Assembly (NCBI GenBank): GCA_021822495.1
Contig: JAKAQO010000002.1
Coordinates: forward strand, 208,667-272,666
Origin: a bacterium
GTDB taxonomy: Bacteria > Elusimicrobiota > Elusimicrobia > UBA1565 > UBA9628
Length of the DNA stretch: 64,000 bases
Direction: 5' to 3'
In this document: positions 1 to 64,000 of the stretch, in pieces
Numbering within the stretch: position 1 is the first letter of the stretch
Layout of the letters: every line of letters begins with the position of its first letter
Translations under genes and position numbers: made by a program
Notes under the pieces: model-generated
What the model was told of the DNA's origin: nothing
What the model saw: the letters and a program-made list of their open reading frames with translations, nothing else
Databases searched by the model: none

Positions 1-562
1 CGGCTTGGATACATTCGATTGTATCTTTTCCGAGCGCTCTTTTTGGCTTTTTGACTTGGACTAAAGGAAGCTTCGCCGTTTTTTCTTTCAGCGCCCACGC
101 GGTCATGTTAGGGCCCGCCAAAATCGCGCCTCCCAAATAGACGGAATCAGCGGAAACACAATCAAAAGTCGTCGCCGTTCCAAAATCAATGACCACGGCT
201 GGAAGACCATGAATTTCTTTGGCCGCCAAGGCATTAAGAACGCGATCGGCCCCCACCTCACCATAATTTTTCACGTTAAAACGAAGGCCCAAGGGCGACT
301 GGGAACTGACCTGAATCGGGGAAACCCCAAAAGCGCCTTTAATAGCCTTACGAATTTTAAAATCCAAGGGCGGGACCACGCTTCCAAAAACGGCCGCGTC
401 AACCGTCACGCGATTTTTTCTCGCCCCTTGGGAAAATCTTTTGACCCAATCTTTTAAAGAAAGTTTTGGAGAACTTGGGTATTCCCAGCGAGCGACAAGG
501 CGCCCTCTTTCGAAGGCGCCTGCCGTCACGCTGGTATTTCCAACATCGAGGGCCAACAACAT
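1..562 (-). CDS. coaX: Type III pantothenate kinase, 3' part outside the window
   Basis: Phosphorylates pantothenate in the first step of coenzyme A synthesis. Reading the minus strand from the ATG at 562 gives about 187 codons with no stop before the window edge, so the C-terminus is missing. The N-terminus reads MLLALDVGNTSVTAGAF, the phosphate-binding loop of the ASKHA fold in CoaX. Further on come GADRVLNA and DFGTATTFD, the pantothenate-site and second phosphate motifs of the type III family. It follows mdh by 11 bases and closes an operon that consumes CoA thioesters, a sensible neighbour but not proof of co-regulation. Identity rests on family motifs seen directly. Confidence 0.93.
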   Translation of the reverse strand, partial: MLLALDVGNTSVTAGAFERGRLVARWEYPSSPKLSLKDWVKRFSQGARKNRVTVDAAVFGSVVPPLDFKIRKAIKGAFGVSPIQVSSQSPLGLRFNVKNYGEVGADRVLNALAAKEIHGLPAVVIDFGTATTFDCVSADSVYLGGAILAGPNMTAWALKEKTAKLPLVQVKKPKRALGKDTIECIQA

Positions 563-573
563 TGAAACGGGTC

Positions 574-1503
574 TTATTTCAAAGCTGCCGCCAAGTCTTT
601 CACCGCCGAGGCTGATTTCTGAAGCGCCGCTTTTTCCTCGTGAGTGAGCTCGAGCTTAATAATCTCTTCGATTCCTTGAGTCCCTAATTTAACGGGAACG
701 CCGACAAACACGCCCTCGATTCCGTATTCTCCTTGAAGGTAAGCCGCGCAAGGAATAATTTTATGCTTGTCTTTCAAAATCGCCTCGACCATTTCAGCCG
801 CTGAAGCCGACGGCGCGTAATAAGCCGAACCGGTTTTGAGGAGCTTTACGATTTCAGCTCCGCCGTCCCGGGTTCTCTGAATGATGGCGTCCATCTTGTC
901 CTTGGCGATAAATTCAGAAACCGGAATCCCCGCGACCGTCGAAAACCGGGGCATGGGAACCATCGTGTCTCCGTGTCCACCCAAGACCATGGCATGAACG
1001 TTTTCGGCGGAAACGTTCAAAGCGTCCGCGATAAAAAAGCGCATCCGGGCGGAATCCAAAGCCCCCGCCATTCCGATGACGCGATGTTTAGGAAATTTGG
1101 AGGTTTTAAGCGCGACTTGACACATCGCGTCCAGGGGATTGGAAACGATAATCAAAATCGCGTTCGGAGAATATTTCGCGATTTCCTGCGTCACGTTTTG
1201 GACGATCCCGGCATTGATGTTTAAAAGATCGTCGCGGCTCATGCCGGGCTTTCTCGGAACGCCGGCCGTGATAACGACGACATCGGAATTCTTAGTCGGC
1301 TCATAGGTCGTGGCTCCAGTGATTTTCGAGTCATAACCGTAAATCGGAGAAGACTCCATCAAATCAAGGGCCTTTCCCGCGGGCATCCCCTCGGTTTGAG
1401 GAATGTCAACCAAAACCACATCTCCCAATTCCATCTCCGCGAGTCTCTGGGCGAGACTGGCTCCGACATTTCCGGATCCGACGACCGTCATTTTTTTTCG
1501 CAT
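574..1503 (-). CDS. mdh: Malate dehydrogenase (LDH-like type)
   Basis: Interconverts malate and oxaloacetate with NAD(H). The protein is 309 residues, the usual length for the LDH-like MDH group. The N-terminal Rossmann loop is [14 protein letters not shown] follows at the end of the second strand, and [14 protein letters not shown] gives the substrate-loop arginines in MDH form (an LDH would have Gln in place of the first Arg). The catalytic His lies in GGHGDTMVP near residue 175. The ATG at 1503 has a GGAG-type ribosome site. It lies 17 bases after the carboxyltransferase gene, joining succinate-level products of the methylmalonyl pathway to oxaloacetate. Confidence 0.95.
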
Positions 1504-1520
1504 AATAAGTCTCCTTGTTT

Positions 1521-3095
1521 TTATAGCGGCATATTGCCGTGCTTCTTTTTGACTCCTTCCACTTTTTTATTTTTGAGGAAGCGCAAAGCGCGAATGACCT
1601 TTTGGCGAGTTTGAGAGGCGACAATCACCTCATCCACGTATCCGCGGCTGGCCGCCTGATAGGGAGAAGCGAACTCCTCCCGATAAGCTTTCAAAAGCTC
1701 TTCCCGGCGCTTGTTCGGATCGGGAGCGCGTTTGATCTCATCTTTAAAAAGGATGTCCACCGCCCCTTGCGGACCCATGACCGCGATTTCAGCCGAAGGC
1801 CAGGCGAAATTAAGGTCCCCGTGAATATGCTTGGAACTCATAACGTCATACGCCCCGCCGTAAGCCTTTCGCAGGATAACGGTCACTTTTGGAACCGTCG
1901 CCTCGCAATAGGCGTAAAGAAGTTTCGCGCCTCTTCTAATAATTCCTCCGTGCTCCTGATCGATGCCCGGCCAATAGCCGGGAACATCCACCAGTGTCAC
2001 AATGGGAAGGTTAAAAGCGTCGCAAAAGCGAACAAAGCGAGATCCCTTTTCGCTTGCTGAAATATCGAGAGCTCCGGACAAAACCCCCGGATTATTGGCG
2101 ACAAGACCCGCGACTTCCCCGTTTAAGCGGATAAAACCGACCACTAAATTCCGCGCAAAGCCGCGATGAACTTCCAGAAATTGCCGGCTGTCGGCCAATT
2201 CTCGAATCACTTCATGGATGGAATAGGATTTTTTAGGATCCATTTCGGCCACTTCGTCAAAAAAAGGGCTCACCCGGTTGGGATCATCCGACGGCAAAAC
2301 CGAAGGCGGTTTTTCCCCCGCGTTTTGGGGGAGATATTCCAAGAGTTCCCGAATCTGCCGAAAACAATCTTGTTCGCTTCCAGCCACAAAATGGGAAACC
2401 CCAGATTTTTGGCCGTGGGTCTCGGCCCCTCCCAAGGTCTCAAAATCGCACACCTCCCCGGTGGCAGACTTGACGACATCCGGACCCGTGATGAACATAT
2501 GGCTGATTCCGTCGACCATGAAAACAAAATCCGTCAAGGCCGGAGAATAAACCGCGCCGCCCGCGCAAGGACCCATAATCGCTGAAATCTGGGGAATCAC
2601 TCCGGAGGACTCAACATTCCGGTAAAAAATTTCGGCATATCCGCCAAGAGCCTCGACTCCTTCTTGAATGCGGGCGCCCCCCGAATCGCAAAGCCCAATG
2701 ACGGGAATTCCGGATTCCAAGGCAATATCCATCACCTTGCAAATTTTTCGGGCGTGAGCGAGCCCCAAGGTTCCGCCCGCGACCGTAAAATCCTGAGAGA
2801 AAACGCAAACCGGACGGCCATGAATGCGGCCAAAGCCGGTAATCACGCCGTCGGCCGGAAAATATTTTTTATCCAGACCAAACTCTCGCGCGCGCTTTTC
2901 GACTAATAAATCCAACTCTTCAAAAGAATCGTCATCTAAAAGAAGGTCCAGCCTTTCCCGGGCGGTCAATTTCCCTTTCTCTTTATGCGCCTTTTCCCGC
3001 TCGGGCCCGCCGCCCGACATCGCGCGCTTCTGGCGGCTCTCCAAGGCCTTGGTCTTGGGTGAGATTCTGGAATCCTCGACAAATTCGTTATTCAT
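1521..3095 (-). CDS. Acyl-CoA carboxyltransferase (propionyl-CoA carboxylase beta / methylmalonyl-CoA decarboxylase alpha type)
   Basis: Moves a carboxyl group between biotin and propionyl-CoA/methylmalonyl-CoA. From the ATG at 3095 it is 524 residues, normal for PccB/MmdA. The frame opens further upstream, but this ATG overlaps the epimerase stop by 8 bases and gives the normal family N-terminus (alternating KxxALE...[16 protein letters not shown]). Oxyanion glycine pairs GGA are seen in [11 protein letters not shown] and [13 protein letters not shown] in the N-half, and [13 protein letters not shown] in the C-half. No biotin carboxylase, biotin carrier or membrane decarboxylase subunit is in the window, so direction (carboxylase or decarboxylase) cannot be settled. 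Confidence 0.9.
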
Positions 3096-3486
3096 GGGGC
3101 TCCACAAGTTCAATGAGAGTATTCTGGGTTCCCTTGGGATTGAGGAAACAAACCTTGTGTCCGCGCGCGCCAATTCGAGGACGCGCATCAATCAAGGGAA
3201 ACCCTAGATTTTTTAGTTCTTCCATCTTTTCGGAAATCCGGGAAGTCTCGAAAGCCAGGTGATGAAGGCCCGGCCCTCTTTTTTCGATAAAACGCGCGAC
3301 CACGCTATCGGGGCTCGTCGCCTCCAAAAGTTCCAGAAAAGTCTCCCCCGCCTTTAAAAACGCCACCCGCACCTTTTGACTGGGAACCTCTTCTTCGGAA
3401 AAAATCTCAAGACCAAGGGCCTTTCGGTAAAACGCCGCGGAATCTTGAATTGAATGGACCGCGATGCCGATATGTTCCAGTTTCAT
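3088..3486 (-). CDS. mce: Methylmalonyl-CoA epimerase
   Basis: Converts (S)- to (R)-methylmalonyl-CoA. It has 132 residues and the VOC (glyoxalase) fold: [12 protein letters not shown] with the first metal His near residue 5, ATSPDSVVARFIEKRGPGLHHLAF with the middle metal His, and a terminal LIELVEP with the last metal Glu. It starts at the ATG at 3486, overlapping the meaB stop by 4 bases, and ends inside the start of the carboxyltransferase gene, so the three genes are probably translationally coupled. Length and motif order match the family throughout. Confidence 0.95.
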   Translation of the reverse strand: MKLEHIGIAVHSIQDSAAFYRKALGLEIFSEEEVPSQKVRVAFLKAGETFLELLEATSPDSVVARFIEKRGPGLHHLAFETSRISEKMEELKNLGFPLIDARPRIGARGHKVCFLNPKGTQNTLIELVEPHE

Positions 3487-4487
3487 TTTAAAATTTCAGA
3501 CGCCAAATCTACTAAATTCATTTTATGATCGACCAAGTCTTCAATATCTTTTTCCGAGACCTTGCTTAAAAAATCACGGTAAAGCCGTCTGGAGACGTAG
3601 AGAGACAATTCTTCCCGGCACTGGTTTTTAAGACGCCTCCGTCCCTCGGAGGTTTCTTTCAAATATTTTTCATGTCGGTCTAAAGACTCAAGGAGAGGCT
3701 CAAGCCCCTCTCCATCACGCGCAGACGCCGCCAAAACCGGAGGCTCCCAAGCTCGAGGCTCTTTTGTTTCGACGAGAACGCCAGCATCCAGACCGCCATG
3801 ATGAAGACGTTCTTGGACAGACAACGACCTCGCTTGCCCCAAACCCAAAGCCGCGCGAATGTCGGAGACCGCCTTATCTTTTCCTTCTAAGTCCGCTTTA
3901 TTGACCACGAATAAATCTCCGATTTCCATGACTCCGGCCTTCATCGCCTGAATTTCATCTCCCAACTGCGGGGTTGTCACATAAACGACGGTATCGGCCG
4001 CGCGCGCAATGGCCACTTCATCTTGACCGATGCCAACTGTTTCAATCAAAATCTTATCGCATCCATAGGCTTCGAGAACATGGATTTGGGAAAAAATGGT
4101 GCCGGAAAGCCCGCCTACCATCCCCCGGGAGGCGATCGAACGGATAAAAACTCCCGTATCCCCGATATGCTCTTGAATGCGCAAGCGATCTCCCAAAAAC
4201 GAACCGCCTGAAATCGGACTGGAAGGGTCCACCGCGAGCATTCCCACTTTTAAATTTCGCTTGCGGTAAAGAGAAATGAGTCGCGAGGATAAGGACGATT
4301 TTCCCACGCCCGGCGGGCCGCAAAGCCCGATTTTTTGCGCGCGGCCTAAATCCTTAAAAAAAGCCCGCAAAATTTCATCGGCTTCTTTCTGTCCATCCGC
4401 CGCCAAGGTCAGGGCTCTTGAAACCGAAACCAAATCTCCGCGCTTGACGCCTTCGATGGCGTCGGAAACCTTGCTATTTTTTTTCAA
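3483..4487 (-). CDS. meaB: Methylmalonyl-CoA mutase-associated GTPase MeaB (ArgK family)
   Basis: G-protein chaperone that guards B12 loading and reactivation of methylmalonyl-CoA mutase. It has 334 residues. The P-loop is [10 protein letters not shown] near residue 59; [12 protein letters not shown] carries the MeaB switch region and VVNKAD is the guanine-specificity NKxD motif. The frame begins with a TTG at 4487, overlapping mcmA2 by 14 bases; no in-frame ATG precedes the conserved N-terminal helix, so TTG is the likely start. Its position directly after the B12-binding subunit fits its role. Confidence 0.95.
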
Positions 4488-4902
4488 GTCTTTCTCTCAA
4501 ATAACCGACAATAGAAGAAAGCGGAGTCCCGGGGCCAAAGACTTGATCGACGCCTTGTTTTTTCAGTTTGGCCACATCCTCATCCGGAATAATTCCGCCG
4601 CCGAAAACGACGACATCCTCCAAGCCTTCTTTTTTCAAAAGCCGAACGACTTCCGGAAAAAGAGTCATGTGCGCCCCCGACAAAAGAGACAAGCCGACCG
4701 CGCTCACGTCTTCCTGAAGAGCGGCATTCGCGATCATCTCCGGAGTCTGTCGGATGCCGGTATAAATGACTTCAAAACCGGCGTCTCTAAGAGCCCGCAC
4801 GATGACCTTGGCCCCCCGATCATGCCCGTCCAGACCAGGTTTCGCGATCAAAACGCGATGAGGCCTCAAATTTGACTCCTGAACATTTCCCGCTTTCACC
4901 AT
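4474..4902 (-). CDS. mcmA2: Methylmalonyl-CoA mutase, separate B12-binding subunit
   Basis: Binds adenosylcobalamin and completes the mutase with the large chain encoded at 7763-9337. It is 142 residues, the size of a stand-alone B12-binding domain. DGHDRG at residues 25-30 is the DxHxxG motif whose His27 coordinates cobalt; GLSLLSGAH and FGGGIIP are the SxL and GG motifs cradling the nucleotide tail. Start ATG at 4902 has a GGAGGG ribosome site 4 bases upstream. The large and small chains are separated in the DNA by pilB and a GAF-HD gene, which is unusual. Confidence 0.95.
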
Positions 4903-5978
4903 ATTCCCTCCGGATTTTCCATTAAATGAATAAACGCCTCCACAACGCGCGGATCAAAAGCCGTTCCCGAACCTTCCTTGGCCTCTTTAAGGGCTCGCAC
5001 ATAAACTTCATCTTTTGTTTGGCCGGACATGCGCAGTTCCTCAACGGCTTCAACCAAGCCCAAAATTCTCGCGCCCAGGCAAATTTCTTCTCCCTTGGCT
5101 CCGCTAGGAAAACCCGTCCCGTCAAATTTTTCATGGTGCTGACTGATCATGGGAATGGCCGCGCTCAACATCTTGATTCCTTCCAACATTCGAATGGAAA
5201 ATTCCGGATGCATGGACTCCATCGGCCGTTCCACTCCCCACAAATCCAAAAGCCGCGGATTTTTTAAAGCGAGATAGCCCATGTCATGCAAAAGCCCCGC
5301 GTAATAAAGCGCGCGATAATCCTGCCCCTCAAGCTCTAACTCCCGCCCAATCGCACAGGCCAGGCGCGCCGATCTCTCAGGATGCCCGAACATGGACGGG
5401 CGAACGCTCTCAACGCAGGAAATGAGTATCTCAAGAACATTGGCGAAAAAGTTTTTCTGCTCGGTCAAAATTTTTGTGTTAATCACCGACAAAGAAGCCA
5501 GGGAAGCCAGGCTTGAAAGAATCTTGACGTCTTCTTCTGTATAAACGCCCTCGCATTTATTGAGGACCTCAAGAACGCCGACGACTTCGTTTTGAAAAAG
5601 CATCGGAACGCAAACCAAAGAGCGGGTTTGAAAACCGGAAGCATGATCAAAGCGGCCTAAAAAGCGCGGATCGGACTTGGGATCGTTGATGAGTTCAGGC
5701 TTTTTGGTTTGAGCGACCGCCCCCGCAATCCCTTGACCGACCGGTAAGGTCATGGTTTTAAGGGTGCGGCTCCCTTCGCCGGAGGCGACGCGAAAATAAA
5801 GATTTTTCTTATCTTCCGTTAAAAGTAAAATAGAACTGGCCTCGGAATTAGACAGTCGTTCCGCGGCTTTCCCGATTTTTTCAAGCAAATCGTCCAAATC
5901 AACCGCGCTGCCGAAATTTTTCGCAATCTCGAAAATCTCAGTTCCAACAAGAGGAGAAGACTCCATTTCTTTAGTCAT
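4896..5978 (-). CDS. GAF domain plus HD-GYP-like phosphohydrolase
   Basis: Predicted cyclic-dinucleotide phosphodiesterase or signalling hydrolase in the cytoplasm. Residues about 10-165 form a GAF domain ([21 protein letters not shown] is a typical GAF stretch). Residues about 185-355 form the HD domain: metal motif [10 protein letters not shown], then HPEFSIRML, then [14 protein letters not shown], which is the HD-GYP signature with Phe where Tyr is standard. The ATG at 5978 overlaps the pilB stop by 8 bases; a TTG at 5987 and an ATG at 5966 are alternatives. Coupling to pilB, whose family often binds c-di-GMP through its N-terminal domain, suggests c-di-GMP control of pili or secretion. 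Substrate is inferred, not shown. Confidence 0.85.
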
Positions 5979-7773
5979 TATCCTCAACCCCTCCCAAAAC
6001 TTCTCGAACCGTCGTAAGACCCGTCTTCACTTTCTCAAGACCGTCTTGAACCAAGGTCTTTAAGCCCTCTTTAACGGCTTCTTGCCGGATCAAATCAGCC
6101 GGAGACTCTCGAAGAGCCAAGGACTTGAGATTATCCGACATCAACAAAAGTTCATGAAGCCCCAAACGTCCTTTGAAACCCAGGCTGTTGCAAGCCGAAC
6201 ACTTCGCCCCTCCAATGGGAGGCCCGTAAAGTTGAATCTTGAGAGGCAAATTAACGCCGTGATCTTTAAACACCCGCATTTCTTCGGCGGTAGGCTCATG
6301 CGGAATCTTGCACTCCGGACAAAGGCGGCGAGACAACCTTTGCGCCAACACCGCTTTAATCGTGGTCGCGACCATGAAAGAAGGAATCCCCATCTCAATG
6401 AGGCGCAGAATCGCGGCGATGGAATCATTCGTATGAATGGTCGAAAAAACCAGGTGTCCGGTCATGGCCGCTTCCATGGCAATTTTAGCCGTTTCCTCAT
6501 CCCGGATTTCGCCGACCATGATCACGTCCGGGTCGAGTCTCAAAAACGAACGCAAAGCCGAGGCGAAATCGAATTTCTTGCCTTCTCCCAGTTTAATATC
6601 CGGATTGACGGGAACCTGAACGATGCCGTCAAGATTGTATTCGACCGGATTTTCGGCGGTTAAAATTTTAATGTCCGGGCGATTAATGTAATTGAGCGCG
6701 GCGTAAAGAGTCGTCGATTTTCCCGAACCCGTAGGCCCGCTGAGCAAAACGAGTCCATAATTCTTCTTCCCGCCGATTCCTTTTAAAATACCCGTGAATT
6801 TTTCCAACGTCTCGGGCAAAAAGCCCATTTTCTGGATATCCACTTGGACCGCCTTGCGGTCTAAAATTCGCATAACGCAAGATTCGCCGTAAACGGTCGG
6901 CACCATCTCGACTCGAAACTCCAAGGGGCGCCCTTCCGCCAACACTTGAATGCGGCCTGATTGAGGAACCCGGCGCTCAGTGATATTCATCGAGTTGGTC
7001 ATGATCTTAATTTTCGCGGAAATGGCGTTCCGATAATTCCACGGAACCGTAAAAGGCCCCGGAACCAGCGTTCCATCCACGCGGTAGCGAACAAGAATTT
7101 TCGAGCTTTTTCCCGCGGGGTCCTCAAAAGGTTCGATGTGGATATCCGAAGCCCTTAACGACACCGCCGTCAAAATAATGGCGTTGACGATTTTCTCGAT
7201 TTCCGGAGCGTCGGCGTCGATTTCAGCGATATCGGAACGGGGAGCGTCAAGGCCGAATCCTTCCGCATTTTGTTCGACCACCACCTCTTTGTTGACCATT
7301 TCGGCCACCATTCGATTGACGGCCTCGACTTTCCCGTAGATTTTTTCAAAAGCTTTGGAGATATCTTTCGGCAGCGCCAGATGAGGAACAATGTCAAAAC
7401 CCGAGCGCAAAGAAATATCTTCCGCCGCGAAAAAATCCCAGGGATCGGCCATAGCCACTGAAAGAGACTTCCCCTCTTTGGCGAAAGCCACTGATTTATA
7501 ACGCCGGGCCGCGGGCTCGGGAATAATTTTAACGACGGTCTCATCCAACTCGACACTAGGCAAATCGACGCTTTTCACCTGCCACTCTTTTCCCAAGGCT
7601 TCCAGCAGAACTTTTTTTTCAACAAAGCCGCCCTCGGCAAAAGCGTCTAGAAGCGAGACTCCATTGACTCTGGAAAAATTCTCAACCTCCGGAATTTTTC
7701 CGCTCTCAAGGAGCTTGGCTTCCATCAAAATTTCAAAAGCGGACTTTCGCCTGCTCAATCCCCTAACCGCCAT
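5971..7773 (-). CDS. pilB: Type IV pilus assembly / type II secretion ATPase (PilB/GspE)
   Basis: Hexameric cytoplasmic ATPase that powers pilus extension or pseudopilus assembly. About 600 residues. The N-terminal ~150 residues match a T2SSE-N/MshEN-like domain; the motor follows with Walker A GPTGSGKSTTLY, the Asp box, Walker B in VGEIRDEETAKIAMEAAMTGH, and the His box STIHTNDS. A CPEC...CSAC pair of cysteine motifs near residue 500 forms the zinc site of GspE/PilB. The ATG at 7773 has a GGAG ribosome site and overlaps mcmA1 by 11 bases; a TTG at 7785 is less likely. No other pilus gene lies in the window, so the choice between pilus and secretion cannot be made. Confidence 0.92.
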   Translation of the reverse strand: MAVRGLSRRKSAFEILMEAKLLESGKIPEVENFSRVNGVSLLDAFAEGGFVEKKVLLEALGKEWQVKSVDLPSVELDETVVKIIPEPAARRYKSVAFAKEGKSLSVAMADPWDFFAAEDISLRSGFDIVPHLALPKDISKAFEKIYGKVEAVNRMVAEMVNKEVVVEQNAEGFGLDAPRSDIAEIDADAPEIEKIVNAIILTAVSLRASDIHIEPFEDPAGKSSKILVRYRVDGTLVPGPFTVPWNYRNAISAKIKIMTNSMNITERRVPQSGRIQVLAEGRPLEFRVEMVPTVYGESCVMRILDRKAVQVDIQKMGFLPETLEKFTGILKGIGGKKNYGLVLLSGPTGSGKSTTLYAALNYINRPDIKILTAENPVEYNLDGIVQVPVNPDIKLGEGKKFDFASALRSFLRLDPDVIMVGEIRDEETAKIAMEAAMTGHLVFSTIHTNDSIAAILRLIEMGIPSFMVATTIKAVLAQRLSRRLCPECKIPHEPTAEEMRVFKDHGVNLPLKIQLYGPPIGGAKCSACNSLGFKGRLGLHELLLMSDNLKSLALRESPADLIRQEAVKEGLKTLVQDGLEKVKTGLTTVREVLGGVEDND

Positions 7774-9337
7774 GGTGTTCTCCAAAGACCTTTCGCAAAA
7801 CGCCGCAGATTTCGCCTAAACTCGCGCGACTTTCAACGCAAGACAAGATCAATGGAAAAAGATTGTCCTTGCCACAAGCAGCCTCTTCAAGCTCTCCGAG
7901 AGAGCGGCTGGCCGCCTCCTGGTCGCGGGTTTTTTTAAATTTTGAAAGGCGAGAAATGGCTTCTTTTTCAAGTTTCAAAGAAACTTTCAGAATTTTCGTT
8001 TTGGAATCTTTTCCGCCTTCGGCCAAAACATTGACGCCGACAATTTTGCGCTTTCCGCTTTCAATCTCGGATTGATACTGATAAGCCCGGTCGTGAATTT
8101 CTGATTGCGGTTCTCCCTTTTCAATTAATGAAACCATTCCACCCGCCGCGCGAATGGCCTTGATTTTCTCAAAGACTCGACGCTCAATATCATCGGTCAA
8201 TTTTTCAACGGCCCAAGAGCCGCCCACTGGGTCCACCACATCCGGAACGCCGGTCTCATGAGCCAAAATTTGCTGCGTTCTTAGCGCCAAGCGCGCCGAT
8301 TCTTCCGTGGGAAGCCCCAAGGCCTCATCATAAGAATTCGTATGCAGGGATTGCGCGCCGCCTAAAATGGCTGACATGGCCTGGAGAGCAACCCGAACCG
8401 CGTTGTTTTCAGGTTGCTGACTGGTCAAGGTCGAACCGCAGGTCTGAACATGAAAGCGCAAGGACATGGCTTTAGGGTCAGTGGCCCCGTAATCTTCCTT
8501 CATCATTTTGGCCCAAATCCGCCTCGCGGCTCTAAATTTCGCGATTTCCTCAAGAAAATGATTATGACACCCGAAGAAAAAGGCAAGCCTTGTCCCGCAT
8601 TGATCGGCCGAAAGCCCGCGAGAAAGCATTTCTTTCAAATAGACCTCGGCGTTGCCGAAAGTAAAAGCGAGTTCCTGAATGGCGTCAGATCCCGCTTCCC
8701 GAATATGGTAGCCGGAAATCGAGATGGGATGAAATTGCGGGATATGCTTAAACGAATACTCCATCGCGTCCGCCGCGAGCCTCAAAGACGGCTGCGGAGG
8801 ATAGATGTAAGTTCCGCGCGCGAGAAACTCTTTTAAAATATCGTTTTGAAGCGTGCCGCGCAAGGCGGATAAAGCCACGCCTCTTTTTTTCGCCACCGCC
8901 GCGTAAAAAGCGAGGAGCACAATCGCAGTCGCGTTAATGGTCAAGGAAGTCGAGACTTGATCCAAAGGAATTTGGTCGAACAAAGTCTCCATGTCCTCGA
9001 TGGTCCCAATATGAACCCCGGTGCGGCCCACTTCGCCCTTGGACATGGGGGCATCCGCGTCAAAACCCATCTGGGTCGGTAGATCAAAGGCCGTCGAAAG
9101 ACCGGTTTGCCCTTCTTCTAAAAGCCAGCGAAACCTCTGATTGGTTTCTTTCGCCGTTCCAAATCCGGCGTATTGACGCATCGTCCACAAGCGCCCGCGA
9201 TACATATTTTTTTGAATTCCGCGCGTAAACGGATATTCTCCGGCGTTTCCTAAGTCCTTGGGCGGAACATTATCGGGGCCGTAATAACGCTCAATTTCAA
9301 TCCCGGATGGGGTGGTAAACGATAAATCCTCAGTCAT
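7763..9337 (-). CDS. mcmA1: Methylmalonyl-CoA mutase, large catalytic subunit
   Basis: Interconverts methylmalonyl-CoA and succinyl-CoA with a B12 radical; it forms the TIM-barrel chain. It is 524 residues and stops before the B12 domain, which is encoded separately. RQYAGFGTA holds the active-site Tyr near residue 56, PSLRLAAD an Arg near 186, and GYHIREAG the His near 211, the set expected for methylmalonyl-CoA rather than isobutyryl-CoA mutases. The ATG at 9337 has an AAGGAGAG ribosome site and overlaps the HEPN gene upstream by 8 bases. It heads the visible mutase operon. Confidence 0.95.
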   Translation of the reverse strand: MTEDLSFTTPSGIEIERYYGPDNVPPKDLGNAGEYPFTRGIQKNMYRGRLWTMRQYAGFGTAKETNQRFRWLLEEGQTGLSTAFDLPTQMGFDADAPMSKGEVGRTGVHIGTIEDMETLFDQIPLDQVSTSLTINATAIVLLAFYAAVAKKRGVALSALRGTLQNDILKEFLARGTYIYPPQPSLRLAADAMEYSFKHIPQFHPISISGYHIREAGSDAIQELAFTFGNAEVYLKEMLSRGLSADQCGTRLAFFFGCHNHFLEEIAKFRAARRIWAKMMKEDYGATDPKAMSLRFHVQTCGSTLTSQQPENNAVRVALQAMSAILGGAQSLHTNSYDEALGLPTEESARLALRTQQILAHETGVPDVVDPVGGSWAVEKLTDDIERRVFEKIKAIRAAGGMVSLIEKGEPQSEIHDRAYQYQSEIESGKRKIVGVNVLAEGGKDSKTKILKVSLKLEKEAISRLSKFKKTRDQEAASRSLGELEEAACGKDNLFPLILSCVESRASLGEICGVLRKVFGEHHGG

Positions 9338-9851
9338 ATCTTCTCTCCTTAAGCGCTTTCAACAAATCCCGGCAAAGAGAAAACGCTTTCGGCAGGGTTG
9401 GGAATATCGCTTCGGCCGCCTTCTCATTGTAGACGTGAGATAAAAGATTCCTATTGTCTAGCATCTTAAGCCAAAACGGTTCGTCTCCGATGAGGCCTTG
9501 GACAAATGCCTCACGGATCACTCCCTTCGGAGAACTGAGGGAATTGGGAGCGCTCGCCGGCTTCATCTCCAGTTTTAAATTTTCAATTAAGTAGACCCTC
9601 GTGGTCTTCCAAGCCAGCTCCACGCTAAACTCAAACCGCTGCAAGGCCGAGTCGCGGACGATGTCATCGTCGCCACAAGGCCTGGCTAAAACCTCCTCGA
9701 ATTTCGAGACCGCGCGCTCAAAATCGGCCAACATAAGCTCGAAGCGATTATTAAAACGATCCGGGCCCGCCTCCCGGACGACGGAGGCTTTTCCAAAGGC
9801 AACGGGCTTGGCCTTACTGTTCGTAGATGATTTTAATTTTTTTCTTGGCAT
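9330..9851 (-). CDS. HEPN-type nucleotidyltransferase partner (HI0074 family)
   Basis: All-helical partner of the MNT protein encoded just upstream. The conserved domain spans the last ~130 residues, starting near RFELMLADFERAVSKFEE. It ends with DNRNLLSHVYNE, where R-N-x3-H is the HEPN RNase motif (Rx4H). In characterised HEPN/MNT pairs the HEPN protein is a toxin RNase silenced by adenylylation from MNT. The start is unclear: ATG 9851 is used here, with ATGs at 9875 and 9734 possible; the first ~30 residues are Lys/Ser-rich and may not be translated. It overlaps mcmA1 by 8 bases. Confidence 0.82.
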   Translation of the reverse strand: MPRKKLKSSTNSKAKPVAFGKASVVREAGPDRFNNRFELMLADFERAVSKFEEVLARPCGDDDIVRDSALQRFEFSVELAWKTTRVYLIENLKLEMKPASAPNSLSSPKGVIREAFVQGLIGDEPFWLKMLDNRNLLSHVYNEKAAEAIFPTLPKAFSLCRDLLKALKERRYD

Positions 9852-10128
9852 GGTTTCTAAAAGTCTCGGAAACATCCGCAAAATCGACGAGATCCACTTT
9901 TTGAAGGACAGGAATCTCTTCTAAATCCCACTGCATGGGAAGAAAGGTCTCAGACGGCATTTTTTCATCCGACTCAATCCCAATATCAAAATCCGAGCGT
10001 TCATTGGCCGTCCCCCATGCGCGCGAGCCAAAGAGAAAAACCTTAAAATGCCGATCCGGGAAATATTTTTTCGCCAAATCCGTCACGGCGTTAAAAACGA
10101 TTTTTTCGGCTCTATGCCTGTTCCTCAT
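9814..10128 (-). CDS. MNT-type minimal nucleotidyltransferase (antitoxin-like)
   Basis: Small 104-residue nucleotidyltransferase. FGSRAWGTANERSDFDIGIES contains the GS-x10-DxD catalytic signature exactly spaced (Gly-Ser, ten residues, Asp-Phe-Asp), as in MntA/HI0073. In known systems MNT adds AMP to a Tyr of its HEPN partner. It overlaps the HEPN gene, the usual order for this two-gene module. The ATG at 10128 begins MRNRHRAEKIVFNAV. Whether it acts as toxin-antitoxin here or in another regulatory role is not shown by sequence. Confidence 0.88.
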   Translation of the reverse strand: MRNRHRAEKIVFNAVTDLAKKYFPDRHFKVFLFGSRAWGTANERSDFDIGIESDEKMPSETFLPMQWDLEEIPVLQKVDLVDFADVSETFRNHAKKKIKIIYEQ

Positions 10129-10142
10129 AATAATCCTAGGGA

Positions 10143-10218
10143 CGGCGCCCGGCGTAATATATGCGCCGAGTGCCTGCGGAAAGGTTATATACGCTGACGC
10201 TTCCTCTTGCCGCAGGCA
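10143..10218. other. Structured spacer with two inverted repeats
   Basis: Between the DUF192 stop and the MNT start. Arms CGGCGC (10143-10148) and GCGCCG (10163-10168) form a 6-bp stem, and TGCCTGCGG (10171-10179) pairs with CCGCAGGCA (10210-10218) across a 30-base loop. Neither is followed by a clear T-run, so they are not simple terminators. No ORF of note lies here. Confidence 0.5.
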
Positions 10219-10253
10219 TTGTCCCGACCTTATGAATACGAAGAAAGGGACTA
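10215..10253. repeat. REP-like interspersed element, split form
   Basis: Begins GGCATTGTCCCGACCTTA and ends AAAGGGACTA. The same two blocks with a similar spacer recur at 46633-46670. GTCCC and GGGAC are inverted arms about 21 bases apart. The TAG stop of the DUF192 gene lies in its right end (10251-10253). Confidence 0.6.
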
Positions 10254-10604
10254 GGGTTTAAACTCAAGAGCGTCTCCTTTTGAAATCTGATCCGCCGCGC
10301 CCGCAGCTAATTCCAAAACGCTGTAAGCGCCCCACACCCAAGGCGTCGCGCGCCAAGGCTTGAGGCTCCTAAATATTCTCACCACTCTATTTTGCCTATC
10401 TAAGAAAACCGCGTCAATGGCAAAGTTCATAAAAAACATATGAATCATCGCGCAGGGAATAATCCACATTCCTTCATCTGGGGAAAGCGCCTTGCGCCCC
10501 AAAAGCCCGCGAGAGCGAGACTCCCAGGTATCCGCCTTAACGATTTTCTCGGCGACCTTAAGACCCCGCGTCTTGTTAAAAGCTATCAAAAAGGAACTTG
10601 TCAT
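10251..10604 (-). CDS. DUF192 family protein
   Basis: Protein of 117 residues with the DUF192 signature: LLGRKALSPDEGMWIIP, then IHMFFMNFAIDAVFLD, then VLELAAGAAD. Most DUF192 members carry a signal peptide; this one has none visible and appears cytoplasmic. Its ATG directly follows the TGA of the subtilase gene with no gap, so translation is probably coupled. The stop codon lies inside a dispersed repeat. Function of the family is not established; links to secretion or metal binding are only suggestions. Confidence 0.88.
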   Translation of the reverse strand: MTSSFLIAFNKTRGLKVAEKIVKADTWESRSRGLLGRKALSPDEGMWIIPCAMIHMFFMNFAIDAVFLDRQNRVVRIFRSLKPWRATPWVWGAYSVLELAAGAADQISKGDALEFKP

Positions 10605-12350
10605 TCAACGAATCACCGAAAAACGACCCTTGGTATCGCCCGAACCCGTGGTGACTAGAAAAATATAGGTTCCCGAGGCCACCATTTGGCCGCCAGAATT
10701 ACGCCCATCCCAAGTTAAACCCGTGATCGTGTTAACCAATTGTCCAGCTATGGTATAAATTTTAATCGTGGGATTACTCCCAGCGATAGCGCCCGGAATG
10801 GAGAAAGACAATTCCCCTTGATTCGGATGAAAAGGATTGGGAAAGGCGATCGCTTTGGTTTGCCCGGAAAAAGTGGCCAAAGTCCCATTTTGAGCAAGTC
10901 TGAGACTCTTAAAGACATTAATTCTGCCAGAGCCTTGATAATTAGCCTCCGCTCCGATATTATCGGCCCCGCCGCGAATCCAAGACTGAACCTGGGAAGG
11001 CGTCGCCGTGGAATGCGCCGAAAGAAGGAGCGCCATGAGCCCCGCCACATGCGGAGCGGAAAAAGACGTTCCCGACGCGGCATTGGTTGTTTGGCTTGAA
11101 ACGTCGGTCGTCACATCGTTGACCCCCGGCGCCACCACGCCGTTAGATGCAAGTTCCGGGCCATTGGATGAAAAATACGCAATCTGATTATTTTGATCAT
11201 CGGCGCCGACCGGAATGACTCCTCCGCTATTGGTTGTTCCCGCGCAATTGGCCGGAGCGTTGACCGAGGAACCGTCGTTTCCAGCCGAAATGGCCAACGG
11301 AATTCCCGTTGCGGTCGACAGGGCAATCGCATCCGCCATGGCCGTTGTCGTCGTTGATCCATCCGTAGAAACGCACGGCGTTCCGCTCGCCCCAAGACTC
11401 ATATTAATGACAACTCGCCCGCCAACCGCGGGATTGGTCGCCAAAGAGACGGCATATTCAATAGCATTGACAATGGCGGCATCATCGGTTGAGCAGCAAC
11501 CGCCAAGAACTCCGCAAAACGAATTCACGTCTCCACAATCAATGGTGCAATCAGTGGGATTAAAGACGCGCAGGGAAAGAAGCTTCGCCCCCCAGGACAC
11601 TCCCGCGATGTCAAGACCATTATTGGTTTGAGCGGCGGCAACGCCGGAAGTGCGGGTCGCATGATTACAAGCGTAAACGGGAGGAGAGTCGGAAGCGCAT
11701 GGAGAACCCGTCGCATCTGGATCGCAAAATTGACTCTCAAAACCGCCTTGATTTAAAAGTTTTCCGTCCAGATCGGCTTGCCCGGTTCCATCAATACCGG
11801 TGTCAATCATCGCGATCGTCACCGTGCTGGTTTGCCCCGTCTCATATTGCCAACCGCCCGGCGCGTCAATTTGGCTGAGCGGATATTGAGAGGAAAAAAG
11901 GGGATCGTTGGGAGTCGGCGTGGAATTGGCTTTATAGGCACGGTCAATATCTACGGACAGAATCCCGGGTTTTCCACGGATGAGATTAAAACCATCGGCC
12001 ACGCTCACGGAAGGTGAAAGAGAAATCAAGGTCCAGCCGAGATTGGGATAATCCTTGGCCACGGAAAAACCTAAAGACGCAATTACAGACGTCCTTTGAG
12101 ACGCGGGTAAAGTTGGATTAAATTTAACCCATAAACGTCCGGAAGCGACGGGAATTCCGTTTGGCTTTTGCCCCGGAGCGGCCGCGGCGGGCTTAAACGC
12201 GCGCCCCTGCGCGCCTATCTGAAAAAACTCCACTTTAAGCGAATAGGCGGGAGCTGAGGCAAGAACGCAGAGAAAAAAAAGCGCCGCTTTCCAACAGACC
12301 TGGATGCGGCACTTCCTCATCGATTCTCGGTCGGCCGCTTTCCGGCTCAT
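10605..12350 (-). CDS. Secreted subtilisin-like serine protease with C-terminal FlgD-type domain
   Basis: Exported S8 protease of 581 residues. A hydrophobic signal segment runs to about residue 36 (ends ASAPAYS). Residues 50-140 look like an inhibitor-type propeptide. The catalytic triad is Asp183 in MIDTGIDG, His230 in NHATRTSG (normally HGTHVAG) and Ser431 in GTSFSAPHVAG; the oxyanion Asn is in SAGNDGS. Many cysteines (CDP, CTIDCGD, GGCC) suggest disulfides. The last ~80 residues (FPNPFHP...LVNTI..LTWDGRN..G..VASGTYIF) form the FlgD-Ig/T9SS-like sandwich common at the C-terminus of exported proteins in Elusimicrobiota and Bacteroidota-type lineages. ATG 12350 overlaps the HAD stop by 4 bases; ATG 12320 would give a shorter signal peptide. 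Confidence 0.92.
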   Translation of the reverse strand: MSRKAADRESMRKCRIQVCWKAALFFLCVLASAPAYSLKVEFFQIGAQGRAFKPAAAAPGQKPNGIPVASGRLWVKFNPTLPASQRTSVIASLGFSVAKDYPNLGWTLISLSPSVSVADGFNLIRGKPGILSVDIDRAYKANSTPTPNDPLFSSQYPLSQIDAPGGWQYETGQTSTVTIAMIDTGIDGTGQADLDGKLLNQGGFESQFCDPDATGSPCASDSPPVYACNHATRTSGVAAAQTNNGLDIAGVSWGAKLLSLRVFNPTDCTIDCGDVNSFCGVLGGCCSTDDAAIVNAIEYAVSLATNPAVGGRVVINMSLGASGTPCVSTDGSTTTTAMADAIALSTATGIPLAISAGNDGSSVNAPANCAGTTNSGGVIPVGADDQNNQIAYFSSNGPELASNGVVAPGVNDVTTDVSSQTTNAASGTSFSAPHVAGLMALLLSAHSTATPSQVQSWIRGGADNIGAEANYQGSGRINVFKSLRLAQNGTLATFSGQTKAIAFPNPFHPNQGELSFSIPGAIAGSNPTIKIYTIAGQLVNTITGLTWDGRNSGGQMVASGTYIFLVTTGSGDTKGRFSVIR

Positions 12351-13036
12351 ACCGCGACGGCATTCTCTCGGCGGATAATCGTCACTAAATCATAAATATC
12401 CGAAAGTTCAAATTCCGCCCCAGATTCTTTCGTGTCAAAAGTATTCCCATATTTGGCCCAAGCCGTGCGAATGCCCAAGGCCTTGGCCCCGGCAATATCT
12501 CTTTCCGCCCAATCGCCGACCATGATGGTTTCCGCCGGACTGGTCCCCAAAACCTTGAGCGCCTTACGGAAAGGCTCTGGAGCGGGTTTCTTGGCCACAT
12601 TATCTTCGCCCGTAATGACGTCGTCAAAATAATGGTGAAGCCCCAGCCCCACGATTCTAAGCCAAACTTCCAATTTGGGAGCGTCCGAAACGACGACCAT
12701 CTTAAGCCCCATCTTCAAGAGTTCCGATAAGGTGAGCCCCACATGAGGATACAAAGTCATCGTACCGGCTTTGGAACGACGATAAGAGACAATAGCGGCG
12801 GCAAGAAACTTCGGATCAATTTTCCCAAATTCTTTCAAAAGAACCTTGTCAAAAATCTTTTGATCCTCAACCCCGTCCTTCCAATAAATCTCGAAGATTT
12901 TTTCAACCATCGCATTTTTCTCGACCTTAAGGCCCACGTCAATCATGCCTTCGACCGCGGCGTCAACAGCCGCGCGCTTGGTCCTCATGAAATCCGTCAA
13001 GGTGTTGTCGCAATCAAATAAAACCGCGCGAATCAT
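12347..13036 (-). CDS. HAD-superfamily hydrolase
   Basis: Predicted phosphatase of 229 residues. Motif I is FDCDNTLTD near residues 8-16, motif II VVSDAPK, motif III a Lys in KKPAPEPF and motif IV VGDWAERDIAGAKALG. The helical cap after motif I is type C1, as in phosphoglycolate phosphatase and YjjG/HDHD groups. Substrate cannot be told. It lies between efp and the subtilase gene and overlaps the latter by 4 bases. Confidence 0.9.
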   Translation of the reverse strand: MIRAVLFDCDNTLTDFMRTKRAAVDAAVEGMIDVGLKVEKNAMVEKIFEIYWKDGVEDQKIFDKVLLKEFGKIDPKFLAAAIVSYRRSKAGTMTLYPHVGLTLSELLKMGLKMVVVSDAPKLEVWLRIVGLGLHHYFDDVITGEDNVAKKPAPEPFRKALKVLGTSPAETIMVGDWAERDIAGAKALGIRTAWAKYGNTFDTKESGAEFELSDIYDLVTIIRRENAVAV

Positions 13037-13047
13037 AATAATGTAAG

Positions 13048-13068
13048 AAAAGGGGACTGTCCCCTTTT
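13048..13068. repeat. Perfect palindromic repeat (GGGGAC/GTCCCC), possible terminator of efp
   Basis: Ten-base arms AAAAGGGGAC and GTCCCCTTTT flank a single central T. It directly follows the efp stop on the minus strand, where it ends in a short T-run. Near-identical copies occur at 19666-19684 and 42854-42872. Confidence 0.75.
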
Positions 13069-13069
13069 T

Positions 13070-13636
13070 TTACTCCTTGGCCACGCGCTCAATGTAGGAA
13101 CTATTGCGAGTATCCACCTTAACGCGGTCCCCTTCCTTGATAAAGAGAGGAACCTGAATTTCAAGTCCGGTGTCCAAGGTCGCGGGCTTCATCATGTTGG
13201 AAACCGAATCGCCCTTGATTCCCGGAACGGTGGAAACGACGGTCAAGACGACGTTCGGCGGAAGTTCGATAGCGGTCAGTTTTTCATCAACGTAAACGCC
13301 CAGGACCTGCATATTCTCTTGAAGAAATTTAGACTGGTCTCCCAAGCGTTCTTTCGGAAAAGAAACCTGCTCATAATTTTCCATGTCCATGAACACCGCA
13401 TTGGCGCCTTCGTCATAGATGTATTGTTTTTCCCGACGAGCAACCGGGACATCACGAAATTTGGTTCCTTCGCGATAGGATTTTTCAAACACGTTCCCGC
13501 TGGCTAAGGACCTCACCGTCGCGCGATAGGTGGAACGAGACTGGGACATTCGGTGCTGCTGATAAGAAATAATCTGCCAGAATTGTCCCTCATCCTCAAA
13601 AACAAGTCCCTGCTTAAAGTCCGAAGTCGTAATCAT
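13070..13636 (-). CDS. efp: Elongation factor P with a non-canonical tip loop
   Basis: Ribosome-binding factor that rescues stalls at polyproline. At 188 residues with three beta-barrel domains it is standard; the C-terminal signature (KGDSVSNMMKPATLDTG...VPLFI..GDRVKVDTR...Y..R) is intact. Aligned without gaps to E. coli EF-P, the tip loop that normally reads PGKG is MSQS at residues 30-33, so the modified Lys34 is Gln32. The next residues are R34 and S35. No lysyl-modification enzyme (EpmA/EpmB, EarP) is in the window. ATG 13636 has an AAGGAG site. Confidence 0.95.
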   Translation of the reverse strand: MITTSDFKQGLVFEDEGQFWQIISYQQHRMSQSRSTYRATVRSLASGNVFEKSYREGTKFRDVPVARREKQYIYDEGANAVFMDMENYEQVSFPKERLGDQSKFLQENMQVLGVYVDEKLTAIELPPNVVLTVVSTVPGIKGDSVSNMMKPATLDTGLEIQVPLFIKEGDRVKVDTRNSSYIERVAKE

Positions 13637-13679
13637 GAATTTCTCCTTGTTGAAAAGCGTGAATTATCAATAATTTATT

Positions 13680-14939
13680 TTACAATTTTTCAGAGCGCCC
13701 AAGAGTGGATTTTGCGTTCGCTAAGCGAAAAGTATCCCGCGCAATCAACAGTTCTTCATTGGCGGGGATAACGTAGGCTTGAATACGGGAATCGGAAGCG
13801 GAAATGAGCTTTTCCTCTCTGGACTGATCTAAATTTTTCCGAGAGTCAAGAATGAGCCCAAAGGGTTTAAGCCCCGCGCAGATACGCTGTCGAATTTGAG
13901 GAGAATAGGTTCCGATTCCGCCGGTAAAGATGACCGCTTTGGCTCCCCCCATCTCAGCCAAATAAGCCCCGATATAGCGCCGGGCGCGCAGACAAAAAAT
14001 TTCTATCGCCAGATGCGCCCTGCGATCGCGGCTCTCTTTTTCTTCATCCAACAGCTCCCTCATGTCGGAGGTAATGCCGGAAATGCCTAAAAGCCCCGAT
14101 TCGCGGTTGAGCATCGCAAGCGCTTCGGAGACCGACATTCCTTCTTTATGCGAAATATATTCGATAATCGACGGGTCAATATCCCCGGAGCGCGTTCCCA
14201 TCACCAAACCTTCCAATGGCGTAAACCCCATCGAGGTATCAAAAGACTTTCCCCCTTTGATTGCGCAAACGGAACAACCGTTTCCCAAGTGGAGACTGAT
14301 AATGTCGGTCTCTTCAGGCGGAACCCCGGCGAGAGCCTGGTAGCGCAATGCGATATATTGATGCGAAATGCCGTGAAACCCGTAGCGCCTAATTTTTAGG
14401 CGGCGATAAAAGTGATAGGGAATAGGATAAAGGTAAGAAGTTTCCGGCATCGTCGAATGAAAAGCCGTGTCAAAAACCGCGACTTGCAAAACAGAGGAAC
14501 CCAGAATTTCCCGGACCGCGCGAATACCTCTTAAGTTCGCGGGATTGTGAAGAGGAGCCAAATCCATATAGTCGGCGATATCGTCTTCAACCTCTTGATC
14601 TATGATCACGGAAGACTTAAACTTTTCACCACCGTGCACCACCCGATGGCCCACGGCGTGAATATCTGAAAGAGAGCCAATCCCCTTGATTTTGGATTGA
14701 GGAGACTCAATCCACTGGGCAATGCGCCCAACCGCCTCGCGGTAATCGCGAACGGGAGAATCTTCTTTCAAAGGCGAATGCCCGACGCTCTCAAAAGAAA
14801 TGAGGGCCAAACTCCCAATTCTCTCGATCACTCCTTTGGCAAGACACTCATCGCGGTTTTGAGCCGCGCGCGCTTGATCGGTGGCGATAATCTGAAATTT
14901 AACGGAAGACGAACCGGAGTTAAGAACCAAGATATTCAT
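13680..14939 (-). CDS. ackA: Acetate kinase
   Basis: Makes ATP and acetate from acetyl phosphate. From the ATG at 14939 it has 419 residues. Motifs: NILVLNSGSSSVKFQ at the N-terminus, VGHRVVHGGEKF, FDTAFHSTMPE, HLGNGCSV, MGTRSGDIDP and IFTGGIG. The open frame reaches 15095 but the extra 52 residues lack similarity and would overlap xfp. It is divergent from phosphoketolase with a 75-base spacer, the usual partnership in the acetyl-phosphate-generating shunt. Confidence 0.97.
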   Translation of the reverse strand: MNILVLNSGSSSVKFQIIATDQARAAQNRDECLAKGVIERIGSLALISFESVGHSPLKEDSPVRDYREAVGRIAQWIESPQSKIKGIGSLSDIHAVGHRVVHGGEKFKSSVIIDQEVEDDIADYMDLAPLHNPANLRGIRAVREILGSSVLQVAVFDTAFHSTMPETSYLYPIPYHFYRRLKIRRYGFHGISHQYIALRYQALAGVPPEETDIISLHLGNGCSVCAIKGGKSFDTSMGFTPLEGLVMGTRSGDIDPSIIEYISHKEGMSVSEALAMLNRESGLLGISGITSDMRELLDEEKESRDRRAHLAIEIFCLRARRYIGAYLAEMGGAKAVIFTGGIGTYSPQIRQRICAGLKPFGLILDSRKNLDQSREEKLISASDSRIQAYVIPANEELLIARDTFRLANAKSTLGRSEKL

Positions 14940-14959
14940 AAGAGTATGATACCCAAAAT

Positions 14960-14988
14960 TTGACGTTTGGCGCCTATTATCATAAAGT
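14960..14988 (+). promoter_or_regulatory. Predicted promoter of xfp
   Basis: TTGACG at 14960-14965, a 17-base spacer and TAAAGT at 14983-14988; the ribosome site AGGAGG lies at 15003-15008 before the ATG at 15015. Inverted pairs TATGATA/TATCATA (14945-14951, 14978-14984) and CCAAA/TTTGG (14953-14957, 14966-14970) surround it and might be operator sites shared with ackA. Confidence 0.6.
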
Positions 14989-15014
14989 AAAAATAGAGGC
15001 ACAGGAGGCTTGTT

Positions 15015-17399
15015 ATGGCTAAAACTCTTTCCGCGGAAGAAATTAAAAACCTTAATCTCTACTGGAGAACCGCCAACTACCTTTCGGTGGGACAAATTTA
15101 TTTAAGGGATAATCCGCTTCTTAAGGAACCCCTGAAAATCGAACACATCAAGCCGCGGCTTCTCGGACATTGGGGAACGACTCCAGGGCTTAACTTTATT
15201 TATGCGCATTTAAACCGGATCATCAAGAAAGACAATCTTGACCTTATTTTTATCGCCGGCCCCGGACACGGAGGGCCTGCCGCCGTCGCCAACGCCTATT
15301 TAGAAGGAACCTACAGCGAAATTTATCCTCATATCACGCAAGATGAATCGGGTCTTAAAAAGTTTTTTACTCAGTTTTCCTATCCCGGCGGAATTCCCAG
15401 CCATGTCGCGCCGGAAACCCCGGGCTCCATTCACGAGGGCGGAGAACTGGGATATGCCTTGGCTCACGCCTATGGAGCCGTTTTTGACAATCCCAAACTC
15501 ATTGCCGCCTGCGTCGTTGGAGACGGCGAAGCGGAAACCGGCCCTTTAGCGACCAGCTGGCATTCCAATAAATTTCTTAATCCCGCGCGAGACGGCGCCG
15601 TTCTCCCGATTCTTCATCTCAATGGATATAAAATCGCCAACCCCACGGTCCTAGCCCGCATCAGCCAAGAAGAACTCACGAATTTTTTCAAGGGATGCGG
15701 ATACGCTCCCATTTTCGTCGAAGGCGATAAGCCTAATCTCATGCACCAAAAAATGGCCCGAGCCCTTGAACAAGCATTTTCAAGTATTAAACGAATCCAA
15801 CTTCGCGCCCGCCGCGAGAAATTTCCCCAACGTCCCTTTTGGCCCATGATTATTTTGCGCTCCCCCAAAGGCTGGACCGGCCCCAAGATCGTTGACGGCA
15901 TCCCAGTGGAAGGGACATTCCGCGCCCATCAGGTTCCGCTGTCGGAACTCGCGCAAAAACCCGCGCATTTGCGAATGCTTGAAGACTGGATGAAAAGCTA
16001 TAAACCCGAGGAACTTTTTGATTCTCATGGACGCATTAAACCCGAGATCGCTAGACTTGCGCCCAAAAAAACCAAGCGCATGAGTCAAAGCCCTTACGCC
16101 AATGGAGGTCTTTTGCTTAAAAGCCTCAAAATGCCGGATTTTAGAAATTACGCAATTGCTTTATCGAATCCAGGGGAAAAAGAAGCCGAGGCCACCAAGG
16201 CCTTGGGAGTTTTTCTGCGGGACATATTCAAGCTTAACCGCAAGGAGAAAAATTTCCGACTGTTCGGCCCGGATGAAACGGCCTCCAATCGTCTCAGCGC
16301 CGTCTTTGAAGAAACCAAACGCGCCTTTCTCGGAGAAACTCTTAAGAGCGACGAAAATATTTCCGCTGACGGACGGGTTTTGGAGGTTCTCAGCGAGCAT
16401 CTCTGCCAAGGCTGGCTGGAGGGATATCTCTTGACCGGTCGGCATGGATTTTTCTCCTGCTATGAAGCCTTCATTCATATCATTGATTCCATGTTCAACC
16501 AGCACGCGAAATGGCTAAAAGTCACAAGAAATCTTCCCTGGAGAAGGCCTATCGCTTCCCTCAACTATCTTCTGACCTCCCATGTTTGGCGGCAGGACCA
16601 CAACGGGTTTAGCCACCAGGACCCGGGATTTATCGACCATGTCGTCAATAAAAAAGCCTCAGTCGTCCGCGTCTATCTTCCGCCCGACGCCAATACGCTT
16701 TTATCGGTCGCCGACCATTGCCTGCGCAGTCTTAACTATGTCAACGTCATCGTCGCCGGAAAACAGCCGGCCCCGCAATGGTTAAACATTGAAGAAGCCC
16801 ATGCCCACTGCGAGGCCGGATTGGGAATATGGAATTGGGCGGGAAATGGAGACGCTCAAAACCCGGACTGCGTTTTAGCCTGCGCGGGAGATGTTCCCAC
16901 TCTTGAAACCTTGGCCGCGGCCCAGATACTGAAAGAGTTTCTCCCCCACATCAGTTTCCGCGTCGTCAATGTGGTCGATCTCATGACTCTTCAACCCGAG
17001 GCCGAACACCCGCACGGGCTCAGCGATGAAAAATTCGACCAAATATTTACGATCGACAAGCCCATTATTTTCGCCTTCCATGGATATCCCTGGCTCATCC
17101 ATCGCCTGACCTATCGGCGGAAAAACCAGAGGCTTCACGTGCGTGGATACAAGGAAGAAGGGACGACAACCACGCCCTTTGACATGACAGTGTTAAATGA
17201 GATTGACCGTTTCCATTTAGCGCTGGACGTTCTCAATCGCGTCTCAAACCCCGGCCCCGAAGCTCTCAACGTCCGCAGGATGCTCGAAGAAAAACTGGAG
17301 TCCCACAAGAAATATATCCGGGATCATGGCGAAGACTTGCCGGAAGTGCGGAACTGGAAATGGCAAGTTCAACTTCGAAAGACTTTACAAGTCGGATAA
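15015..17399 (+). CDS. xfp: Phosphoketolase (xylulose 5-phosphate / fructose 6-phosphate)
   Basis: Thiamine-diphosphate enzyme cleaving xylulose 5-P or fructose 6-P to acetyl phosphate. It is 794 residues, normal for the family. Motifs: [48 protein letters not shown], the ThDP site [16 protein letters not shown], and [17 protein letters not shown] in the pyrimidine domain. Which sugar phosphate it prefers cannot be read off. A strong AGGAGG site precedes the ATG. It overlaps convergent rsmA by 15 bases at its 3' end. Confidence 0.97.
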
Positions 17400-18164
17400 G
17401 GCGCGCGCGAGTTTAAGATAAGACTCCGGAAGAATGTCTTCGGCCCGGCTTTGGGGATGAATGTTTAAATTTGCGAAATATCGTTCCATTTCCAAACGAG
17501 ATAACCCCAGATTTTTAGCGATGAGCCCCAGGGCCATTTTTCGCCTCTGGCTAAAGGCGGCTTTAATCAGACGATAGAAAATATCCTCCTCGGATTTTTG
17601 AAGGAGAGAGGATTTTCGGGGTATTAAACGCACGACGGCGGAGGAAACTTTTGGCGCCGGAGAAAAAGAGCTGGGCGAAACTTCAAAGAGAAGTTCCGCC
17701 TCGGCCCGCAAAAAAACCGAGAGGCTCAGGATTCCGTAATCGGTTCCTTGAGTCGCAACCAAACGCTCCGCCACTTCTTTTTGAAGCATGAAAACGCCTC
17801 GCGTCCAAACAGGCCAATCCAGTAATTTTTGAAGAATGGGAATTCCAACCGCGTAAGGAAGATTCGACAAGACGATAAAGGGGCCTTGTCCGAGAGTTCC
17901 CAAATCGAAATTGAGAAAATCTTCATTGAAAACTTCAAGGCGCGAAGAATCCAAAACCGATTCCTTAAACCTTGCGGCGAGACGGTTATCTTTTTCGACG
18001 GCCCAGGTCTTTTTAGCGCGCTTGAGAATCTCAAAGGTCAAAGCCCCTTTGCCCGGACCGATTTCAAGAACCTGGGAAGAAGAATCAATTTTCGCCGCAT
18101 CGACAATCCGAAAAGAAACCGAGGAGTCTCTCAGGAAATGCTGACCGAGCTTTGGCCTTCTCAT
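17385..18164 (-). CDS. rsmA: 16S rRNA adenine dimethyltransferase
   Basis: Dimethylates two adjacent adenines near the 3' end of 16S rRNA (KsgA). About 259 residues. The SAM motif is [15 protein letters not shown], the catalytic NLPY sits in [14 protein letters not shown], and [12 protein letters not shown] is the family's C-terminal arginine motif. A TTG at 18167 could replace the ATG at 18164. Its 3' end overlaps the end of xfp on the opposite strand. Confidence 0.95.
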
Positions 18165-18171
18165 CAATAAA

Positions 18172-18202
18172 AAGGCCCCTGTCCTAAAAGAACAGGGGCC
18201 TT
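18172..18202 (-). terminator. Rho-independent terminator
   Basis: An 11-bp stem, AAGGCCCCTGT at 18172-18182 pairing with ACAGGGGCCTT at 18192-18202, followed on the minus strand by a T-run (18169-18173). It sits after the YfdX-like gene and just upstream of rsmA. Confidence 0.88.
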
Positions 18203-18212
18203 AAAAAACAAA

Positions 18213-19184
18213 TTAGAACCAGCCTCGAACTTTATTCCACCAATGGTCCAGATGATGGGGAGCAGCGCTTAAAGCCGGAGGAACGTCCTTGGGAGAATTC
18301 ACTTTTTTCCCTTCTTCTTCTTTAATTTGATCATCCAAAGCCTTAATTTTATCCTCAAGCTTATTCACAGCGCTCAAGCGGGAAGGGTTGGCGGATTTAG
18401 CATATTCTTCCAAGGCAGAATGCGCTTGATCCAAGGCCGCCTGAGCTTCTTTGTAGCGCGAAGAAAGGAGAGCTTTTTTGGCGAGAATAAGGTTCGCTCT
18501 CACCGTTAATAACGGGCGATCTTCCTGCGCATAAGAGAAAATCACGTCGGTCTCAAGGCGTTCCAAGTGTCGATCCGCAATTTTAATCTGTTTTCCTTTC
18601 ACCGCCTTTTGGGCCTTAAGAAGCTGAGATTTGGCCAAACCTATGTCGAGAGAAACCTTGGTCTGAAGCATTTCCTCATCCACGCCGATTCCCAGGGGGC
18701 CTTCGCCGGAAGAAACTCCTTGTTTTTCCGCCTCATGTTTTTTAGCGGCAAAAACGGGGGACATTACCGAAACATTTTCCAACTCATCATAAATGGGAAT
18801 GATATAGTTGGGAATTTCCCTTTTGTCGGTAAAGCTTAATTTTCCAGACTGAATTTTGGTTTCCAAAATCGTCTTTGGAGCGGCGCGTTCCGCGATTTTA
18901 ACCAAGATAAGAGCCTTTCCAATGTCTGACTGAGCGCCTTTTAAATTTTCATCCTGCAAGTCTCGGCGCGCCAAATCGGTCTCGCGAATAATTTCTCCCG
19001 CCGTCAAAGATAAGGCTTGAGCCTCACGAGAACTGAGTTTCGGCCCCGGCTTTGTAAAGACCGAAGCCTTAATGCGCGAAGAATCTTTTTTCTGACTATG
19101 ACTATGTTTCTGGGAAGTCGCAAAGACGTTCGTCGAAAAAGCTCCCGCGCAGACGAGAGTTCCAAACCATTTCATTTTCCTCAT
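18213..19184 (-). CDS. Exported helical protein, YfdX-like
   Basis: Exported protein of 323 residues with a signal peptide ending near residue 22 (STNVFA). The mature part is Lys/Ala/Glu-rich and almost wholly helical, with pairs of TPR-like hairpins such as ARRDLQDENLKGAQSDIGKA and AKKALLSSRYKEAQAALDQA. This pattern, with a central IIPIYDELE segment, resembles the YfdX family, a periplasmic oligomer of unclear role. It has its own strong promoter and terminator, so it is a single-gene unit. The family call is from pattern only. Confidence 0.65.
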   Translation of the reverse strand: MRKMKWFGTLVCAGAFSTNVFATSQKHSHSQKKDSSRIKASVFTKPGPKLSSREAQALSLTAGEIIRETDLARRDLQDENLKGAQSDIGKALILVKIAERAAPKTILETKIQSGKLSFTDKREIPNYIIPIYDELENVSVMSPVFAAKKHEAEKQGVSSGEGPLGIGVDEEMLQTKVSLDIGLAKSQLLKAQKAVKGKQIKIADRHLERLETDVIFSYAQEDRPLLTVRANLILAKKALLSSRYKEAQAALDQAHSALEEYAKSANPSRLSAVNKLEDKIKALDDQIKEEEGKKVNSPKDVPPALSAAPHHLDHWWNKVRGWF

Positions 19185-19220
19185 TTTTATTTCCTCCGTT
19201 CGTTTATCCCCATCTCTTTG

Positions 19221-19249
19221 AATTTATCTCTATAGGTTTCATTTGTCAA
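19221..19249 (-). promoter_or_regulatory. Strong sigma-70-type promoter of the YfdX-like gene
   Basis: On the minus strand TTGACA (19244-19249), a 17-base spacer and TAAATT (19221-19226). Predicted start is about 19214, giving a ~30-base leader with a GGAGG site before the ATG at 19184. Confidence 0.75.
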
Positions 19250-19261
19250 GGAAAGCCGTCG

Positions 19262-19298
19262 AAAAAAAAAGAGGCGGGATCAAAAGAACCCACCTCTT
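19262..19298 (-). terminator. Rho-independent terminator of the small exported protein gene
   Basis: Stem AAGAGGTGGG / CCCGCCTCTT on the minus strand (19289-19298 with 19269-19278, one G-T pair) followed by nine T residues. Separates the gene at 19309 from the YfdX-like promoter. Confidence 0.88.
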
Positions 19299-19308
19299 AA
19301 AGATTTAA

Positions 19309-19644
19309 TTATTTGTGTTTTGGATGATGCGTCCGCGCGTATTTCAAGGCCTCCTGGCATTGTTGAATGGCCTGGTTCACCGCTTGAATCGCCTGAGCCC
19401 GGTGGCCGCCAAAAATAGGTCTGCCATGTTTTAAGACCATCCGCGTTCTTTTGAGCATCATTAAAGAACGGCGAATCGCCGGGAAACCGCCTTTTCCATG
19501 CCAATGTTTTCCGCCCTTCATTCCCATCTGTTGCTGCATCGGAACCTGTCCGCCATTTCCTCCATTCGGCCCGTTTTGAGCAAAAGACGCCGCCGGAAGG
19601 CACAAACCTAATGACAAGACCGCCATGCTAATGACTCTTTTCAT
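19309..19644 (-). CDS. Small exported protein of unknown function
   Basis: Protein of 111 residues with a clear signal peptide (cleavage near PAASFA-Q). The mature part begins with a Gly/Asn/Gln/Met-rich stretch (NGPNGGNGG, MQQQMGMKGG), a His/Gly/Lys patch, then a basic helical half ending in ARTHHPKHK. No known family is recognised. His and Met residues might bind metal, which is only a guess. It lies 47 bases downstream of the CLC gene and is bounded by its own terminator. Confidence 0.75.
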   Translation of the reverse strand: MKRVISMAVLSLGLCLPAASFAQNGPNGGNGGQVPMQQQMGMKGGKHWHGKGGFPAIRRSLMMLKRTRMVLKHGRPIFGGHRAQAIQAVNQAIQQCQEALKYARTHHPKHK

Positions 19645-19665
19645 TTTTCTCTCCTGGATTTAAAT

Positions 19666-19684
19666 AAAGGGGACTGTCCCCTTT
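19666..19684. repeat. Palindromic repeat (GGGGAC/GTCCCC)
   Basis: Nine-base arms AAAGGGGAC and GTCCCCTTT around one T, lying between the CLC gene stop and the next gene on the minus strand. Same element as at 13048-13068. Confidence 0.75.
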
Positions 19685-19691
19685 TTTCCCA

Positions 19692-21020
19692 CTATTTTGG
19701 AATGTAGCATTTTTCGCGGCTGGAAACGCGGCTCCGTTCAACCGAGGAAGCGACCACCAGAGAAATCGCGCACGTAGCCATGACCGGCATGACGATTCCA
19801 TAATCGCGAGACATCTCAAGGGCCATGATGATCCCGGTAATCGGGGCGCGGTAGGAAGAAGTGATGACGCTGGCCGTTCCGGCGACGGCAAAAGAACCGC
19901 GGGCAAGCGCAGCGCCGGCAAATAAATGGCCCAAAACTCCGCTTAAAGAGGATCCGGCAACCGCCCCAATAAAAATCGCCGGCATGAACGCCCCGCCGGA
20001 GCCGCCCGTTCCCAAGGTTAAAGCCGTCGCCGCGATTTTCGCAAAGGCAACTATTCCCATCCGAAAACCGCTAAGACCTCCCATGAAGGCGGCATCCACT
20101 ATTTTTTTCCCGGTCCCCATGACCTCGGGATAAAATAAAGCGATCTCCCCCACCAATATTCCGCCTAAAATCGGGAAAAGATAAGAAGACGCGGGAGACT
20201 TTTCCCGCGCGCAATAGGCCTCTACTTTTTCGATAGCCATTCTGTAAAGGATTCCAAGAGGAGCGCACAAAAGGCCGACCAGGGCATAAACCAACAAATC
20301 AGACGGCTTACTCCAGGTATAAGTCAGCCCCACGACAAAATCAACATCCCCCATTAAAAGACGGCTGGTGACTGCGCCAGAGACCGACGCGATCACAATC
20401 GAAGAAAACAAGGAACTCGCAAAGTCTTTGAGAGTCACTTCCATGATGAAAAAGACCGCGGCCAAGGGAGCGCCAAACGAAGCTCCTAGCCCCGCGGCTG
20501 CGCCGGCGGAAATAAGAACCCGGATATCCTCATCCGACACTCTCAAATATTTCCCCAAAAAAGACGCCGTCGCCCCTCCGATCTGGATGACCGGGCCTTC
20601 TTGTCCGGCCGATCCGCCAAGCCCAATCGTTAAAGCCGAGGCAATGAGTTTTACGCTCGCGATTCGAGCGGACATCCAGGGAGATTTTTCCGGAAGAATG
20701 CTGAGGACCTCGGCGCCGTGTCCCTGGGCTTCGGGACAAAGAAAACGGATCAAGACATACCCCAGAAAAACCCCTAAAGCCGGAAAGAAAAGATATCCCG
20801 CGTAATGCCAAAATGACATTGACTTAGGCAGTATTGAAATTGTCCAATCGCTTAAAAAATTAATCAGGCGAATGAAAAGATAAGCGGTAAAGCCCGCCGC
20901 GGTTCCAACCAAGGCCCCGGTAATGACCAGGCGTTCCGCTAAAGTTGGGCGTGAAAAAAAATAGAAGAAATCTTCCGCGGTTTCCTCGATTTTTCTTCCA
21001 ACGTCTTTTAAAAAATCCAC
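19692..21020 (-). CDS. CLC-family chloride channel or proton/chloride exchanger
   Basis: Membrane protein of 442 residues with about 10-12 hydrophobic helices. Chloride-filter motifs: GHGAEVL (equivalent of GSGIP), GSAGQEGPVIQIGG with the gating Glu, and GTGGSGGAFMPAIFIGA. There is no CBS pair after the membrane part. The first codon is GTG at 21020. The gating Glu is consistent with an exchanger, but the internal proton Glu was not identified, so channel and exchanger both stay open. Confidence 0.92.
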   Translation of the reverse strand: MDFLKDVGRKIEETAEDFFYFFSRPTLAERLVITGALVGTAAGFTAYLFIRLINFLSDWTISILPKSMSFWHYAGYLFFPALGVFLGYVLIRFLCPEAQGHGAEVLSILPEKSPWMSARIASVKLIASALTIGLGGSAGQEGPVIQIGGATASFLGKYLRVSDEDIRVLISAGAAAGLGASFGAPLAAVFFIMEVTLKDFASSLFSSIVIASVSGAVTSRLLMGDVDFVVGLTYTWSKPSDLLVYALVGLLCAPLGILYRMAIEKVEAYCAREKSPASSYLFPILGGILVGEIALFYPEVMGTGKKIVDAAFMGGLSGFRMGIVAFAKIAATALTLGTGGSGGAFMPAIFIGAVAGSSLSGVLGHLFAGAALARGSFAVAGTASVITSSYRAPITGIIMALEMSRDYGIVMPVMATCAISLVVASSVERSRVSSREKCYIPK

Positions 21021-21106
21021 TACTCTTATTATCTAAAAAACAAAGAAGCAATAAAAGGTTTTATTTCGCGCGGAGAAAAAATTTTGGCGAAAGGAGAGGC
21101 AGGAAT

Positions 21107-21523
21107 TTATCTATTTCTTTTCGCGGCGACCTGAAGTCGAATCTGGGCCCTTCGCATTGAGGCTTCGGCGCCCGCCAAGGTTAAGGGATCAAGACCTTCT
21201 TTACTCATTTCCACCTTGGCCCGTTCCAGGGCTTGCCTTGCGCGCTCAGAATCTATCTCGCTTGCCATTTCGGCGGTCTCGGCAAAGAGAGACACTTTAT
21301 TTTTTTTAATCTCGGCAAAGCCGCCGGAAATGGCGAAATGATGAACTTTTCCGTCCTTCTTCACGCGCACTTCCCCGCCTTTAAGCTGAACCAAACATGG
21401 CGTATGGCCCGGCAGAACGCCCAATTCTCCTTGAAAGGCGGGGATGACCACGAAATCCGCCGCTTCCCGAAAAGAGATTTTCTCGGGAGTCACCATTTCC
21501 ACTTCAAGGATTTTTTCGGGCAT
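21107..21523 (-). CDS. atpC: ATP synthase epsilon subunit
   Basis: Central-stalk regulator of the F1 motor, 138 residues. The N-terminal beta-sandwich has VTPEKISFREAADFVVIPAFQGELGVLPGHTPCL, split by the usual GxLGVLxGHxP core, and the C-terminal part is a helical hairpin (AEMASEIDSERARQALERAK). Last gene of the atp operon; starts 7 bases after atpD. Confidence 0.96.
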   Translation of the reverse strand: MPEKILEVEMVTPEKISFREAADFVVIPAFQGELGVLPGHTPCLVQLKGGEVRVKKDGKVHHFAISGGFAEIKKNKVSLFAETAEMASEIDSERARQALERAKVEMSKEGLDPLTLAGAEASMRRAQIRLQVAAKRNR

Positions 21524-21530
21524 TTTTCGC

Positions 21531-22997
<1,467 letters not shown>

Positions 22998-23018
22998 TTA
23001 TTCTCCTGATCCCTTTCC

Positions 23019-23918
23019 TTAAGACGCCAACGCCTCCGCTCCGCCGACGAGTTCCGCGATTTCCTTCGTAATCATCGCCTGGCGCTGACGGTTGAGACTT
23101 AAATTTAACGACGCGCGAAGCTCTTTGGCGTTTTTAGAAGCCGCGTCCATCGCATTCATTCGGGCGGACAATTCCGCCGCCTGAGATTCCAAAAGAATCC
23201 GGTAAAGCTGCGCCTTGAAATAACGGGGCAAAAGAGCTTCAAGCAACTCCTCTTCTTTCGGCTCAAATTCATAATCCACTAAAGAGCCCGGCACGGTCTC
23301 GGACAGAGGCGCAATGGGAAGAATCGGAAACTCTACAAGTTTTTGCTGGGCGACGGATTTAAATTCGTTATAGACCATGATGACGGAAGACAATTTCTTT
23401 TCAAAGTAAGCTTTTAAAATTTCTTGTCCGAGAATCTCCGCGTGAGTAAAAGAAATCTTGGGAAAAACTCCGGTCATCTCGTGCAAAACCTCGCAGTCAA
23501 AGCCCTTGAGACGCTTAAAAAAATCGCGGCTTTTTCGCCCGACCGCAATCGCGTAAAATTTCTGATTTTGCCGTTGCATCCAGCCTAGAGAGGCGCGAAT
23601 CAAATTTGAGTTAAAGGCCCCGCAAAGGCCTTTGTCGGCGGCGACCAAAACAATCAAGGGCGCGCCATTGGAATTCGATTGAAAATATTCTTTTAAAGAC
23701 TCCGGAAAATGCGCGGCATCGGCGGCAAAATTTTTGTCAACTCGGGAGGCCAGTCCCCGGCACACCTCCTCAAGCCGCGAAGCAAAAGGACGCGCGGAGA
23801 GAATCGCTTGCTGCGCGCGGCGCATGCGGGCAGCGGCGACCATCTTCATCGCCTTAGTAATCTGTTCCGTTGATTTCACCGATTTAATCTTCCGGCGAAT
23901 CTCGCGCAGGGAGGCCAT
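23019..23918 (-). CDS. atpG: ATP synthase gamma subunit
   Basis: Rotor shaft of F1, 299 residues. N-terminal coiled-coil [36 protein letters not shown] is split here by its typical SVKxTxxITKAM core; GLCGAFN is the conserved middle motif and the C-terminus has LNLSLNRQRQAMITKEIAELVGGAEAL in the usual place (RQxxIT..I.EI..GAxA). Its ATG overlaps the stop of the epimerase gene by one base (TAATG). Confidence 0.97.
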   Translation of the reverse strand: MASLREIRRKIKSVKSTEQITKAMKMVAAARMRRAQQAILSARPFASRLEEVCRGLASRVDKNFAADAAHFPESLKEYFQSNSNGAPLIVLVAADKGLCGAFNSNLIRASLGWMQRQNQKFYAIAVGRKSRDFFKRLKGFDCEVLHEMTGVFPKISFTHAEILGQEILKAYFEKKLSSVIMVYNEFKSVAQQKLVEFPILPIAPLSETVPGSLVDYEFEPKEEELLEALLPRYFKAQLYRILLESQAAELSARMNAMDAASKNAKELRASLNLSLNRQRQAMITKEIAELVGGAEALAS

Positions 23919-24859
23919 TAGAGTCTCACCTCTTCTTTCTCCATTCTTTTAGAACCCGAGGCAAAATAATCCTTAATCGCGGCTTCCATTGAATAGCGCG
24001 CCTTGAAACCAAAGGCTTTCTCCGCCGCTGTTGGGTCGCCCAAGGTTTCGTTTTGATAGAAAGAATAGGGGTTTTTGATGTAATCCGGTTCGTATTTGGT
24101 TCCCAGAGCATTATTTAAATGGCCGATGATTTGGTTAAACGTCGTTTTTTGCCCCGTGCAGATGTTATACACGCCATTCGGAGCGCTTTTGGCCGCCATA
24201 ATCGTTCCCATGGCGACATCTTTAATGTAAATGAAATCACGGTATTGATCCCCGAACTCAAAAATACGCGGGCGTTTTCCCGCCTTCATCTGCAAGGATA
24301 ATTGCCAAATCATGCTGGCAAACTTTCCCTTAAAACTCTCGCCGGGACCAAAGACGTTGAAGTAGCGCACACCCGCCACCTTAGTCTTGGGATTTTCCTT
24401 GACGAAACGCGCGGCGACATTTTCCATGACCTGCTTTGAAAATCCGTAGACATTCATCGGCCTTCGGGCCGCTGTCTCCTTCATTGGAAGAGGCCCCGCG
24501 CCGTAAACCGCGGCGGAAGAGGCATAAGCGACATTCTCAACTTGAGACTTAGCGGCAAAAGAAAGAATCTCGCGAAAGGCCTCGACATTTTCCTCCATCA
24601 TTTTTTTCTGGTCCATGACGGTCGTGTCGGTAATGGCGGCCTCGTGAATAATCATGTCAACCGCGCCCACTCTTTCCGGCCACCAAGCGCGGTCTTTAAA
24701 GATGGAGGCCGCAATCAAATCGCCTTTAAAACCGGAGAGATTCTCAAAATTGCCGGATGAAAAATCGTCAATAGCCACGACCTCATGGCCCTCTTTTTCT
24801 AATTGAAGGGCGATGTTTGATCCCACAAACCCCGCCGCGCCGGTGACTAGAATTCTCAT
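23918..24859 (-). CDS. NAD-dependent sugar epimerase, HldD-like
   Basis: Short-chain dehydrogenase-fold epimerase of 313 residues. NAD loop [13 protein letters not shown], then [17 protein letters not shown], catalytic [24 protein letters not shown] and [10 protein letters not shown]. The series HEAA / SSAAVYG / NVYGFSK / RYFNVFGP / RDFxYxxDVA follows ADP-glycero-manno-heptose 6-epimerase (HldD) more than GalE, so a role in LPS-heptose supply is likely. It is unexpectedly within the atp operon: its start overlaps atpA by 4 bases and its stop overlaps atpG by 1. Other sugar substrates are possible. Confidence 0.85.
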
Positions 24860-26379
24860 TTTAGCGAACGCGCAAAAGACTCCTTAAATTCTTTAATCGC
24901 CTCGACCAGGCGCGCTTTGGTCGAATCATCCATCGTCTTTTTCTCAACCAATGTTTTGGAAATGTCTGAATGCTGCTGAGAGATGAAATTTAAAAACTCT
25001 TTCTCAAAACGGCGGATATGCGCGGTCGGAATATCATCCAAATAACCATTGACCCCGGCGAAAATAACCAAGACCTGGCTTTCAAACGGAAGCGGCTGAT
25101 ATTGATCTTGTTTGAGAAGCTCAACCAGTCTTTCTCCGCGAGCCAACTGGTCTTTGGCCGCTTTATCCAAGTCGGAACCAAATTGCGCGAAAGCCGCAAG
25201 CTCGTTATATTGCGCGAGGTCCAGCCGCAAGCGACCCGCGACTTGTTTCATCGCTTTGGTCTGAGCCGCGCCTCCCACGCGAGAAACGGAAAGACCCACG
25301 TTCACCGCCGGGCGGACCCCGGAGTAAAAGAGGCTGGTCTCAAGATAAATCTGTCCGTCGGTAATTGAAATGACGTTGGTCGGAATATAAGCGGACACGT
25401 CTCCGGCCTGGGTTTCGATAATCGGAAGCGCGGTTAAAGACCCGGAACCGTTTTTCTCGGAGAGTTTGCAAGCCCGCTCCAAGAGCCGGGAATGGAGATA
25501 GAAAACGTCTCCCGGATAAGCTTCTCTGGCCGGCGGGCGGCGAAGCAAAAGAGACAGTTGGCGGTAAGCCTGCGCGTGCTTGGACAAATCGTCGTAAATA
25601 ACGAGAACATGCTTTCCCTGCCACAAAAATTCTTCCCCCAAGGCGCAACCGGCGTAAGGCGCGATATAAAGGAGAGGCGCGGGATCGGACGCCGTCGCCG
25701 CCACGACAATGGAATATTCCATCGCTCCGGCATTTTCAAGCGTCTGGACGACTTGGGCCACCGTCGAGCGTTTTTGCCCAATGGCGACATAAATGCAGAT
25801 CGGGCGATTTGGCGCGTTTTTTTGGTTGATGATGGCGTCTATCGCGATCGCGGTTTTTCCCGTCTGACGGTCGCCGATGATGAGTTCGCGCTGACCCCGT
25901 CCGATGGGAATCATGGAATCAACGGCTTTAAGCCCGGTTTGAAGCGGTTCGGTGACGGGCGCGCGATCGATGACGCCGGGAGCGACCACTTCCAAAGGCC
26001 GGGAGTTTGAGGCTTTAATCGGACCTTTACCATCCAAGGGTTCTCCGAGAGGATTGACCACCCGGCCAATCATCGCGTCCCCAGTCGGAATCGACATCAG
26101 CCGCCCGGTTCTCTTAACCGGATCGCCTTCATGAACTATTTCATCCGAGCCCAGAAGAACGCAGCCGACATTTTCTTTTTCCAAATTCAAGGCCATCCCC
26201 ATCACGTGATGCGGAAACTCAAGGAGTTCCCCCGCCATCACGCGCTCAAGACCGTAGAGGCGGGCGATTCCGTCTCCCACCTGCAAAACAGTTCCTTCCT
26301 CGCGAAGTTCGGTCGCGGGATCAAAACCTTCGATTCCTTTCTTGATGACGGCGGTAATTTCTTCCGGTTTAATGGCCAT
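24856..26379 (-). CDS. atpA: ATP synthase alpha subunit
   Basis: Non-catalytic nucleotide-binding F1 subunit, 507 residues. Walker A is [15 protein letters not shown]; the alpha-specific [28 protein letters not shown] and [11 protein letters not shown] are all present, and the arginine finger lies in [12 protein letters not shown]. Start ATG at 26379 overlaps atpH by 11 bases. Confidence 0.98.
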
Positions 26380-26908
26380 GATTAAAACTCTCCTTCATGC
26401 GTTCTAGTCTTCCTTGCAAACTCGAGTCCATCACCCAATCTCCCAGGCGAACCTTGATGCCGCCGATGAGACTGGAATCTTCTTTGATCTTAAGCTCCAC
26501 CTGCTTTCCGGTGAACTGGGCCAACTGAGCCTCTAAATTTTTCCGCGCGGCCGCGTCAAGCGAGCGCCAAACAAAAACGTGAGCCGTGGCTTTATTTTTC
26601 TTTTCATGATAAATCTTCTCAAAGCGCGCCTGCATTAAAGGCCACAAATAAAAGCGCCTTTTTTCGATGAGAAGCTGAAAAAAGCGAAGGGTTGCGTCCA
26701 AAACCTTGCCCTTAAGCGCCTCTTCCAAAAGAGCCTTTTTCTGCTGAATTGAAAAGGCCGGAGAATGAAGGCGAGCTTCCAGCTTCTTAACAAGAGACGA
26801 AGCCAAGATCAAATCATGGCCGACCCGGTCTTCTTCATGCAATGAAGCCGTTACCTCAAAAAGAGCCTTCGCGTATCTTCCGGCGATAACCGCATCGTCT
26901 ATTTTCAA
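26369..26908 (-). CDS. atpH: ATP synthase delta subunit
   Basis: Peripheral-stalk connector, 179 residues. [10 protein letters not shown] near the N-terminus and the C-terminal [24 protein letters not shown] (typical GG..i.igd.v.D.S...L..l) identify it. Overlaps atpF by 4 bases and atpA by 11. Confidence 0.95.
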
Positions 26909-27414
26909 TTTGTTTTTCCTGAAACGACTTTTAAATCAGCCAAGAAAGATTCAACCGTCTTTTTTTGGACATGCTCATTAACTGATTCGCCCAATATTTT
27001 TTCCGCGGCCATTAGAGAAAGGTTGGACACCTCGCGGCGCAATTCTGAACTCAAGCGTTCTTTCTCAAGCCCCAGTTCCTGCATCGTCTTTTCCTTGATT
27101 TTAAGCGCATGAGATTCGGCTTCCTGTTGGATTTTAAGCCGCAAGGCTTCTGCCTGCTTTGCGGCTTCATCAATCATTTGCCGCGCTTTTTGATCCAAGC
27201 CCTTCATCTGAGATTCGATATCCAACTGCGCTTTTTCCGCCGCCTGGCGGGCTTGCTGGGCGGAATCAAGATCGCCCTTAATCCTGGCCTCTCTATCCTC
27301 AATGGCCTTAATGAGAGGGCCCCACGCAAATTTTTTAAGAATAATGACTAAAGACAAAAACGTGACAATCGTCCAAACCAGCAACCCCGGTTCGGGGTTT
27401 AGTAATTGATCCAT
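26905..27414 (-). CDS. atpF: ATP synthase subunit b
   Basis: Peripheral stalk, 169 residues. One N-terminal membrane helix (LLVWTIVTFLSLVIILKKFAW, here of typical length) followed by a long charged helix with AKQAEALRLKIQQEAE and a final AAEKILGESV. The conserved KFAWxPxxxAIExR is seen as KFAWGPLIKAIEDREARI. Preceded by an intercistronic hairpin after atpE. Confidence 0.95.
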   Translation of the reverse strand: MDQLLNPEPGLLVWTIVTFLSLVIILKKFAWGPLIKAIEDREARIKGDLDSAQQARQAAEKAQLDIESQMKGLDQKARQMIDEAAKQAEALRLKIQQEAESHALKIKEKTMQELGLEKERLSSELRREVSNLSLMAAEKILGESVNEHVQKKTVESFLADLKVVSGKTN

Positions 27415-27435
27415 GTCGCCTTCATTCTCCTTATC

Positions 27436-27472
27436 TTCCGCTCCCGCGGATTTAAAACCCGCGGGAACGGAA
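27436..27472. other. Hairpin between atpE and atpF
   Basis: Arms TTCCGCTCCCGCGG (27436-27449) and CCGCGGGAACGGAA (27459-27472) pair with one mismatch over a 9-base loop, giving a 13-pair stem. No T-run follows on the minus strand; an AAGGAG ribosome site for atpF comes next. It may protect atpE mRNA or damp read-through, raising c-subunit output. Confidence 0.7.
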
Positions 27473-27482
27473 ATTGATGAAC

Positions 27483-27770
27483 TTAGTGAGACGCCGCAAC
27501 CGACGCGGGAGAAGAACTCCCGGCGGCCGGAATCCCTTTGTTAAGCGTTGAAACAGCTAAGAACGCGATAACCAAGGCCAAAAGCCCCATGCCTTCGCAC
27601 ATAGCCGCTGTAATAATCATCAAGGTCTGAATAGACCCTGCCGCTTCCGGCTGCCGCGCGACTCCATCAAGAGCCGCCGCCGCCAACTTTCCAATTCCAA
27701 GGCCCGCGCCAAGAACGCAAAGCCCGGCGCACAAACCCGCGCCGATATATCCTAATCCAACTCCGATCAT
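27483..27770 (-). CDS. atpE: ATP synthase subunit c
   Basis: Rotor-ring proteolipid, 95 residues from the ATG at 27770 with a GGAGGAG site. Helix 1 is glycine-rich (GAGLGIGKLAAAALDG), the polar loop reads ARQPE and helix 2 carries the ion-binding Glu59 in CEGMGLLAL. Against the sodium-type ring of Ilyobacter, Gln32 is replaced by Ile and the Ser after Glu by Gly, so proton coupling is inferred. A Ser/Ala tail of about 15 residues (AAGSSSPASVAASH) extends beyond the usual end. Confidence 0.96.
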   Translation of the reverse strand: MIGVGLGYIGAGLCAGLCVLGAGLGIGKLAAAALDGVARQPEAAGSIQTLMIITAAMCEGMGLLALVIAFLAVSTLNKGIPAAGSSSPASVAASH

Positions 27771-27831
27771 GAACTCCTCCTTAACAACATTTCGACGAAT
27801 CTCCAAGGACCGTCGCTCCAACCTCGCTTTC

Positions 27832-28593
27832 CTAATGGGGATGAACGGCAAAGCCCACAAAGAGAGCGGTTAAAATCGTGAAAATATACGCCTGAAGAAG
27901 CGCGACAAGAAGGTCCAGCAAACTCGAAAACAAAGTCAGCCCCACCGCAAAGGGCGCGGAAATAAACCCCACGTAGTGATTCATCTGCGCGAAAATAAAA
28001 ATCAAGGAGAGACAAGCCAAGGCCACCATGTGGCCGGCCACGATATTGGCAAAAAGACGAATGCAAAGAGCGATACATTTCGCGCAAAGGCCGAAGATTT
28101 CAATCACAAAAAGAAGCGGAACCAGCCACCACGGCGTGCCCCCGGGAACAATGTGCTTTAAATACGAGAAAAGACCTTGGGTTCTAATTCCGGCGAACTG
28201 AATGAGAATAAAGGTGCAAAGAGCCAACGCCAATGTGACTGAAATATTTCCCATGATTGCCGAAGCTTCCGGAACCATGCCAGCGAAATTAGCGATTAAA
28301 ATAAAGAAAAACAAGGTCAAGAAATACGGCAAATAATAATCGGTCTCATCATGAAAAATGGGGCGCATCATTTCATCTCTAATATAAAGGACGACGGACT
28401 CAACTCCCGAGCGCAACAAAATTCCAGCCCCGCTTTCCGCTCGTGCCGCCATAACTGAAACCGTCACTAAAATAGCCGAGACAATCCACATCATCAAGAG
28501 ATGTTGAGTTAATCCGAAATTAACGCCGCCAATATAAAAAGGAATGAGGGAATGATTGAGCAAGTGATGCTTAAGAATGGGTTCAAAATTCAT
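27832..28593 (-). CDS. atpB: ATP synthase subunit a
   Basis: Stator channel of F0, 253 residues, five to six membrane helices. The essential Arg is in LCIRLFANIVAGH, and the last helix has LLVALLQAYIFTILTALFVG in its usual form, quoted here up to the family core QAYIFTIL. Start overlaps the atpI stop by one base (TAATG). Confidence 0.96.
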   Translation of the reverse strand: MNFEPILKHHLLNHSLIPFYIGGVNFGLTQHLLMMWIVSAILVTVSVMAARAESGAGILLRSGVESVVLYIRDEMMRPIFHDETDYYLPYFLTLFFFILIANFAGMVPEASAIMGNISVTLALALCTFILIQFAGIRTQGLFSYLKHIVPGGTPWWLVPLLFVIEIFGLCAKCIALCIRLFANIVAGHMVALACLSLIFIFAQMNHYVGFISAPFAVGLTLFSSLLDLLVALLQAYIFTILTALFVGFAVHPH

Positions 28594-28985
28594 TACGCGC
28601 GCGCCCTTGAAAGGATATCACGGGACTCGATAAAGAGAAAAGCGACGACTCCGAAACAATACGAGAGAAGAAGAGCCGCCTGAGAGGACGCGGGCCAAGC
28701 CCAAGCAAAAGCCATCAAAACTCCCAAACAAACAACTCTCGCAAGAATACCGCCCAGCCAAACCTTAAAAAATTTTCGCATGGAAGAATGAGCGCTGGTG
28801 GAAAGAAAGAAAAGGCTGACGCTTGACAGCGCCCAAGCGAAGAATAGCCCCAAAGCGGCGCTCAAACGAATTTCTCGCTGCTTCCAAATCAGAGAAACAG
28901 AAATGAGGGAGATCACAGCCAAGCCAAAAGCCGTTAAAAGATTCCTAAGGACTGTTTTTTTTGTTTGAAGATCGAATAATCCCAT
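28593..28985 (-). CDS. ATP synthase I-like small membrane protein
   Basis: Four hydrophobic helices in about 130 residues, beginning MGLFDLQTKKTVLRNLL from the ATG at 28985. It sits just upstream of atpB, where AtpI-type accessory proteins for c-ring assembly are found. Sequence similarity to AtpI is weak, so the call leans on position and topology. It overlaps atpZ by 41 bases; the frame reaches 29018 with less likely starts. Confidence 0.7.
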   Translation of the reverse strand: MGLFDLQTKKTVLRNLLTAFGLAVISLISVSLIWKQREIRLSAALGLFFAWALSSVSLFFLSTSAHSSMRKFFKVWLGGILARVVCLGVLMAFAWAWPASSQAALLLSYCFGVVAFLFIESRDILSRARA

Positions 28986-29154
28986 AAATACCGACCGTTG
29001 TTCCCAGCAGGGCCCCACACACTAAAAACCACGGATAGGAATTAAGTTTCTTATCCGCCCACAAACCCAGCCAGGATAAACCTAAAACCGAAACGACAAG
29101 TTCCACTCCTCCGCTTAAAGCCAGAAACCAAGAGACGTCTTTGTTGTCCGCCAT
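28945..29154 (-). CDS. AtpZ/AtpQ-like F0F1 accessory protein
   Basis: A 69-residue protein with two membrane helices. SWLGLWADKKLNSYPWFLVCGALLGTTVGIY, read in pieces, follows the AtpZ pattern (GLWxDKKL then PW...GxxLGxxxGxY). It is the first gene of the atp operon, as expected, and in some bacteria AtpZ forms a Mg/Ca transporter or assembly factor with AtpI. Confidence 0.82.
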   Translation of the reverse strand: MADNKDVSWFLALSGGVELVVSVLGLSWLGLWADKKLNSYPWFLVCGALLGTTVGIYGIIRSSNKKNSP

Positions 29155-29190
29155 TAAACTGAGCGTGAAAATTGTAACACTCTGAGCGTT

Positions 29191-29219
29191 ATTTTATCAA
29201 ATCCTCTCTCGAAACGCAA
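29191..29219 (-). promoter_or_regulatory. Predicted promoter of the atp operon
   Basis: Minus strand TTGCGT (29214-29219), 17-base spacer, TAAAAT (29191-29196). It lies between the preceding gene's stop at 29221 and atpZ's ATG at 29154. Confidence 0.65.
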
Positions 29220-29220
29220 A

Positions 29221-29550
29221 TTAACGAGACTTGCGCGCGAGGACGGCAAAATTTAAAAAGTAACGATCCAAATCCTCAAGCGTCGTTTTATATTCGGGGC
29301 TTCCAAGCCAGGCGGCGCAAAGAAATTCCCGCACTCTCGCCAATTCTTTTAATCGGTGGATCCAGCGGGAATCTTGAATCGAGAGATCGAGAAGTTCAAG
29401 GGCGCGAAGCATCGCTTCTTCAAAAAGACGCGGATTTTTTTCCTTCCATCGAACGGCCCGTCCCACTTCGCTCCCGACGTTTCCTAATTGCTCGGACAGA
29501 GACAAACGCCCCCATCCCCCCGCGGCAAGGCCGGGATGCCGGGCGCTCAT
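29221..29550 (-). CDS. Conserved hypothetical helical protein paired with DUF5674
   Basis: 109 residues, mostly helical, with RLSLSEQLGNVGSEVGRAVRW and RLKELARVREFLCAAW. I recall this type of small protein next to DUF5674 genes in other uncultured bacteria, but no function is known. The ATG overlaps the DUF5674 stop by 4 bases (ATGA), a coupled pair. A tandem Gly/Trp start (AAGGWGRLS) precedes the conserved part. Confidence 0.72.
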   Translation of the reverse strand: MSARHPGLAAGGWGRLSLSEQLGNVGSEVGRAVRWKEKNPRLFEEAMLRALELLDLSIQDSRWIHRLKELARVREFLCAAWLGSPEYKTTLEDLDRYFLNFAVLARKSR

Positions 29551-29909
29551 GAAAGAACCATCTCGGAAACAATTTTCAAAATCTGTTCTCGAATCCGAGA
29601 ATCCTCCACGTTGCGCGAACGATTGTTTTGCGCGGGCCGCACGTTAATCATGGAGTCAAACTCAACGCGCTCATTCGCCGGATTTTGGGGATAAATGTTG
29701 ATGCCCCATAAATTTTCCTGCCGAGAAGCGTCCTCAAGAAGAAGCGCCTCCTCATCCGAATGCAATTCTCCGCCCAGGGCCATGATTCGCCGCTCGATAT
29801 CCACAACCGCCTTGATGAAATCGCCAAATTGATCCTGCGCCATTTTTGCGATCTCGCTGAGAGGAATGGGCGTTCGAATGATTCGTATTTCCATTGTTTG
29901 ACGATTCAT
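29547..29909 (-). CDS. DUF5674 family protein
   Basis: About 120 residues. EIRIIRTPIPLSEIAKMAQDQFGDFIKAVVDIER, seen in parts, and GELHSDEEALLLEDASRQENLWGINIYP match the DUF5674 pattern (HSDEE...L.dG..q..lWG.Niyp). The ATG at 29894 is an alternative start (MEIRII). The IDxxNIRP-like segment reads FDSMINVRPAQNNRSR. Role unknown. Confidence 0.82.
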   Translation of the reverse strand: MNRQTMEIRIIRTPIPLSEIAKMAQDQFGDFIKAVVDIERRIMALGGELHSDEEALLLEDASRQENLWGINIYPQNPANERVEFDSMINVRPAQNNRSRNVEDSRIREQILKIVSEMVLS

Positions 29910-29930
29910 TTTATCAAAATAGACCGATTC

Positions 29931-31541
29931 TCAATGAGAAAGAAAACTCACGCCTTCCCCTGGCGGCTGCCGGAAAAGCTTAATCTTCGGGTGATGATCG
30001 GCGAAATACTGAGAGTCCCATTCCTGGGCAAAGAGAATCACCTTGCGGCCGTCTGAGTCTTTCGCCAAGCGCGCGCCCATGGGAAGGTCTTCTTCTTTAA
30101 TCGCGGCGGACGAGGCCTCATCCAGCCAGCGAATGACCGACCAGGGAGCCGCTTCCAATTTCGATCCCGCGCCGTATTCCGACTCAAGGCGAAAACGCAA
30201 AACGTCAAATTGTAAGGGGCCCACGGCGCCTAAAAGAGGCGCGCGCGAGGGAAAATTTAAAAGTTCTAAAGACTGGACCACGCCTTCTTGGAGCAAATGC
30301 TCAAGACCGGAGCGAAAACGCTTAAAATCCGCGCTACTCACGGCATGAAGAAAAGCGAAATGTTCCGGCGCAAATTTGGGGAGCGGACGAAATTGAATAG
30401 CGGCGTCCTCCGTCAAGGTGTCTCCGATTCTAAACTGGGCGTGCCCGACAATTCCAATCACGTCTCCGGCGTAGGCCTCATCCACCGTTTCGCGCTCCCG
30501 CCCCAGCACCTTATGAGAACTGGCGAGTCTCAGGCTTTGACCAGTTTGGGGATGAATCACCCGCATATTGCGCTCAAAACGCCCGGAACAGACGCGCACA
30601 AAGGCCAGTTGATCGCGGTGGCGAGGGTCCATGTTCGATTGAATCTTAAAAACAAATCCAGAAAAGCGCGGGTCTTCGGGACTAATTAAGCCCGAGACGG
30701 TGGGTTGGGGACGCGGCGGGAAGGAAAGCTCAAGAAACCCGTCCAAAAGAAGTTGAATGCCGAAATTATTCATCGCGCTGCCGAAAAAAACCGGAGTCAT
30801 GTCGCCCGATTTGACCGCCAGAGGGTCAAAAGCTTCCCCAACCCCCTCAAGCAAGGCGAGTTCTTCCTCGACCGCGCGCGCGGTATCGGCGTCGAGATGG
30901 TTTAAAAATGCGTCTTTAGAAGCCTCGACCATGGTCAAGGGCGCGCGAAAAGCCCCGCCGGCGACGCGCTCAAAAAGATGAATCTGCTTGGAGCGGCGAT
31001 CGAAAATACCCCGAAAAAGGTCTCCAGTTCCCAGCGGCCAATTCATGGGAACTGGGTGAAGCTGAAGCGAACGGTCAATTTGATCCAACAAAGCCAAGGG
31101 CTCCATGGTTGGACGATCAAGCTTATTAATGAAAGTAAAAATAGGAATCTGACGCAACCGACAAATTTCAAAGAGTTTGAGGGTCTGACTCTCAATTCCC
31201 TTCGCGGCGTCTAAAACCATGATGACGGCGTCGACCGCCATCAAAACGCGGTAGGTGTCCTCGGAAAAATCTTTATGGCCCGGGGTATCGAGCAAATTGA
31301 TATAAAAGCCGCCGTACTCAAATTGAAGGACAGTCGAATTGACCGAGATTCCGCGTTTCTTTTCCAACTCCATCCAATCGGAAGTCGTGCTTTGCTCTTT
31401 TCTTCTCGCCGTCACCGAACCCGCCAGCTGAACCGCGCCCCCGTAAAGAAGGAGTTTTTCCGTGAGCGTCGTTTTCCCCGCGTCGGGATGCGAAATAATG
31501 GCGAGCGTCCGACGTTTGAGAATATGGGTTGAATCAATCAT
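29931..31541 (-). CDS. prfC: Peptide chain release factor 3
   Basis: GTPase that recycles RF1/RF2 after termination, 536 residues. P-loop SHPDAGKTTLTEKLL, switch RGISVNSTVLQFEY, G3 DTPGHKDFSEDTYR, G4 FINKLDR. The RF3-specific GAVQLAGSV and SDWMELEKKRGIS segments separate it from EF-G. Convergent to nothing; its start at 31541 is divergent from the ars genes across 101 bases. Confidence 0.96.
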   Translation of the reverse strand: MIDSTHILKRRTLAIISHPDAGKTTLTEKLLLYGGAVQLAGSVTARRKEQSTTSDWMELEKKRGISVNSTVLQFEYGGFYINLLDTPGHKDFSEDTYRVLMAVDAVIMVLDAAKGIESQTLKLFEICRLRQIPIFTFINKLDRPTMEPLALLDQIDRSLQLHPVPMNWPLGTGDLFRGIFDRRSKQIHLFERVAGGAFRAPLTMVEASKDAFLNHLDADTARAVEEELALLEGVGEAFDPLAVKSGDMTPVFFGSAMNNFGIQLLLDGFLELSFPPRPQPTVSGLISPEDPRFSGFVFKIQSNMDPRHRDQLAFVRVCSGRFERNMRVIHPQTGQSLRLASSHKVLGRERETVDEAYAGDVIGIVGHAQFRIGDTLTEDAAIQFRPLPKFAPEHFAFLHAVSSADFKRFRSGLEHLLQEGVVQSLELLNFPSRAPLLGAVGPLQFDVLRFRLESEYGAGSKLEAAPWSVIRWLDEASSAAIKEEDLPMGARLAKDSDGRKVILFAQEWDSQYFADHHPKIKLFRQPPGEGVSFLSH

Positions 31542-31621
31542 GACAAAGAAGGTTGAGAAAGAAATTATAACATAAGGCGCTTAAAGAGGCGCCTGACTTC
31601 CCAGCGCAAACTATATACTAT

Positions 31622-31643
31622 TATATCTGTATATCCAGATATA
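31622..31643. promoter_or_regulatory. Dyad operator overlapping the arsR start
   Basis: TATATCTG (31622-31629) and CAGATATA (31636-31643) form a perfect 8-base inverted repeat with a 6-base spacer. It ends on the first base of the arsR ATG. This is the size and position of ArsR-family autorepressor sites. A TATACT box at 31614-31619 lies just upstream. Confidence 0.75.
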
Positions 31644-31993
31644 TGAAAGAGCAATCCCTCCCCCGCCTGTTTGCGTCTTTTGCCGATCCAACGCGACTGC
31701 GCATTCTTCATTTATTGTCCCAAGAAAAAGAGCTTTGCGTTTGCGACATCATCCAAGCCCTCAAACTTCCTCAATCTAAAATTTCCCGGCATTTGGCCTA
31801 TTTACGCAACGCCAAACTTATTGACAGCCGCAAAAACGGCCTCTGGCGGCATTACCGATTGTGTCCACCCCAGGGCGGGTTTCACAAAAGCCTGATTGCT
31901 TGCCTCAAAAACTGCTTTTCGGAAGTTCAAATTCTAAAACAGGATAGATTAAGATTATCCAAAATCAAAAAGCGCCCAGCGAGATGCCTATGA
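31643..31993 (+). CDS. arsR: ArsR-family metalloregulator
   Basis: 116-residue winged-helix repressor. The metal site lies in KELCVCDIIQALKL (ELCVCD, the ArsR As(III)-binding box) and the recognition helix in SKISRHLAYLRNAKL. It starts at the ATG at 31643, just after the operator dyad, with no clear ribosome site. First gene of arsR-arsC-acr3; the last bases overlap arsC by 10. Confidence 0.92.
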   Translation: MKEQSLPRLFASFADPTRLRILHLLSQEKELCVCDIIQALKLPQSKISRHLAYLRNAKLIDSRKNGLWRHYRLCPPQGGFHKSLIACLKNCFSEVQILKQDRLRLSKIKKRPARCL

Positions 31994-32397
31994 AAAAAAA
32001 GGTTTTGTTTGTCTGCGTGGAAAATTCCTGCCGAAGCCAAATGGCGGAAGGCTTTGCGCGCAAGCTCGGAAATAACGTCATTGAGGCCTTTAGCGCCGGG
32101 TCAAGCCCGTCAGGCAAAGTAAACGACCGGGCAATTTCCTTTATGAAGGAAAAAGACATTGATCTTGGAACCCATAGCCCTAAAGGCCTCATGGATATTC
32201 CCGCGGGCAAATGGGATTACCTCATCACCATGGGTTGCGGCGACGCCTGTCCATCGCTGCCGGCAAACAAGCGAGTGGATTGGAACCTTCCCGACCCAAA
32301 AAATCTTTCGGACGACGATTTTCGCAAGGCGCGGGACGAAATTGAACTTCGCGTTAAAAATCTAATCAAGGAATGTTCCCATGAATCAGATAAGTGA
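31984..32397 (+). CDS. arsC: Thioredoxin-type arsenate reductase
   Basis: Reduces arsenate to arsenite using a low-molecular-weight phosphatase fold, 137 residues. CVENSCR is the CX5R phosphate loop (first Cys at residue 11, Arg17), and [11 protein letters not shown] carries the two redox cysteines of the thioredoxin-linked class. ATGs at 31984 and 31990 are both possible. Feeds arsenite to the Acr3 exporter. Confidence 0.95.
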
Positions 32398-33427
32398 AAA
32401 ACCCGTCAAACATCTTTCTTTTCTCGATCGCTACCTGACCGCGTGGATTTTTGCTGCCATGCTTCTAGGTGTGGGGCTGGGCTATTTTTTTCCTCAAACG
32501 GCCATTTTGATCGGACATTTTCAGAGAGGAACGACCAACATCCCCATTGCCATCGGCCTCATTCTCATGATGTATCCGCCGCTGGCCAAAGTGCGCTATG
32601 AAGAACTCAAAGACGTGTTCCAAGACAAAAAAATTCTCGGGCTTTCGCTCATTCTCAACTGGATTATCGGGCCGTTACTCATGTTTACGCTCGCCGTTTT
32701 ATTTCTGCGCCACTCTCCCGATTACATGACCGGACTCATTCTCATCGGCTTGGCCCGTTGCATCGCAATGGTGATCGTCTGGAATGATTTGGCCGAGGGA
32801 GACGCGGAATATGCCGCCGGGCTTGTGGCCTTCAACAGCATTTTCCAAGTTCTCTTTTTCAGCGTCTATGCCTACTTTTTTCTGTCGATTCTCCCCCCGC
32901 TCTTGGGACTGCCGAAGACAAGCGTCCACATCGGAATGGGGCCGATCGCCAAAACAGTTTTTTTCTATCTTGGAATTCCTTTTATCGCGGGGGCGCTGAC
33001 GCGATTTTTTTTAGTCAAGGCCAAGGGAAAAGACTGGTATCACTCGCGCTTCATCCCGCGCATAAGCCCGTTGACATTGATTTTTCTTTTATTGACCATT
33101 GTCATTATGTTTAGCCTCAAAGGCCGGACGATTGTGACGATTCCGCTGGACGTTTTCCGCATCGCCGTTCCGCTTCTCATCTATTTTGTGCTCATGTTTC
33201 TCGCGAGCTTTTGGCTTGGCCGCCGCATGGGCGCTGATTATTCAAAGACCGCCACCCTGTCTTTTACCTCGGCCAGCAACAATTTTGAACTGGCTATAGC
33301 GGTCGCGGTCGCCGTTTTTGGAGTAGGCTCCAGCCAGGCTTTCGCGGCCGTCATCGGCCCCCTCATCGAGGTTCCCGTCATGATCGCGCTGGTCGACCTG
33401 TCGTTGTGGTTTAAAGATAAATTTTAA
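32381..33427 (+). CDS. acr3: Arsenite efflux permease, ACR3 type
   Basis: Exports arsenite. 348 residues with ten membrane helices. Family motifs include [19 protein letters not shown] with the essential Cys of helix 4, [18 protein letters not shown] in segments, and [16 protein letters not shown]. Overlaps arsC by 17 bases. It ends one base before the convergent DUF4384 gene, leaving no room for a separate terminator. Confidence 0.95.
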
Positions 33428-33428
33428 G

Positions 33429-34436
33429 TCAATGATCAAGAGCGGAATCTTTCGAAATGACGGCGATTTGGGTGTCGTCGCTCCAGGCAACTCCCATTTT
33501 GTTGAGCCCGCGAATAATACTCCAGTAATTCGTCGATTCAAGCGAGGTTAAGGGCTGAGAAACGGCTAAAACCTTGAGAATCTCAACCGAGCGGCTCTGG
33601 CCTTTCGGCAAATCCGCGCGCAAGACAAGACCTTGGTCGCGCGCGGCGGAATCAGGAAACACCCAAGACTGTCCGGCCTCGATGGAAACCAGCGGCGTGA
33701 TGTCATTAGGAGCCAAGAGTTCGGCTTTATTGTCTCCCGCGCTGATATCAAAAAGATAAAGATAGGAATTTTGACTCGCCGTCGCCGTAATCGTGATGGC
33801 GTCTCCCTCATGGCAGGTATTTCGCGACAGGCGAAGACGAACGGAAAGATCGTCTTTTGAGGGCGCGGATTTCAGGCAATCCTTGATAACGGCGGCGTAG
33901 ACGCACTGCGGGCAATCGGGCAGCGGCAAATACCCGCTTTTGAGAACTTTCTCGTCTATGATTCTCCCTTTTTGCGTGATATGAACCATATTCTGGATAT
34001 CCCGGGAAAACTCCTTGACGGAGGTCTGCGTGCGAATCTTCAGGTAACTGGTCTGAACCTCGGAGCCCAGAAAATAACGAATCGCTTTCGCCTCCGCTTG
34101 GCGAATCGCCAGGGCCCGCGCTTCCATGGGAGAAGTCCAATCGCCGGGATGGATTTCAGCCCGGCTTTTAACCCAAGCGCAGGAGAGGTTGGAATCCGGT
34201 CCGAGAAGCGTAACGCCGTCGACCGCCGCCGACTCAACGCCGGAGGTTTGTCCTTTTTTTCCAATCGAGCGGGCGGCTTTGACCGCTTGATGAGCGCGCG
34301 CCTGTAATTGACCGAGGCCCTGTCCGGAATGCGTCCACAGATTCTCAAGCCCCGAGTCCGCCATCAATGGCGCGGTTAAAACCATCGCAAAGAAAGCCGC
34401 CGCGCCGACCGCTCTGATTCCATTTCCGCGTGTCAT
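33429..34436 (-). CDS. Exported protein with FlgT-like and DUF4384 domains
   Basis: 335 residues from the ATG at 34436, with a signal peptide ending at MAD. Residues ~85-180 (ARALAIRQAEAKAIRYFLGSEV, then a QTSVKEFSRDIQN stretch) resemble the N-terminal domain of FlgT/LPP20-type proteins. Residues ~205-320 (RNTCHEGDAITITATASQNSYLYLF, read in parts, and DITPLVSIEAGQSWVFP) match DUF4384. Such proteins are often regulatory or envelope-associated. It follows the 211-residue exported gene by 22 bases and probably shares its transcript. Confidence 0.78.
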   Translation of the reverse strand: MTRGNGIRAVGAAAFFAMVLTAPLMADSGLENLWTHSGQGLGQLQARAHQAVKAARSIGKKGQTSGVESAAVDGVTLLGPDSNLSCAWVKSRAEIHPGDWTSPMEARALAIRQAEAKAIRYFLGSEVQTSYLKIRTQTSVKEFSRDIQNMVHITQKGRIIDEKVLKSGYLPLPDCPQCVYAAVIKDCLKSAPSKDDLSVRLRLSRNTCHEGDAITITATASQNSYLYLFDISAGDNKAELLAPNDITPLVSIEAGQSWVFPDSAARDQGLVLRADLPKGQSRSVEILKVLAVSQPLTSLESTNYWSIIRGLNKMGVAWSDDTQIAVISKDSALDH

Positions 34437-34458
34437 GATCTTATTCTCCGCGAGTCTA

Positions 34459-35094
34459 TTATTGGTTTCCAATCTGGGCTTTCAACGCGTTCAAATCCTG
34501 ATTCATCCAAAAATCAATGTTATCCTTAAGGATTTTTTGAACCCCAGGATAACGCAAACCCGCGTTACAACCGCCGCGTTCTATTTCGCCGGTTTGGAAG
34601 TTTTCGACCTTGAATGCTATCTCGTTGTCACCGCATCCATTGTCATCAGGTGTCCAGAATCGCCCGAAAGATATAGCGCTGACAGTTGTTTCCCCTGTTT
34701 CGTGAACTTGCGAATTAACATTAAAGTAGAAAGAGTCTATATGAATTTCGTGAGAGTCGCGTTGTTGGAGTATAATCGAAGCGATTAGAGCGAATTTCCG
34801 AATTTGTTCGTGCGTCAGATTGCGTATGACCTGATAATTAGGGGCAATGACCAAGTTTCCATCGGAATTGATTTGCGGCGTTTGGACGCTCGGGGCAAAC
34901 TTCGGCTTGGGCTTTTTCTTGGGTTTCAGATGAAACGAAGCCAGTTCAATCCCGCCAAAAGAATTTTGCGCCGACAAGACCGCATTCTCCATGTTTTGGG
35001 CTCGAACGGAATTAAAAGAAGCGCCCGCCAGGAAAATAATTCCCAGGGCCAACGTTGCTACGCTTAGCTGATTTGCGATTTTTGTCTTTTTCAT
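34459..35094 (-). CDS. Exported protein with duplicated N-module (copy 1), unknown function
   Basis: 211 residues. The signal peptide (ANQLSVATLALGIIFLAGA) and the next ~35 residues to PKKKP match the gene at 35177 almost exactly; after KPKPKFAPS the two proteins share nothing I can align. The C-part has DSFYFNVNSQVHETGE, DNGCGDNEIAF and a final helix; two Cys may form a disulfide. Strong GGAGG site at 35098-35104. No family recognised. Confidence 0.8.
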   Translation of the reverse strand: MKKTKIANQLSVATLALGIIFLAGASFNSVRAQNMENAVLSAQNSFGGIELASFHLKPKKKPKPKFAPSVQTPQINSDGNLVIAPNYQVIRNLTHEQIRKFALIASIILQQRDSHEIHIDSFYFNVNSQVHETGETTVSAISFGRFWTPDDNGCGDNEIAFKVENFQTGEIERGGCNAGLRYPGVQKILKDNIDFWMNQDLNALKAQIGNQ

Positions 35095-35182
35095 TTTTAT
35101 TTCCTCCGATTCTCCGCAAGTCTTACTTCCCTATTATTAAACCATGATTCCGGTTCAATGACCAGGGCCAAAGGTCCTAGAA
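34909..35182 (-). repeat. Duplicated promoter plus signal-peptide module, copy 1
   Basis: 274 bases matching 35672-35939 at about 90% by eye: the upstream CTAGG motif, -10 box, leader and the first ~60 codons. The leader differs by a 6-base indel. The 3' limit of similarity is inside the Lys/Pro-rich stretch of the coding sequence. Confidence 0.88.
35133..35180 (-). promoter_or_regulatory. Promoter with CTAGG motif, copy 1
   Basis: Minus strand CTAGGACCTTTGGCCC at 35165-35180, then 25 bases to TAATAAT (35133-35139). A TTGAAC lies between but its spacing to the box is too short for a standard -35. Drives the gene at 34459-35094. Confidence 0.6.
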
Positions 35183-35857
35183 CTGCTTAGACCAAAAACT
35201 AATTTCTTTTTCGACGAAATCACCTACCCATTCCTTTGAATATTTCGAGCGAAGGATGTTTCCCTTATTATCGACATCCAGAATATATCCGTCTCTCAAT
35301 TCAATTACGACCGTTTGAGGACTGCCATAACCATATACCCCCAACCATTTGACCATAATCAGCGAATCTTCCGTGATACTTGGACGATGCCCCATGAATT
35401 GCCTGTATTCGGAGCAGTAAGGTTGAAGTCCAGAACGTTCGGGGCAATATTTGCCTCCGCTGGGGACGAAGTCCAGTTGATGAGTGAGAGGCTCGGAAAA
35501 AAAACCTCCTCCGTCAGAGAGTTTCATATAATCTTGGCCGCGCCTGCGCATAAGCCGAACCAAGGCGACAAGCTTGTCAAGGACACCCTGGCTGATCCTA
35601 TAATTATGTTTCCTAACGCAATTGTTATCGTTGGGAAAGCCTCCTATCTCCCGACATTCAAGGGCGATTTCGGGTTTTTTCTTGGGTCTCAGATGAAACG
35701 AAGCCAGTTCAATCCCGCTAAAAGAGTTTTGCGCCGACAAGACCGCATTCTCCATGTTTTGCGCTTGAGCGATATTCAAGGAAGCGCCCGCCAAGAAAAT
35801 AATTCCCAGGGCCAACGTTGCTGCGCTTAGCTGATTTGCGATTTTTATCTTTTTCAT
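35177..35857 (-). CDS. Exported protein with duplicated N-module (copy 2), unknown function
   Basis: 226 residues. Same N-module as the previous gene (ANQLSAATLALGIIFLAGAS, then FSGIELASFHLRPKKKP). The remaining ~160 residues are unrelated: RRRGQDYMKLSDGGGFFSEP, KYCPERSGLQPYCSEYRQF and a last WVGDFVEKEISFW. Four or more Cys suggest an exported disulfide-bonded domain. The stop TAG (35177-35179) is the TAG of the CTAGG motif that begins the next promoter. No family recognised. Confidence 0.8.
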   Translation of the reverse strand: MKKIKIANQLSAATLALGIIFLAGASLNIAQAQNMENAVLSAQNSFSGIELASFHLRPKKKPEIALECREIGGFPNDNNCVRKHNYRISQGVLDKLVALVRLMRRRGQDYMKLSDGGGFFSEPLTHQLDFVPSGGKYCPERSGLQPYCSEYRQFMGHRPSITEDSLIMVKWLGVYGYGSPQTVVIELRDGYILDVDNKGNILRSKYSKEWVGDFVEKEISFWSKQF

Positions 35858-35939
35858 TTCCCCCGCTTCTCCGCAAGTCTTACTTCCCTATTATTAAACC
35901 ACGATTCCGGTTCAATGACCAGGGCCAAAGGTCCTAGAA
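35672..35939 (-). repeat. Duplicated promoter plus signal-peptide module, copy 2
   Basis: 268 bases matching 34909-35182. Upstream boundary ends at CTAGAAG next to the stop of the trypsin-like gene; downstream boundary is in the Lys/Pro-rich coding stretch. Distances between copies are 763 bases in the coding part and 757 in the leader. Confidence 0.88.
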
Positions 35940-35960
35940 GATTTCCGGCAAAAGGCCTAG
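35890..35960 (-). promoter_or_regulatory. Promoter with tandem CTAGG motifs, copy 2
   Basis: Minus strand CTAGGCCTTTTGCC (35947-35960), then CTAGGACCTTTGGCCC (35922-35937), then TAATAAT (35890-35896) 25 bases on. The upstream motif supplies the stop codon of the trypsin-like gene at 35957. Confidence 0.6.
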
Positions 35961-36808
35961 TTGCCTGAGTTCCCATTTGAAATCAAATCGGAAAGCGCGC
36001 GGGAATTGTCGTGATCTTGAATGAACTGTTCAATGACGCCGGCGTCTCCTGATAAAGCGGTCGCCATGTTGGCATTTTTCTCGCTATATTTTCCCCCATG
36101 CGTTTCAGGGGTCTTGACCGCGACCTTGATTGCGATAATCGAGTAGCGTCCGCCGTCTTCTGGAATCAAAATAGGTCCGCCGGAATCGCCGGGCTCCGTC
36201 GAACAATCGGTGAGGTAGTAACCGTTTTCGAGGCTCTTCAAGGAACAAGCGGGGTCGACAATTCTATTCTCGTTGGAGTCTCCGGGAAATCCTACCGAGA
36301 CCAGCCTGCCGTGATAATCCGAGGAAATGGCCGCTTGTTGCGGAAGCGCCGATATCTTGAGATAGCCGTAACGATCTCCCAAGGGTTTAGACAAAACCGC
36401 GAGCGCGAAATCCTGAGGATAATTGCCCAGGCAGCCGTGCTTGCCAAAGGCCGCGACAACAGGAACCGGAGCGCCAAACCCTTCTTCCTTGGTCCTGGGA
36501 AAGAAATAAACGCGCTTGGGAACGTTCCCGCTTTCAAGGAAAACGCAGTGGCAGGCCGTCAGCGCGAAATAACGCCCGACTAGTGTCCCGCTACAACGCT
36601 GGGCTTTTTCCCCTGTTTGCTCGAATATTTCTCCAACGGTGGAATAGGGATAATCGCCGCCGTTGTTCACGACCCGCTGATGTCCCTGGAAAAAACTGGT
36701 TTTGAGCCCCAAATTATCCCGTGAGTTGAAATCCGATTGTGCCCAACCCATAAAAGGCCTCAAAAGCAAAACTAAAAAAAGCGCCGAGATTCGCCAATCA
36801 TTCGTCAT
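35957..36808 (-). CDS. Secreted trypsin-like serine protease (S1)
   Basis: 283 residues from the ATG at 36808, with a signal peptide ending near PFMGWAQ. Catalytic His in LTACHCVF, Asp in YPQDFALAVL and Ser in TEPGDSGGPILIP form the chymotrypsin triad; Cys pairs CSGTL/ACHC and CSLK/DCST support disulfides. The frame continues upstream through the promoter motif but the signal peptide demands this start. There is no ribosome site and the -10-like box ends only 7 bases before the ATG, so a leaderless message is possible. Confidence 0.9.
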   Translation of the reverse strand: MTNDWRISALFLVLLLRPFMGWAQSDFNSRDNLGLKTSFFQGHQRVVNNGGDYPYSTVGEIFEQTGEKAQRCSGTLVGRYFALTACHCVFLESGNVPKRVYFFPRTKEEGFGAPVPVVAAFGKHGCLGNYPQDFALAVLSKPLGDRYGYLKISALPQQAAISSDYHGRLVSVGFPGDSNENRIVDPACSLKSLENGYYLTDCSTEPGDSGGPILIPEDGGRYSIIAIKVAVKTPETHGGKYSEKNANMATALSGDAGVIEQFIQDHDNSRALSDLISNGNSGN

Positions 36809-36814
36809 GACTTT

Positions 36815-36859
36815 ATTATTACACGGTTTTGCGTCAACGACCAGGGCCTTTGGACCTAG
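36815..36859 (-). promoter_or_regulatory. Promoter with CTAGG motif before the trypsin-like gene
   Basis: Minus strand CTAGGTCCAAAGGCCC (36844-36859) 22 bases before TAATAAT (36815-36821). Here the AAA centre is inverted relative to the other copies. A further GGCCTTTTGGC lies at 36870-36880. Confidence 0.5.
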
Positions 36860-36909
36860 AATGCCGATAGGCCTTTTGGCGCACAGCTGGCCCAAAAACG
36901 CCGCTTTTA

Positions 36910-36940
36910 TTGGACAAGCCTCTCACGAAACTAGTATATT
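36910..36940 (+). promoter_or_regulatory. Possible promoter of the gabT operon
   Basis: TTGGAC (36910-36915) or TGGACA one base on, with an 18-19 base spacer to TATATT (36935-36940). The predicted start coincides with the GTG at 36947, and no Shine-Dalgarno is visible, so the message may be leaderless. Confidence 0.4.
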
Positions 36941-36946
36941 GGCGAC

Positions 36947-38341
36947 GTGGAGCGTCCATTAACAACCCAATCCAACCCCTTGGCGCAAGCGGCGCTAAAG
37001 AAAAGGGCGCAATTCGTCCCCTCTTCCGTCGCCGCCTATAGCGGGGTGGTCGTTGACCGCGCGGAGAACTCCACTCTTTGGGATGTGGACGGAAAAAAAT
37101 ATATTGATTTCGCCGGAGGAATCGGAGCCTTGAATGTCGGTCACTGCCATCCCAAGGTGGTCTCCGCCCTTCAAAAGCAGGCGGGTAAATTCACCCACAC
37201 CTCTTTTCATGTCGCCAGTTACCCGGATTACGCTTCTGTCTGCGAAAAATTAATCCAAACTATTCCCACCTCTCACCCCCAAAAGGCCGCGCTTTTTAAC
37301 AGCGGGGCGGAAGCCGTCGAGAATGCCGTCAAACTCGCGCGCTTTTTTACCCGGAGAAGCGCCGTCATTTCTTTCGGTTACGCCTTTCACGGGCGCACGC
37401 TTTTGTGTTTGACTCTCGACGGCCGGGAAAAAGTTTTAAAATCGGGATTCGGCCCCTTCGCCCCGGAAATTTACCGAGCCCCGTTTCCCTATCCCTATCG
37501 CGCGCCGTTGGGGATTACCCCGGATGAGCTGACTGAATATTGTTTGGAGGAACTTAAACGCCTTTGGCGTTCTGAAATTTCTCCCGAACAGACGGCCGCT
37601 CTCATCGTTGAACCGGTTCAAGGCGAAGGCGGCTTTATCGTTCCCTCCTCGGGATTTCTCAAAGGCCTCAGAGAACTTTGCGACGCGCACGGAACTATCC
37701 TCATTATTGACGAGGTTCAAAGCGGTTTTGGGCGAACCGGAAAATTCTGGGCTTTTGAACACGAGGGCGCGGTCAAGGCCCAAGGCCGATCGTCCGCGTC
37801 GCGCTTTAGGAAAAGCGTCAGCGACGAGGGCATTTTGCCGGATTTACTGGTCGCCGGAAAGTCTCTTGCCGCCGGAATGCCTCTTTCCGCGGTCATTGGG
37901 CGCGCGGAAATCATGGACGCGGCCCCTTCCGGGGCGATTGGAGGAACCTACGGCGGAAACCCCCTTTCCTGCGTTGCGGCCCTGGCCGTTTTTGAGATTT
38001 TTGAAAAAGAAGATTTGCTTAAAAAGGCCAATCTTATCGCTAAGACCGTAAAGGCCCGCTTCGACGCTTTTCAAAAAAAGTTTAGCGTCGTGGGAGAATC
38101 CCGCGGGCTTGGCGCCATGCGCGCCTTGGAACTAGTCTCTAACCCAAAAACGAAAACCCCGCTTTCGCCCGATCAGGTCAAGAAAATCATCGCGGAATGC
38201 GAAAAAAAGGGCCTTCTCATCCTGAAAGCCGGAATCTTCGACAACGTTTTGAGAACCCTCATGCCCCTGACCATCGAAGAAAAAACACTCGCCGAAGGCC
38301 TCGATATTTTGGAATCAGTTTTAGAGGGTTTTTCCTCGTGA
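36947..38341 (+). CDS. Class III aminotransferase, 4-aminobutyrate aminotransferase-like
   Basis: PLP enzyme of 464 residues starting with GTG. DRAENSTLWDVDGKKYIDFAGGIGALNVGHCHPKV, in pieces, matches GabT N-termini; the PLP-binding Asp is in IIDEVQSGFGRTG and the Schiff-base Lys in LVAGKSLAAGMPL. An extra Lys/Arg/Ser-rich insert (RSSASRFRKSVSDEG) follows AFEHEGA. Likely converts GABA, the product of PatA/PatD downstream, to succinate semialdehyde; 5-aminovalerate or ornithine substrates cannot be excluded. Confidence 0.85.
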   Translation: MERPLTTQSNPLAQAALKKRAQFVPSSVAAYSGVVVDRAENSTLWDVDGKKYIDFAGGIGALNVGHCHPKVVSALQKQAGKFTHTSFHVASYPDYASVCEKLIQTIPTSHPQKAALFNSGAEAVENAVKLARFFTRRSAVISFGYAFHGRTLLCLTLDGREKVLKSGFGPFAPEIYRAPFPYPYRAPLGITPDELTEYCLEELKRLWRSEISPEQTAALIVEPVQGEGGFIVPSSGFLKGLRELCDAHGTILIIDEVQSGFGRTGKFWAFEHEGAVKAQGRSSASRFRKSVSDEGILPDLLVAGKSLAAGMPLSAVIGRAEIMDAAPSGAIGGTYGGNPLSCVAALAVFEIFEKEDLLKKANLIAKTVKARFDAFQKKFSVVGESRGLGAMRALELVSNPKTKTPLSPDQVKKIIAECEKKGLLILKAGIFDNVLRTLMPLTIEEKTLAEGLDILESVLEGFSS

Positions 38342-39528
38342 AGATCGCGGTCTTAGGCGGCTTTGGGGCGATGGCCGAAGGCGCGCTTCATTATTTGGCT
38401 CAAAACCCAAAGGTCAAGTCCATTTTAGCCGCCGATATTGATTTAAAAAAAGCTCCCGCGATTCTTCGCGGCATTCCTAAGTCAGAAAAAATCAAACCCG
38501 TTCAAGTTGACGTCTCAAACTTAAAATCCGCGAAACTCGCGCTCAAAGGCGTCAACTCCGTCCTCAACGCTTCCTGGTATGAGTTTAATCTGAAAGCCAT
38601 GGATTTAAGCCTCGCTCTAAACGCCCACTATGTGGACTTAGGCGGGCTTTATCACATGACGCTTAAGCAATTGAAAAAAGACCGCGAATTTAAGCGCCAA
38701 AACCGCCTCGCTATTTTAGGGATAGGCTCGGCCCCGGGGCTTTCCAATTTAATGGCCGCCCATCTCGCGAAGGATTTCGATTCTCTCGACACCCTTGGAA
38801 TTTATGACGCGAGCTTTGACCCCGCTCTTGATAAAAACAAACTCATCGTCCCTTTCTCAATTAAGACGCTACTCGACGAACATCGGCAAAAAGCCCCGAT
38901 TCTCTTAAACGGAAAATTCGTCCAAGTTCCGGCTCATTCTCTCGCCGAAGAAATTGATTTTAAAAAGCCCCTGGGCCGTATGCGCGTGGGCACGGTCATT
39001 CATTCCGAAACCGCGACCCTTCCGCGATTTTTGAAGTCCAAGAAAGTCAAAAATCTATTCTTCAAGATTGGATATCCCCCCGCGCTTAAAACCCAATTAG
39101 AGATACTGGAAGCCGCGGGTTTTTCAAGCGATAACCCCGTTCAAATCGAAGGACAAAAAATTTCACCCAAATCTTTTTTGGCCGCGCTGGCGAAACAAAA
39201 TGCGCAAAATCTTTCACCCGCAAACGGAAAGGATTTTGAAATTTTAAGGGTCAAAGCGTCGGGAACCAGTCAGGGGCAAGCTCTCGAAAAAATTCTCGAC
39301 TGCGAGATGAGCGGAAACGGAAAAATTTCTGCGGGAAGTTTGGGGGTCGGAATTCCCGCCGCCATCGCGACCCTGATGATGATTAAAGGGCAAACTCTCC
39401 GCTCAAACGGAGTATTCTCTCCCGAAGAAGCCTTGAACCCGGTTGCGGTTTTCAAAGCTCTCGTAGATTTAAAAATTTTCAATTTTGTCGAAACGGTCAC
39501 GAAACCTATTTTAAGGAACCACTCATGA
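38338..39528 (+). CDS. Saccharopine dehydrogenase-fold protein, lysine 6-dehydrogenase-like
   Basis: 396 residues from a GTG that overlaps the previous stop by 4 bases. Rossmann loop VLGGFGAMAEGAL. VLNASWYEFNLKAMDLSL and HYVDLGGLYH follow the pattern of Geobacillus-type lysine 6-dehydrogenase (NAxxYxFN, VDLGG), and GIGSAPGLSNLMA is the second family motif. It may oxidise lysine or a related amine to the semialdehyde for the downstream aldehyde dehydrogenase. Carboxyspermidine-type dehydrogenases share the fold, so the substrate is open. Confidence 0.75.
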   Translation: MKIAVLGGFGAMAEGALHYLAQNPKVKSILAADIDLKKAPAILRGIPKSEKIKPVQVDVSNLKSAKLALKGVNSVLNASWYEFNLKAMDLSLALNAHYVDLGGLYHMTLKQLKKDREFKRQNRLAILGIGSAPGLSNLMAAHLAKDFDSLDTLGIYDASFDPALDKNKLIVPFSIKTLLDEHRQKAPILLNGKFVQVPAHSLAEEIDFKKPLGRMRVGTVIHSETATLPRFLKSKKVKNLFFKIGYPPALKTQLEILEAAGFSSDNPVQIEGQKISPKSFLAALAKQNAQNLSPANGKDFEILRVKASGTSQGQALEKILDCEMSGNGKISAGSLGVGIPAAIATLMMIKGQTLRSNGVFSPEEALNPVAVFKALVDLKIFNFVETVTKPILRNHS

Positions 39529-40931
39529 AACGAACCGCGCAAGATATCCTCAAGGAAACGCAAAAAACCCTCGATCTCGTGGCCAAGCCCGAGCTCACCG
39601 AAGAAGAAAAAAACTGGGTCACCGACGCCACCGCCAATTACTACTCCAGCCACGTCAACCCCGGCATCCTTGAATACCGCAAATCGGTCTCAACCGAATA
39701 TATTTCGGTTGAATGGGCCGACAGCGCGAACGGTTTTACCGATATTAAAGGAAGGCATTATCTGGATCTCTTGGGCGGATACGGAATCTTTAACGTCGGG
39801 CATCGCCACCCCAAGGTGGTGGAAGCGGTTTCTAATCAGCTCAAAAGGCAAGCCCTTCACTCCCAAGAACTTCTCGAACCTTTTCGCGCCATTTTGGCGA
39901 AACTCATCCACGACATCACGCCCGGAGATCTGCAATTTAGCTTTTTTGGAAACTCCGGGGCGGAGGCGGTTGAAGGCGCGATGAAGCTTGCCATGCTTCA
40001 CACCGGACGAAAATCCTTCGTCGCCGCGACCTCGGCCTTTCATGGAAAAACCCTGGGCGCTCTTTCGGCGACCGCCAAAGCGAAATTCCGCCAGCCTTTT
40101 TTGCCGATACTGCCCGACTGCTACCATGTCCCCTACGGCGACGCCGATTATATAGAATCCATCGTCCGCTCGGCCGACGAGGTGGGTAACGATATCGCGG
40201 GAGTGATCTTGGAGCCCATTCAAGGCGAAGGCGGCATCAATGTCCCTCCGGATGATTATTTCCCCAGGGTCCGGGAAATCTGCGATCGCTACGGGGCGCT
40301 TCTGATTGCCGACGAAGTTCAAACCGGCATGGGGCGAACGGGAAAAATGTTTTGCGTGGACCATTGGGACGTCGTGCCCGACATTATGTGCATGGGAAAA
40401 GCGATGGGCGGCGGCGTCATGCCCATCGGCGCTTTTGTCTCAAACAAAACGATCTGGGAACAGCTTTTTCCCGAGCCCTGGCTCCATTCAACTACTTTTG
40501 GAGGAAACCCCCTGGCCTGCGTGGCCGCCATCGCCAATATCCATGTTCTCCTTGAGGAAAAGCTTCCCGAACGCGCCGATAAAATGGGAAATGAAATAAT
40601 CGCCAAACTCAAGGCCCTGCGCCGAAGATTTCCGAAACTTTGCGCGGATGTTCGCGGAAAGGGACTCATGATCGGACTTGAGTTTCCCTCCGACGCCTTG
40701 GGTTATGAAATCGCCAAGGGCCTCTTTGATCACGGAGTCCTCGTCGCGGGAACTCTTTTTTCCGCAAAAACCATCCGCATCGAGCCGCCCTTGACCATCA
40801 CCCAGCAAGAAATAAATCAAGCCCTTGAGACCATCGAAAAAGTCTTTAAGGAAGTCAACGCCCGGCATTTTGAATCCAAAAAGCCGATGGGAGTCAAAAA
40901 GCAACATGACAAAGAACCAGGAACCGCTTAA
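39525..40931 (+). CDS. Putrescine aminotransferase-like class III aminotransferase
   Basis: 468 residues. The N-terminal ~50 residues before WADSANGFTDIKGRHYLDLLGG, then FNVGHRHPKV, are as in PatA (YgjG). FFGNSGAEAVEGAMKLA, ATSAFHGKTLGALSATAK, IADEVQTGMGRTGKMF, and the Lys in CMGKAMGGGVMPIGAF are conserved. It starts 4 bases before the previous stop. Predicted product 4-aminobutanal goes to the dehydrogenase next door. Confidence 0.87.
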   Translation: MKRTAQDILKETQKTLDLVAKPELTEEEKNWVTDATANYYSSHVNPGILEYRKSVSTEYISVEWADSANGFTDIKGRHYLDLLGGYGIFNVGHRHPKVVEAVSNQLKRQALHSQELLEPFRAILAKLIHDITPGDLQFSFFGNSGAEAVEGAMKLAMLHTGRKSFVAATSAFHGKTLGALSATAKAKFRQPFLPILPDCYHVPYGDADYIESIVRSADEVGNDIAGVILEPIQGEGGINVPPDDYFPRVREICDRYGALLIADEVQTGMGRTGKMFCVDHWDVVPDIMCMGKAMGGGVMPIGAFVSNKTIWEQLFPEPWLHSTTFGGNPLACVAAIANIHVLLEEKLPERADKMGNEIIAKLKALRRRFPKLCADVRGKGLMIGLEFPSDALGYEIAKGLFDHGVLVAGTLFSAKTIRIEPPLTITQQEINQALETIEKVFKEVNARHFESKKPMGVKKQHDKEPGTA

Positions 40932-42348
40932 GCGCGCCATTTTAAACCCCGCAACCGAGGAAACCCTCGCCCGAGTTAAAGACGCGGGAGAAAAAGAAGT
41001 CAACTCCGCGGTCTCTTTAGCTAAAAAAACTTTTCCCCTTTGGGCGTCCAAATCTCCGGCCGAGCGAGCCGGTCTTCTATTTGCCTGGGCGAATCTCATT
41101 GAAGAAAATTCCGCGCGGCTCGCTCATTTAGAATCTCAAAATACCGGAAAACCCCTCAAACTCTCACAAGACGGAGATTTGCCTTTCGCGGTCGACAACC
41201 TGCGCTTTTTCGCCTCTTCTGCGCGGGTTTCAGAAACTCCCGCTTCCGCCGAGTACGCGACGGGATATATGTCTTTTCTTAAGCGAGAACCCATCGGCCC
41301 GGTCGCCTTAATCACGCCTTGGAATTATCCCTTGATGATGGCGATTTGGAAACTGGCCCCCGCTTTAGCCGCTGGAAATTCCTGCGTCATTAAGCCCGCG
41401 GAACTGACTCCCTTGACCACTCTTGAAATCGCAAAACTGGCCCTTCAAGCGGGGATTCCCGAAGGCGTTATCAATGTTGTTTTAGGCGGAGAAGAAACCG
41501 GAAAACTTTTGACCTCGCGTCCAGAGATTAAAATGATTTCTTTTACCGGAGACACCTCCACGGGACGCAAAATCATGTCTCAGGCCGCCCCCACCGTCAA
41601 GCGCGCCCATTTGGAGCTGGGCGGAAAAGCCCCTTTTATCGTTTTTGAAGATGCAGATTTATCCGCCGCCATTCAAGGCGCCGTCGTCGCTTCTTTCGTC
41701 AACGCCGGGCAAGATTGCACCGCCGCAACCCGCCTTTACGTTCATAAAAAAGTCTTCGACCGCTTTACCGCTGATTTTGTCAGAGAGACCAAAAAAATAA
41801 AACTCGGGCTTTTTGACGATCCTCAAACCGACATGGGGCCTTTGATTTCCGAGGAACACCGCGACCGGGTCGAAGGATTTTTGGAACGCGCCAAAAACAT
41901 AAAAATTCTCTTGGGTGGAAATCGTCCTTCGCATCTTAAACGAGGTTTTTTCTTGAGTCCCACGATTATCCTCAACGCCGAGCAGAAATCCGAGCTCGTC
42001 CAAAAAGAAATTTTTGGCCCCGTGGTCTGCCTGCTTCCGTTTAAAGATGAAGCGGAAGCGATTCAACTTTCCAACGATATCGAGTACGGGCTTGCGGCTT
42101 CCCTTTGGACCGCAAACACTCAGCGGGCCTTGCGGGTGTCTTCCGCGCTCAGATTTGGAACTGTCTGGATTAACGATCATTTGCCTTTAACCTCCGAAAC
42201 CCCTCACGGGGGATTCAATCAATCCGGCTTTGGAAAAGATTTGTCTCGTATGGCCCTTGAAGAATATACCGTCATTAAACATATCATGGCAGACATGACC
42301 GGCGACATTCGTAAACCCTGGCACTATACTGTTTTTGGAAAAAAATAA
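40906..42348 (+). CDS. Aldehyde dehydrogenase, aminobutyraldehyde dehydrogenase-like
   Basis: 480 residues from the ATG at 40906, which overlaps patA by 26 bases. NAD loop in FTGDTSTGRKIM, catalytic Glu in LELGGKAPFIVFEDADL and Cys in NAGQDCTAATRLYVH. ITPWNYPLMMAIWKLAPAL is split by its usual PWNYP core. Similarity runs with PatD/YdcW and other omega-aminoaldehyde dehydrogenases. Converts 4-aminobutanal to GABA, or allysine to aminoadipate. Confidence 0.88.
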   Translation: MTKNQEPLKRAILNPATEETLARVKDAGEKEVNSAVSLAKKTFPLWASKSPAERAGLLFAWANLIEENSARLAHLESQNTGKPLKLSQDGDLPFAVDNLRFFASSARVSETPASAEYATGYMSFLKREPIGPVALITPWNYPLMMAIWKLAPALAAGNSCVIKPAELTPLTTLEIAKLALQAGIPEGVINVVLGGEETGKLLTSRPEIKMISFTGDTSTGRKIMSQAAPTVKRAHLELGGKAPFIVFEDADLSAAIQGAVVASFVNAGQDCTAATRLYVHKKVFDRFTADFVRETKKIKLGLFDDPQTDMGPLISEEHRDRVEGFLERAKNIKILLGGNRPSHLKRGFFLSPTIILNAEQKSELVQKEIFGPVVCLLPFKDEAEAIQLSNDIEYGLAASLWTANTQRALRVSSALRFGTVWINDHLPLTSETPHGGFNQSGFGKDLSRMALEEYTVIKHIMADMTGDIRKPWHYTVFGKK

Positions 42349-42853
42349 GCGCGCAGCTTATCTCAAACTTCTGGGCCTTGACAAAAACCATTCCCAGGGC
42401 TATGTTAAGGTTATGCTAGAAATACTAGAGCACCTCATCAGCCAGGAAGCGCAGCACCCGCATCAATTTCGCAAAGCTCTTTACCGCGAACTACTCTCAT
42501 CCGAGGTCTATCTATTGACCTTGGGAGAGCCCATTCAAGATGGCGTCTCTACCCTCCGAAAACCGGCGGACTTCCTCTTATGGGCGGAGCAAAAAACGCC
42601 GGGAGAGTTCCGCGTTCCGGTTTTTCCCTCCACCGACTCGGTCGCGGGTTTCATCAACTCTCATCATTTAAAAGCTCCCGAAGGCAAGGAATTTCTCTGG
42701 ATGAGTCAGAACCCGCAAAAAGCTCTCGCGCCGCTTCTGGAACTCAGCGGCTTTTTAGGCCTCAATCTTTATTTGGCGGAGAATGAATCGGTCTCCGTTT
42801 CCGAAGAAGAGACAAAACTCTTGGCGCAAGGGATTATTCCCTCCAGCGCTTAA
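42335..42853 (+). CDS. SseB N-terminal domain family protein
   Basis: About 172 residues. LLSSEVYLLTLGEPI and a central FPSTDSVAGFINSH...KEFLWMSQNPQKAL resemble SseB N-terminal domains (enhancer of serine sensitivity). The first start is a TTG at 42335 overlapping aldehyde dehydrogenase by 14 bases; an ATG at 42414 is another choice. Last gene of the operon and bounded by a palindrome. Function unknown. Confidence 0.68.
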   Translation: MEKNKRAAYLKLLGLDKNHSQGYVKVMLEILEHLISQEAQHPHQFRKALYRELLSSEVYLLTLGEPIQDGVSTLRKPADFLLWAEQKTPGEFRVPVFPSTDSVAGFINSHHLKAPEGKEFLWMSQNPQKALAPLLELSGFLGLNLYLAENESVSVSEEETKLLAQGIIPSSA

Positions 42854-42872
42854 AAAAGGGACAGTCCCTTTT
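42854..42872. repeat. Perfect palindrome between convergent genes
   Basis: Arms AAAAGGGAC (42854-42862) and GTCCCTTTT (42864-42872) around one A. It separates the SseB-like gene from the histidine kinase and may act as a two-way terminator. Confidence 0.75.
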
Positions 42873-44853
42873 ATTTCGGGCTTGGCGTAGGCGGAGCGGC
42901 GGAATCTTTCTTAGGGATAGGAATCGTAAAGAAAAAGCGCGATCCCTTGCCCAGTTCCGATTCCACTCCCATCTCGCCGCCGTGAAGTTGAACAATTTCG
43001 CGCGCGATTTTAAGACCCAACCCAAATCCGGCTTTTCTCATCGCCTGGGCTTGTTGAGATTGAAAGAAGCGTTCAAAGACTCTCGGTAAATCTTCTTTTG
43101 AAATTCCAATTCCAGAATCGCGCACTCCGATGGTCAGCATTTGAGGCCCGACATCAACCTTGACCTGGACCACCCCGCATTCATTGGCGTCTTGAACGGC
43201 GTTCGTGCAAAGGTTTTGAATCACCTGCCCGATGCGATGAGGATCGCCTTTTAGAAGCGGCAAATTCGGCGGAACTTGAACCTCAAAGCGGATTTTCCTT
43301 TGTTGGGCGACAATTTGGATGCGGGAACTCACGTTTTGAATGACCTCAGACAAATTGAGCTCCCCTAAATTAACGCGCAGTTTACCGGATTCAATGGCGG
43401 CCAAATCAACTAAATCCGAGATCAAAAGATTCAAGGTCTTAGCCGCGGAATTGATATGCGAAGAATACTCCAATTCCTTGGGAGCATCCTTAAGAGACAT
43501 TCCCAATATCTCCGAATACCCCAAAATCGCGGTCAACGGATTTTTAACATCGTGGGCAACCATCGCGAAAAACTTTTTTTGAAATCCGTTAATTTGTTCA
43601 AGCTGGCGATTGGATTCCTGAACTTCCTTTAACAGGCGCGCGTTTTCCAAAATCAGGAATCTACGCTCAAGCGCGCGGCGCACGGAAAAGATAAGACGGG
43701 AAGAGTCGACCGGCTTCAGTAAAGCGTCATCCAAACCCAACTCGACGGACTGGCTTACTCCCTGAAGCGCGGTGGTTAAAGGGTAGCGGTCAACCATGAA
43801 GATGATTCTTAAATCCGGATCATGCTCTCTGAGTTTTTGGGCGATTTCAAGGCCCGTATGCCGGGTGTAAGCCAAGGCCGCTCCAACCACCGCCAAATGA
43901 AAACTACCCTTAATTTGCGCTCGGCGCAAGGCGTCTTCCGCGTCCATGGTTGTGACTACCTCATAACCCGCCACGCGCAAGGCTTCAGACAAGGCATCCA
44001 AAGTGGGCTTATAATTATCCAAAAACAATATTTTTTCCTTGCCCCTTTGAGTCGAGTCGGCAATCTGCGGGGCTTCGGTCAAAAGCCTTGGAATAAGCCC
44101 TGACTCTTCCCGCAAAAGCTCGACGGGAGCGTTATCTCTTAGGCGATTGGCCGCCCAACGCGCACGGTCAATGCTTGAGATGTAGTAGCAAACACAATTA
44201 TTGACGGCTTTTCTTAAAGCCGCGTCAAAACGGACAACATCGGCCCATAACCCTGGAAGGGGAACAATGACCTGGCATTTTCTCCCCGCGCCAAAAGAAG
44301 CGGGCTCGGGCTTAGGCGCCTGGGAAACATTTTTCCAAAATGTTTTTCCGGGATCGGAGACCTCGTTGGGGGGAATTGTTTTTTCCAAAAGGAATTTTTC
44401 GAGATTTTGAGCGTTTGGGCGCTCTTCAACAATAATTCCCGATTGTCTAAACGCGATGGGAAGAGCATGACTGGTAAAAAACGCTTCATCGGCCATAAAA
44501 ATAACCGGACGCTCGACCGAACGCAACTGGTCGGCAAAACCGTTGGGAGGCGGCCAAGGAAGAGCTCTCACCGGAGAAACCTGAACGGGAGAAAAGCTCG
44601 CCAAGGTTTGAAGCAGAAAAAGCGGAAACCGTCCACGAATCTTATAGGCGTTAAAGAGGGCTTGCCTTTCCGCGACGCCGATGCGCTCATAATCGAGGAC
44701 CAAGGCCGCGATATCCGGAGTCCCCATGCGGATAATCGCATCCGCCGCGGAATTAAAGGCCGTCAGGGAATAATCGTAATTTTTAAGATGCGTTTCTAAT
44801 TCGCCAATCAATGTCATGTCTTGGGTGACAAGAAAAATGGCGCCTTTACTCAC
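42871..44853 (-). CDS. Hybrid histidine kinase with two N-terminal receiver-like domains
   Basis: 660 residues, cytoplasmic. Residues 1-115 form a receiver-like domain with Asp54 in LVLDYERIG. Residues 130-265 are unassigned. A second receiver-like domain spans ~272-395, but its phosphoacceptor position is Gly324 (AVVGAAL). A coiled linker leads to HisKA with His434 in AHDVKNPL. HATPase motifs are [11 protein letters not shown] (N box), VRDSGIGIS (G1) and GFGLGLKIA (G2). It starts with GTG overlapping the tnaA stop (GTGA), so its output may relate to tryptophan or indole. No output regulator is adjacent. Confidence 0.9.
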
Positions 44854-46244
44854 CTCGAACCTCCCTTGCCTATGGGTTTTAGTTTCGCGGTAAAATGGCG
44901 CAGGGTCTTGGGTTCTTCGACAATCTCAAGGCCGCGAATGGATTTTTTTCGTCCGACAAGAAAGCCAAAAACCTCGATGATGAAATCGACATGACTTTGG
45001 GTGTAAACACGACGTGGAAAGGCAAGTCGCACGAGTTCCATCGGGGCTGGCTTAAAATCCCCGGACGTTCCCTTCCCGAACATCAAGGAACCCACCTCAA
45101 CCGAGCGAATTCCTCCGGTCAAATAGAGTTCGCAAACCAGGGCCTGCGCCGGGAACTGATGAGGAGGAATATACGGAAGAAAATGCTTTGCGTCCACATA
45201 TATCGCGTGTCCCCCGGGAGGGTTAATAATTGGCACCTTGTGTTTTCTTAAACCCTCCGCTAAATATGCCACCGAGCGCAAGCGATAGGAAAGATAATTT
45301 TCATCCACGATTTCTTTAAGGCCCTGCGCGATCGCTTCCAAATCCCGTCCAGCCAAGCCCCCATAAGTCGGAAAGCCTTCTCCTAAAATCAAAAGCTCCT
45401 TGGATTTTCTAAGCCACTCAGGATTGTTGAAAGACAAAAAGCCGCCCATATTGGCGAAAGCGTCTTTTTTTGCGCTCATGAGACACCCATCGGCCAAGGA
45501 AAACATCTCTTTTGCGATTTCAAGCGCCGAACGCTTAGATTGTCCTTTTTCGCGAAGCTTGATGAGAAAAGCGTTTTCAGCGAAACGAGCAGCGTCAATT
45601 ATGAGCGGAATTTTATTTTGCCGCGCGACTGCGGATGCTTCTTTTAAATTGGCCAACGAAACCGGCTGCCCTCCCAAGGAATTATTCGTAACGGTCATAA
45701 TAATCATCGGAATATTTCTGGGACCGATTTCCGAAACAGATTTTTTCAAAGCCGCGATATCGATATTCCCCTTAAAGGGCGCCGAAGAAGAAAAATTAAA
45801 CGCCTCTTTAACCGGTAAATCTAAAGCCACGCTTCCGGCGACCTCTACGTTAGCTCTCGTCGTATCAAAATGAGTGTTGGCGATCACCGTTTTTCCCGGA
45901 CCGCAAAGAACCGACATAAAAATTCTCTCGGCCGCGCGCCCCTGATGAGCGGGCAAAACAAAACGATATCCCGTCAAATCTTTAACCGCTTTTTCAAAAA
46001 CATACCAGCTTCGCGCGCCGGCATAGGATTCATCCCCCCGCATCAAACACGCCCATTGCTCGGAAGACATCGCCGAGGTTCCAGAATCGGTTAATAAATC
46101 AATCAACACTTTATCGGCCGGAATCTGAAAAAGGTTGTAATGCGCTTTCTTTAACAAGTCCGCGCGCTCTTTATCCGTAGTAAAGCCCAAGGGCTCGACC
46201 ATTTTGATTTTAAACGGCTCAATGATCGTCTTCCATTTAGGCAT
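44850..46244 (-). CDS. tnaA: Tryptophanase
   Basis: PLP enzyme cleaving tryptophan to indole, pyruvate and ammonia; 464 residues from the ATG at 46244. [24 protein letters not shown], shown in segments, [26 protein letters not shown], and the PLP Lys in [13 protein letters not shown] match the family. Two residues separating TnaA from tyrosine phenol-lyase read as tryptophanase: Asp in HFDTTR and Val in SVEVG where TPL has Thr and Arg. An ATG at 46256 is possible. No TnaC-like leader is evident. Confidence 0.9.
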
Positions 46245-46572
46245 AAGCAGGACCATTTTTCGCTGAATTAGAAGCGCACTCCGGACACGAACAGATTTCC
46301 CTCAAGTATTCAAAAGTATAAATTCCCGCGCCGTGCCCATCGGAAAAAGAAAAAGCCAAGGCGTAATGGCCGACCACGCTTTCTCTTTGTGAAACAAGTT
46401 CCGGAGAGATTTTCGAAATATCCAAAATTCTTTCTCCAGTGAATTCGTCCCTGCACATCGCGCAAGGGCAATTTTCTCTTAAGCAGCGGAAAAGATATTC
46501 GCTTTTATGCCCATCCTCCCAGGAAATGTAAAGCTTATTGGCGTCTTTTTCAATTTCGGAGGGAACTGGCAT
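46237..46572 (-). CDS. DUF971 domain protein
   Basis: 111 residues. LYISWEDGHKSEYLF, LRENCPCAMCRDEFTG, YALAFSFSDGHGAGIYTFEYLREICSCPEC, in parts, match DUF971 (the gamma-butyrobetaine hydroxylase N-terminal-like domain). Two Cys pairs, CPCAMC and CSCPEC, could bind iron or zinc. Overlaps tnaA by 8 bases and starts the unit transcribed toward the kinase. Related proteins have links to iron-sulfur cluster handling. Confidence 0.87.
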   Translation of the reverse strand: MPVPSEIEKDANKLYISWEDGHKSEYLFRCLRENCPCAMCRDEFTGERILDISKISPELVSQRESVVGHYALAFSFSDGHGAGIYTFEYLREICSCPECASNSAKNGPAYA

Positions 46573-46632
46573 TTTTTATCCTAAAAACTATTTTATTCTT
46601 CTCAATGACTCTTGCTTATAATTCTCAAGGAC

Positions 46633-46670
46633 GGCATTGTCCCGACCTTAATGATATAGGAAAGGGACTA
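46633..46670. repeat. REP-like interspersed element, split form
   Basis: GGCATTGTCCCGACCTTA at 46633-46650 and AAAGGGACTA at 46661-46670, the same blocks as at 10215-10253. Lies in the divergent spacer between DUF971 and the deoxyhypusine-synthase-like gene. Confidence 0.6.
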
Positions 46671-46720
46671 ATAAATATTATAAAATTAACGGTAAAGACA
46701 AAAGCTCCCAGGAGGAAAAA

Positions 46721-47782
46721 ATGATAAAAAAAATCAATAAAAGCGCGTTTTTAAAAGAACCCATCGAACACATTGACATCACTAAATTTAATGCAGTCCC
46801 TCTAGTAGAGGCGATGAGTAAAATGGCTTTTTCCGCCCGAGATCTCGCGCGCGCCTCTGAAATCTATGACCGGATGCTCGCCGACCAAGATACCTCAATC
46901 ATTCTTTGCTTGGCGGGGTCATTATTTTCAGCGGGACTTAAAAAAATTGTCTGGGATATGGTCGAAAACAATATGGTGGACGCCATCGTGTCGACCGGAG
47001 CCAATATTGTCGATCAAGACTTTTTTGAAGCGCTGGGAAACAAACACTATAAAGGCAGCAAGTGGGTTGACGACCACGCTCTTCGCGCCGCGCGCGTGGA
47101 CAGAATCTATGACACCTTTATTGATGAAGACGCTTTGGGCGACACCGACAACGTCAGCGCCGAAATTGCCGACCAATTGCCCCCGCGTCCCTATTCTTCC
47201 CGCGAATTCATCATGGAGATGGGAAAATATTTGATGACAAAAGGCAAAATCAAGGAATCGGTAATTTTGTCGGCTTATAAAAAAGGCCTCCCAATTTTTG
47301 TCCCGGCCTTTTCAGATTGCTCCGCGGGCTTTGGGCTTTTACACCATCAATGGCAAAATCCGGAAGAACATGTTTCCATTGATTCGGCGAAAGATTTCGT
47401 GGAACTCGTCAAAGTAAAAATAGCCTCGAAAGAAACCGGACTTCTGATGATTGGCGGCGGAGTTCCAAAAAATTTCGCGCAAGACGTGACCGTTGGAGTC
47501 GAAATGCTGGGGCTGGAACCCAAGATGCACAAATACGCGGTTCAAATTACGGTCGCCGATGAAAGAGACGGCGCCCTTTCCGGTTCCACCTTGAGAGAAG
47601 CCTGTTCTTGGGGCAAGGTAGACACGGTTTACGAACAAATGGTTTATTCCGAGGCAACCCTTGCGCTCCCGCTTCTTGCGTCCTACGCCTATCACAAAGG
47701 GTCCTGGAAAGCTCGCTCCGCTCGCCGTTTTAACAACGTTCTCAAGGCAGAAGAAAGAAAAACTTTATCCACCGCCAAATAA
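46721..47782 (+). CDS. Deoxyhypusine synthase-like protein
   Basis: 353 residues with the deoxyhypusine synthase fold. AGSLFSAGLKKIVWDMV, VSTGANIVDQD and VPAFSDCSAGFGLLHHQ match the NAD/spermidine sites; the catalytic Lys is Lys299 in CSWGKVDT (human Lys329, ...SWGK...). Bacteria lack eIF5A, so such proteins act on small amines, for example as homospermidine synthases. A GGAGG site precedes the ATG. It lies 9 bases before a ureohydrolase gene, a pairing that supports polyamine synthesis. Confidence 0.85.
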   Translation: MIKKINKSAFLKEPIEHIDITKFNAVPLVEAMSKMAFSARDLARASEIYDRMLADQDTSIILCLAGSLFSAGLKKIVWDMVENNMVDAIVSTGANIVDQDFFEALGNKHYKGSKWVDDHALRAARVDRIYDTFIDEDALGDTDNVSAEIADQLPPRPYSSREFIMEMGKYLMTKGKIKESVILSAYKKGLPIFVPAFSDCSAGFGLLHHQWQNPEEHVSIDSAKDFVELVKVKIASKETGLLMIGGGVPKNFAQDVTVGVEMLGLEPKMHKYAVQITVADERDGALSGSTLREACSWGKVDTVYEQMVYSEATLALPLLASYAYHKGSWKARSARRFNNVLKAEERKTLSTAK

Positions 47783-47791
47783 GTCGGCCTC

Positions 47792-48850
47792 ATGGACAAA
47801 AATTTCGATCCGAACTCGGCAGCAACAGAGGATTCCGGAATTTTTGGGCTTCCTTTCAAGGAAGCGGATGCGGCCTTGGTTTATCTTCCCGTTCCTTGGG
47901 AAGCAACCGCTTCTTACGGCGGCGGAACCGCCAAAGCCCCCGCGGCCATTTTTCAAGCGAGCCGCCAAGTCGATCTTTTCGATGGGGAAGTCCGCAAGCC
48001 ATACGAACCGGGGCTTTTTTTCAAACCTGAGTCGAAAAAAATCAGAGAATGGAATAAGACAGCCAAGGCCGCCGCGCAAAAAATAATCGCTCATGGCGGA
48101 GAGGTTTCAAAAAACAAGACTCTTCAAAAATCTTTGGCCCTCGTCAACGGCTTAAGCGAAAAACTCAATGAGGAAGTTTATCAAGAATCGCGCCGCATAC
48201 TCGAAGCAAAAAAAATTCTCGCCGTAATCGGTGGAGACCATTCGGCCCCCTACGGAGCGCTCAAGGCCGCCGCTGAAAAATTTCCCGGGTTTGGAATTCT
48301 TCATTTCGACGCGCATCATGATTTAAGACGCGCCTATGAAGGATTCACCCACTCGCACGCATCTATCCTCTACAACGTTTTGGAAAACATTCCGGTGTCC
48401 CGTCTTGTCCAAGTTGGCATCCGGGATTTCTGCGAGGAAGAGTTTGAATACGCGCGCAAAAAAAGCTCCCAAGTCTCCGTTTTTTACGACGCTCAGATCA
48501 AGGCTTCCCTTTTTTCAGGCGAACCTTGGATGGGGATTGCCTCTCGCATTATTTCTCAACTTCCGGAAAAAATCTGGATTACCTTTGACATTGACGCCTT
48601 GGACCCTCGTTTTTGCCCAAACACCGGCACCCCCGTTCCTGGAGGGCTTGATCTTGACCAAGCCGTCTATCTCATCTCTCTGGCCGTCAAAAACGGGCGC
48701 AAAATTGTCGGCTTTGACCTCAATGAAGTTTCCCCTGGCGCTCATTCTCAAAACGGCGAATGGGACGCAAACGTCGGCGCCCGGCTTCTCTACAAAATGA
48801 CCGCCTGGACATTGGCCAGTCTGGGCCTAAGACCCTACTCAAGACCCTGA
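47792..48850 (+). CDS. Ureohydrolase (agmatinase/arginase family)
   Basis: 352 residues, binuclear manganese hydrolase. Metal ligands are in GGDHSAP, FDAHHDLR and FDIDALDPRFCPNTGTPVPGG; SHASILYN carries the second His. It is longer than typical agmatinases, with an insert around residues 60-120. Agmatine, or another guanidine made by the neighbouring synthase, is the probable substrate, giving urea and putrescine-type amine. It has no obvious ribosome site, so coupling to the upstream gene is likely. Confidence 0.86.
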   Translation: MDKNFDPNSAATEDSGIFGLPFKEADAALVYLPVPWEATASYGGGTAKAPAAIFQASRQVDLFDGEVRKPYEPGLFFKPESKKIREWNKTAKAAAQKIIAHGGEVSKNKTLQKSLALVNGLSEKLNEEVYQESRRILEAKKILAVIGGDHSAPYGALKAAAEKFPGFGILHFDAHHDLRRAYEGFTHSHASILYNVLENIPVSRLVQVGIRDFCEEEFEYARKKSSQVSVFYDAQIKASLFSGEPWMGIASRIISQLPEKIWITFDIDALDPRFCPNTGTPVPGGLDLDQAVYLISLAVKNGRKIVGFDLNEVSPGAHSQNGEWDANVGARLLYKMTAWTLASLGLRPYSRP

Positions 48851-48860
48851 ATCCTTTTTA

Positions 48861-48882
48861 GCTTTTTGGACATCCAAAAAGC
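48861..48882. other. Hairpin before the disulfide oxidoreductase gene
   Basis: GCTTTTTGGA and TCCAAAAAGC, a 10-base inverted repeat over CA (practical loop of four). The GGAGGGG ribosome site starts directly after it. Could stabilise the message or regulate translation. Confidence 0.5.
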
Positions 48883-48893
48883 AGGAGGGGTTT

Positions 48894-49544
48894 ATGGAAC
48901 TACTCAACGAAGAAGTCCGCAGTGAAATTAAGCGCAGGCTGGAGTTTTTGCCTAGCGAAGTTAAGCTGGTTTTCTTTAAACAGAATCTGGATTGCCCAAC
49001 TTGCGAAGTAGTGGAGTCGCTATTGCAAGAATTAGCCTCTCTATCGTCGCATTTAAGACTTGAGATTCACAACCGACTCACGGAAGCGGAAAGAGCCAAG
49101 GAATATGGAATTGATAAAGCCCCCGCATTGATTCTGGAAGGCCCTGCGGGAAACCGCGTGAGGTTCTACGGTCTTCCCGGAGGATATGAGTTTGCGTCTT
49201 TACTTGAAGCGATTAATGACATCTCCGTTGGACACGCGGATTTATCCAATGAGACTAAAAAAAGTCTTTCCACGCTCAAAACGCCAATTCACATTCAAGT
49301 CTTTGTCACGCCTCACTGTCCTTATTGTCCCTCCGCCGTGCGCACGGCGCACAAATTAGCGACTTCATTTCCCGGAATTACCGCCGACATGGTGGAAGCC
49401 GAGGAATTTCCGGAATTATCCATGAAATTCGGGGTATCCGGCGTGCCAAAAATTATCATCAACGAAAAGAGCGGCTTTGACGGAGCGCGGCCTGAGTCCG
49501 CCTTTGTGTCTGCGATTTTAGAGTCTGTTTCCGCAACCGGTTAG
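48894..49544 (+). CDS. Tandem thioredoxin-fold protein disulfide oxidoreductase
   Basis: 216 residues with two thioredoxin/glutaredoxin folds. The first has the redox motif CPTC (residues ~34-37), the second CPYC (~143-146) in FVTPHCPYCPSAVR, and a cis-Pro in VSGVPKI. This matches the PDO family known mainly in thermophiles and some anaerobes, where it maintains cytosolic disulfides with thioredoxin reductase. GFDGARPE near the C-terminus corresponds to the family F-x-G-A-x-P-E end. Confidence 0.85.
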   Translation: MELLNEEVRSEIKRRLEFLPSEVKLVFFKQNLDCPTCEVVESLLQELASLSSHLRLEIHNRLTEAERAKEYGIDKAPALILEGPAGNRVRFYGLPGGYEFASLLEAINDISVGHADLSNETKKSLSTLKTPIHIQVFVTPHCPYCPSAVRTAHKLATSFPGITADMVEAEEFPELSMKFGVSGVPKIIINEKSGFDGARPESAFVSAILESVSATG

Positions 49545-49564
49545 AAAAGACCCCATTAAAAAAG

Positions 49565-49640
49565 TGGTGGACGTGACAGGGATCGAACCTGCGACCTCCT
49601 CGTTGCGAACGAGGCGCTCTCCCAGCTGAGCTACACGCCC
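49565..49640 (-). tRNA. tRNA-Ala (CGC)
   Basis: 76 bases with encoded CCA. Acceptor GGGCGTG pairs with CACGTCC, anticodon stem CCTCG/CGAGG holds loop TTCGCAA with anticodon CGC, and TTCGATC is the T-loop. A consensus -10 box lies just upstream. Confidence 0.96.
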
Positions 49641-49649
49641 ATTGTTAGA

Positions 49650-49655
49650 ATTATA
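49650..49655 (-). promoter_or_regulatory. -10 box of tRNA-Ala
   Basis: Perfect TATAAT on the minus strand, putting the transcript start near 49643, three bases before the tRNA. The -35 zone overlaps the CTAGG motif of the divergent gene (49675-49679). Confidence 0.6.
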
Positions 49656-49674
49656 CAAAATCCCCTCACTCAAA

Positions 49675-49743
49675 CTAGGTCCTTTAGCCTGATCACTCCT
49701 AGGCCTTTCGGCCCATGCGTGAATGAAACCCCGCTGATACAAT
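49675..49743 (+). promoter_or_regulatory. Promoter with tandem CTAGG motifs before the 404-residue-type exported protein
   Basis: CTAGGTCCTTTAGCC (49675-49689) and CTAGGCCTTTCGGCCC (49699-49714), 24 bases apart, then 23 bases to TACAAT (49738-49743). Same layout as at 35890-35960. Predicted start near 49750. Confidence 0.6.
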
Positions 49744-49770
49744 AAACTCATGAAGCACGGGGGTTTATCA

Positions 49771-50964
49771 ATGAAAAAACCGCTTACGGCAGTTTCAAAC
49801 ACGGCGTTAATTGCGCTAACCTTGGCGCTGTCTTCCCATTTCGTTTTCGCGATGGAAGAAGACAGTCTTCACGAGAATTTCCCAGATAGAATTTCTCTCT
49901 CAAATGCGGCCTTAAATCCGGGAACAAACCTCCCCTCGAATATTTCCGCTGATGAAGAAATAGGCAACATTTCCGCGGAAGAATTTCTCGTCAATCCCAA
50001 AATGAACGCCCAAGAACTTTCAGTCAAGGACCAAAATAAAACCGTAACGGAAACATCTAACCTTCAAACCCTTTCAAATGCCGCCTCTCAAAAAAAGGCT
50101 TTCTCCGTTCATTCCGCCAAAAGAATGACCGTAAAAGCGCTCCGGCGCGTTCGCTCGGCCGTTTCGGAAAAGATTTCAGACGCCTTGGGAAGCGTCTGGG
50201 CGAAGTTTTTTGACAACGAAAACGCCAGACGGCGCTTAAGCACGGGAAGCCTTGTTCCCGTCGCTTATCAAAACGGAAAAACGCAAAATTTTATTCCCGG
50301 AGAAAAGCGCGCCAAGTTCAATTTACAGAAGTATCGGGAAACTTCTTCCGGAATAAATTCCCAACGCCAAAATGAGCCCCCTCCCCCATCCGGGAACAAA
50401 TCTTCCGCAACAAGAAAGTGGGCAATGAAATTTCTGGCGCTCACCGAATTATCCGCAGGAGCGGTATTCCTGCCGTTTTTGCCTTACCCCTTAGTTTTTC
50501 TGGCCTCATGGGCATTGATCGTCATTGGAAACATGATTGGCCCGCGCGCTCTCCAAAACGCTCTGTCAAAAGGCGAAAAACCCATTCCTAATTGGCGGCT
50601 TTATATGGGGCGGGCCCTTATGATTGCGGGCGCGGGCGGCTATATCTCAGGGCTTGTCGGACTTATAACAGGAACGGGGCTCATCTCGGCGCATGCGGCC
50701 GCAAGCGCCCTTCCGTTTGACACGACAAGTTCTCAAGCCAGCCGAACCCTGCTTGAGTGGCTGATGCGCGGCGCCATCGGCGGCGGGCTCATCGCCAGCG
50801 CTATCGATCTCGCCAAAAACTTCCTTGAAAAAATTCCCTCCGTCTCCGGGAAATTAATTCATGCTAAAATAAATTGGATCGCTTTGGGGCTCTACCTCCT
50901 CATTGGTCTGGGCCTAGGCGCGGTCTTGGGGTTTGGGCTTGGTTCTTTCGCCATTATTTTGTAA
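49771..50964 (+). CDS. Exported membrane protein of unknown function
   Basis: 397 residues from the ATG at 49771, preceded by a GGGGG site; the ATG at 49750 would begin almost at the predicted transcript start. A signal peptide or anchor (TAVSNTALIALTLALSSHF) is followed by ~190 polar residues, then after SSATRKWAMKF about five membrane helices rich in Gly (LIAGAGGYISGLVGLITG is split by loops; IGLGLGAVLGFGLG at the end). No family recognised. Possibly a sensor or pore with an exported N-domain. Confidence 0.75.
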   Translation: MKKPLTAVSNTALIALTLALSSHFVFAMEEDSLHENFPDRISLSNAALNPGTNLPSNISADEEIGNISAEEFLVNPKMNAQELSVKDQNKTVTETSNLQTLSNAASQKKAFSVHSAKRMTVKALRRVRSAVSEKISDALGSVWAKFFDNENARRRLSTGSLVPVAYQNGKTQNFIPGEKRAKFNLQKYRETSSGINSQRQNEPPPPSGNKSSATRKWAMKFLALTELSAGAVFLPFLPYPLVFLASWALIVIGNMIGPRALQNALSKGEKPIPNWRLYMGRALMIAGAGGYISGLVGLITGTGLISAHAAASALPFDTTSSQASRTLLEWLMRGAIGGGLIASAIDLAKNFLEKIPSVSGKLIHAKINWIALGLYLLIGLGLGAVLGFGLGSFAIIL

Positions 50965-50983
50965 GTTTTAAAAAGGAGAAAAA

Positions 50984-51958
50984 ATGAATAAAATGCGTTG
51001 TCTTTCGGCGGCTATTTTATCGGCCAGTTTTTTTTCAGTTCGCTCGGCTTTCGCGGCCCCTTATGGGGAATATCTTGTGGCTCCTAAACCGCTGAACGAA
51101 TTCTCAATTCTCGGCGACCGAAAACAAATTCTTAAGTATTACGGCGGCCCGGTCATTTCCCATGTCAAGGTTTTCGTCGTTTATTGGGGGAGTGATGTCA
51201 CAACAGAATCCCAGGTGAAACTTAAGCCTTTTTACCAATCTATTCTTGGCAGCGACTACATGGACGTTCTTGCCCAGTATAAGACGGATATTCCCGCAAT
51301 GGACGGACGAAAAGGCACCGGACAAACCATCGGACGCGGGCGCTTTATCGGCCAAGCAACGATCGAACCCAAGAATCAAGCGACGACTCTGGCTGATGAC
51401 ATGATTCAAAAAGAGCTTTCTCTCCAAATCGCCAAAGGAGCTTTACCCTCTCCGGATGCGAACACCCTTTACATGATTTATTTCCCGCAAGGAATCACAA
51501 TCAAAGGCCCAGGCGGATCCGGCGACTCTTGCCAAACCTTTGACGCCTACCACAATGGATTTAAAGCGCTAGGCGGCGCGATTTTCTACGGGGTCATGCC
51601 GGACTGTGAAGAAAATTTTGCCTCCGTGTCCGTCGCCTCTTCCCATGAGATGATCGAAGCCGTCACCGATCCCTTTCCAACTCCGGGAACGCATCCCGCC
51701 TATCCGCAGGCTTGGAATTCCATTCGCGGAGACGAGGTCGCCGATCTCTGCGAGATGGAAGCGCCCTCCTATGTTTCAGGAAACGTGAGCGACGTCGTCT
51801 CAAGGTTTTGGGATAATTCCATCGGCGCGTGCGCCAAAGGGCCCTGGACGGATGAGGCGGCTTTGCGCGCCGCTCTTTCCTCTACAATTCAGCCCAACCT
51901 GAGTCCGATTCAGGCGATGTCTTCTCTCTCAATGGGGAACTTATGGCGGGGACGATAA
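50984..51958 (+). CDS. Exported protein with SHEMxEAxTDP motif, possible metallo-hydrolase
   Basis: 324 residues with a signal peptide ending near RSAFAAP. GGPVISHVKVFVVYWGSD begins the mature fold. SSHEMIEAVTDPFP (about residue 225) followed by RGDEVADLCE (about 255) is a paired motif seen in bacterial relatives of plant EXORDIUM-like proteins and suggests a zinc site (HExxxA...). Two Cys flank the YHNGF region (DSCQTFDAY, PDCEEN). Catalytic activity is inferred only. Strong AAAGGAG site; probably cotranscribed with the preceding gene. Confidence 0.75.
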   Translation: MNKMRCLSAAILSASFFSVRSAFAAPYGEYLVAPKPLNEFSILGDRKQILKYYGGPVISHVKVFVVYWGSDVTTESQVKLKPFYQSILGSDYMDVLAQYKTDIPAMDGRKGTGQTIGRGRFIGQATIEPKNQATTLADDMIQKELSLQIAKGALPSPDANTLYMIYFPQGITIKGPGGSGDSCQTFDAYHNGFKALGGAIFYGVMPDCEENFASVSVASSHEMIEAVTDPFPTPGTHPAYPQAWNSIRGDEVADLCEMEAPSYVSGNVSDVVSRFWDNSIGACAKGPWTDEAALRAALSSTIQPNLSPIQAMSSLSMGNLWRGR

Positions 51959-51960
51959 GG

Positions 51961-53004
51961 TCAAACCAAGGTTTTTAAATCAATTGAAAACCGGTAGCGG
52001 ACGTCCTGTTTCATCATCCGCTCGTAAGCCCGATTTACATCCTGAATCTTAATGACCTCGACATCCGCCAATACCTTGTGTTTCGCGCAAAAATCCAGCA
52101 TTTCCTGAGTTTCGGAAAGGCCGCCGATCAGAGAACCCGCTAAAGTCCTCCGGCCCATAATCAGCGGAAACGCCGAAACCTCTAAAGGAACCGGAGAAGC
52201 TCCCACCAAAACCAAGGCCCCATCTAATTTCAACATTCCCAAGGCGGAGTTTAAGTCATGTTTGGCGGAAACCGTATCAATAATGAAATTGAGATGCCCC
52301 GCCATTTTAGAGGCGGCGTTCGCATCAGACAAGAGAACAAAATCATCAGCCCCCAAACGTTTGGCGTCCGGTTTTTTAGATGGGGAGTGGCTTAAGACAA
52401 AAACCTCCGCGCCCATCGCCTTGGCGATTTTAACCGCCATGTGCCCAAGCCCGCCCAAACCTAAAACCCCGACGCGCGAATGAGGCCCCACCTTAAAACG
52501 CTTAAGGGGAGAATAAGTCGTAATTCCGGCGCACAAAAGAGGCGCGACCCTTTCCATGGGGAGGCCGGACGCGATTTTTAAAACAAAATCTTGATCGACG
52601 ACGATATGGGAAGAATACCCGCCTTGGGTCGTCTGTCCGTCCCGTCCAATGCTGTTATAGGTAAAAGTCGCGGGTCCCGCGCAGAACTGTTCAAGCCCTT
52701 GGGAACAAGACTCGCATTTACGGCAAGAGTCAACCAAGCATCCCACGCCCGCAAAATCGCCTTCCTTAAATTTTTTCACATCTTTTCCGACTTCCTTGAC
52801 CAATCCCACGATTTCATGGCCTGGAACCATCGGATAAACTGCCGATCCCCATTCATTGCGCGCGGAATGGATGTCGGAATGGCAGATTCCGCAGTAGCTA
52901 ATTTCAATTTGAACGTCCTTGGGCCCCACTTCTCTTCGCTCAAAAACAAAAGATTCGAGCGGGGTCGTTGCGCTTTTTGCGGCGTATCCACGGCATTGGC
53001 TCAT
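51961..53004 (-). CDS. Zinc alcohol dehydrogenase, NADP(H)-dependent YahK/CAD type
   Basis: Medium-chain alcohol/aldehyde oxidoreductase, 347 residues. Catalytic zinc ligands in SYCGICHSDIH and GHEIVG, structural zinc Cys in DSCRKCESC...LEQFC, and cofactor loop LGLGGLGHMAVKIA. TYNSIGRDGQTTQGGYSSH is the insert typical of the broad-range aldehyde reductase group. ATG 53004 has GGAG upstream. Convergent to the exported gene with a 2-base gap. Confidence 0.93.
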   Translation of the reverse strand: MSQCRGYAAKSATTPLESFVFERREVGPKDVQIEISYCGICHSDIHSARNEWGSAVYPMVPGHEIVGLVKEVGKDVKKFKEGDFAGVGCLVDSCRKCESCSQGLEQFCAGPATFTYNSIGRDGQTTQGGYSSHIVVDQDFVLKIASGLPMERVAPLLCAGITTYSPLKRFKVGPHSRVGVLGLGGLGHMAVKIAKAMGAEVFVLSHSPSKKPDAKRLGADDFVLLSDANAASKMAGHLNFIIDTVSAKHDLNSALGMLKLDGALVLVGASPVPLEVSAFPLIMGRRTLAGSLIGGLSETQEMLDFCAKHKVLADVEVIKIQDVNRAYERMMKQDVRYRFSIDLKTLV

Positions 53005-53139
53005 AATGATTTCTCCTGATCTCCCTCTACTTTACAAAATCGGGATTTTAGTGGCAAAGGCCTTCTCATTTTGCCAAAATATAAGAGTAGTGGGAGACAA
53101 AAACCATGCCTCCACAAAAACGAACAAAGGAGAAAAACC

Positions 53140-53511
53140 ATGATCACTGAAACCAAAGAAATGAGCGCCGTGGATTATTTTAGGGCGAAACTTCAGTTTG
53201 AGACCACCCCGCATGAACTGAGTTCCGCGCTCGAGAAAAAAAGCGTGTTTCTCGTGGACGTCCGGGATTCCGAATCCTATAAAAAAGAGCACATCACCGG
53301 TTCCGTCAATATTCCGTTTGCGGATATCGTGAGCTCTCTCTCTAAATTCCCCAAGGATAAAACCGTTGTCCTTTATTGCTGGAACATCACCTGCGCCCTG
53401 GCACCTAAAGCGGCCTTGATGTTGGCTGAAAAAGGCTTCAATGTCCAGGAGCTTTTCGGCGGAATCGCGGAGTGGAAAGGAAAGGGCTTCTCAGTCGAAT
53501 CAAGCAAATAA
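53140..53511 (+). CDS. Rhodanese-like domain protein
   Basis: 123 residues from the ATG at 53140, after AAGGAG. Single rhodanese domain: FLVDVRDSESYKKEHITGSVNIPF and the active Cys in VVLYCWNITCALAPKAA, then ELFGGIAEWKGKG. The active-site loop CWNITC is longer and more hydrophobic than in classical sulfurtransferases, as in some sulfur-carrier rhodaneses. The frame extends upstream to 53071 without a ribosome site. Confidence 0.9.
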   Translation: MITETKEMSAVDYFRAKLQFETTPHELSSALEKKSVFLVDVRDSESYKKEHITGSVNIPFADIVSSLSKFPKDKTVVLYCWNITCALAPKAALMLAEKGFNVQELFGGIAEWKGKGFSVESSK

Positions 53512-53530
53512 GCTAAGCCTTAAGCCGTAA

Positions 53531-53564
53531 AAAAAGCCCCTCTGAAACTTCAGAGGGGCTTTTT
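53531..53564. terminator. Bidirectional rho-independent terminator
   Basis: Stem AAAAAGCCCCTCTGA (53531-53545) and TCAGAGGGGCTTTTT (53550-53564) over a 4-base loop. Ends both the rhodanese gene and the convergent exported-protein gene. Confidence 0.9.
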
Positions 53565-53576
53565 ATTTTCCGATGA

Positions 53577-54482
53577 TTAAAGTTTCAGGCTCGCCCCGAC
53601 ATTGATAAAGTTTTCGGCCGTCGTGCCCGGCTGAACATAATGTTCGTAGGAGGCGTTAAAGGCCAACATCATCAAGTTCGCGGCAACTCCGAACGAATAG
53701 GCGTCGGAAGCCTGCGCGCCTAATTGGAAGGTCGTATGCGTATAAGAAAGGTACGGCGTTAAAAATGGAATCATCTGCATTTGGATTTTAGCGTTGACCG
53801 ACATATCTGGAAAACCCAAGACGACATTGGTGACTCCATCCAGATTCGTCACTTCGGCGTTTTGAACGCCAAGTCCTCCGAGGTTTTGGTCATAGAGAGA
53901 TTTCGTGACGTTAACCGTCATCAAATTATCCATCACGGCCGCGTCAACCGAACCGTGGATATTGGTTTGCCCGAAGTTCGCGCTCCCGGCCCGCCCCAAA
54001 AAGGTGGAATCTTCGCCGTTATGGATTTCCATCGCGCCAAGTCTCAAATCGACTCCCGCGAGTCCCGCGTTATTGGGACCCCAATAATAAGGATTGGAAG
54101 CCTGAGCCGCCGCCCTTAGGGGCGGTCCGTTTCCAGGCATCAAGCTCAAAACTCCATCGGCGCCGAAGAAATAATTATTGTAGCCGTCAATCGTCGGCGT
54201 CGCGCCGCCCGAAAGACCCAAGCCCCAACTTTTTTTATCATAGGCCGCACGCAAGGAGTAAGTCCTATAGGTGAAGCCCTTGGTCCCGTCTCCATGATAT
54301 TCCTCAAAAGACGGTTGGAAGTGGAGGTCACCCCCGATATCGGCCGAAGCCTGGGTGCCGACATATCCCCCGCTTCCCATGGTTTGATTGACATTTCCGT
54401 CCGCAAACATGGCGGAGGCTGGAAGAGCGCTCAAAGTTCCCAGCGCCAACGTCAATGCAAGACCGTAGATAAATGTTTTCAT
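53577..54482 (-). CDS. Exported, probably outer-membrane beta-rich protein
   Basis: 301 residues from the ATG at 54482, signal peptide ending near SALPASA. The mature part has Gly/Asn/Asp/Tyr-rich alternating strands (WGLGLSGGATP, LSYTHTTFQLGAQ, AFNASYEHYVQPG, FINVGASLKL), typical of a small beta-barrel, though the last residue is Leu rather than Phe. No family recognised. It shares a terminator with the rhodanese gene. Confidence 0.7.
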   Translation of the reverse strand: MKTFIYGLALTLALGTLSALPASAMFADGNVNQTMGSGGYVGTQASADIGGDLHFQPSFEEYHGDGTKGFTYRTYSLRAAYDKKSWGLGLSGGATPTIDGYNNYFFGADGVLSLMPGNGPPLRAAAQASNPYYWGPNNAGLAGVDLRLGAMEIHNGEDSTFLGRAGSANFGQTNIHGSVDAAVMDNLMTVNVTKSLYDQNLGGLGVQNAEVTNLDGVTNVVLGFPDMSVNAKIQMQMIPFLTPYLSYTHTTFQLGAQASDAYSFGVAANLMMLAFNASYEHYVQPGTTAENFINVGASLKL

Positions 54483-54513
54483 GAAAACATTATATATCAA
54501 AATTCGCTTTAAA

Positions 54514-55824
54514 TTACGACCGGCCCACGCCGCAATAGGTAAATCCCAAGGAACGCATTTTTTGGGGCTCGTAGAGATTGCGCCCATCAAGAATCAAAGG
54601 GTTTTTAAGAAGGCTAAAGACCCGCTTAAAATCCAGGTTCTTAAATTCCGGCCATTCCGTAACGACGGCGACGGCATCAACCCCTTGAAGGCATTGGTAA
54701 ACATCCTTGCACAAAGTGACTCCCTTCATCTGCGGCCAGGAAGCGGCCCGCTCAAGCGCCACAGGATCAGTGGCCCGAATCTTGACTCCGCGATCTTTAA
54801 GGTGAAGAGCGATATCCAAACTGGGCGCAAAGCGCATATCATCAGTATTGGGTTTAAACGCAAGCCCCAACATCGCGACGGTTTTCCCCTCTAGGTTCCA
54901 AAGATGCTCTTCCAATTTTCTCATAATCCAGGTCTTTTGAAATTCGTTGACCTCTTTAACCGCCTTGAGCATTTGAAAGTCATAGCCTTTTTTTCGCGCG
55001 ATCCAGTAAAAAGCTTCCAAGTCTTTCGGGAAGCAAAATCCGCCAAAGCCCACGCCGGCGTTAAAAAACATGGGACCGATTCGGCGGTCAAGGCCCATAC
55101 CCTTGGCAACCAGGGCCACATCAGCGCCCACTTTCTCGCACAAAATGGAAACCGCGTTGATATAAGAAATCTTCATCGCCAAGAAGGAATTAGATGCGTG
55201 TTTGATGAGTTCCGCGCTTTTGACATCAGTCACAAGAACGGTCGAGCGCAGGGGTTCATAAACTTTTCGCATCACTTTCTCCGCTCTAGGAGAAGACACT
55301 CCCAAGACAACCCGATCAGGATTCATAAAATCTTTAACGGCAGAGCCTTCGCTTAAAAACTCCGGGTTTGAGACGACGTCAAATTCCAGCCCTTTTTTAA
55401 CCAGGCGAGACACGGTCTTATACACCCACTCTCCGGTCTCAACCGGGACCGTCGATTTATCCACGATCACGGCATAAGCGGATAAATTCTTGGCCACTTC
55501 CGCCGCGACAGTTTCAACCGCGGACAAATCCGCCGAGCCGTCTTCCCGTGGAGGAGTGCCGACCGCGATAAAAACGACTTCCACGGGAGAATTTTTGATG
55601 CGCATTCCTTCTTTAATGGAAGACGCAAAAGAAAGTCTTTTATGGCGGGCATTTTTGGCGAATATCGCCTCTAACCCCGGCTCGTGAATGGGAACTTTTC
55701 CCGCTTTCAAAGCGGCCACTTTTTTCTTGTCCGAATCAACGCAGATGACCTCATGGCCAATTTCAGCCAAACACGAACCCGTCACGAGTCCCACATAACC
55801 GCAACCCACTACGCAAATTTTCAT
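54514..55824 (-). CDS. ugd: UDP-glucose 6-dehydrogenase
   Basis: Makes UDP-glucuronate for envelope polysaccharide. 436 residues from the ATG at 55824 with an AAGGAG site. NAD loop VGCGYVGLVTGSCLAE, catalytic Cys in GFGGFCFPKDLEAF, VVSNPEFLSEGSAVKDF and LAFKPNTDDMRFAPS are all conserved. The frame opens upstream but lacks similarity there. Confidence 0.95.
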   Translation of the reverse strand: MKICVVGCGYVGLVTGSCLAEIGHEVICVDSDKKKVAALKAGKVPIHEPGLEAIFAKNARHKRLSFASSIKEGMRIKNSPVEVVFIAVGTPPREDGSADLSAVETVAAEVAKNLSAYAVIVDKSTVPVETGEWVYKTVSRLVKKGLEFDVVSNPEFLSEGSAVKDFMNPDRVVLGVSSPRAEKVMRKVYEPLRSTVLVTDVKSAELIKHASNSFLAMKISYINAVSILCEKVGADVALVAKGMGLDRRIGPMFFNAGVGFGGFCFPKDLEAFYWIARKKGYDFQMLKAVKEVNEFQKTWIMRKLEEHLWNLEGKTVAMLGLAFKPNTDDMRFAPSLDIALHLKDRGVKIRATDPVALERAASWPQMKGVTLCKDVYQCLQGVDAVAVVTEWPEFKNLDFKRVFSLLKNPLILDGRNLYEPQKMRSLGFTYCGVGRS

Positions 55825-56017
55825 AATTTCTTTCTCCTTAAAAATTCTTAAAACCTCGACCAAAACATTTTATCAAATTTTAAATTTTTCGATTTTTTAA
55901 AATCGGCGAGCAAAGATAATTCGTTGATTGTCCCCAAAGACACAAGAATCACGGCCAAAATCTCCACAAGTAGGAAACAGGCCCAGAAATGTTAAAATAC
56001 ACTGACGTTAATTTTAC

Positions 56018-56091
56018 GGCGCGTTCGTCTAGCGGCCCAGGACGCTGCCCTCTCAAGGCAGAGATCACGGGTTCAAATCCCGTACGCGCCA
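56018..56091 (+). tRNA. tRNA-Glu (CTC)
   Basis: 74 bases, no encoded CCA. Acceptor GGCGCGT/ACGCGCC with discriminator A, anticodon stem CTGCC/GGCAG and loop CTCTCAA giving anticodon CTC; T-arm CGGGTTCAAATCCCG. A TAAAAT box at 55993-55998 may be its -10. Confidence 0.95.
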
Positions 56092-56116
56092 GATTTAAGC
56101 CGTAAAAAAATCAACT

Positions 56117-58456
56117 ATGCCGCGGCGCCATTTTTATTTTCTCTTTTTTATCATTCTTTTCTCTATTCTTGCCGGCTCCTGGACTCTTCGTCGCCTCCTC
56201 ATCGGCCTTCCCGACATTCGCACCCTTGAAAATTATACGCCTCCCCTGACGACCAAAATTTTTGACGTGAACGGAAAAACCATCGCCAGTTTCTCCATCC
56301 AAAGACGCACGCTTCTAACCCTCAACAAAATTCCCGTGGACATTCAAAACGCGGTCATCGCGGTCGAAGACGATCAATTCTTCCATCACTGGGGCATTTC
56401 TCCCAAGGGAATTATCCGTTCAGCCCTCATCGATCTTTTGCACGCCCGCGTCGTTCAAGGAGCTTCCACAATCACCCAGCAGCTGGCCAAGCAAGTTTTT
56501 CTCACTCCCCAAAGAACTATCTCCCGAAAAATTCGAGAGATACTGCTTGCCATTCAAATCGAACGCAATTTTTCAAAAGAAGAAATTCTTCAGCTTTATT
56601 TAAACCAAATTTATTTCGGAGAAGGGGCCTACGGCGTCGGCTCGGCCGCAAAAATTTATTTTGGGAAAGACGTTTCCGATCTCACTCTTCCCGACTGCGC
56701 GCTCTTGGCAGGCCTCATTCGTTCGCCCCGCGGCAATTCTCCCTTTCGGCATCCTAACCGCTCTAAAAGGCGGCGCGCGGTAGTTTTAGAAAGAATGTTT
56801 GAGCAAGGGATGATCACGGAAAAAGAAAAAGAAGACGCCAATAACGCGCCCATTCCTACCTCGCGCCCGGTGGGACCTGGAACTATGGCGCCTTTTTTTG
56901 TCGAACATATCCGGCAACGCCTGGAACAGGAATACGGCACCAACGCCGTCTGGAGAGGCGGGCTCAAAGTTTACACGACTTTAAATTTAGACATGCAGAA
57001 AATTGCCGAGCAAGCGATGGAAAAGCATCTCGCCGCCTTTGACGAAGCGGCGGCCAAAAGGCGGGAAGAAAAAGACGCGGAACTCGCCAAACAGGGAATC
57101 ACGGCTTCCACCGCGACACTGGGCCCAATTCAAGGCGCTTTTATTTTACAAGACGTTAAGACCGGCGCCATTCGGGCCATGATCGGCGGTCGGGGAAACT
57201 CAGTTTTCAACCGCGCCACTCAAGCCCGAAGGCAACCAGGCTCGACATTTAAACCTTTCGTTTGGGCGGCCGCTTTAAACTCGGGAATGACTCCCTCGAC
57301 TCTCATCAACGACAGTCCCGTCGCTTATTATTACGATGGGCGGGATTGGCGACTTTTGGAAGGCGCCACCGATCAGTACTCAATTAACCTCGCGACCCAA
57401 CCTTTCGCCAGCTCGCCTGATTTTAAAATTTGGGTTCCCAACGATTTTGACAGTAAGTTCTTTGGCATCATTACGCTCAGGCGCGCGCTGGAAGAATCTC
57501 GCAATGTCGTCTCTATTAAGCTCATTATGCGAATTGGGGCTCCCCTGGTCGTCAGTCTCGCCCATAAAGCGGGAATTTATTCGCATCTGGATGCCGTTCC
57601 TTCTTTAGGCCTGGGCTCTTCGGTGGTCAGCCCCCTTGAAATGGCCAACGCTTTCGGCACCTTCGCCAACGGCGGCATCCATGTCGTTCCCTACACCATC
57701 GAAAAAGTCGAGGACCGCAACGGACGGATTCTTGAAGAACACGTTCCCATCGAAAAATCCGCCATGTCTCCGCAACTGGCTTATTTGATTACTTATCTCC
57801 TTGAAGGCGTCGTTCAACATGGAACCGGAAGATATGCCCGCAGGCTTTTGCGCCCGGCAGCGGGAAAAACCGGAACGACCAACGACAATAAAGATCTTTG
57901 GTTTGTCGGCTTTACTCCGGGTTTAGTCGCCGCCGCCTGGATGGGTTATGATGATTTCACTTCTCTTGGGCGGCCTTCCGACATCACCGGAGGCTCGACA
58001 GTCGTCCCGTGGTGGACGGAAATCATGTCTCAAATTTTGAAAGGGACCCCCAAGGATGATTTTACCCCGCCCGATAAGATCGTTTTTCGTCCTATCGATA
58101 AGGTCAGCGGTTTTTTAGCCTTGCCTAGTTGTCCGCGCGGAAATATATTTTTAGAGGCCTATTTCCAAAACACGGAACCAACGACCTACTGTCCGCTCGA
58201 CCATAATCAGCCGCTTCCTCCCCAACTCGCCCAACTCTTGGAAAACCAGAAAAAATTAGAATTAGAAGCGGAAAGCGAGGGAACAAATATTCCCAATTCC
58301 TCAACCTCAACCGCCCAGGCGCCTTCGCCTCTTGCCCTTCCGGGAAGCGCCCAGCCAGCGATATCCTCAGAAACTAACGTCAACGCTGAACCCCCCAAAA
58401 ACTCACAGCCGGAAAATGACAACGGGGAAGATTCGACGCCCTTTATTCTACAGTAG
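56117..58456 (+). CDS. mrcA: Class A penicillin-binding protein, PBP1A family
   Basis: Bifunctional cell-wall polymerase, 779 residues. One N-terminal membrane helix. Transglycosylase: VEDDQFFHHWGIS with the catalytic Glu, QGASTITQQLAKQ, RKIREILLAIQIE. Transpeptidase: active Ser in QPGSTFKPF, ESRNVVSIK, KTGTTNDNKDLWFVGF. The last ~70 residues are Pro/Ser/Asn-rich. Begins 25 bases after tRNA-Glu with no clear ribosome site. Confidence 0.95.
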   Translation: MPRRHFYFLFFIILFSILAGSWTLRRLLIGLPDIRTLENYTPPLTTKIFDVNGKTIASFSIQRRTLLTLNKIPVDIQNAVIAVEDDQFFHHWGISPKGIIRSALIDLLHARVVQGASTITQQLAKQVFLTPQRTISRKIREILLAIQIERNFSKEEILQLYLNQIYFGEGAYGVGSAAKIYFGKDVSDLTLPDCALLAGLIRSPRGNSPFRHPNRSKRRRAVVLERMFEQGMITEKEKEDANNAPIPTSRPVGPGTMAPFFVEHIRQRLEQEYGTNAVWRGGLKVYTTLNLDMQKIAEQAMEKHLAAFDEAAAKRREEKDAELAKQGITASTATLGPIQGAFILQDVKTGAIRAMIGGRGNSVFNRATQARRQPGSTFKPFVWAAALNSGMTPSTLINDSPVAYYYDGRDWRLLEGATDQYSINLATQPFASSPDFKIWVPNDFDSKFFGIITLRRALEESRNVVSIKLIMRIGAPLVVSLAHKAGIYSHLDAVPSLGLGSSVVSPLEMANAFGTFANGGIHVVPYTIEKVEDRNGRILEEHVPIEKSAMSPQLAYLITYLLEGVVQHGTGRYARRLLRPAAGKTGTTNDNKDLWFVGFTPGLVAAAWMGYDDFTSLGRPSDITGGSTVVPWWTEIMSQILKGTPKDDFTPPDKIVFRPIDKVSGFLALPSCPRGNIFLEAYFQNTEPTTYCPLDHNQPLPPQLAQLLENQKKLELEAESEGTNIPNSSTSTAQAPSPLALPGSAQPAISSETNVNAEPPKNSQPENDNGEDSTPFILQ

Positions 58457-58468
58457 CTTTAAGGGAAA

Positions 58469-59827
58469 TTAGGCCACCATCAGGGAGGCGACGCGGAAAG
58501 TCGGGGAACCCGTGCTTCCATAAAAAGTGAGGTCCGAACCAATGGCGTCAATTCCGCCGAGAATATCGAGAATATTTCCGGAAATCATCGCATTTTTGAC
58601 GGCATGGGTGACGCGCCCGCCCTCGACCGCCAAGCCCGAGGCTCCCACGGAAAACTCTCCAGAAATGGGATCCGCCATGTGCATTCCCATGACTTCGATT
58701 AAAACCAGCCCGCGAGAAGTTTGGGAGATAATTTCGTCATAAGAAAGCTTCCCCGGCTTTAAATAAAAATTAGAAGAAGACGGGCTTGGAAGCCCCTTGA
58801 AAGACCCGCGGGAAGCGGATCCATTGGAAAGGCGGCCTTCTTTTTTGGCGGTATAAAAATCATAGAAGTATTCTTTTAATATTCCACCCTCAATCATGGT
58901 TTTAGGCTGAGTGGGAAGGCCCTCGTCGTCATAAAGAGAACTCCCAAGACCGGCCTCCATCCAAGGATCGTCGATCAAGGAAACCTGTCCCGCGGCGACC
59001 TTAGCCCCCAATTTCCCGGCAAGCAAAGATTTCCCCCGTTGAATTTGATCGGCGCATAAGAGGTCAGAGATAATTTCAAGAAACTCAACCGCCACCATGG
59101 GCGGAAAAATCACGGAGCGAGCCGACGTCGAAATTTTTTTCGATCCCAAAAGGCATACTCCCCGTTCCGCCGCCTCCCGGCCAATTTTCTGAAAATCCAA
59201 GGCCTCTTTTCCGCGCAAGGATTGAAAAGCCGATCCTATCTGCACCTCGGAAGAATCTTTAGCCATCACTGAAAGCCCCGCGCTCACCGAGGTTCCCGAC
59301 TCATACGCCGAAACGCCCAGGGTATTTTCAATGGCGACTTCCGACTCCATCTCACCGTAACCTGCGCGCAAAGCGGAAACGACCCGGGGCGTCTTTAAAG
59401 CCGTCTGTTGCATCGCCTCCAAGCGCGGAAACAAAACATCCCAGTCTTCCTTAAAAAGAGAATGGTCTTTGAGAGTTTTCATCCACGCCCCGTTTTCCTT
59501 GGAAAGAACCGGCTCAGGAAACCCCTTATGATTGTCTTGTTCAAGATACGGAGTATGCGCCAAAGCCTGGGCGTACAATTCCTTAATTGCGTCGATAGAA
59601 ATCTTAGACGCCGAGGAAAAGCCAATGCGCCCGTCTTTAAACACACGCAATCCCACGCCTTCCGATGAGTCATACTGAATGCCGTTGAGTTTCCCTTCTC
59701 TAAATTCCGCTCCCCGCTCTTTAGCGCGAGAAATATAAATTTCAATCTCGGTCCCTTTCGGACGATTTTTTTTAATCCACTCTAGGCCCTCTTGAGCGAC
59801 ATCTTTCAAAGATTTTTGCGATTCCAT
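58469..59827 (-). CDS. TldE/PmbA-like metalloprotease homologue
   Basis: 452 residues from the ATG at 59827. REGKLNGIQYDSSEGVGLRVF, in parts, GLPTQPKTMIEGGILKEYFYD and MGMHMADPISGEFSVGASGLAVEGG.VTHAVKNAMISGN match the PmbA/TldE family. It lacks the HExxxH of TldD, as expected for the E subunit, and no TldD is in the window. The heterodimer processes peptides such as modified peptide natural products. Convergent to PBP1A with 12 bases between. Confidence 0.88.
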   Translation of the reverse strand: MESQKSLKDVAQEGLEWIKKNRPKGTEIEIYISRAKERGAEFREGKLNGIQYDSSEGVGLRVFKDGRIGFSSASKISIDAIKELYAQALAHTPYLEQDNHKGFPEPVLSKENGAWMKTLKDHSLFKEDWDVLFPRLEAMQQTALKTPRVVSALRAGYGEMESEVAIENTLGVSAYESGTSVSAGLSVMAKDSSEVQIGSAFQSLRGKEALDFQKIGREAAERGVCLLGSKKISTSARSVIFPPMVAVEFLEIISDLLCADQIQRGKSLLAGKLGAKVAAGQVSLIDDPWMEAGLGSSLYDDEGLPTQPKTMIEGGILKEYFYDFYTAKKEGRLSNGSASRGSFKGLPSPSSSNFYLKPGKLSYDEIISQTSRGLVLIEVMGMHMADPISGEFSVGASGLAVEGGRVTHAVKNAMISGNILDILGGIDAIGSDLTFYGSTGSPTFRVASLMVA

Positions 59828-59828
59828 G

Positions 59829-60038
59829 TTAACCTCTCCACCCGACATAAAGAAAAAACAAAGCGAGGAGGAGAAAAAAAACTCCCCATTTTTTGCGCTC
59901 AAGATTAAGATAGGCGTCGTTTAATACCGTCTCTCTCAAAAATGAATTAAAACGACTGATGATGTCCGGTCGGTAAAGATGCCCCAGGCCCAATCCCAGG
60001 AAAACCAACCCCACCGCCAAATCAAGCAAAGATTTCAT
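59829..60038 (-). CDS. Small membrane protein of unknown function
   Basis: 69 residues from the ATG at 60038, one base after the pth stop region. Two hydrophobic helices (LLDLAVGLVFLGLGLGHLY and GVFFLLLALFFLYVGW) with RPDIISRFN between. Ends directly before tldE. Similar small proteins occur next to pth in other genomes, but no role is known. Confidence 0.65.
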   Translation of the reverse strand: MKSLLDLAVGLVFLGLGLGHLYRPDIISRFNSFLRETVLNDAYLNLERKKWGVFFLLLALFFLYVGWRG

Positions 60039-60039
60039 T

Positions 60040-60603
60040 TTAATCGCTCGGGGCGTTGTAGCAAGACATCGCTTTGGCAAAATTTTCATGAACCGCGCAA
60101 AGAGCCGCCTCTTTCGCCGAGGAAATCATTTTTTCAAGCGCGAGACGTTCTTCTTTTCTGAAAACTCCCAAAACAAAGGACGCGCCGTCAATTTCCGGAG
60201 GACGCGGGCCGATTCCAAGACGGAGCCGCGGAATATTCTCCGTGTTTAACTCCCCAGATACAGATTTCATGCCGTTATGCCCGCCGGAAGAGCCTTGTTC
60301 CCGCAGACGAATTTGACCCAGGGGAAGAGACAGATCGTCAAAACAAACCAAGACTTCCGAAGGCGGGATTTTATAGAAGCGTAAAAGAGGCGCGACAAAA
60401 CGCCCGGACTCATTCATATAGGTCAAGGGTTTGGCCAAAATAAAGTCGGGCATGACCAGATACTCCCCAAGACCGCCGGGCCAGGACTTCCAAGAAGCGC
60501 CGTCAGAAAGCGCATCAGCCAGCATGAAACCGGCATTGTGGCGAGTTAAAGCATAGCGCGCCCCTGGATTTCCAAGGCCGACTATCACGCGCACGCCAGA
60601 CAA
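60040..60603 (-). CDS. pth: Peptidyl-tRNA hydrolase
   Basis: Recycles peptidyl-tRNA, 187 residues. GLGNPGARYALTRHNAGF with catalytic His, LAKPLTYMNESG and LVCFDDLSLPLGQIRLREQGSSGGHNG are the family sites. The frame starts with TTG at 60603; GTG at 60594 is another choice. Part of glmU-prs-rplY-pth. Confidence 0.95.
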   Translation of the reverse strand: MSGVRVIVGLGNPGARYALTRHNAGFMLADALSDGASWKSWPGGLGEYLVMPDFILAKPLTYMNESGRFVAPLLRFYKIPPSEVLVCFDDLSLPLGQIRLREQGSSGGHNGMKSVSGELNTENIPRLRLGIGPRPPEIDGASFVLGVFRKEERLALEKMISSAKEAALCAVHENFAKAMSCYNAPSD

Positions 60604-60611
60604 TTTTTTGC

Positions 60612-61376
60612 CTACTTCTTGTCCGGTTGCTTACCTTTTTCAGGCGCTTTAGCCGCAGCCGCCTTTGCGTCGCCGCCAGCCGCCGGAGCCTTGGCATCCT
60701 TGGCCAGTTTGCCTTCCTCGTCTTTCTTACCCTTGGTCGAACTGCTTTCAGGCTCCGCCGCGGTACCTGCCGCCGCAACAACCTCAGCCGCGACCGCCGG
60801 GGCCGCCGCCGCTTCTTCCTTGAAGGTCGAAACATGAACGACACGGTGTTCGGGGTTATCCAAGACCTCGACATCGGAGGGCACTTTCAAATCCTTAACC
60901 GATAAGTGCTGGTTGATTTCCAAAGACGACACATCCACTTCGATAGACGCCGGGATATGCGTTGGAAGAGCGCGGATGGACAAAAAGCGAAGCTCATGCT
61001 GGAGAATTCCGCCGGAATTTTTAACCCCGGAGGCTTCTCCGATGATATGGAGAGGAACTTTCGCCTCGATTTTTCTCGTCAGGGAAATTCTCTGAAAATC
61101 CGCGTGAATCGGGCGTTCGCTGACTGGATGGCGCTGTAAATCTTTTAAGATCACGGTCTCGGTTCCATTGCCATCAATTTTTAAATGGATGACGGCGTTG
61201 AGTCCGCCTTTCTTGCGAGTCGCCAATAAATTGCGCTCATCAAGAGAAACTGAAAAAGGAGGTTTTCCTTCTCCATAAATAACGGCGGGGATATTAAAAC
61301 TTCCGCGCAAGCCCGAAAGCTCTTTTTTCGTCGATTTTCCGTCTCGTTTGATTGCAACCAATTCTAATTCTTCCAT
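60612..61376 (-). CDS. rplY: Ribosomal protein bL25 (Ctc form)
   Basis: 254 residues. Domain 1 binds 5S rRNA (SLDERNLLATRKKGG...VILKDLQRHPVSERPIHADFQRI in separate pieces); domain 2 is the TL5/Ctc extension (VPLHIIGEASGVKNSGG, LEINQHLSVKDL). A Lys/Ala/Gly-rich disordered tail of about 50 residues follows (AAAKAPEKGKQPDKK). ATG at 61376. Confidence 0.95.
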   Translation of the reverse strand: MEELELVAIKRDGKSTKKELSGLRGSFNIPAVIYGEGKPPFSVSLDERNLLATRKKGGLNAVIHLKIDGNGTETVILKDLQRHPVSERPIHADFQRISLTRKIEAKVPLHIIGEASGVKNSGGILQHELRFLSIRALPTHIPASIEVDVSSLEINQHLSVKDLKVPSDVEVLDNPEHRVVHVSTFKEEAAAAPAVAAEVVAAAGTAAEPESSSTKGKKDEEGKLAKDAKAPAAGGDAKAAAAKAPEKGKQPDKK

Positions 61377-61405
61377 ATTTAACCCCTCTACCTTCTATCC
61401 TTATA

Positions 61406-62398
61406 TTATATAAAAAGAGCGCTGATAGATTCTCCTTTATAATTTCTGGCGATCGCTTCTCCCATTAAGGGCGCGATGGATAAAATTTTGATTTTATCTG
61501 ATAGCATACCCGTGAAAGGAATCGAATCAGTCAAAATCAATTCCTCAAGCATGGACTTTTTAATCAGATCGTGGGCCTCGCCGGACAAAACTCCGTGGAC
61601 GCACGCGGCATAAACTTTCAAAGCCCCCTCGGATTTGAGCCTTTCGGCCACCTTCACCAAGGTCCCGCCCGTGTCAATCATGTCATCTAAAATAATCGCG
61701 TTCTTTTTATTAATGTCGCCGATGATATTATAAACCGAAGCCTCATTGGGGCGCGGGCGGCGTTTATCCACGATGACCAATTGCGCCGAAAGCCTTTTGG
61801 CGAAAGCCCGGGCCCGCTCAACCCCCCCAACATCCGGGCTCACGACAACCAAGTTTTTAATATTTTTTTTGGCTATATAATCGAGGAAAATCGGGGCAGC
61901 AAAAAGGTGATCGACGGGAATATCAAAAAAGCCCTGAATTTGGGCCGCGTGCAAATCCATGGTGATGACGCGGTTGGCTCCTGCAGTTGTAATCAAATTA
62001 GCCACCAACTTGGAAGAAATCGGAACGCGAGGAGAAGTCTTCCGATCGGCGCGGGCATAGCCGAAATAAGGAATGACCGCCGTAATTCTTCCAGCAGAGG
62101 CCCGGCGCAAAGCGTCAATCATGATTAAAAGTTCCAGTAAATTCTCGTTGACCGGGCGACAGGTAGGCTGAACAACATAACAATCCACCCCGCGAACATT
62201 CTCATTGATTTGGAGGTTGATTTCGCCATCGGCAAAACGCGAAACGGAGGCGTTGCCACAGGAAAGACCCAGATAGCGGCAAATGGCCTCGGCCAAAGGA
62301 GGATTGGAGTTTCCCGAGAAAATCTTAATTCCGACAAAATTTTTAGACGGACCCAAGCGTTGATGATGATGTTTTTGCCTATTAATTGGAATATCCAT
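61406..62398 (-). CDS. prs: Ribose-phosphate pyrophosphokinase
   Basis: Makes PRPP, about 330 residues from ATG 62398 (ATG 62413 also possible). DGEINLQINENVRG, VVSPDVGGVERARAFA and the PRPP loop DDMIDTGGTLVKVAE are typical. It carries an ~24-residue N-terminal extension with HHH ahead of the usual KIFSGN start, not seen in E. coli Prs. Next to glmU, feeding nucleotide and histidine synthesis. Confidence 0.93.
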   Translation of the reverse strand: MDIPINRQKHHHQRLGPSKNFVGIKIFSGNSNPPLAEAICRYLGLSCGNASVSRFADGEINLQINENVRGVDCYVVQPTCRPVNENLLELLIMIDALRRASAGRITAVIPYFGYARADRKTSPRVPISSKLVANLITTAGANRVITMDLHAAQIQGFFDIPVDHLFAAPIFLDYIAKKNIKNLVVVSPDVGGVERARAFAKRLSAQLVIVDKRRPRPNEASVYNIIGDINKKNAIILDDMIDTGGTLVKVAERLKSEGALKVYAACVHGVLSGEAHDLIKKSMLEELILTDSIPFTGMLSDKIKILSIAPLMGEAIARNYKGESISALFI

Positions 62399-62420
62399 AG
62401 TGACTTTATCCATGCGTAGT

Positions 62421-63836
62421 TTATACCTTATTGACTTGCCGCGCCCGCGCAAAGGCCTTAGCCTTGGCCGGAACATCCTCGGTAATCGTCGATCCCGCAG
62501 CAATAAGAGCTTGACGCCCGACCTTGACCGGAGCGACCAAATTCACGTTGGAGCCGACAAACGCGCCAGTTTCAATGACTGTCTGATTTTTCTTTTTTCC
62601 ATCGAAGTTGCAAGTAATCGTGCCCGCGCCGACATTGACGTTGTCTCCAATTTCCGCATCCCCGATATAGCTGAGATGACTGACCTTTGATCCCGTTCCA
62701 ATACGGGAAGCCTTCACCTCGCTGAAATTGCCAATCCGAACCTTGGGGCCAATCACGGAACCTGGGCGGATATGGGAAAAGGGCCCGATCTCGCTTCTGT
62801 CCATTAAACGGCAGGAATCCAACCGCGACATTTCGATTTCGCATTCTGCGCCGATTTCCACGTTGGAAAGTTTTGAGAAAGCACCAATTCGAGTTTTTTT
62901 CCCAATTTTACTTTTTCCCGCGATCATCACAAAGGGCTCAATGATTACGTCACGGGCGATATCCACGTCGCAATCAACATGAACCGAGGCTGGATCTTTA
63001 ACCGTAACCCCAGATAACATCAAACGCTCTAAAATCCGGCGATTCATGATGCGCTCCGCTGCCGCTAATTGAACCCGCGTATTCACCCCTAGAGCCTCTT
63101 CGGAATTAGGAGTCAAATGCACGCCAATTCGCCCGCCCTTAGAACGGAGAATTTCAAGAATATCGGTCAAGAAATGCTCTTTTTTCTCGCCCTTAGCTCC
63201 AATCTCCTTGAGACCCTCAACGAGCGCGTTGACCTCAAAGATATAGGAACCGGAATTAATTTCATTGATTGCGGCTTCCTTGGGAGTCGCCAGCGTCTCT
63301 TCAACGATTTTAAGGACTTCACCCAGCGGACTCCGGATGACCCGCCCATAACCTTTCGGGTTTGAAACCTTGGCGCTTAGAAGGGTCGCTAAATTATTGT
63401 GCGCCTGATGATTTTGAATCAGGGAATAAAGGCTTTCGTAGGTAAGGAGAGGAGTATCCGCGCAGAGAACCACGACAGACTTAAATTTTTTCAGAAACGG
63501 CAAAGATTCCAAGACCGCATTTCCGCTCCCCAAAAGTTTTTTCTGAATAATAAATTGAGGCGGTTTTGAAATAGAACATTCCTTAAACATCTCTTGGGCG
63601 GATTTTTTGACGATTTCCACCTGATGGCCTATGACGACCCCAATTGAAGCGGGCTTTAAAGCCAAAGCGACACGCAAAACATGAAAAAGCATCGGCCGTC
63701 CGCAGATGGGATGAAGAACTTTCGGAAGTTCGGACTCCATTCTGGTTCCGCTTCCCGCGGCTAAAATCAAAACCGCGATCTGGGAATTTTTAACGGGTTT
63801 GACGGGAATATCGTTGCGGCCATAGATGAAAGCCAT
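62421..63836 (-). CDS. glmU: Bifunctional GlmU (GlcNAc-1-P uridyltransferase / GlcN-1-P acetyltransferase)
   Basis: 471 residues. Uridyltransferase: LILAAGSGTRMESELPKVLHPI and VVLCADTPLL. Left-handed helix acetyltransferase with hexapeptides (SVIGPKVRIGNFSEVKASRIG, AEIGDNVNVGAGTITCNFDG, in parts). A 17-residue extension precedes the usual start. ATG 63836 has GAGGAGG. Supplies UDP-GlcNAc for peptidoglycan and LPS. Confidence 0.95.
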   Translation of the reverse strand: MAFIYGRNDIPVKPVKNSQIAVLILAAGSGTRMESELPKVLHPICGRPMLFHVLRVALALKPASIGVVIGHQVEIVKKSAQEMFKECSISKPPQFIIQKKLLGSGNAVLESLPFLKKFKSVVVLCADTPLLTYESLYSLIQNHQAHNNLATLLSAKVSNPKGYGRVIRSPLGEVLKIVEETLATPKEAAINEINSGSYIFEVNALVEGLKEIGAKGEKKEHFLTDILEILRSKGGRIGVHLTPNSEEALGVNTRVQLAAAERIMNRRILERLMLSGVTVKDPASVHVDCDVDIARDVIIEPFVMIAGKSKIGKKTRIGAFSKLSNVEIGAECEIEMSRLDSCRLMDRSEIGPFSHIRPGSVIGPKVRIGNFSEVKASRIGTGSKVSHLSYIGDAEIGDNVNVGAGTITCNFDGKKKNQTVIETGAFVGSNVNLVAPVKVGRQALIAAGSTITEDVPAKAKAFARARQVNKV

Positions 63837-63859
63837 TAAGCCTCCTCGGTAAAACCGCG

Positions 63860-63930
63860 CTCCCAGGCCTGGGCTCGAACCAGGAATAACGGATTCAAAG
63901 TCCGCTGTGATACCATTTCACCACCTGGGA
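63860..63930 (-). tRNA. tRNA-Gln (TTG)
   Basis: 71 bases including discriminator G, no encoded CCA. Acceptor TCCCAGG/CCTGGGA, anticodon stem GCGGA/TCCGT (last pair A-T), loop CTTTGAA giving TTG, T-loop TTCGAGC. Heads the glmU-prs-rplY-pth unit. Confidence 0.95.
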
Positions 63931-63962
63931 ATAAATCGCAATTTTCATAATAATTTCCATCT

Positions 63963-63990
63963 ATTTTAGCAAATGCATCGGCTTCGGCAA
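63963..63990 (-). promoter_or_regulatory. Promoter of tRNA-Gln and the glmU operon
   Basis: Minus strand TTGCCG (63985-63990), 16-base spacer, TAAAAT (63963-63968). Predicted start near 63956, 26 bases before the tRNA. Confidence 0.65.
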
Positions 63991-64000
63991 CGCTCTTTCG

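What the first reader, a model, noticed from the sequence alone, without database searches (positions are those of the whole stretch)
35165..35180. Shared CTAGG-type upstream element on promoters of exported-protein genes
A 16-base element, CTAGG-nCC-TTT-GG-CCC or close variants, lies 22-25 bases upstream of a -10-like box before four exported-protein genes: minus strand at 35165-35180, 35922-35937 and 36844-36859; plus strand at 49699-49714. Two sites have a second copy 24-25 bases further out (35947-35960; 49675-49689). It abuts or covers the -35 zone and no good -35 hexamer is present, the layout of an activator-dependent promoter or an alternative sigma factor. No housekeeping promoter in the window carries it. 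That the genes form a regulon of secreted proteins is inferred.
Basis: partly seen in the sequence, partly recalled or inferred. Interest (0 to 1): 0.72.

Follow-up and report, generated by a model that had tools for sequence, protein, structure and literature searches.

The report
Regulator boxes before exported-protein genes
A short DNA sign, usually present twice, sits at a fixed place before dozens of genes for exported proteins in this uncultured Elusimicrobiota bacterium and its relatives, and is most likely read by a response regulator with the same DNA-reading residues as the tuberculosis dormancy switch DosR, here turned to controlling exported and envelope proteins.

Summary
Two of the four window sites (35165, 35922) lie in one recent 274-bp duplication, so three are independent. 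The genome has 36 exact copies (reversed control 0). In 44 promoters the -10 begins 39-40 bp after the element start in 33, a second copy lies 19-24 bp further out in 39, and there is no -35 hexamer. A third of the start codons fall at +51/+52, the predicted transcription start, suggesting leaderless mRNAs. Downstream genes are enriched for signal peptides (36/50 against 72/252; p=1e-8). The pattern repeats in 18 other genomes of the class and is absent from 105 genomes of the phylum's other classes. The element fits the published weak DosR consensus (RRGNCYWNNGNMM). The genome has two NarL-type response regulators, both with DosR's base-contacting residues. Their orthologues occur where the element occurs and are mostly missing where it is not. 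Best reading: an orphan DosR-like response regulator activates a regulon of exported and envelope proteins. An alternative sigma factor and CRP are disfavoured. Binding and activation are inferred, not shown.

The parts
35165..35180 (-). Proximal box CTAGGACCTTTGGCCC, promoter of exported protein 34459-35094
   Evidence: exact match to CTAGGNCYTTNGRCCC
35133..35141 (-). -10 region TTTAATAAT, starting 39 bp after the box start
   Evidence: read; geometry of 44 promoters
34459..35094 (-). Exported protein of 211 aa (signal peptide), no confident Pfam domain
35922..35937 (-). Proximal box CTAGGACCTTTGGCCC, promoter of exported protein 35177-35857
   Evidence: exact match; duplicate of the 35165 site
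35945..35960 (-). Distal box CTAGGCCTTTTGCCGG, direct repeat 23 bp upstream
35177..35857 (-). Exported protein of 226 aa; first 60 aa nearly identical to its neighbour, rest unrelated
36844..36859 (-). Proximal box in reversed orientation (CTAGGTCCAAAGGCCC), promoter of a trypsin-like protein
   Evidence: -10 TAATAAT at about +38 and ATG at +51
36867..36882 (+).
35957..36808 (-). Exported trypsin-like protease of 283 aa; start codon at the predicted transcription start
49699..49714 (+). Proximal box CTAGGCCTTTCGGCCC, promoter of exported protein 49750-50964
   Evidence: exact match
49675..49690 (+). Distal box CTAGGTCCTTTAGCCT, direct repeat 24 bp upstream
49738..49743 (+). -10 TACAAT, 39 bp after the box start
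49750..50964 (+). Protein of 404 aa with N-terminal signal peptide, linker and later membrane segments; ATG at +51

Best explanation
The element is the binding box of a NarL/FixJ-family response regulator with DosR-type DNA recognition. A dimer binds the proximal box (about -51 to -36 from the predicted start) and a second dimer usually binds a distal box about two helical turns further out. Together they stand in for the missing -35 contact and bring sigma-70 RNA polymerase to a TANNNT -10. The regulon is roughly 45-50 promoters in this genome, nearly all of exported or envelope proteins (proteases, transglycosylases, and many lineage-specific proteins with signal peptide and linker). About a third of the transcripts are predicted to start at the ATG. 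The likely regulators are two orphan paralogues elsewhere in the genome: G000 C4 about 82.8-83.6 kb (247 aa) and C11 about 61.3-62.0 kb (238 aa). Shown by computation: box, geometry, pairing, gene content, class restriction, co-occurrence. Inferred: binding, activation, phosphorylation, signal, transcription starts.
For: 36 exact boxes in the genome against 0 for the reversed control. In 44 promoters the best -10 is at +39/+40 in 33 (about 3 expected from shuffles); a second box at the expected place in 39 (28 direct at -23/-24, 11 inverted at -19 to -21; loose criterion); ATG at +51/+52 in 16. Signal-peptide-like: 36/50 downstream genes against 72/252 background genes by the same predictor, p=1.2e-8. 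Replication with 51 exact boxes from 18 other genomes: 31/43 signal peptides; -10 at +38 to +40 in 17 (about 4 expected) and at +63 in 5 (1.2 expected), as if the exact copy were the distal one. In G034 about 15 of 18 downstream genes have signal peptides by eye. Published DosR consensuses GGGACTTNNGNCCCT and RRGNCYWNNGNMM (PMC6448022) and OsdR AGGGCCGATCGGCCCT (PMC5069765) resemble the box. Dev boxes are closely packed and the proximal one overlaps the -35 (PMC3029386). The genome has two GerE regulators over the cut-off, both with K..KN at DosR Lys179/Lys182/Asn183 (PMC4082495). Class genomes lacking a good orthologue mostly lack the box (4/21 with box against 109/168, p=8e-5, tallied). At 1 mismatch ten orthologue-lacking genomes show 7 matches against 66 for the control.
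Against: No binding, expression or start-site data. The regulator genes carry no box within about 1 kb upstream, so there is no positional link. No HisKA_3 kinase, the usual partner of NarL-type regulators, was found. K..KN in the recognition helix is shared by other NarL-type regulators, and the DosR comparison was made after seeing the motif. The class correlation is not phylogenetically independent: box-lacking families may reflect one or a few losses. Four genomes have boxes without a good orthologue (three of them at most 90% complete). Many class members with the orthologue have few exact boxes.
Confidence: 0.72

Rival explanations
1. The box is bound by an activator of another family (CRP/FNR or an undetected type), not by the NarL-type regulator.
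For: G000 has three CRP-type proteins over the cut-off. The regulator genes show no linkage to the box. Not every DNA-binding family was tested.
Against: Gut genomes that bear the box, such as G010, G019, G044, G040, G022 and G098, have no CRP-type protein over the cut-off, and G010 has none at all (box counts). The box fits the DosR consensus and not TGTGA-N6-TCACA (the latter from general knowledge).
Confidence: 0.17
2. The element is the -35 part of promoters used by an alternative sigma factor.
For: Fixed distance to the -10, no TTGACA.
Against: The box occurs in reversed orientation (36844 site), is usually paired in direct or inverted arrangement, and the -10 is an ordinary TANNNT. A sigma factor reads its -35 in one orientation and one copy.
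Confidence: 0.04
3. The box is a repressor operator: the regulator keeps these genes off.
For: Boxes close to the -35 can occlude polymerase; the direction of control was not tested.
Against: No -35 hexamer to work without help; the position matches activating Dev boxes.
Confidence: 0.06
4. A repeat spread by duplication of promoter and signal-peptide cassettes, without regulatory function.
For: Some sites are parts of recent duplications (shared N-termini).
Against: Most of the 44 promoters have unrelated flanks and genes but the same spacing, and the pattern recurs in other families of the class.
Confidence: 0.01

Closest known systems
DosR/DevR of Mycobacterium tuberculosis and OsdR of Streptomyces
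   Same: Box consensus, closely packed boxes with the proximal one at the -35 zone, receiver plus GerE domain, the three base-contacting residues
   Different: Regulon is exported and envelope proteins instead of dormancy genes; no HisKA_3 kinase found; no box before the regulator's own gene; outer bases CTA/CCC differ
VraR/LiaR, NarL-type regulators of cell-envelope stress in Firmicutes
   Same: Closest solved structures by sequence; control of envelope functions (general knowledge)
   Different: Recognition helix has T in place of N; the HisKA_3-type kinases that usually partner such regulators are absent here
Sigma-54 as controller of the bacterial exterior
   Same: Proposed coordination of envelope and exported functions (PMC3162934)
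   Different: Different promoter type; that paper lists Elusimicrobium minutum among diderms lacking sigma-54

Membership tests
NarL/FixJ response regulators | Receiver domain followed by GerE (LuxR-type) helix-turn-helix | tested here: met
   phmmer to VraR and DevR over full length, best E 1.6e-39
DosR/DevR subfamily | Lys179, Lys182 and Asn183 in the recognition helix | tested here: met
   KTVKN / KTIKN in both regulators and in class orthologues; residues named in PMC4082495
DosR/DevR subfamily | Box RRGNCYWNNGNMM / GGGACTTNNGNCCCT | tested here: met
   AGGNCYTTNGRCC fits the weak consensus at every position; the stringent one differs at its first base
DosR/DevR subfamily | Closely packed boxes, proximal one at the -35 zone | tested here: met
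   compared with PMC3029386
DosR/DevR system | Partner HisKA_3 kinase (DosS/DosT type) | tested here: not met
   no HisKA_3 match in G000, assembly about 95% complete
DosR/DevR system | Autoregulation through its own boxes | tested here: not met
   no box at up to 2 mismatches in the 3-kb loci around the regulators
DosR/DevR system | Dormancy/hypoxia regulon | tested here: not met
   targets are exported and envelope proteins
DosR/DevR system | Phosphorylation-dependent binding | not testable with these tools
   phospho-acceptor Asp and partner residues are present in the sequence
Alternative sigma factor promoter | Single -35 element in fixed orientation | tested here: not met
   reversed, inverted and tandem copies
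CRP/FNR regulon | CRP-type regulator present wherever the box is | tested here: not met
   none over the cut-off in several box-bearing genomes

The most novel reading that the evidence does not exclude
One orphan response regulator, acting without a dedicated kinase, is the general switch for much of the exported proteome across a whole bacterial class, so that export is marked already at the promoter, with mRNAs that start at the ATG and with promoter-plus-signal-peptide cassettes copied as units onto new domains.
Probability: 0.3. Interest if true: 0.8.

Novelty: new variant of a known kind. Interest (0 to 1): 0.62.

Why it matters
Little is known of gene regulation in Elusimicrobiota. This gives a class-wide regulon, a named candidate regulator and a testable box in a phylum with cultivated members. 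It ties a DosR-type recognition code, known from dormancy control, to control of exported and envelope proteins, and lets exported proteins of unknown function be grouped by their promoters.

Tried and rejected
A second pattern in the wrong register likewise. At 2 mismatches even the correct pattern is barely above its control; only exact and 1-mismatch counts are informative. Rfam gave only tRNAs, so the box is not part of a known RNA element. No match to the double box in viral contigs. Signal peptides were called by a simple home-made rule that misses some clear cases and has a loose 29% background. CRP family rejected as the general regulator. Searches for an earlier description of an Elusimicrobia promoter motif or regulon found none in the held library; most subscription papers are not in it.

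Full report
Observation. The four sites are real. The correct unit is the 16-mer CTAGGNCYTTNGRCCC; three window sites match it exactly, and the fourth (36844) is the same near-palindromic box in reversed orientation. With up to 2 mismatches the window has 9 matches, 1.17 expected. Distal copies lie at 35945-35960, 36867-36882 and 49675-49690. The sites at 35165 and 35922 are copies of one 274-bp duplication, 92% identical, that begins at the proximal box and ends about 30 codons after the signal peptide; beyond it the proteins are unrelated.

Genome-wide. In the window's genome (2.2 Mb, 15 contigs) the 16-mer occurs 36 times exactly against 0 for the reversed control. A narrower form (ending GGCCC) occurs 24 times exactly and 30 times with one mismatch. 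I read 60 sites at 0-1 mismatch; a few are distal copies or lie inside coding sequence. Of 44 aligned promoters the best -10 starts at +39 or +40 in 33. A second box lies at the expected place upstream in 39, as a direct repeat at -23/-24 in 28 and inverted in 11 (up to 3 mismatches of 14 allowed). The start codon is at +51 or +52 in 16. Since a -10 at +39 predicts a start near +51, these mRNAs are predicted to be leaderless. There is no -35 hexamer.

Target genes. By one simple rule applied to both sets, 36 of 50 downstream genes and 72 of 252 background genes look like signal-peptide genes (Fisher p=1.2e-8). By eye several of the remaining 14 also have signal peptides. Pfam finds two SLT transglycosylases, trypsin/PDZ, subtilase, M1 and M48 peptidases, an FtsH-like AAA-M41 protein, a Cdc48-like AAA protein, GH15, PLD, ChaN, pentapeptide and ankyrin repeats; about half have no family. 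A few targets are not exported: a GGDEF/PAS protein, a receiver-domain protein, a nucleotidyltransferase.

Distribution. Exact double boxes in a collection of 84,980 species genomes occur in four MAGs, one of them titled Elusimicrobia. Among 294 genomes of the phylum the 16-mer is found in 113, all in the window's class of 189, and in none of 105 genomes of other classes. An independent set of 51 exact sites from 18 other genomes shows the same -10 spacing, or one longer by about 24 where the exact copy seems to be the distal one, and 31 of 43 signal-peptide genes.

Regulator. The box fits the published weak DosR consensus RRGNCYWNNGNMM at every position (PMC6448022). DosR boxes are closely packed and the proximal one overlaps the -35 (PMC3029386). 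The genome has two GerE-domain regulators over the cut-off. Both are receiver-GerE proteins, nearest by sequence to solved VraR and DevR, with K, K and N at the DosR base-contact positions. Orthologues are found across the class; of 21 class genomes without a good orthologue 4 have the box, of 168 with one 109 have it (hand-tallied). Ten orthologue-lacking genomes show no excess even at one mismatch. CRP-type proteins over the cut-off are absent from several box-bearing genomes. Against: no box near the regulator genes and no HisKA_3 kinase.

Mechanism. Shown by computation: element, geometry, pairing, target class, distribution, co-occurrence. Inferred: that the regulator binds, that it activates, that it needs phosphorylation, what it senses, and that transcripts start at +51. 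It works like DosR at its promoters, but three features of the DosR system (kinase, autoregulation, dormancy regulon) were tested and not met, so it is filed as a DosR-like variant and not as DosR.

Caveats. The consensus was refined on the same genome in which spacing was first measured, which is why the other-genome test matters. Some promoters are paralogous. Co-occurrence is not corrected for descent. The comparison with DosR was suggested by recall and then checked against papers.

Noticed in passing
window 34850-35182 and 35660-35939 (minus strand): Promoter, signal peptide and about 30 codons of linker are duplicated as a 274-bp cassette at 92% identity in front of unrelated C-terminal domains; similar shared N-termini occur at G000 C10:3558, C10:7291, C14:697 and C15:138659.
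   Followed up: partly
L120:2600-4999, L124:2626-5001, L119:2549-3775, L108:3-2456: Signal peptide and a long linker precede domains that are usually cytosolic or inner-membrane (Cdc48-like AAA, FtsH-like AAA-M41, lysine-decarboxylase-like, Rce1-like).
   Followed up: partly
G000 promoters with ATG at +51/+52 (window 36808 and 49750): Predicted leaderless mRNAs at about a third of the regulon promoters.
   Followed up: partly
G019 C2:239852-239889, C3:115046-115083, C3:117239-117276: In this genome of another family of the class (f4) the two boxes are usually inverted relative to each other (22 bp apart), whereas in the window's genome direct tandem repeats prevail.
   Followed up: partly
window 34459-35094 and L125:1678-2466: The C-terminal part of the 211-aa exported protein resembles that of the protein at C3:99748 (NSDGxLV...LTxEQxxKF), which has a different N-terminus.
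   Followed up: no
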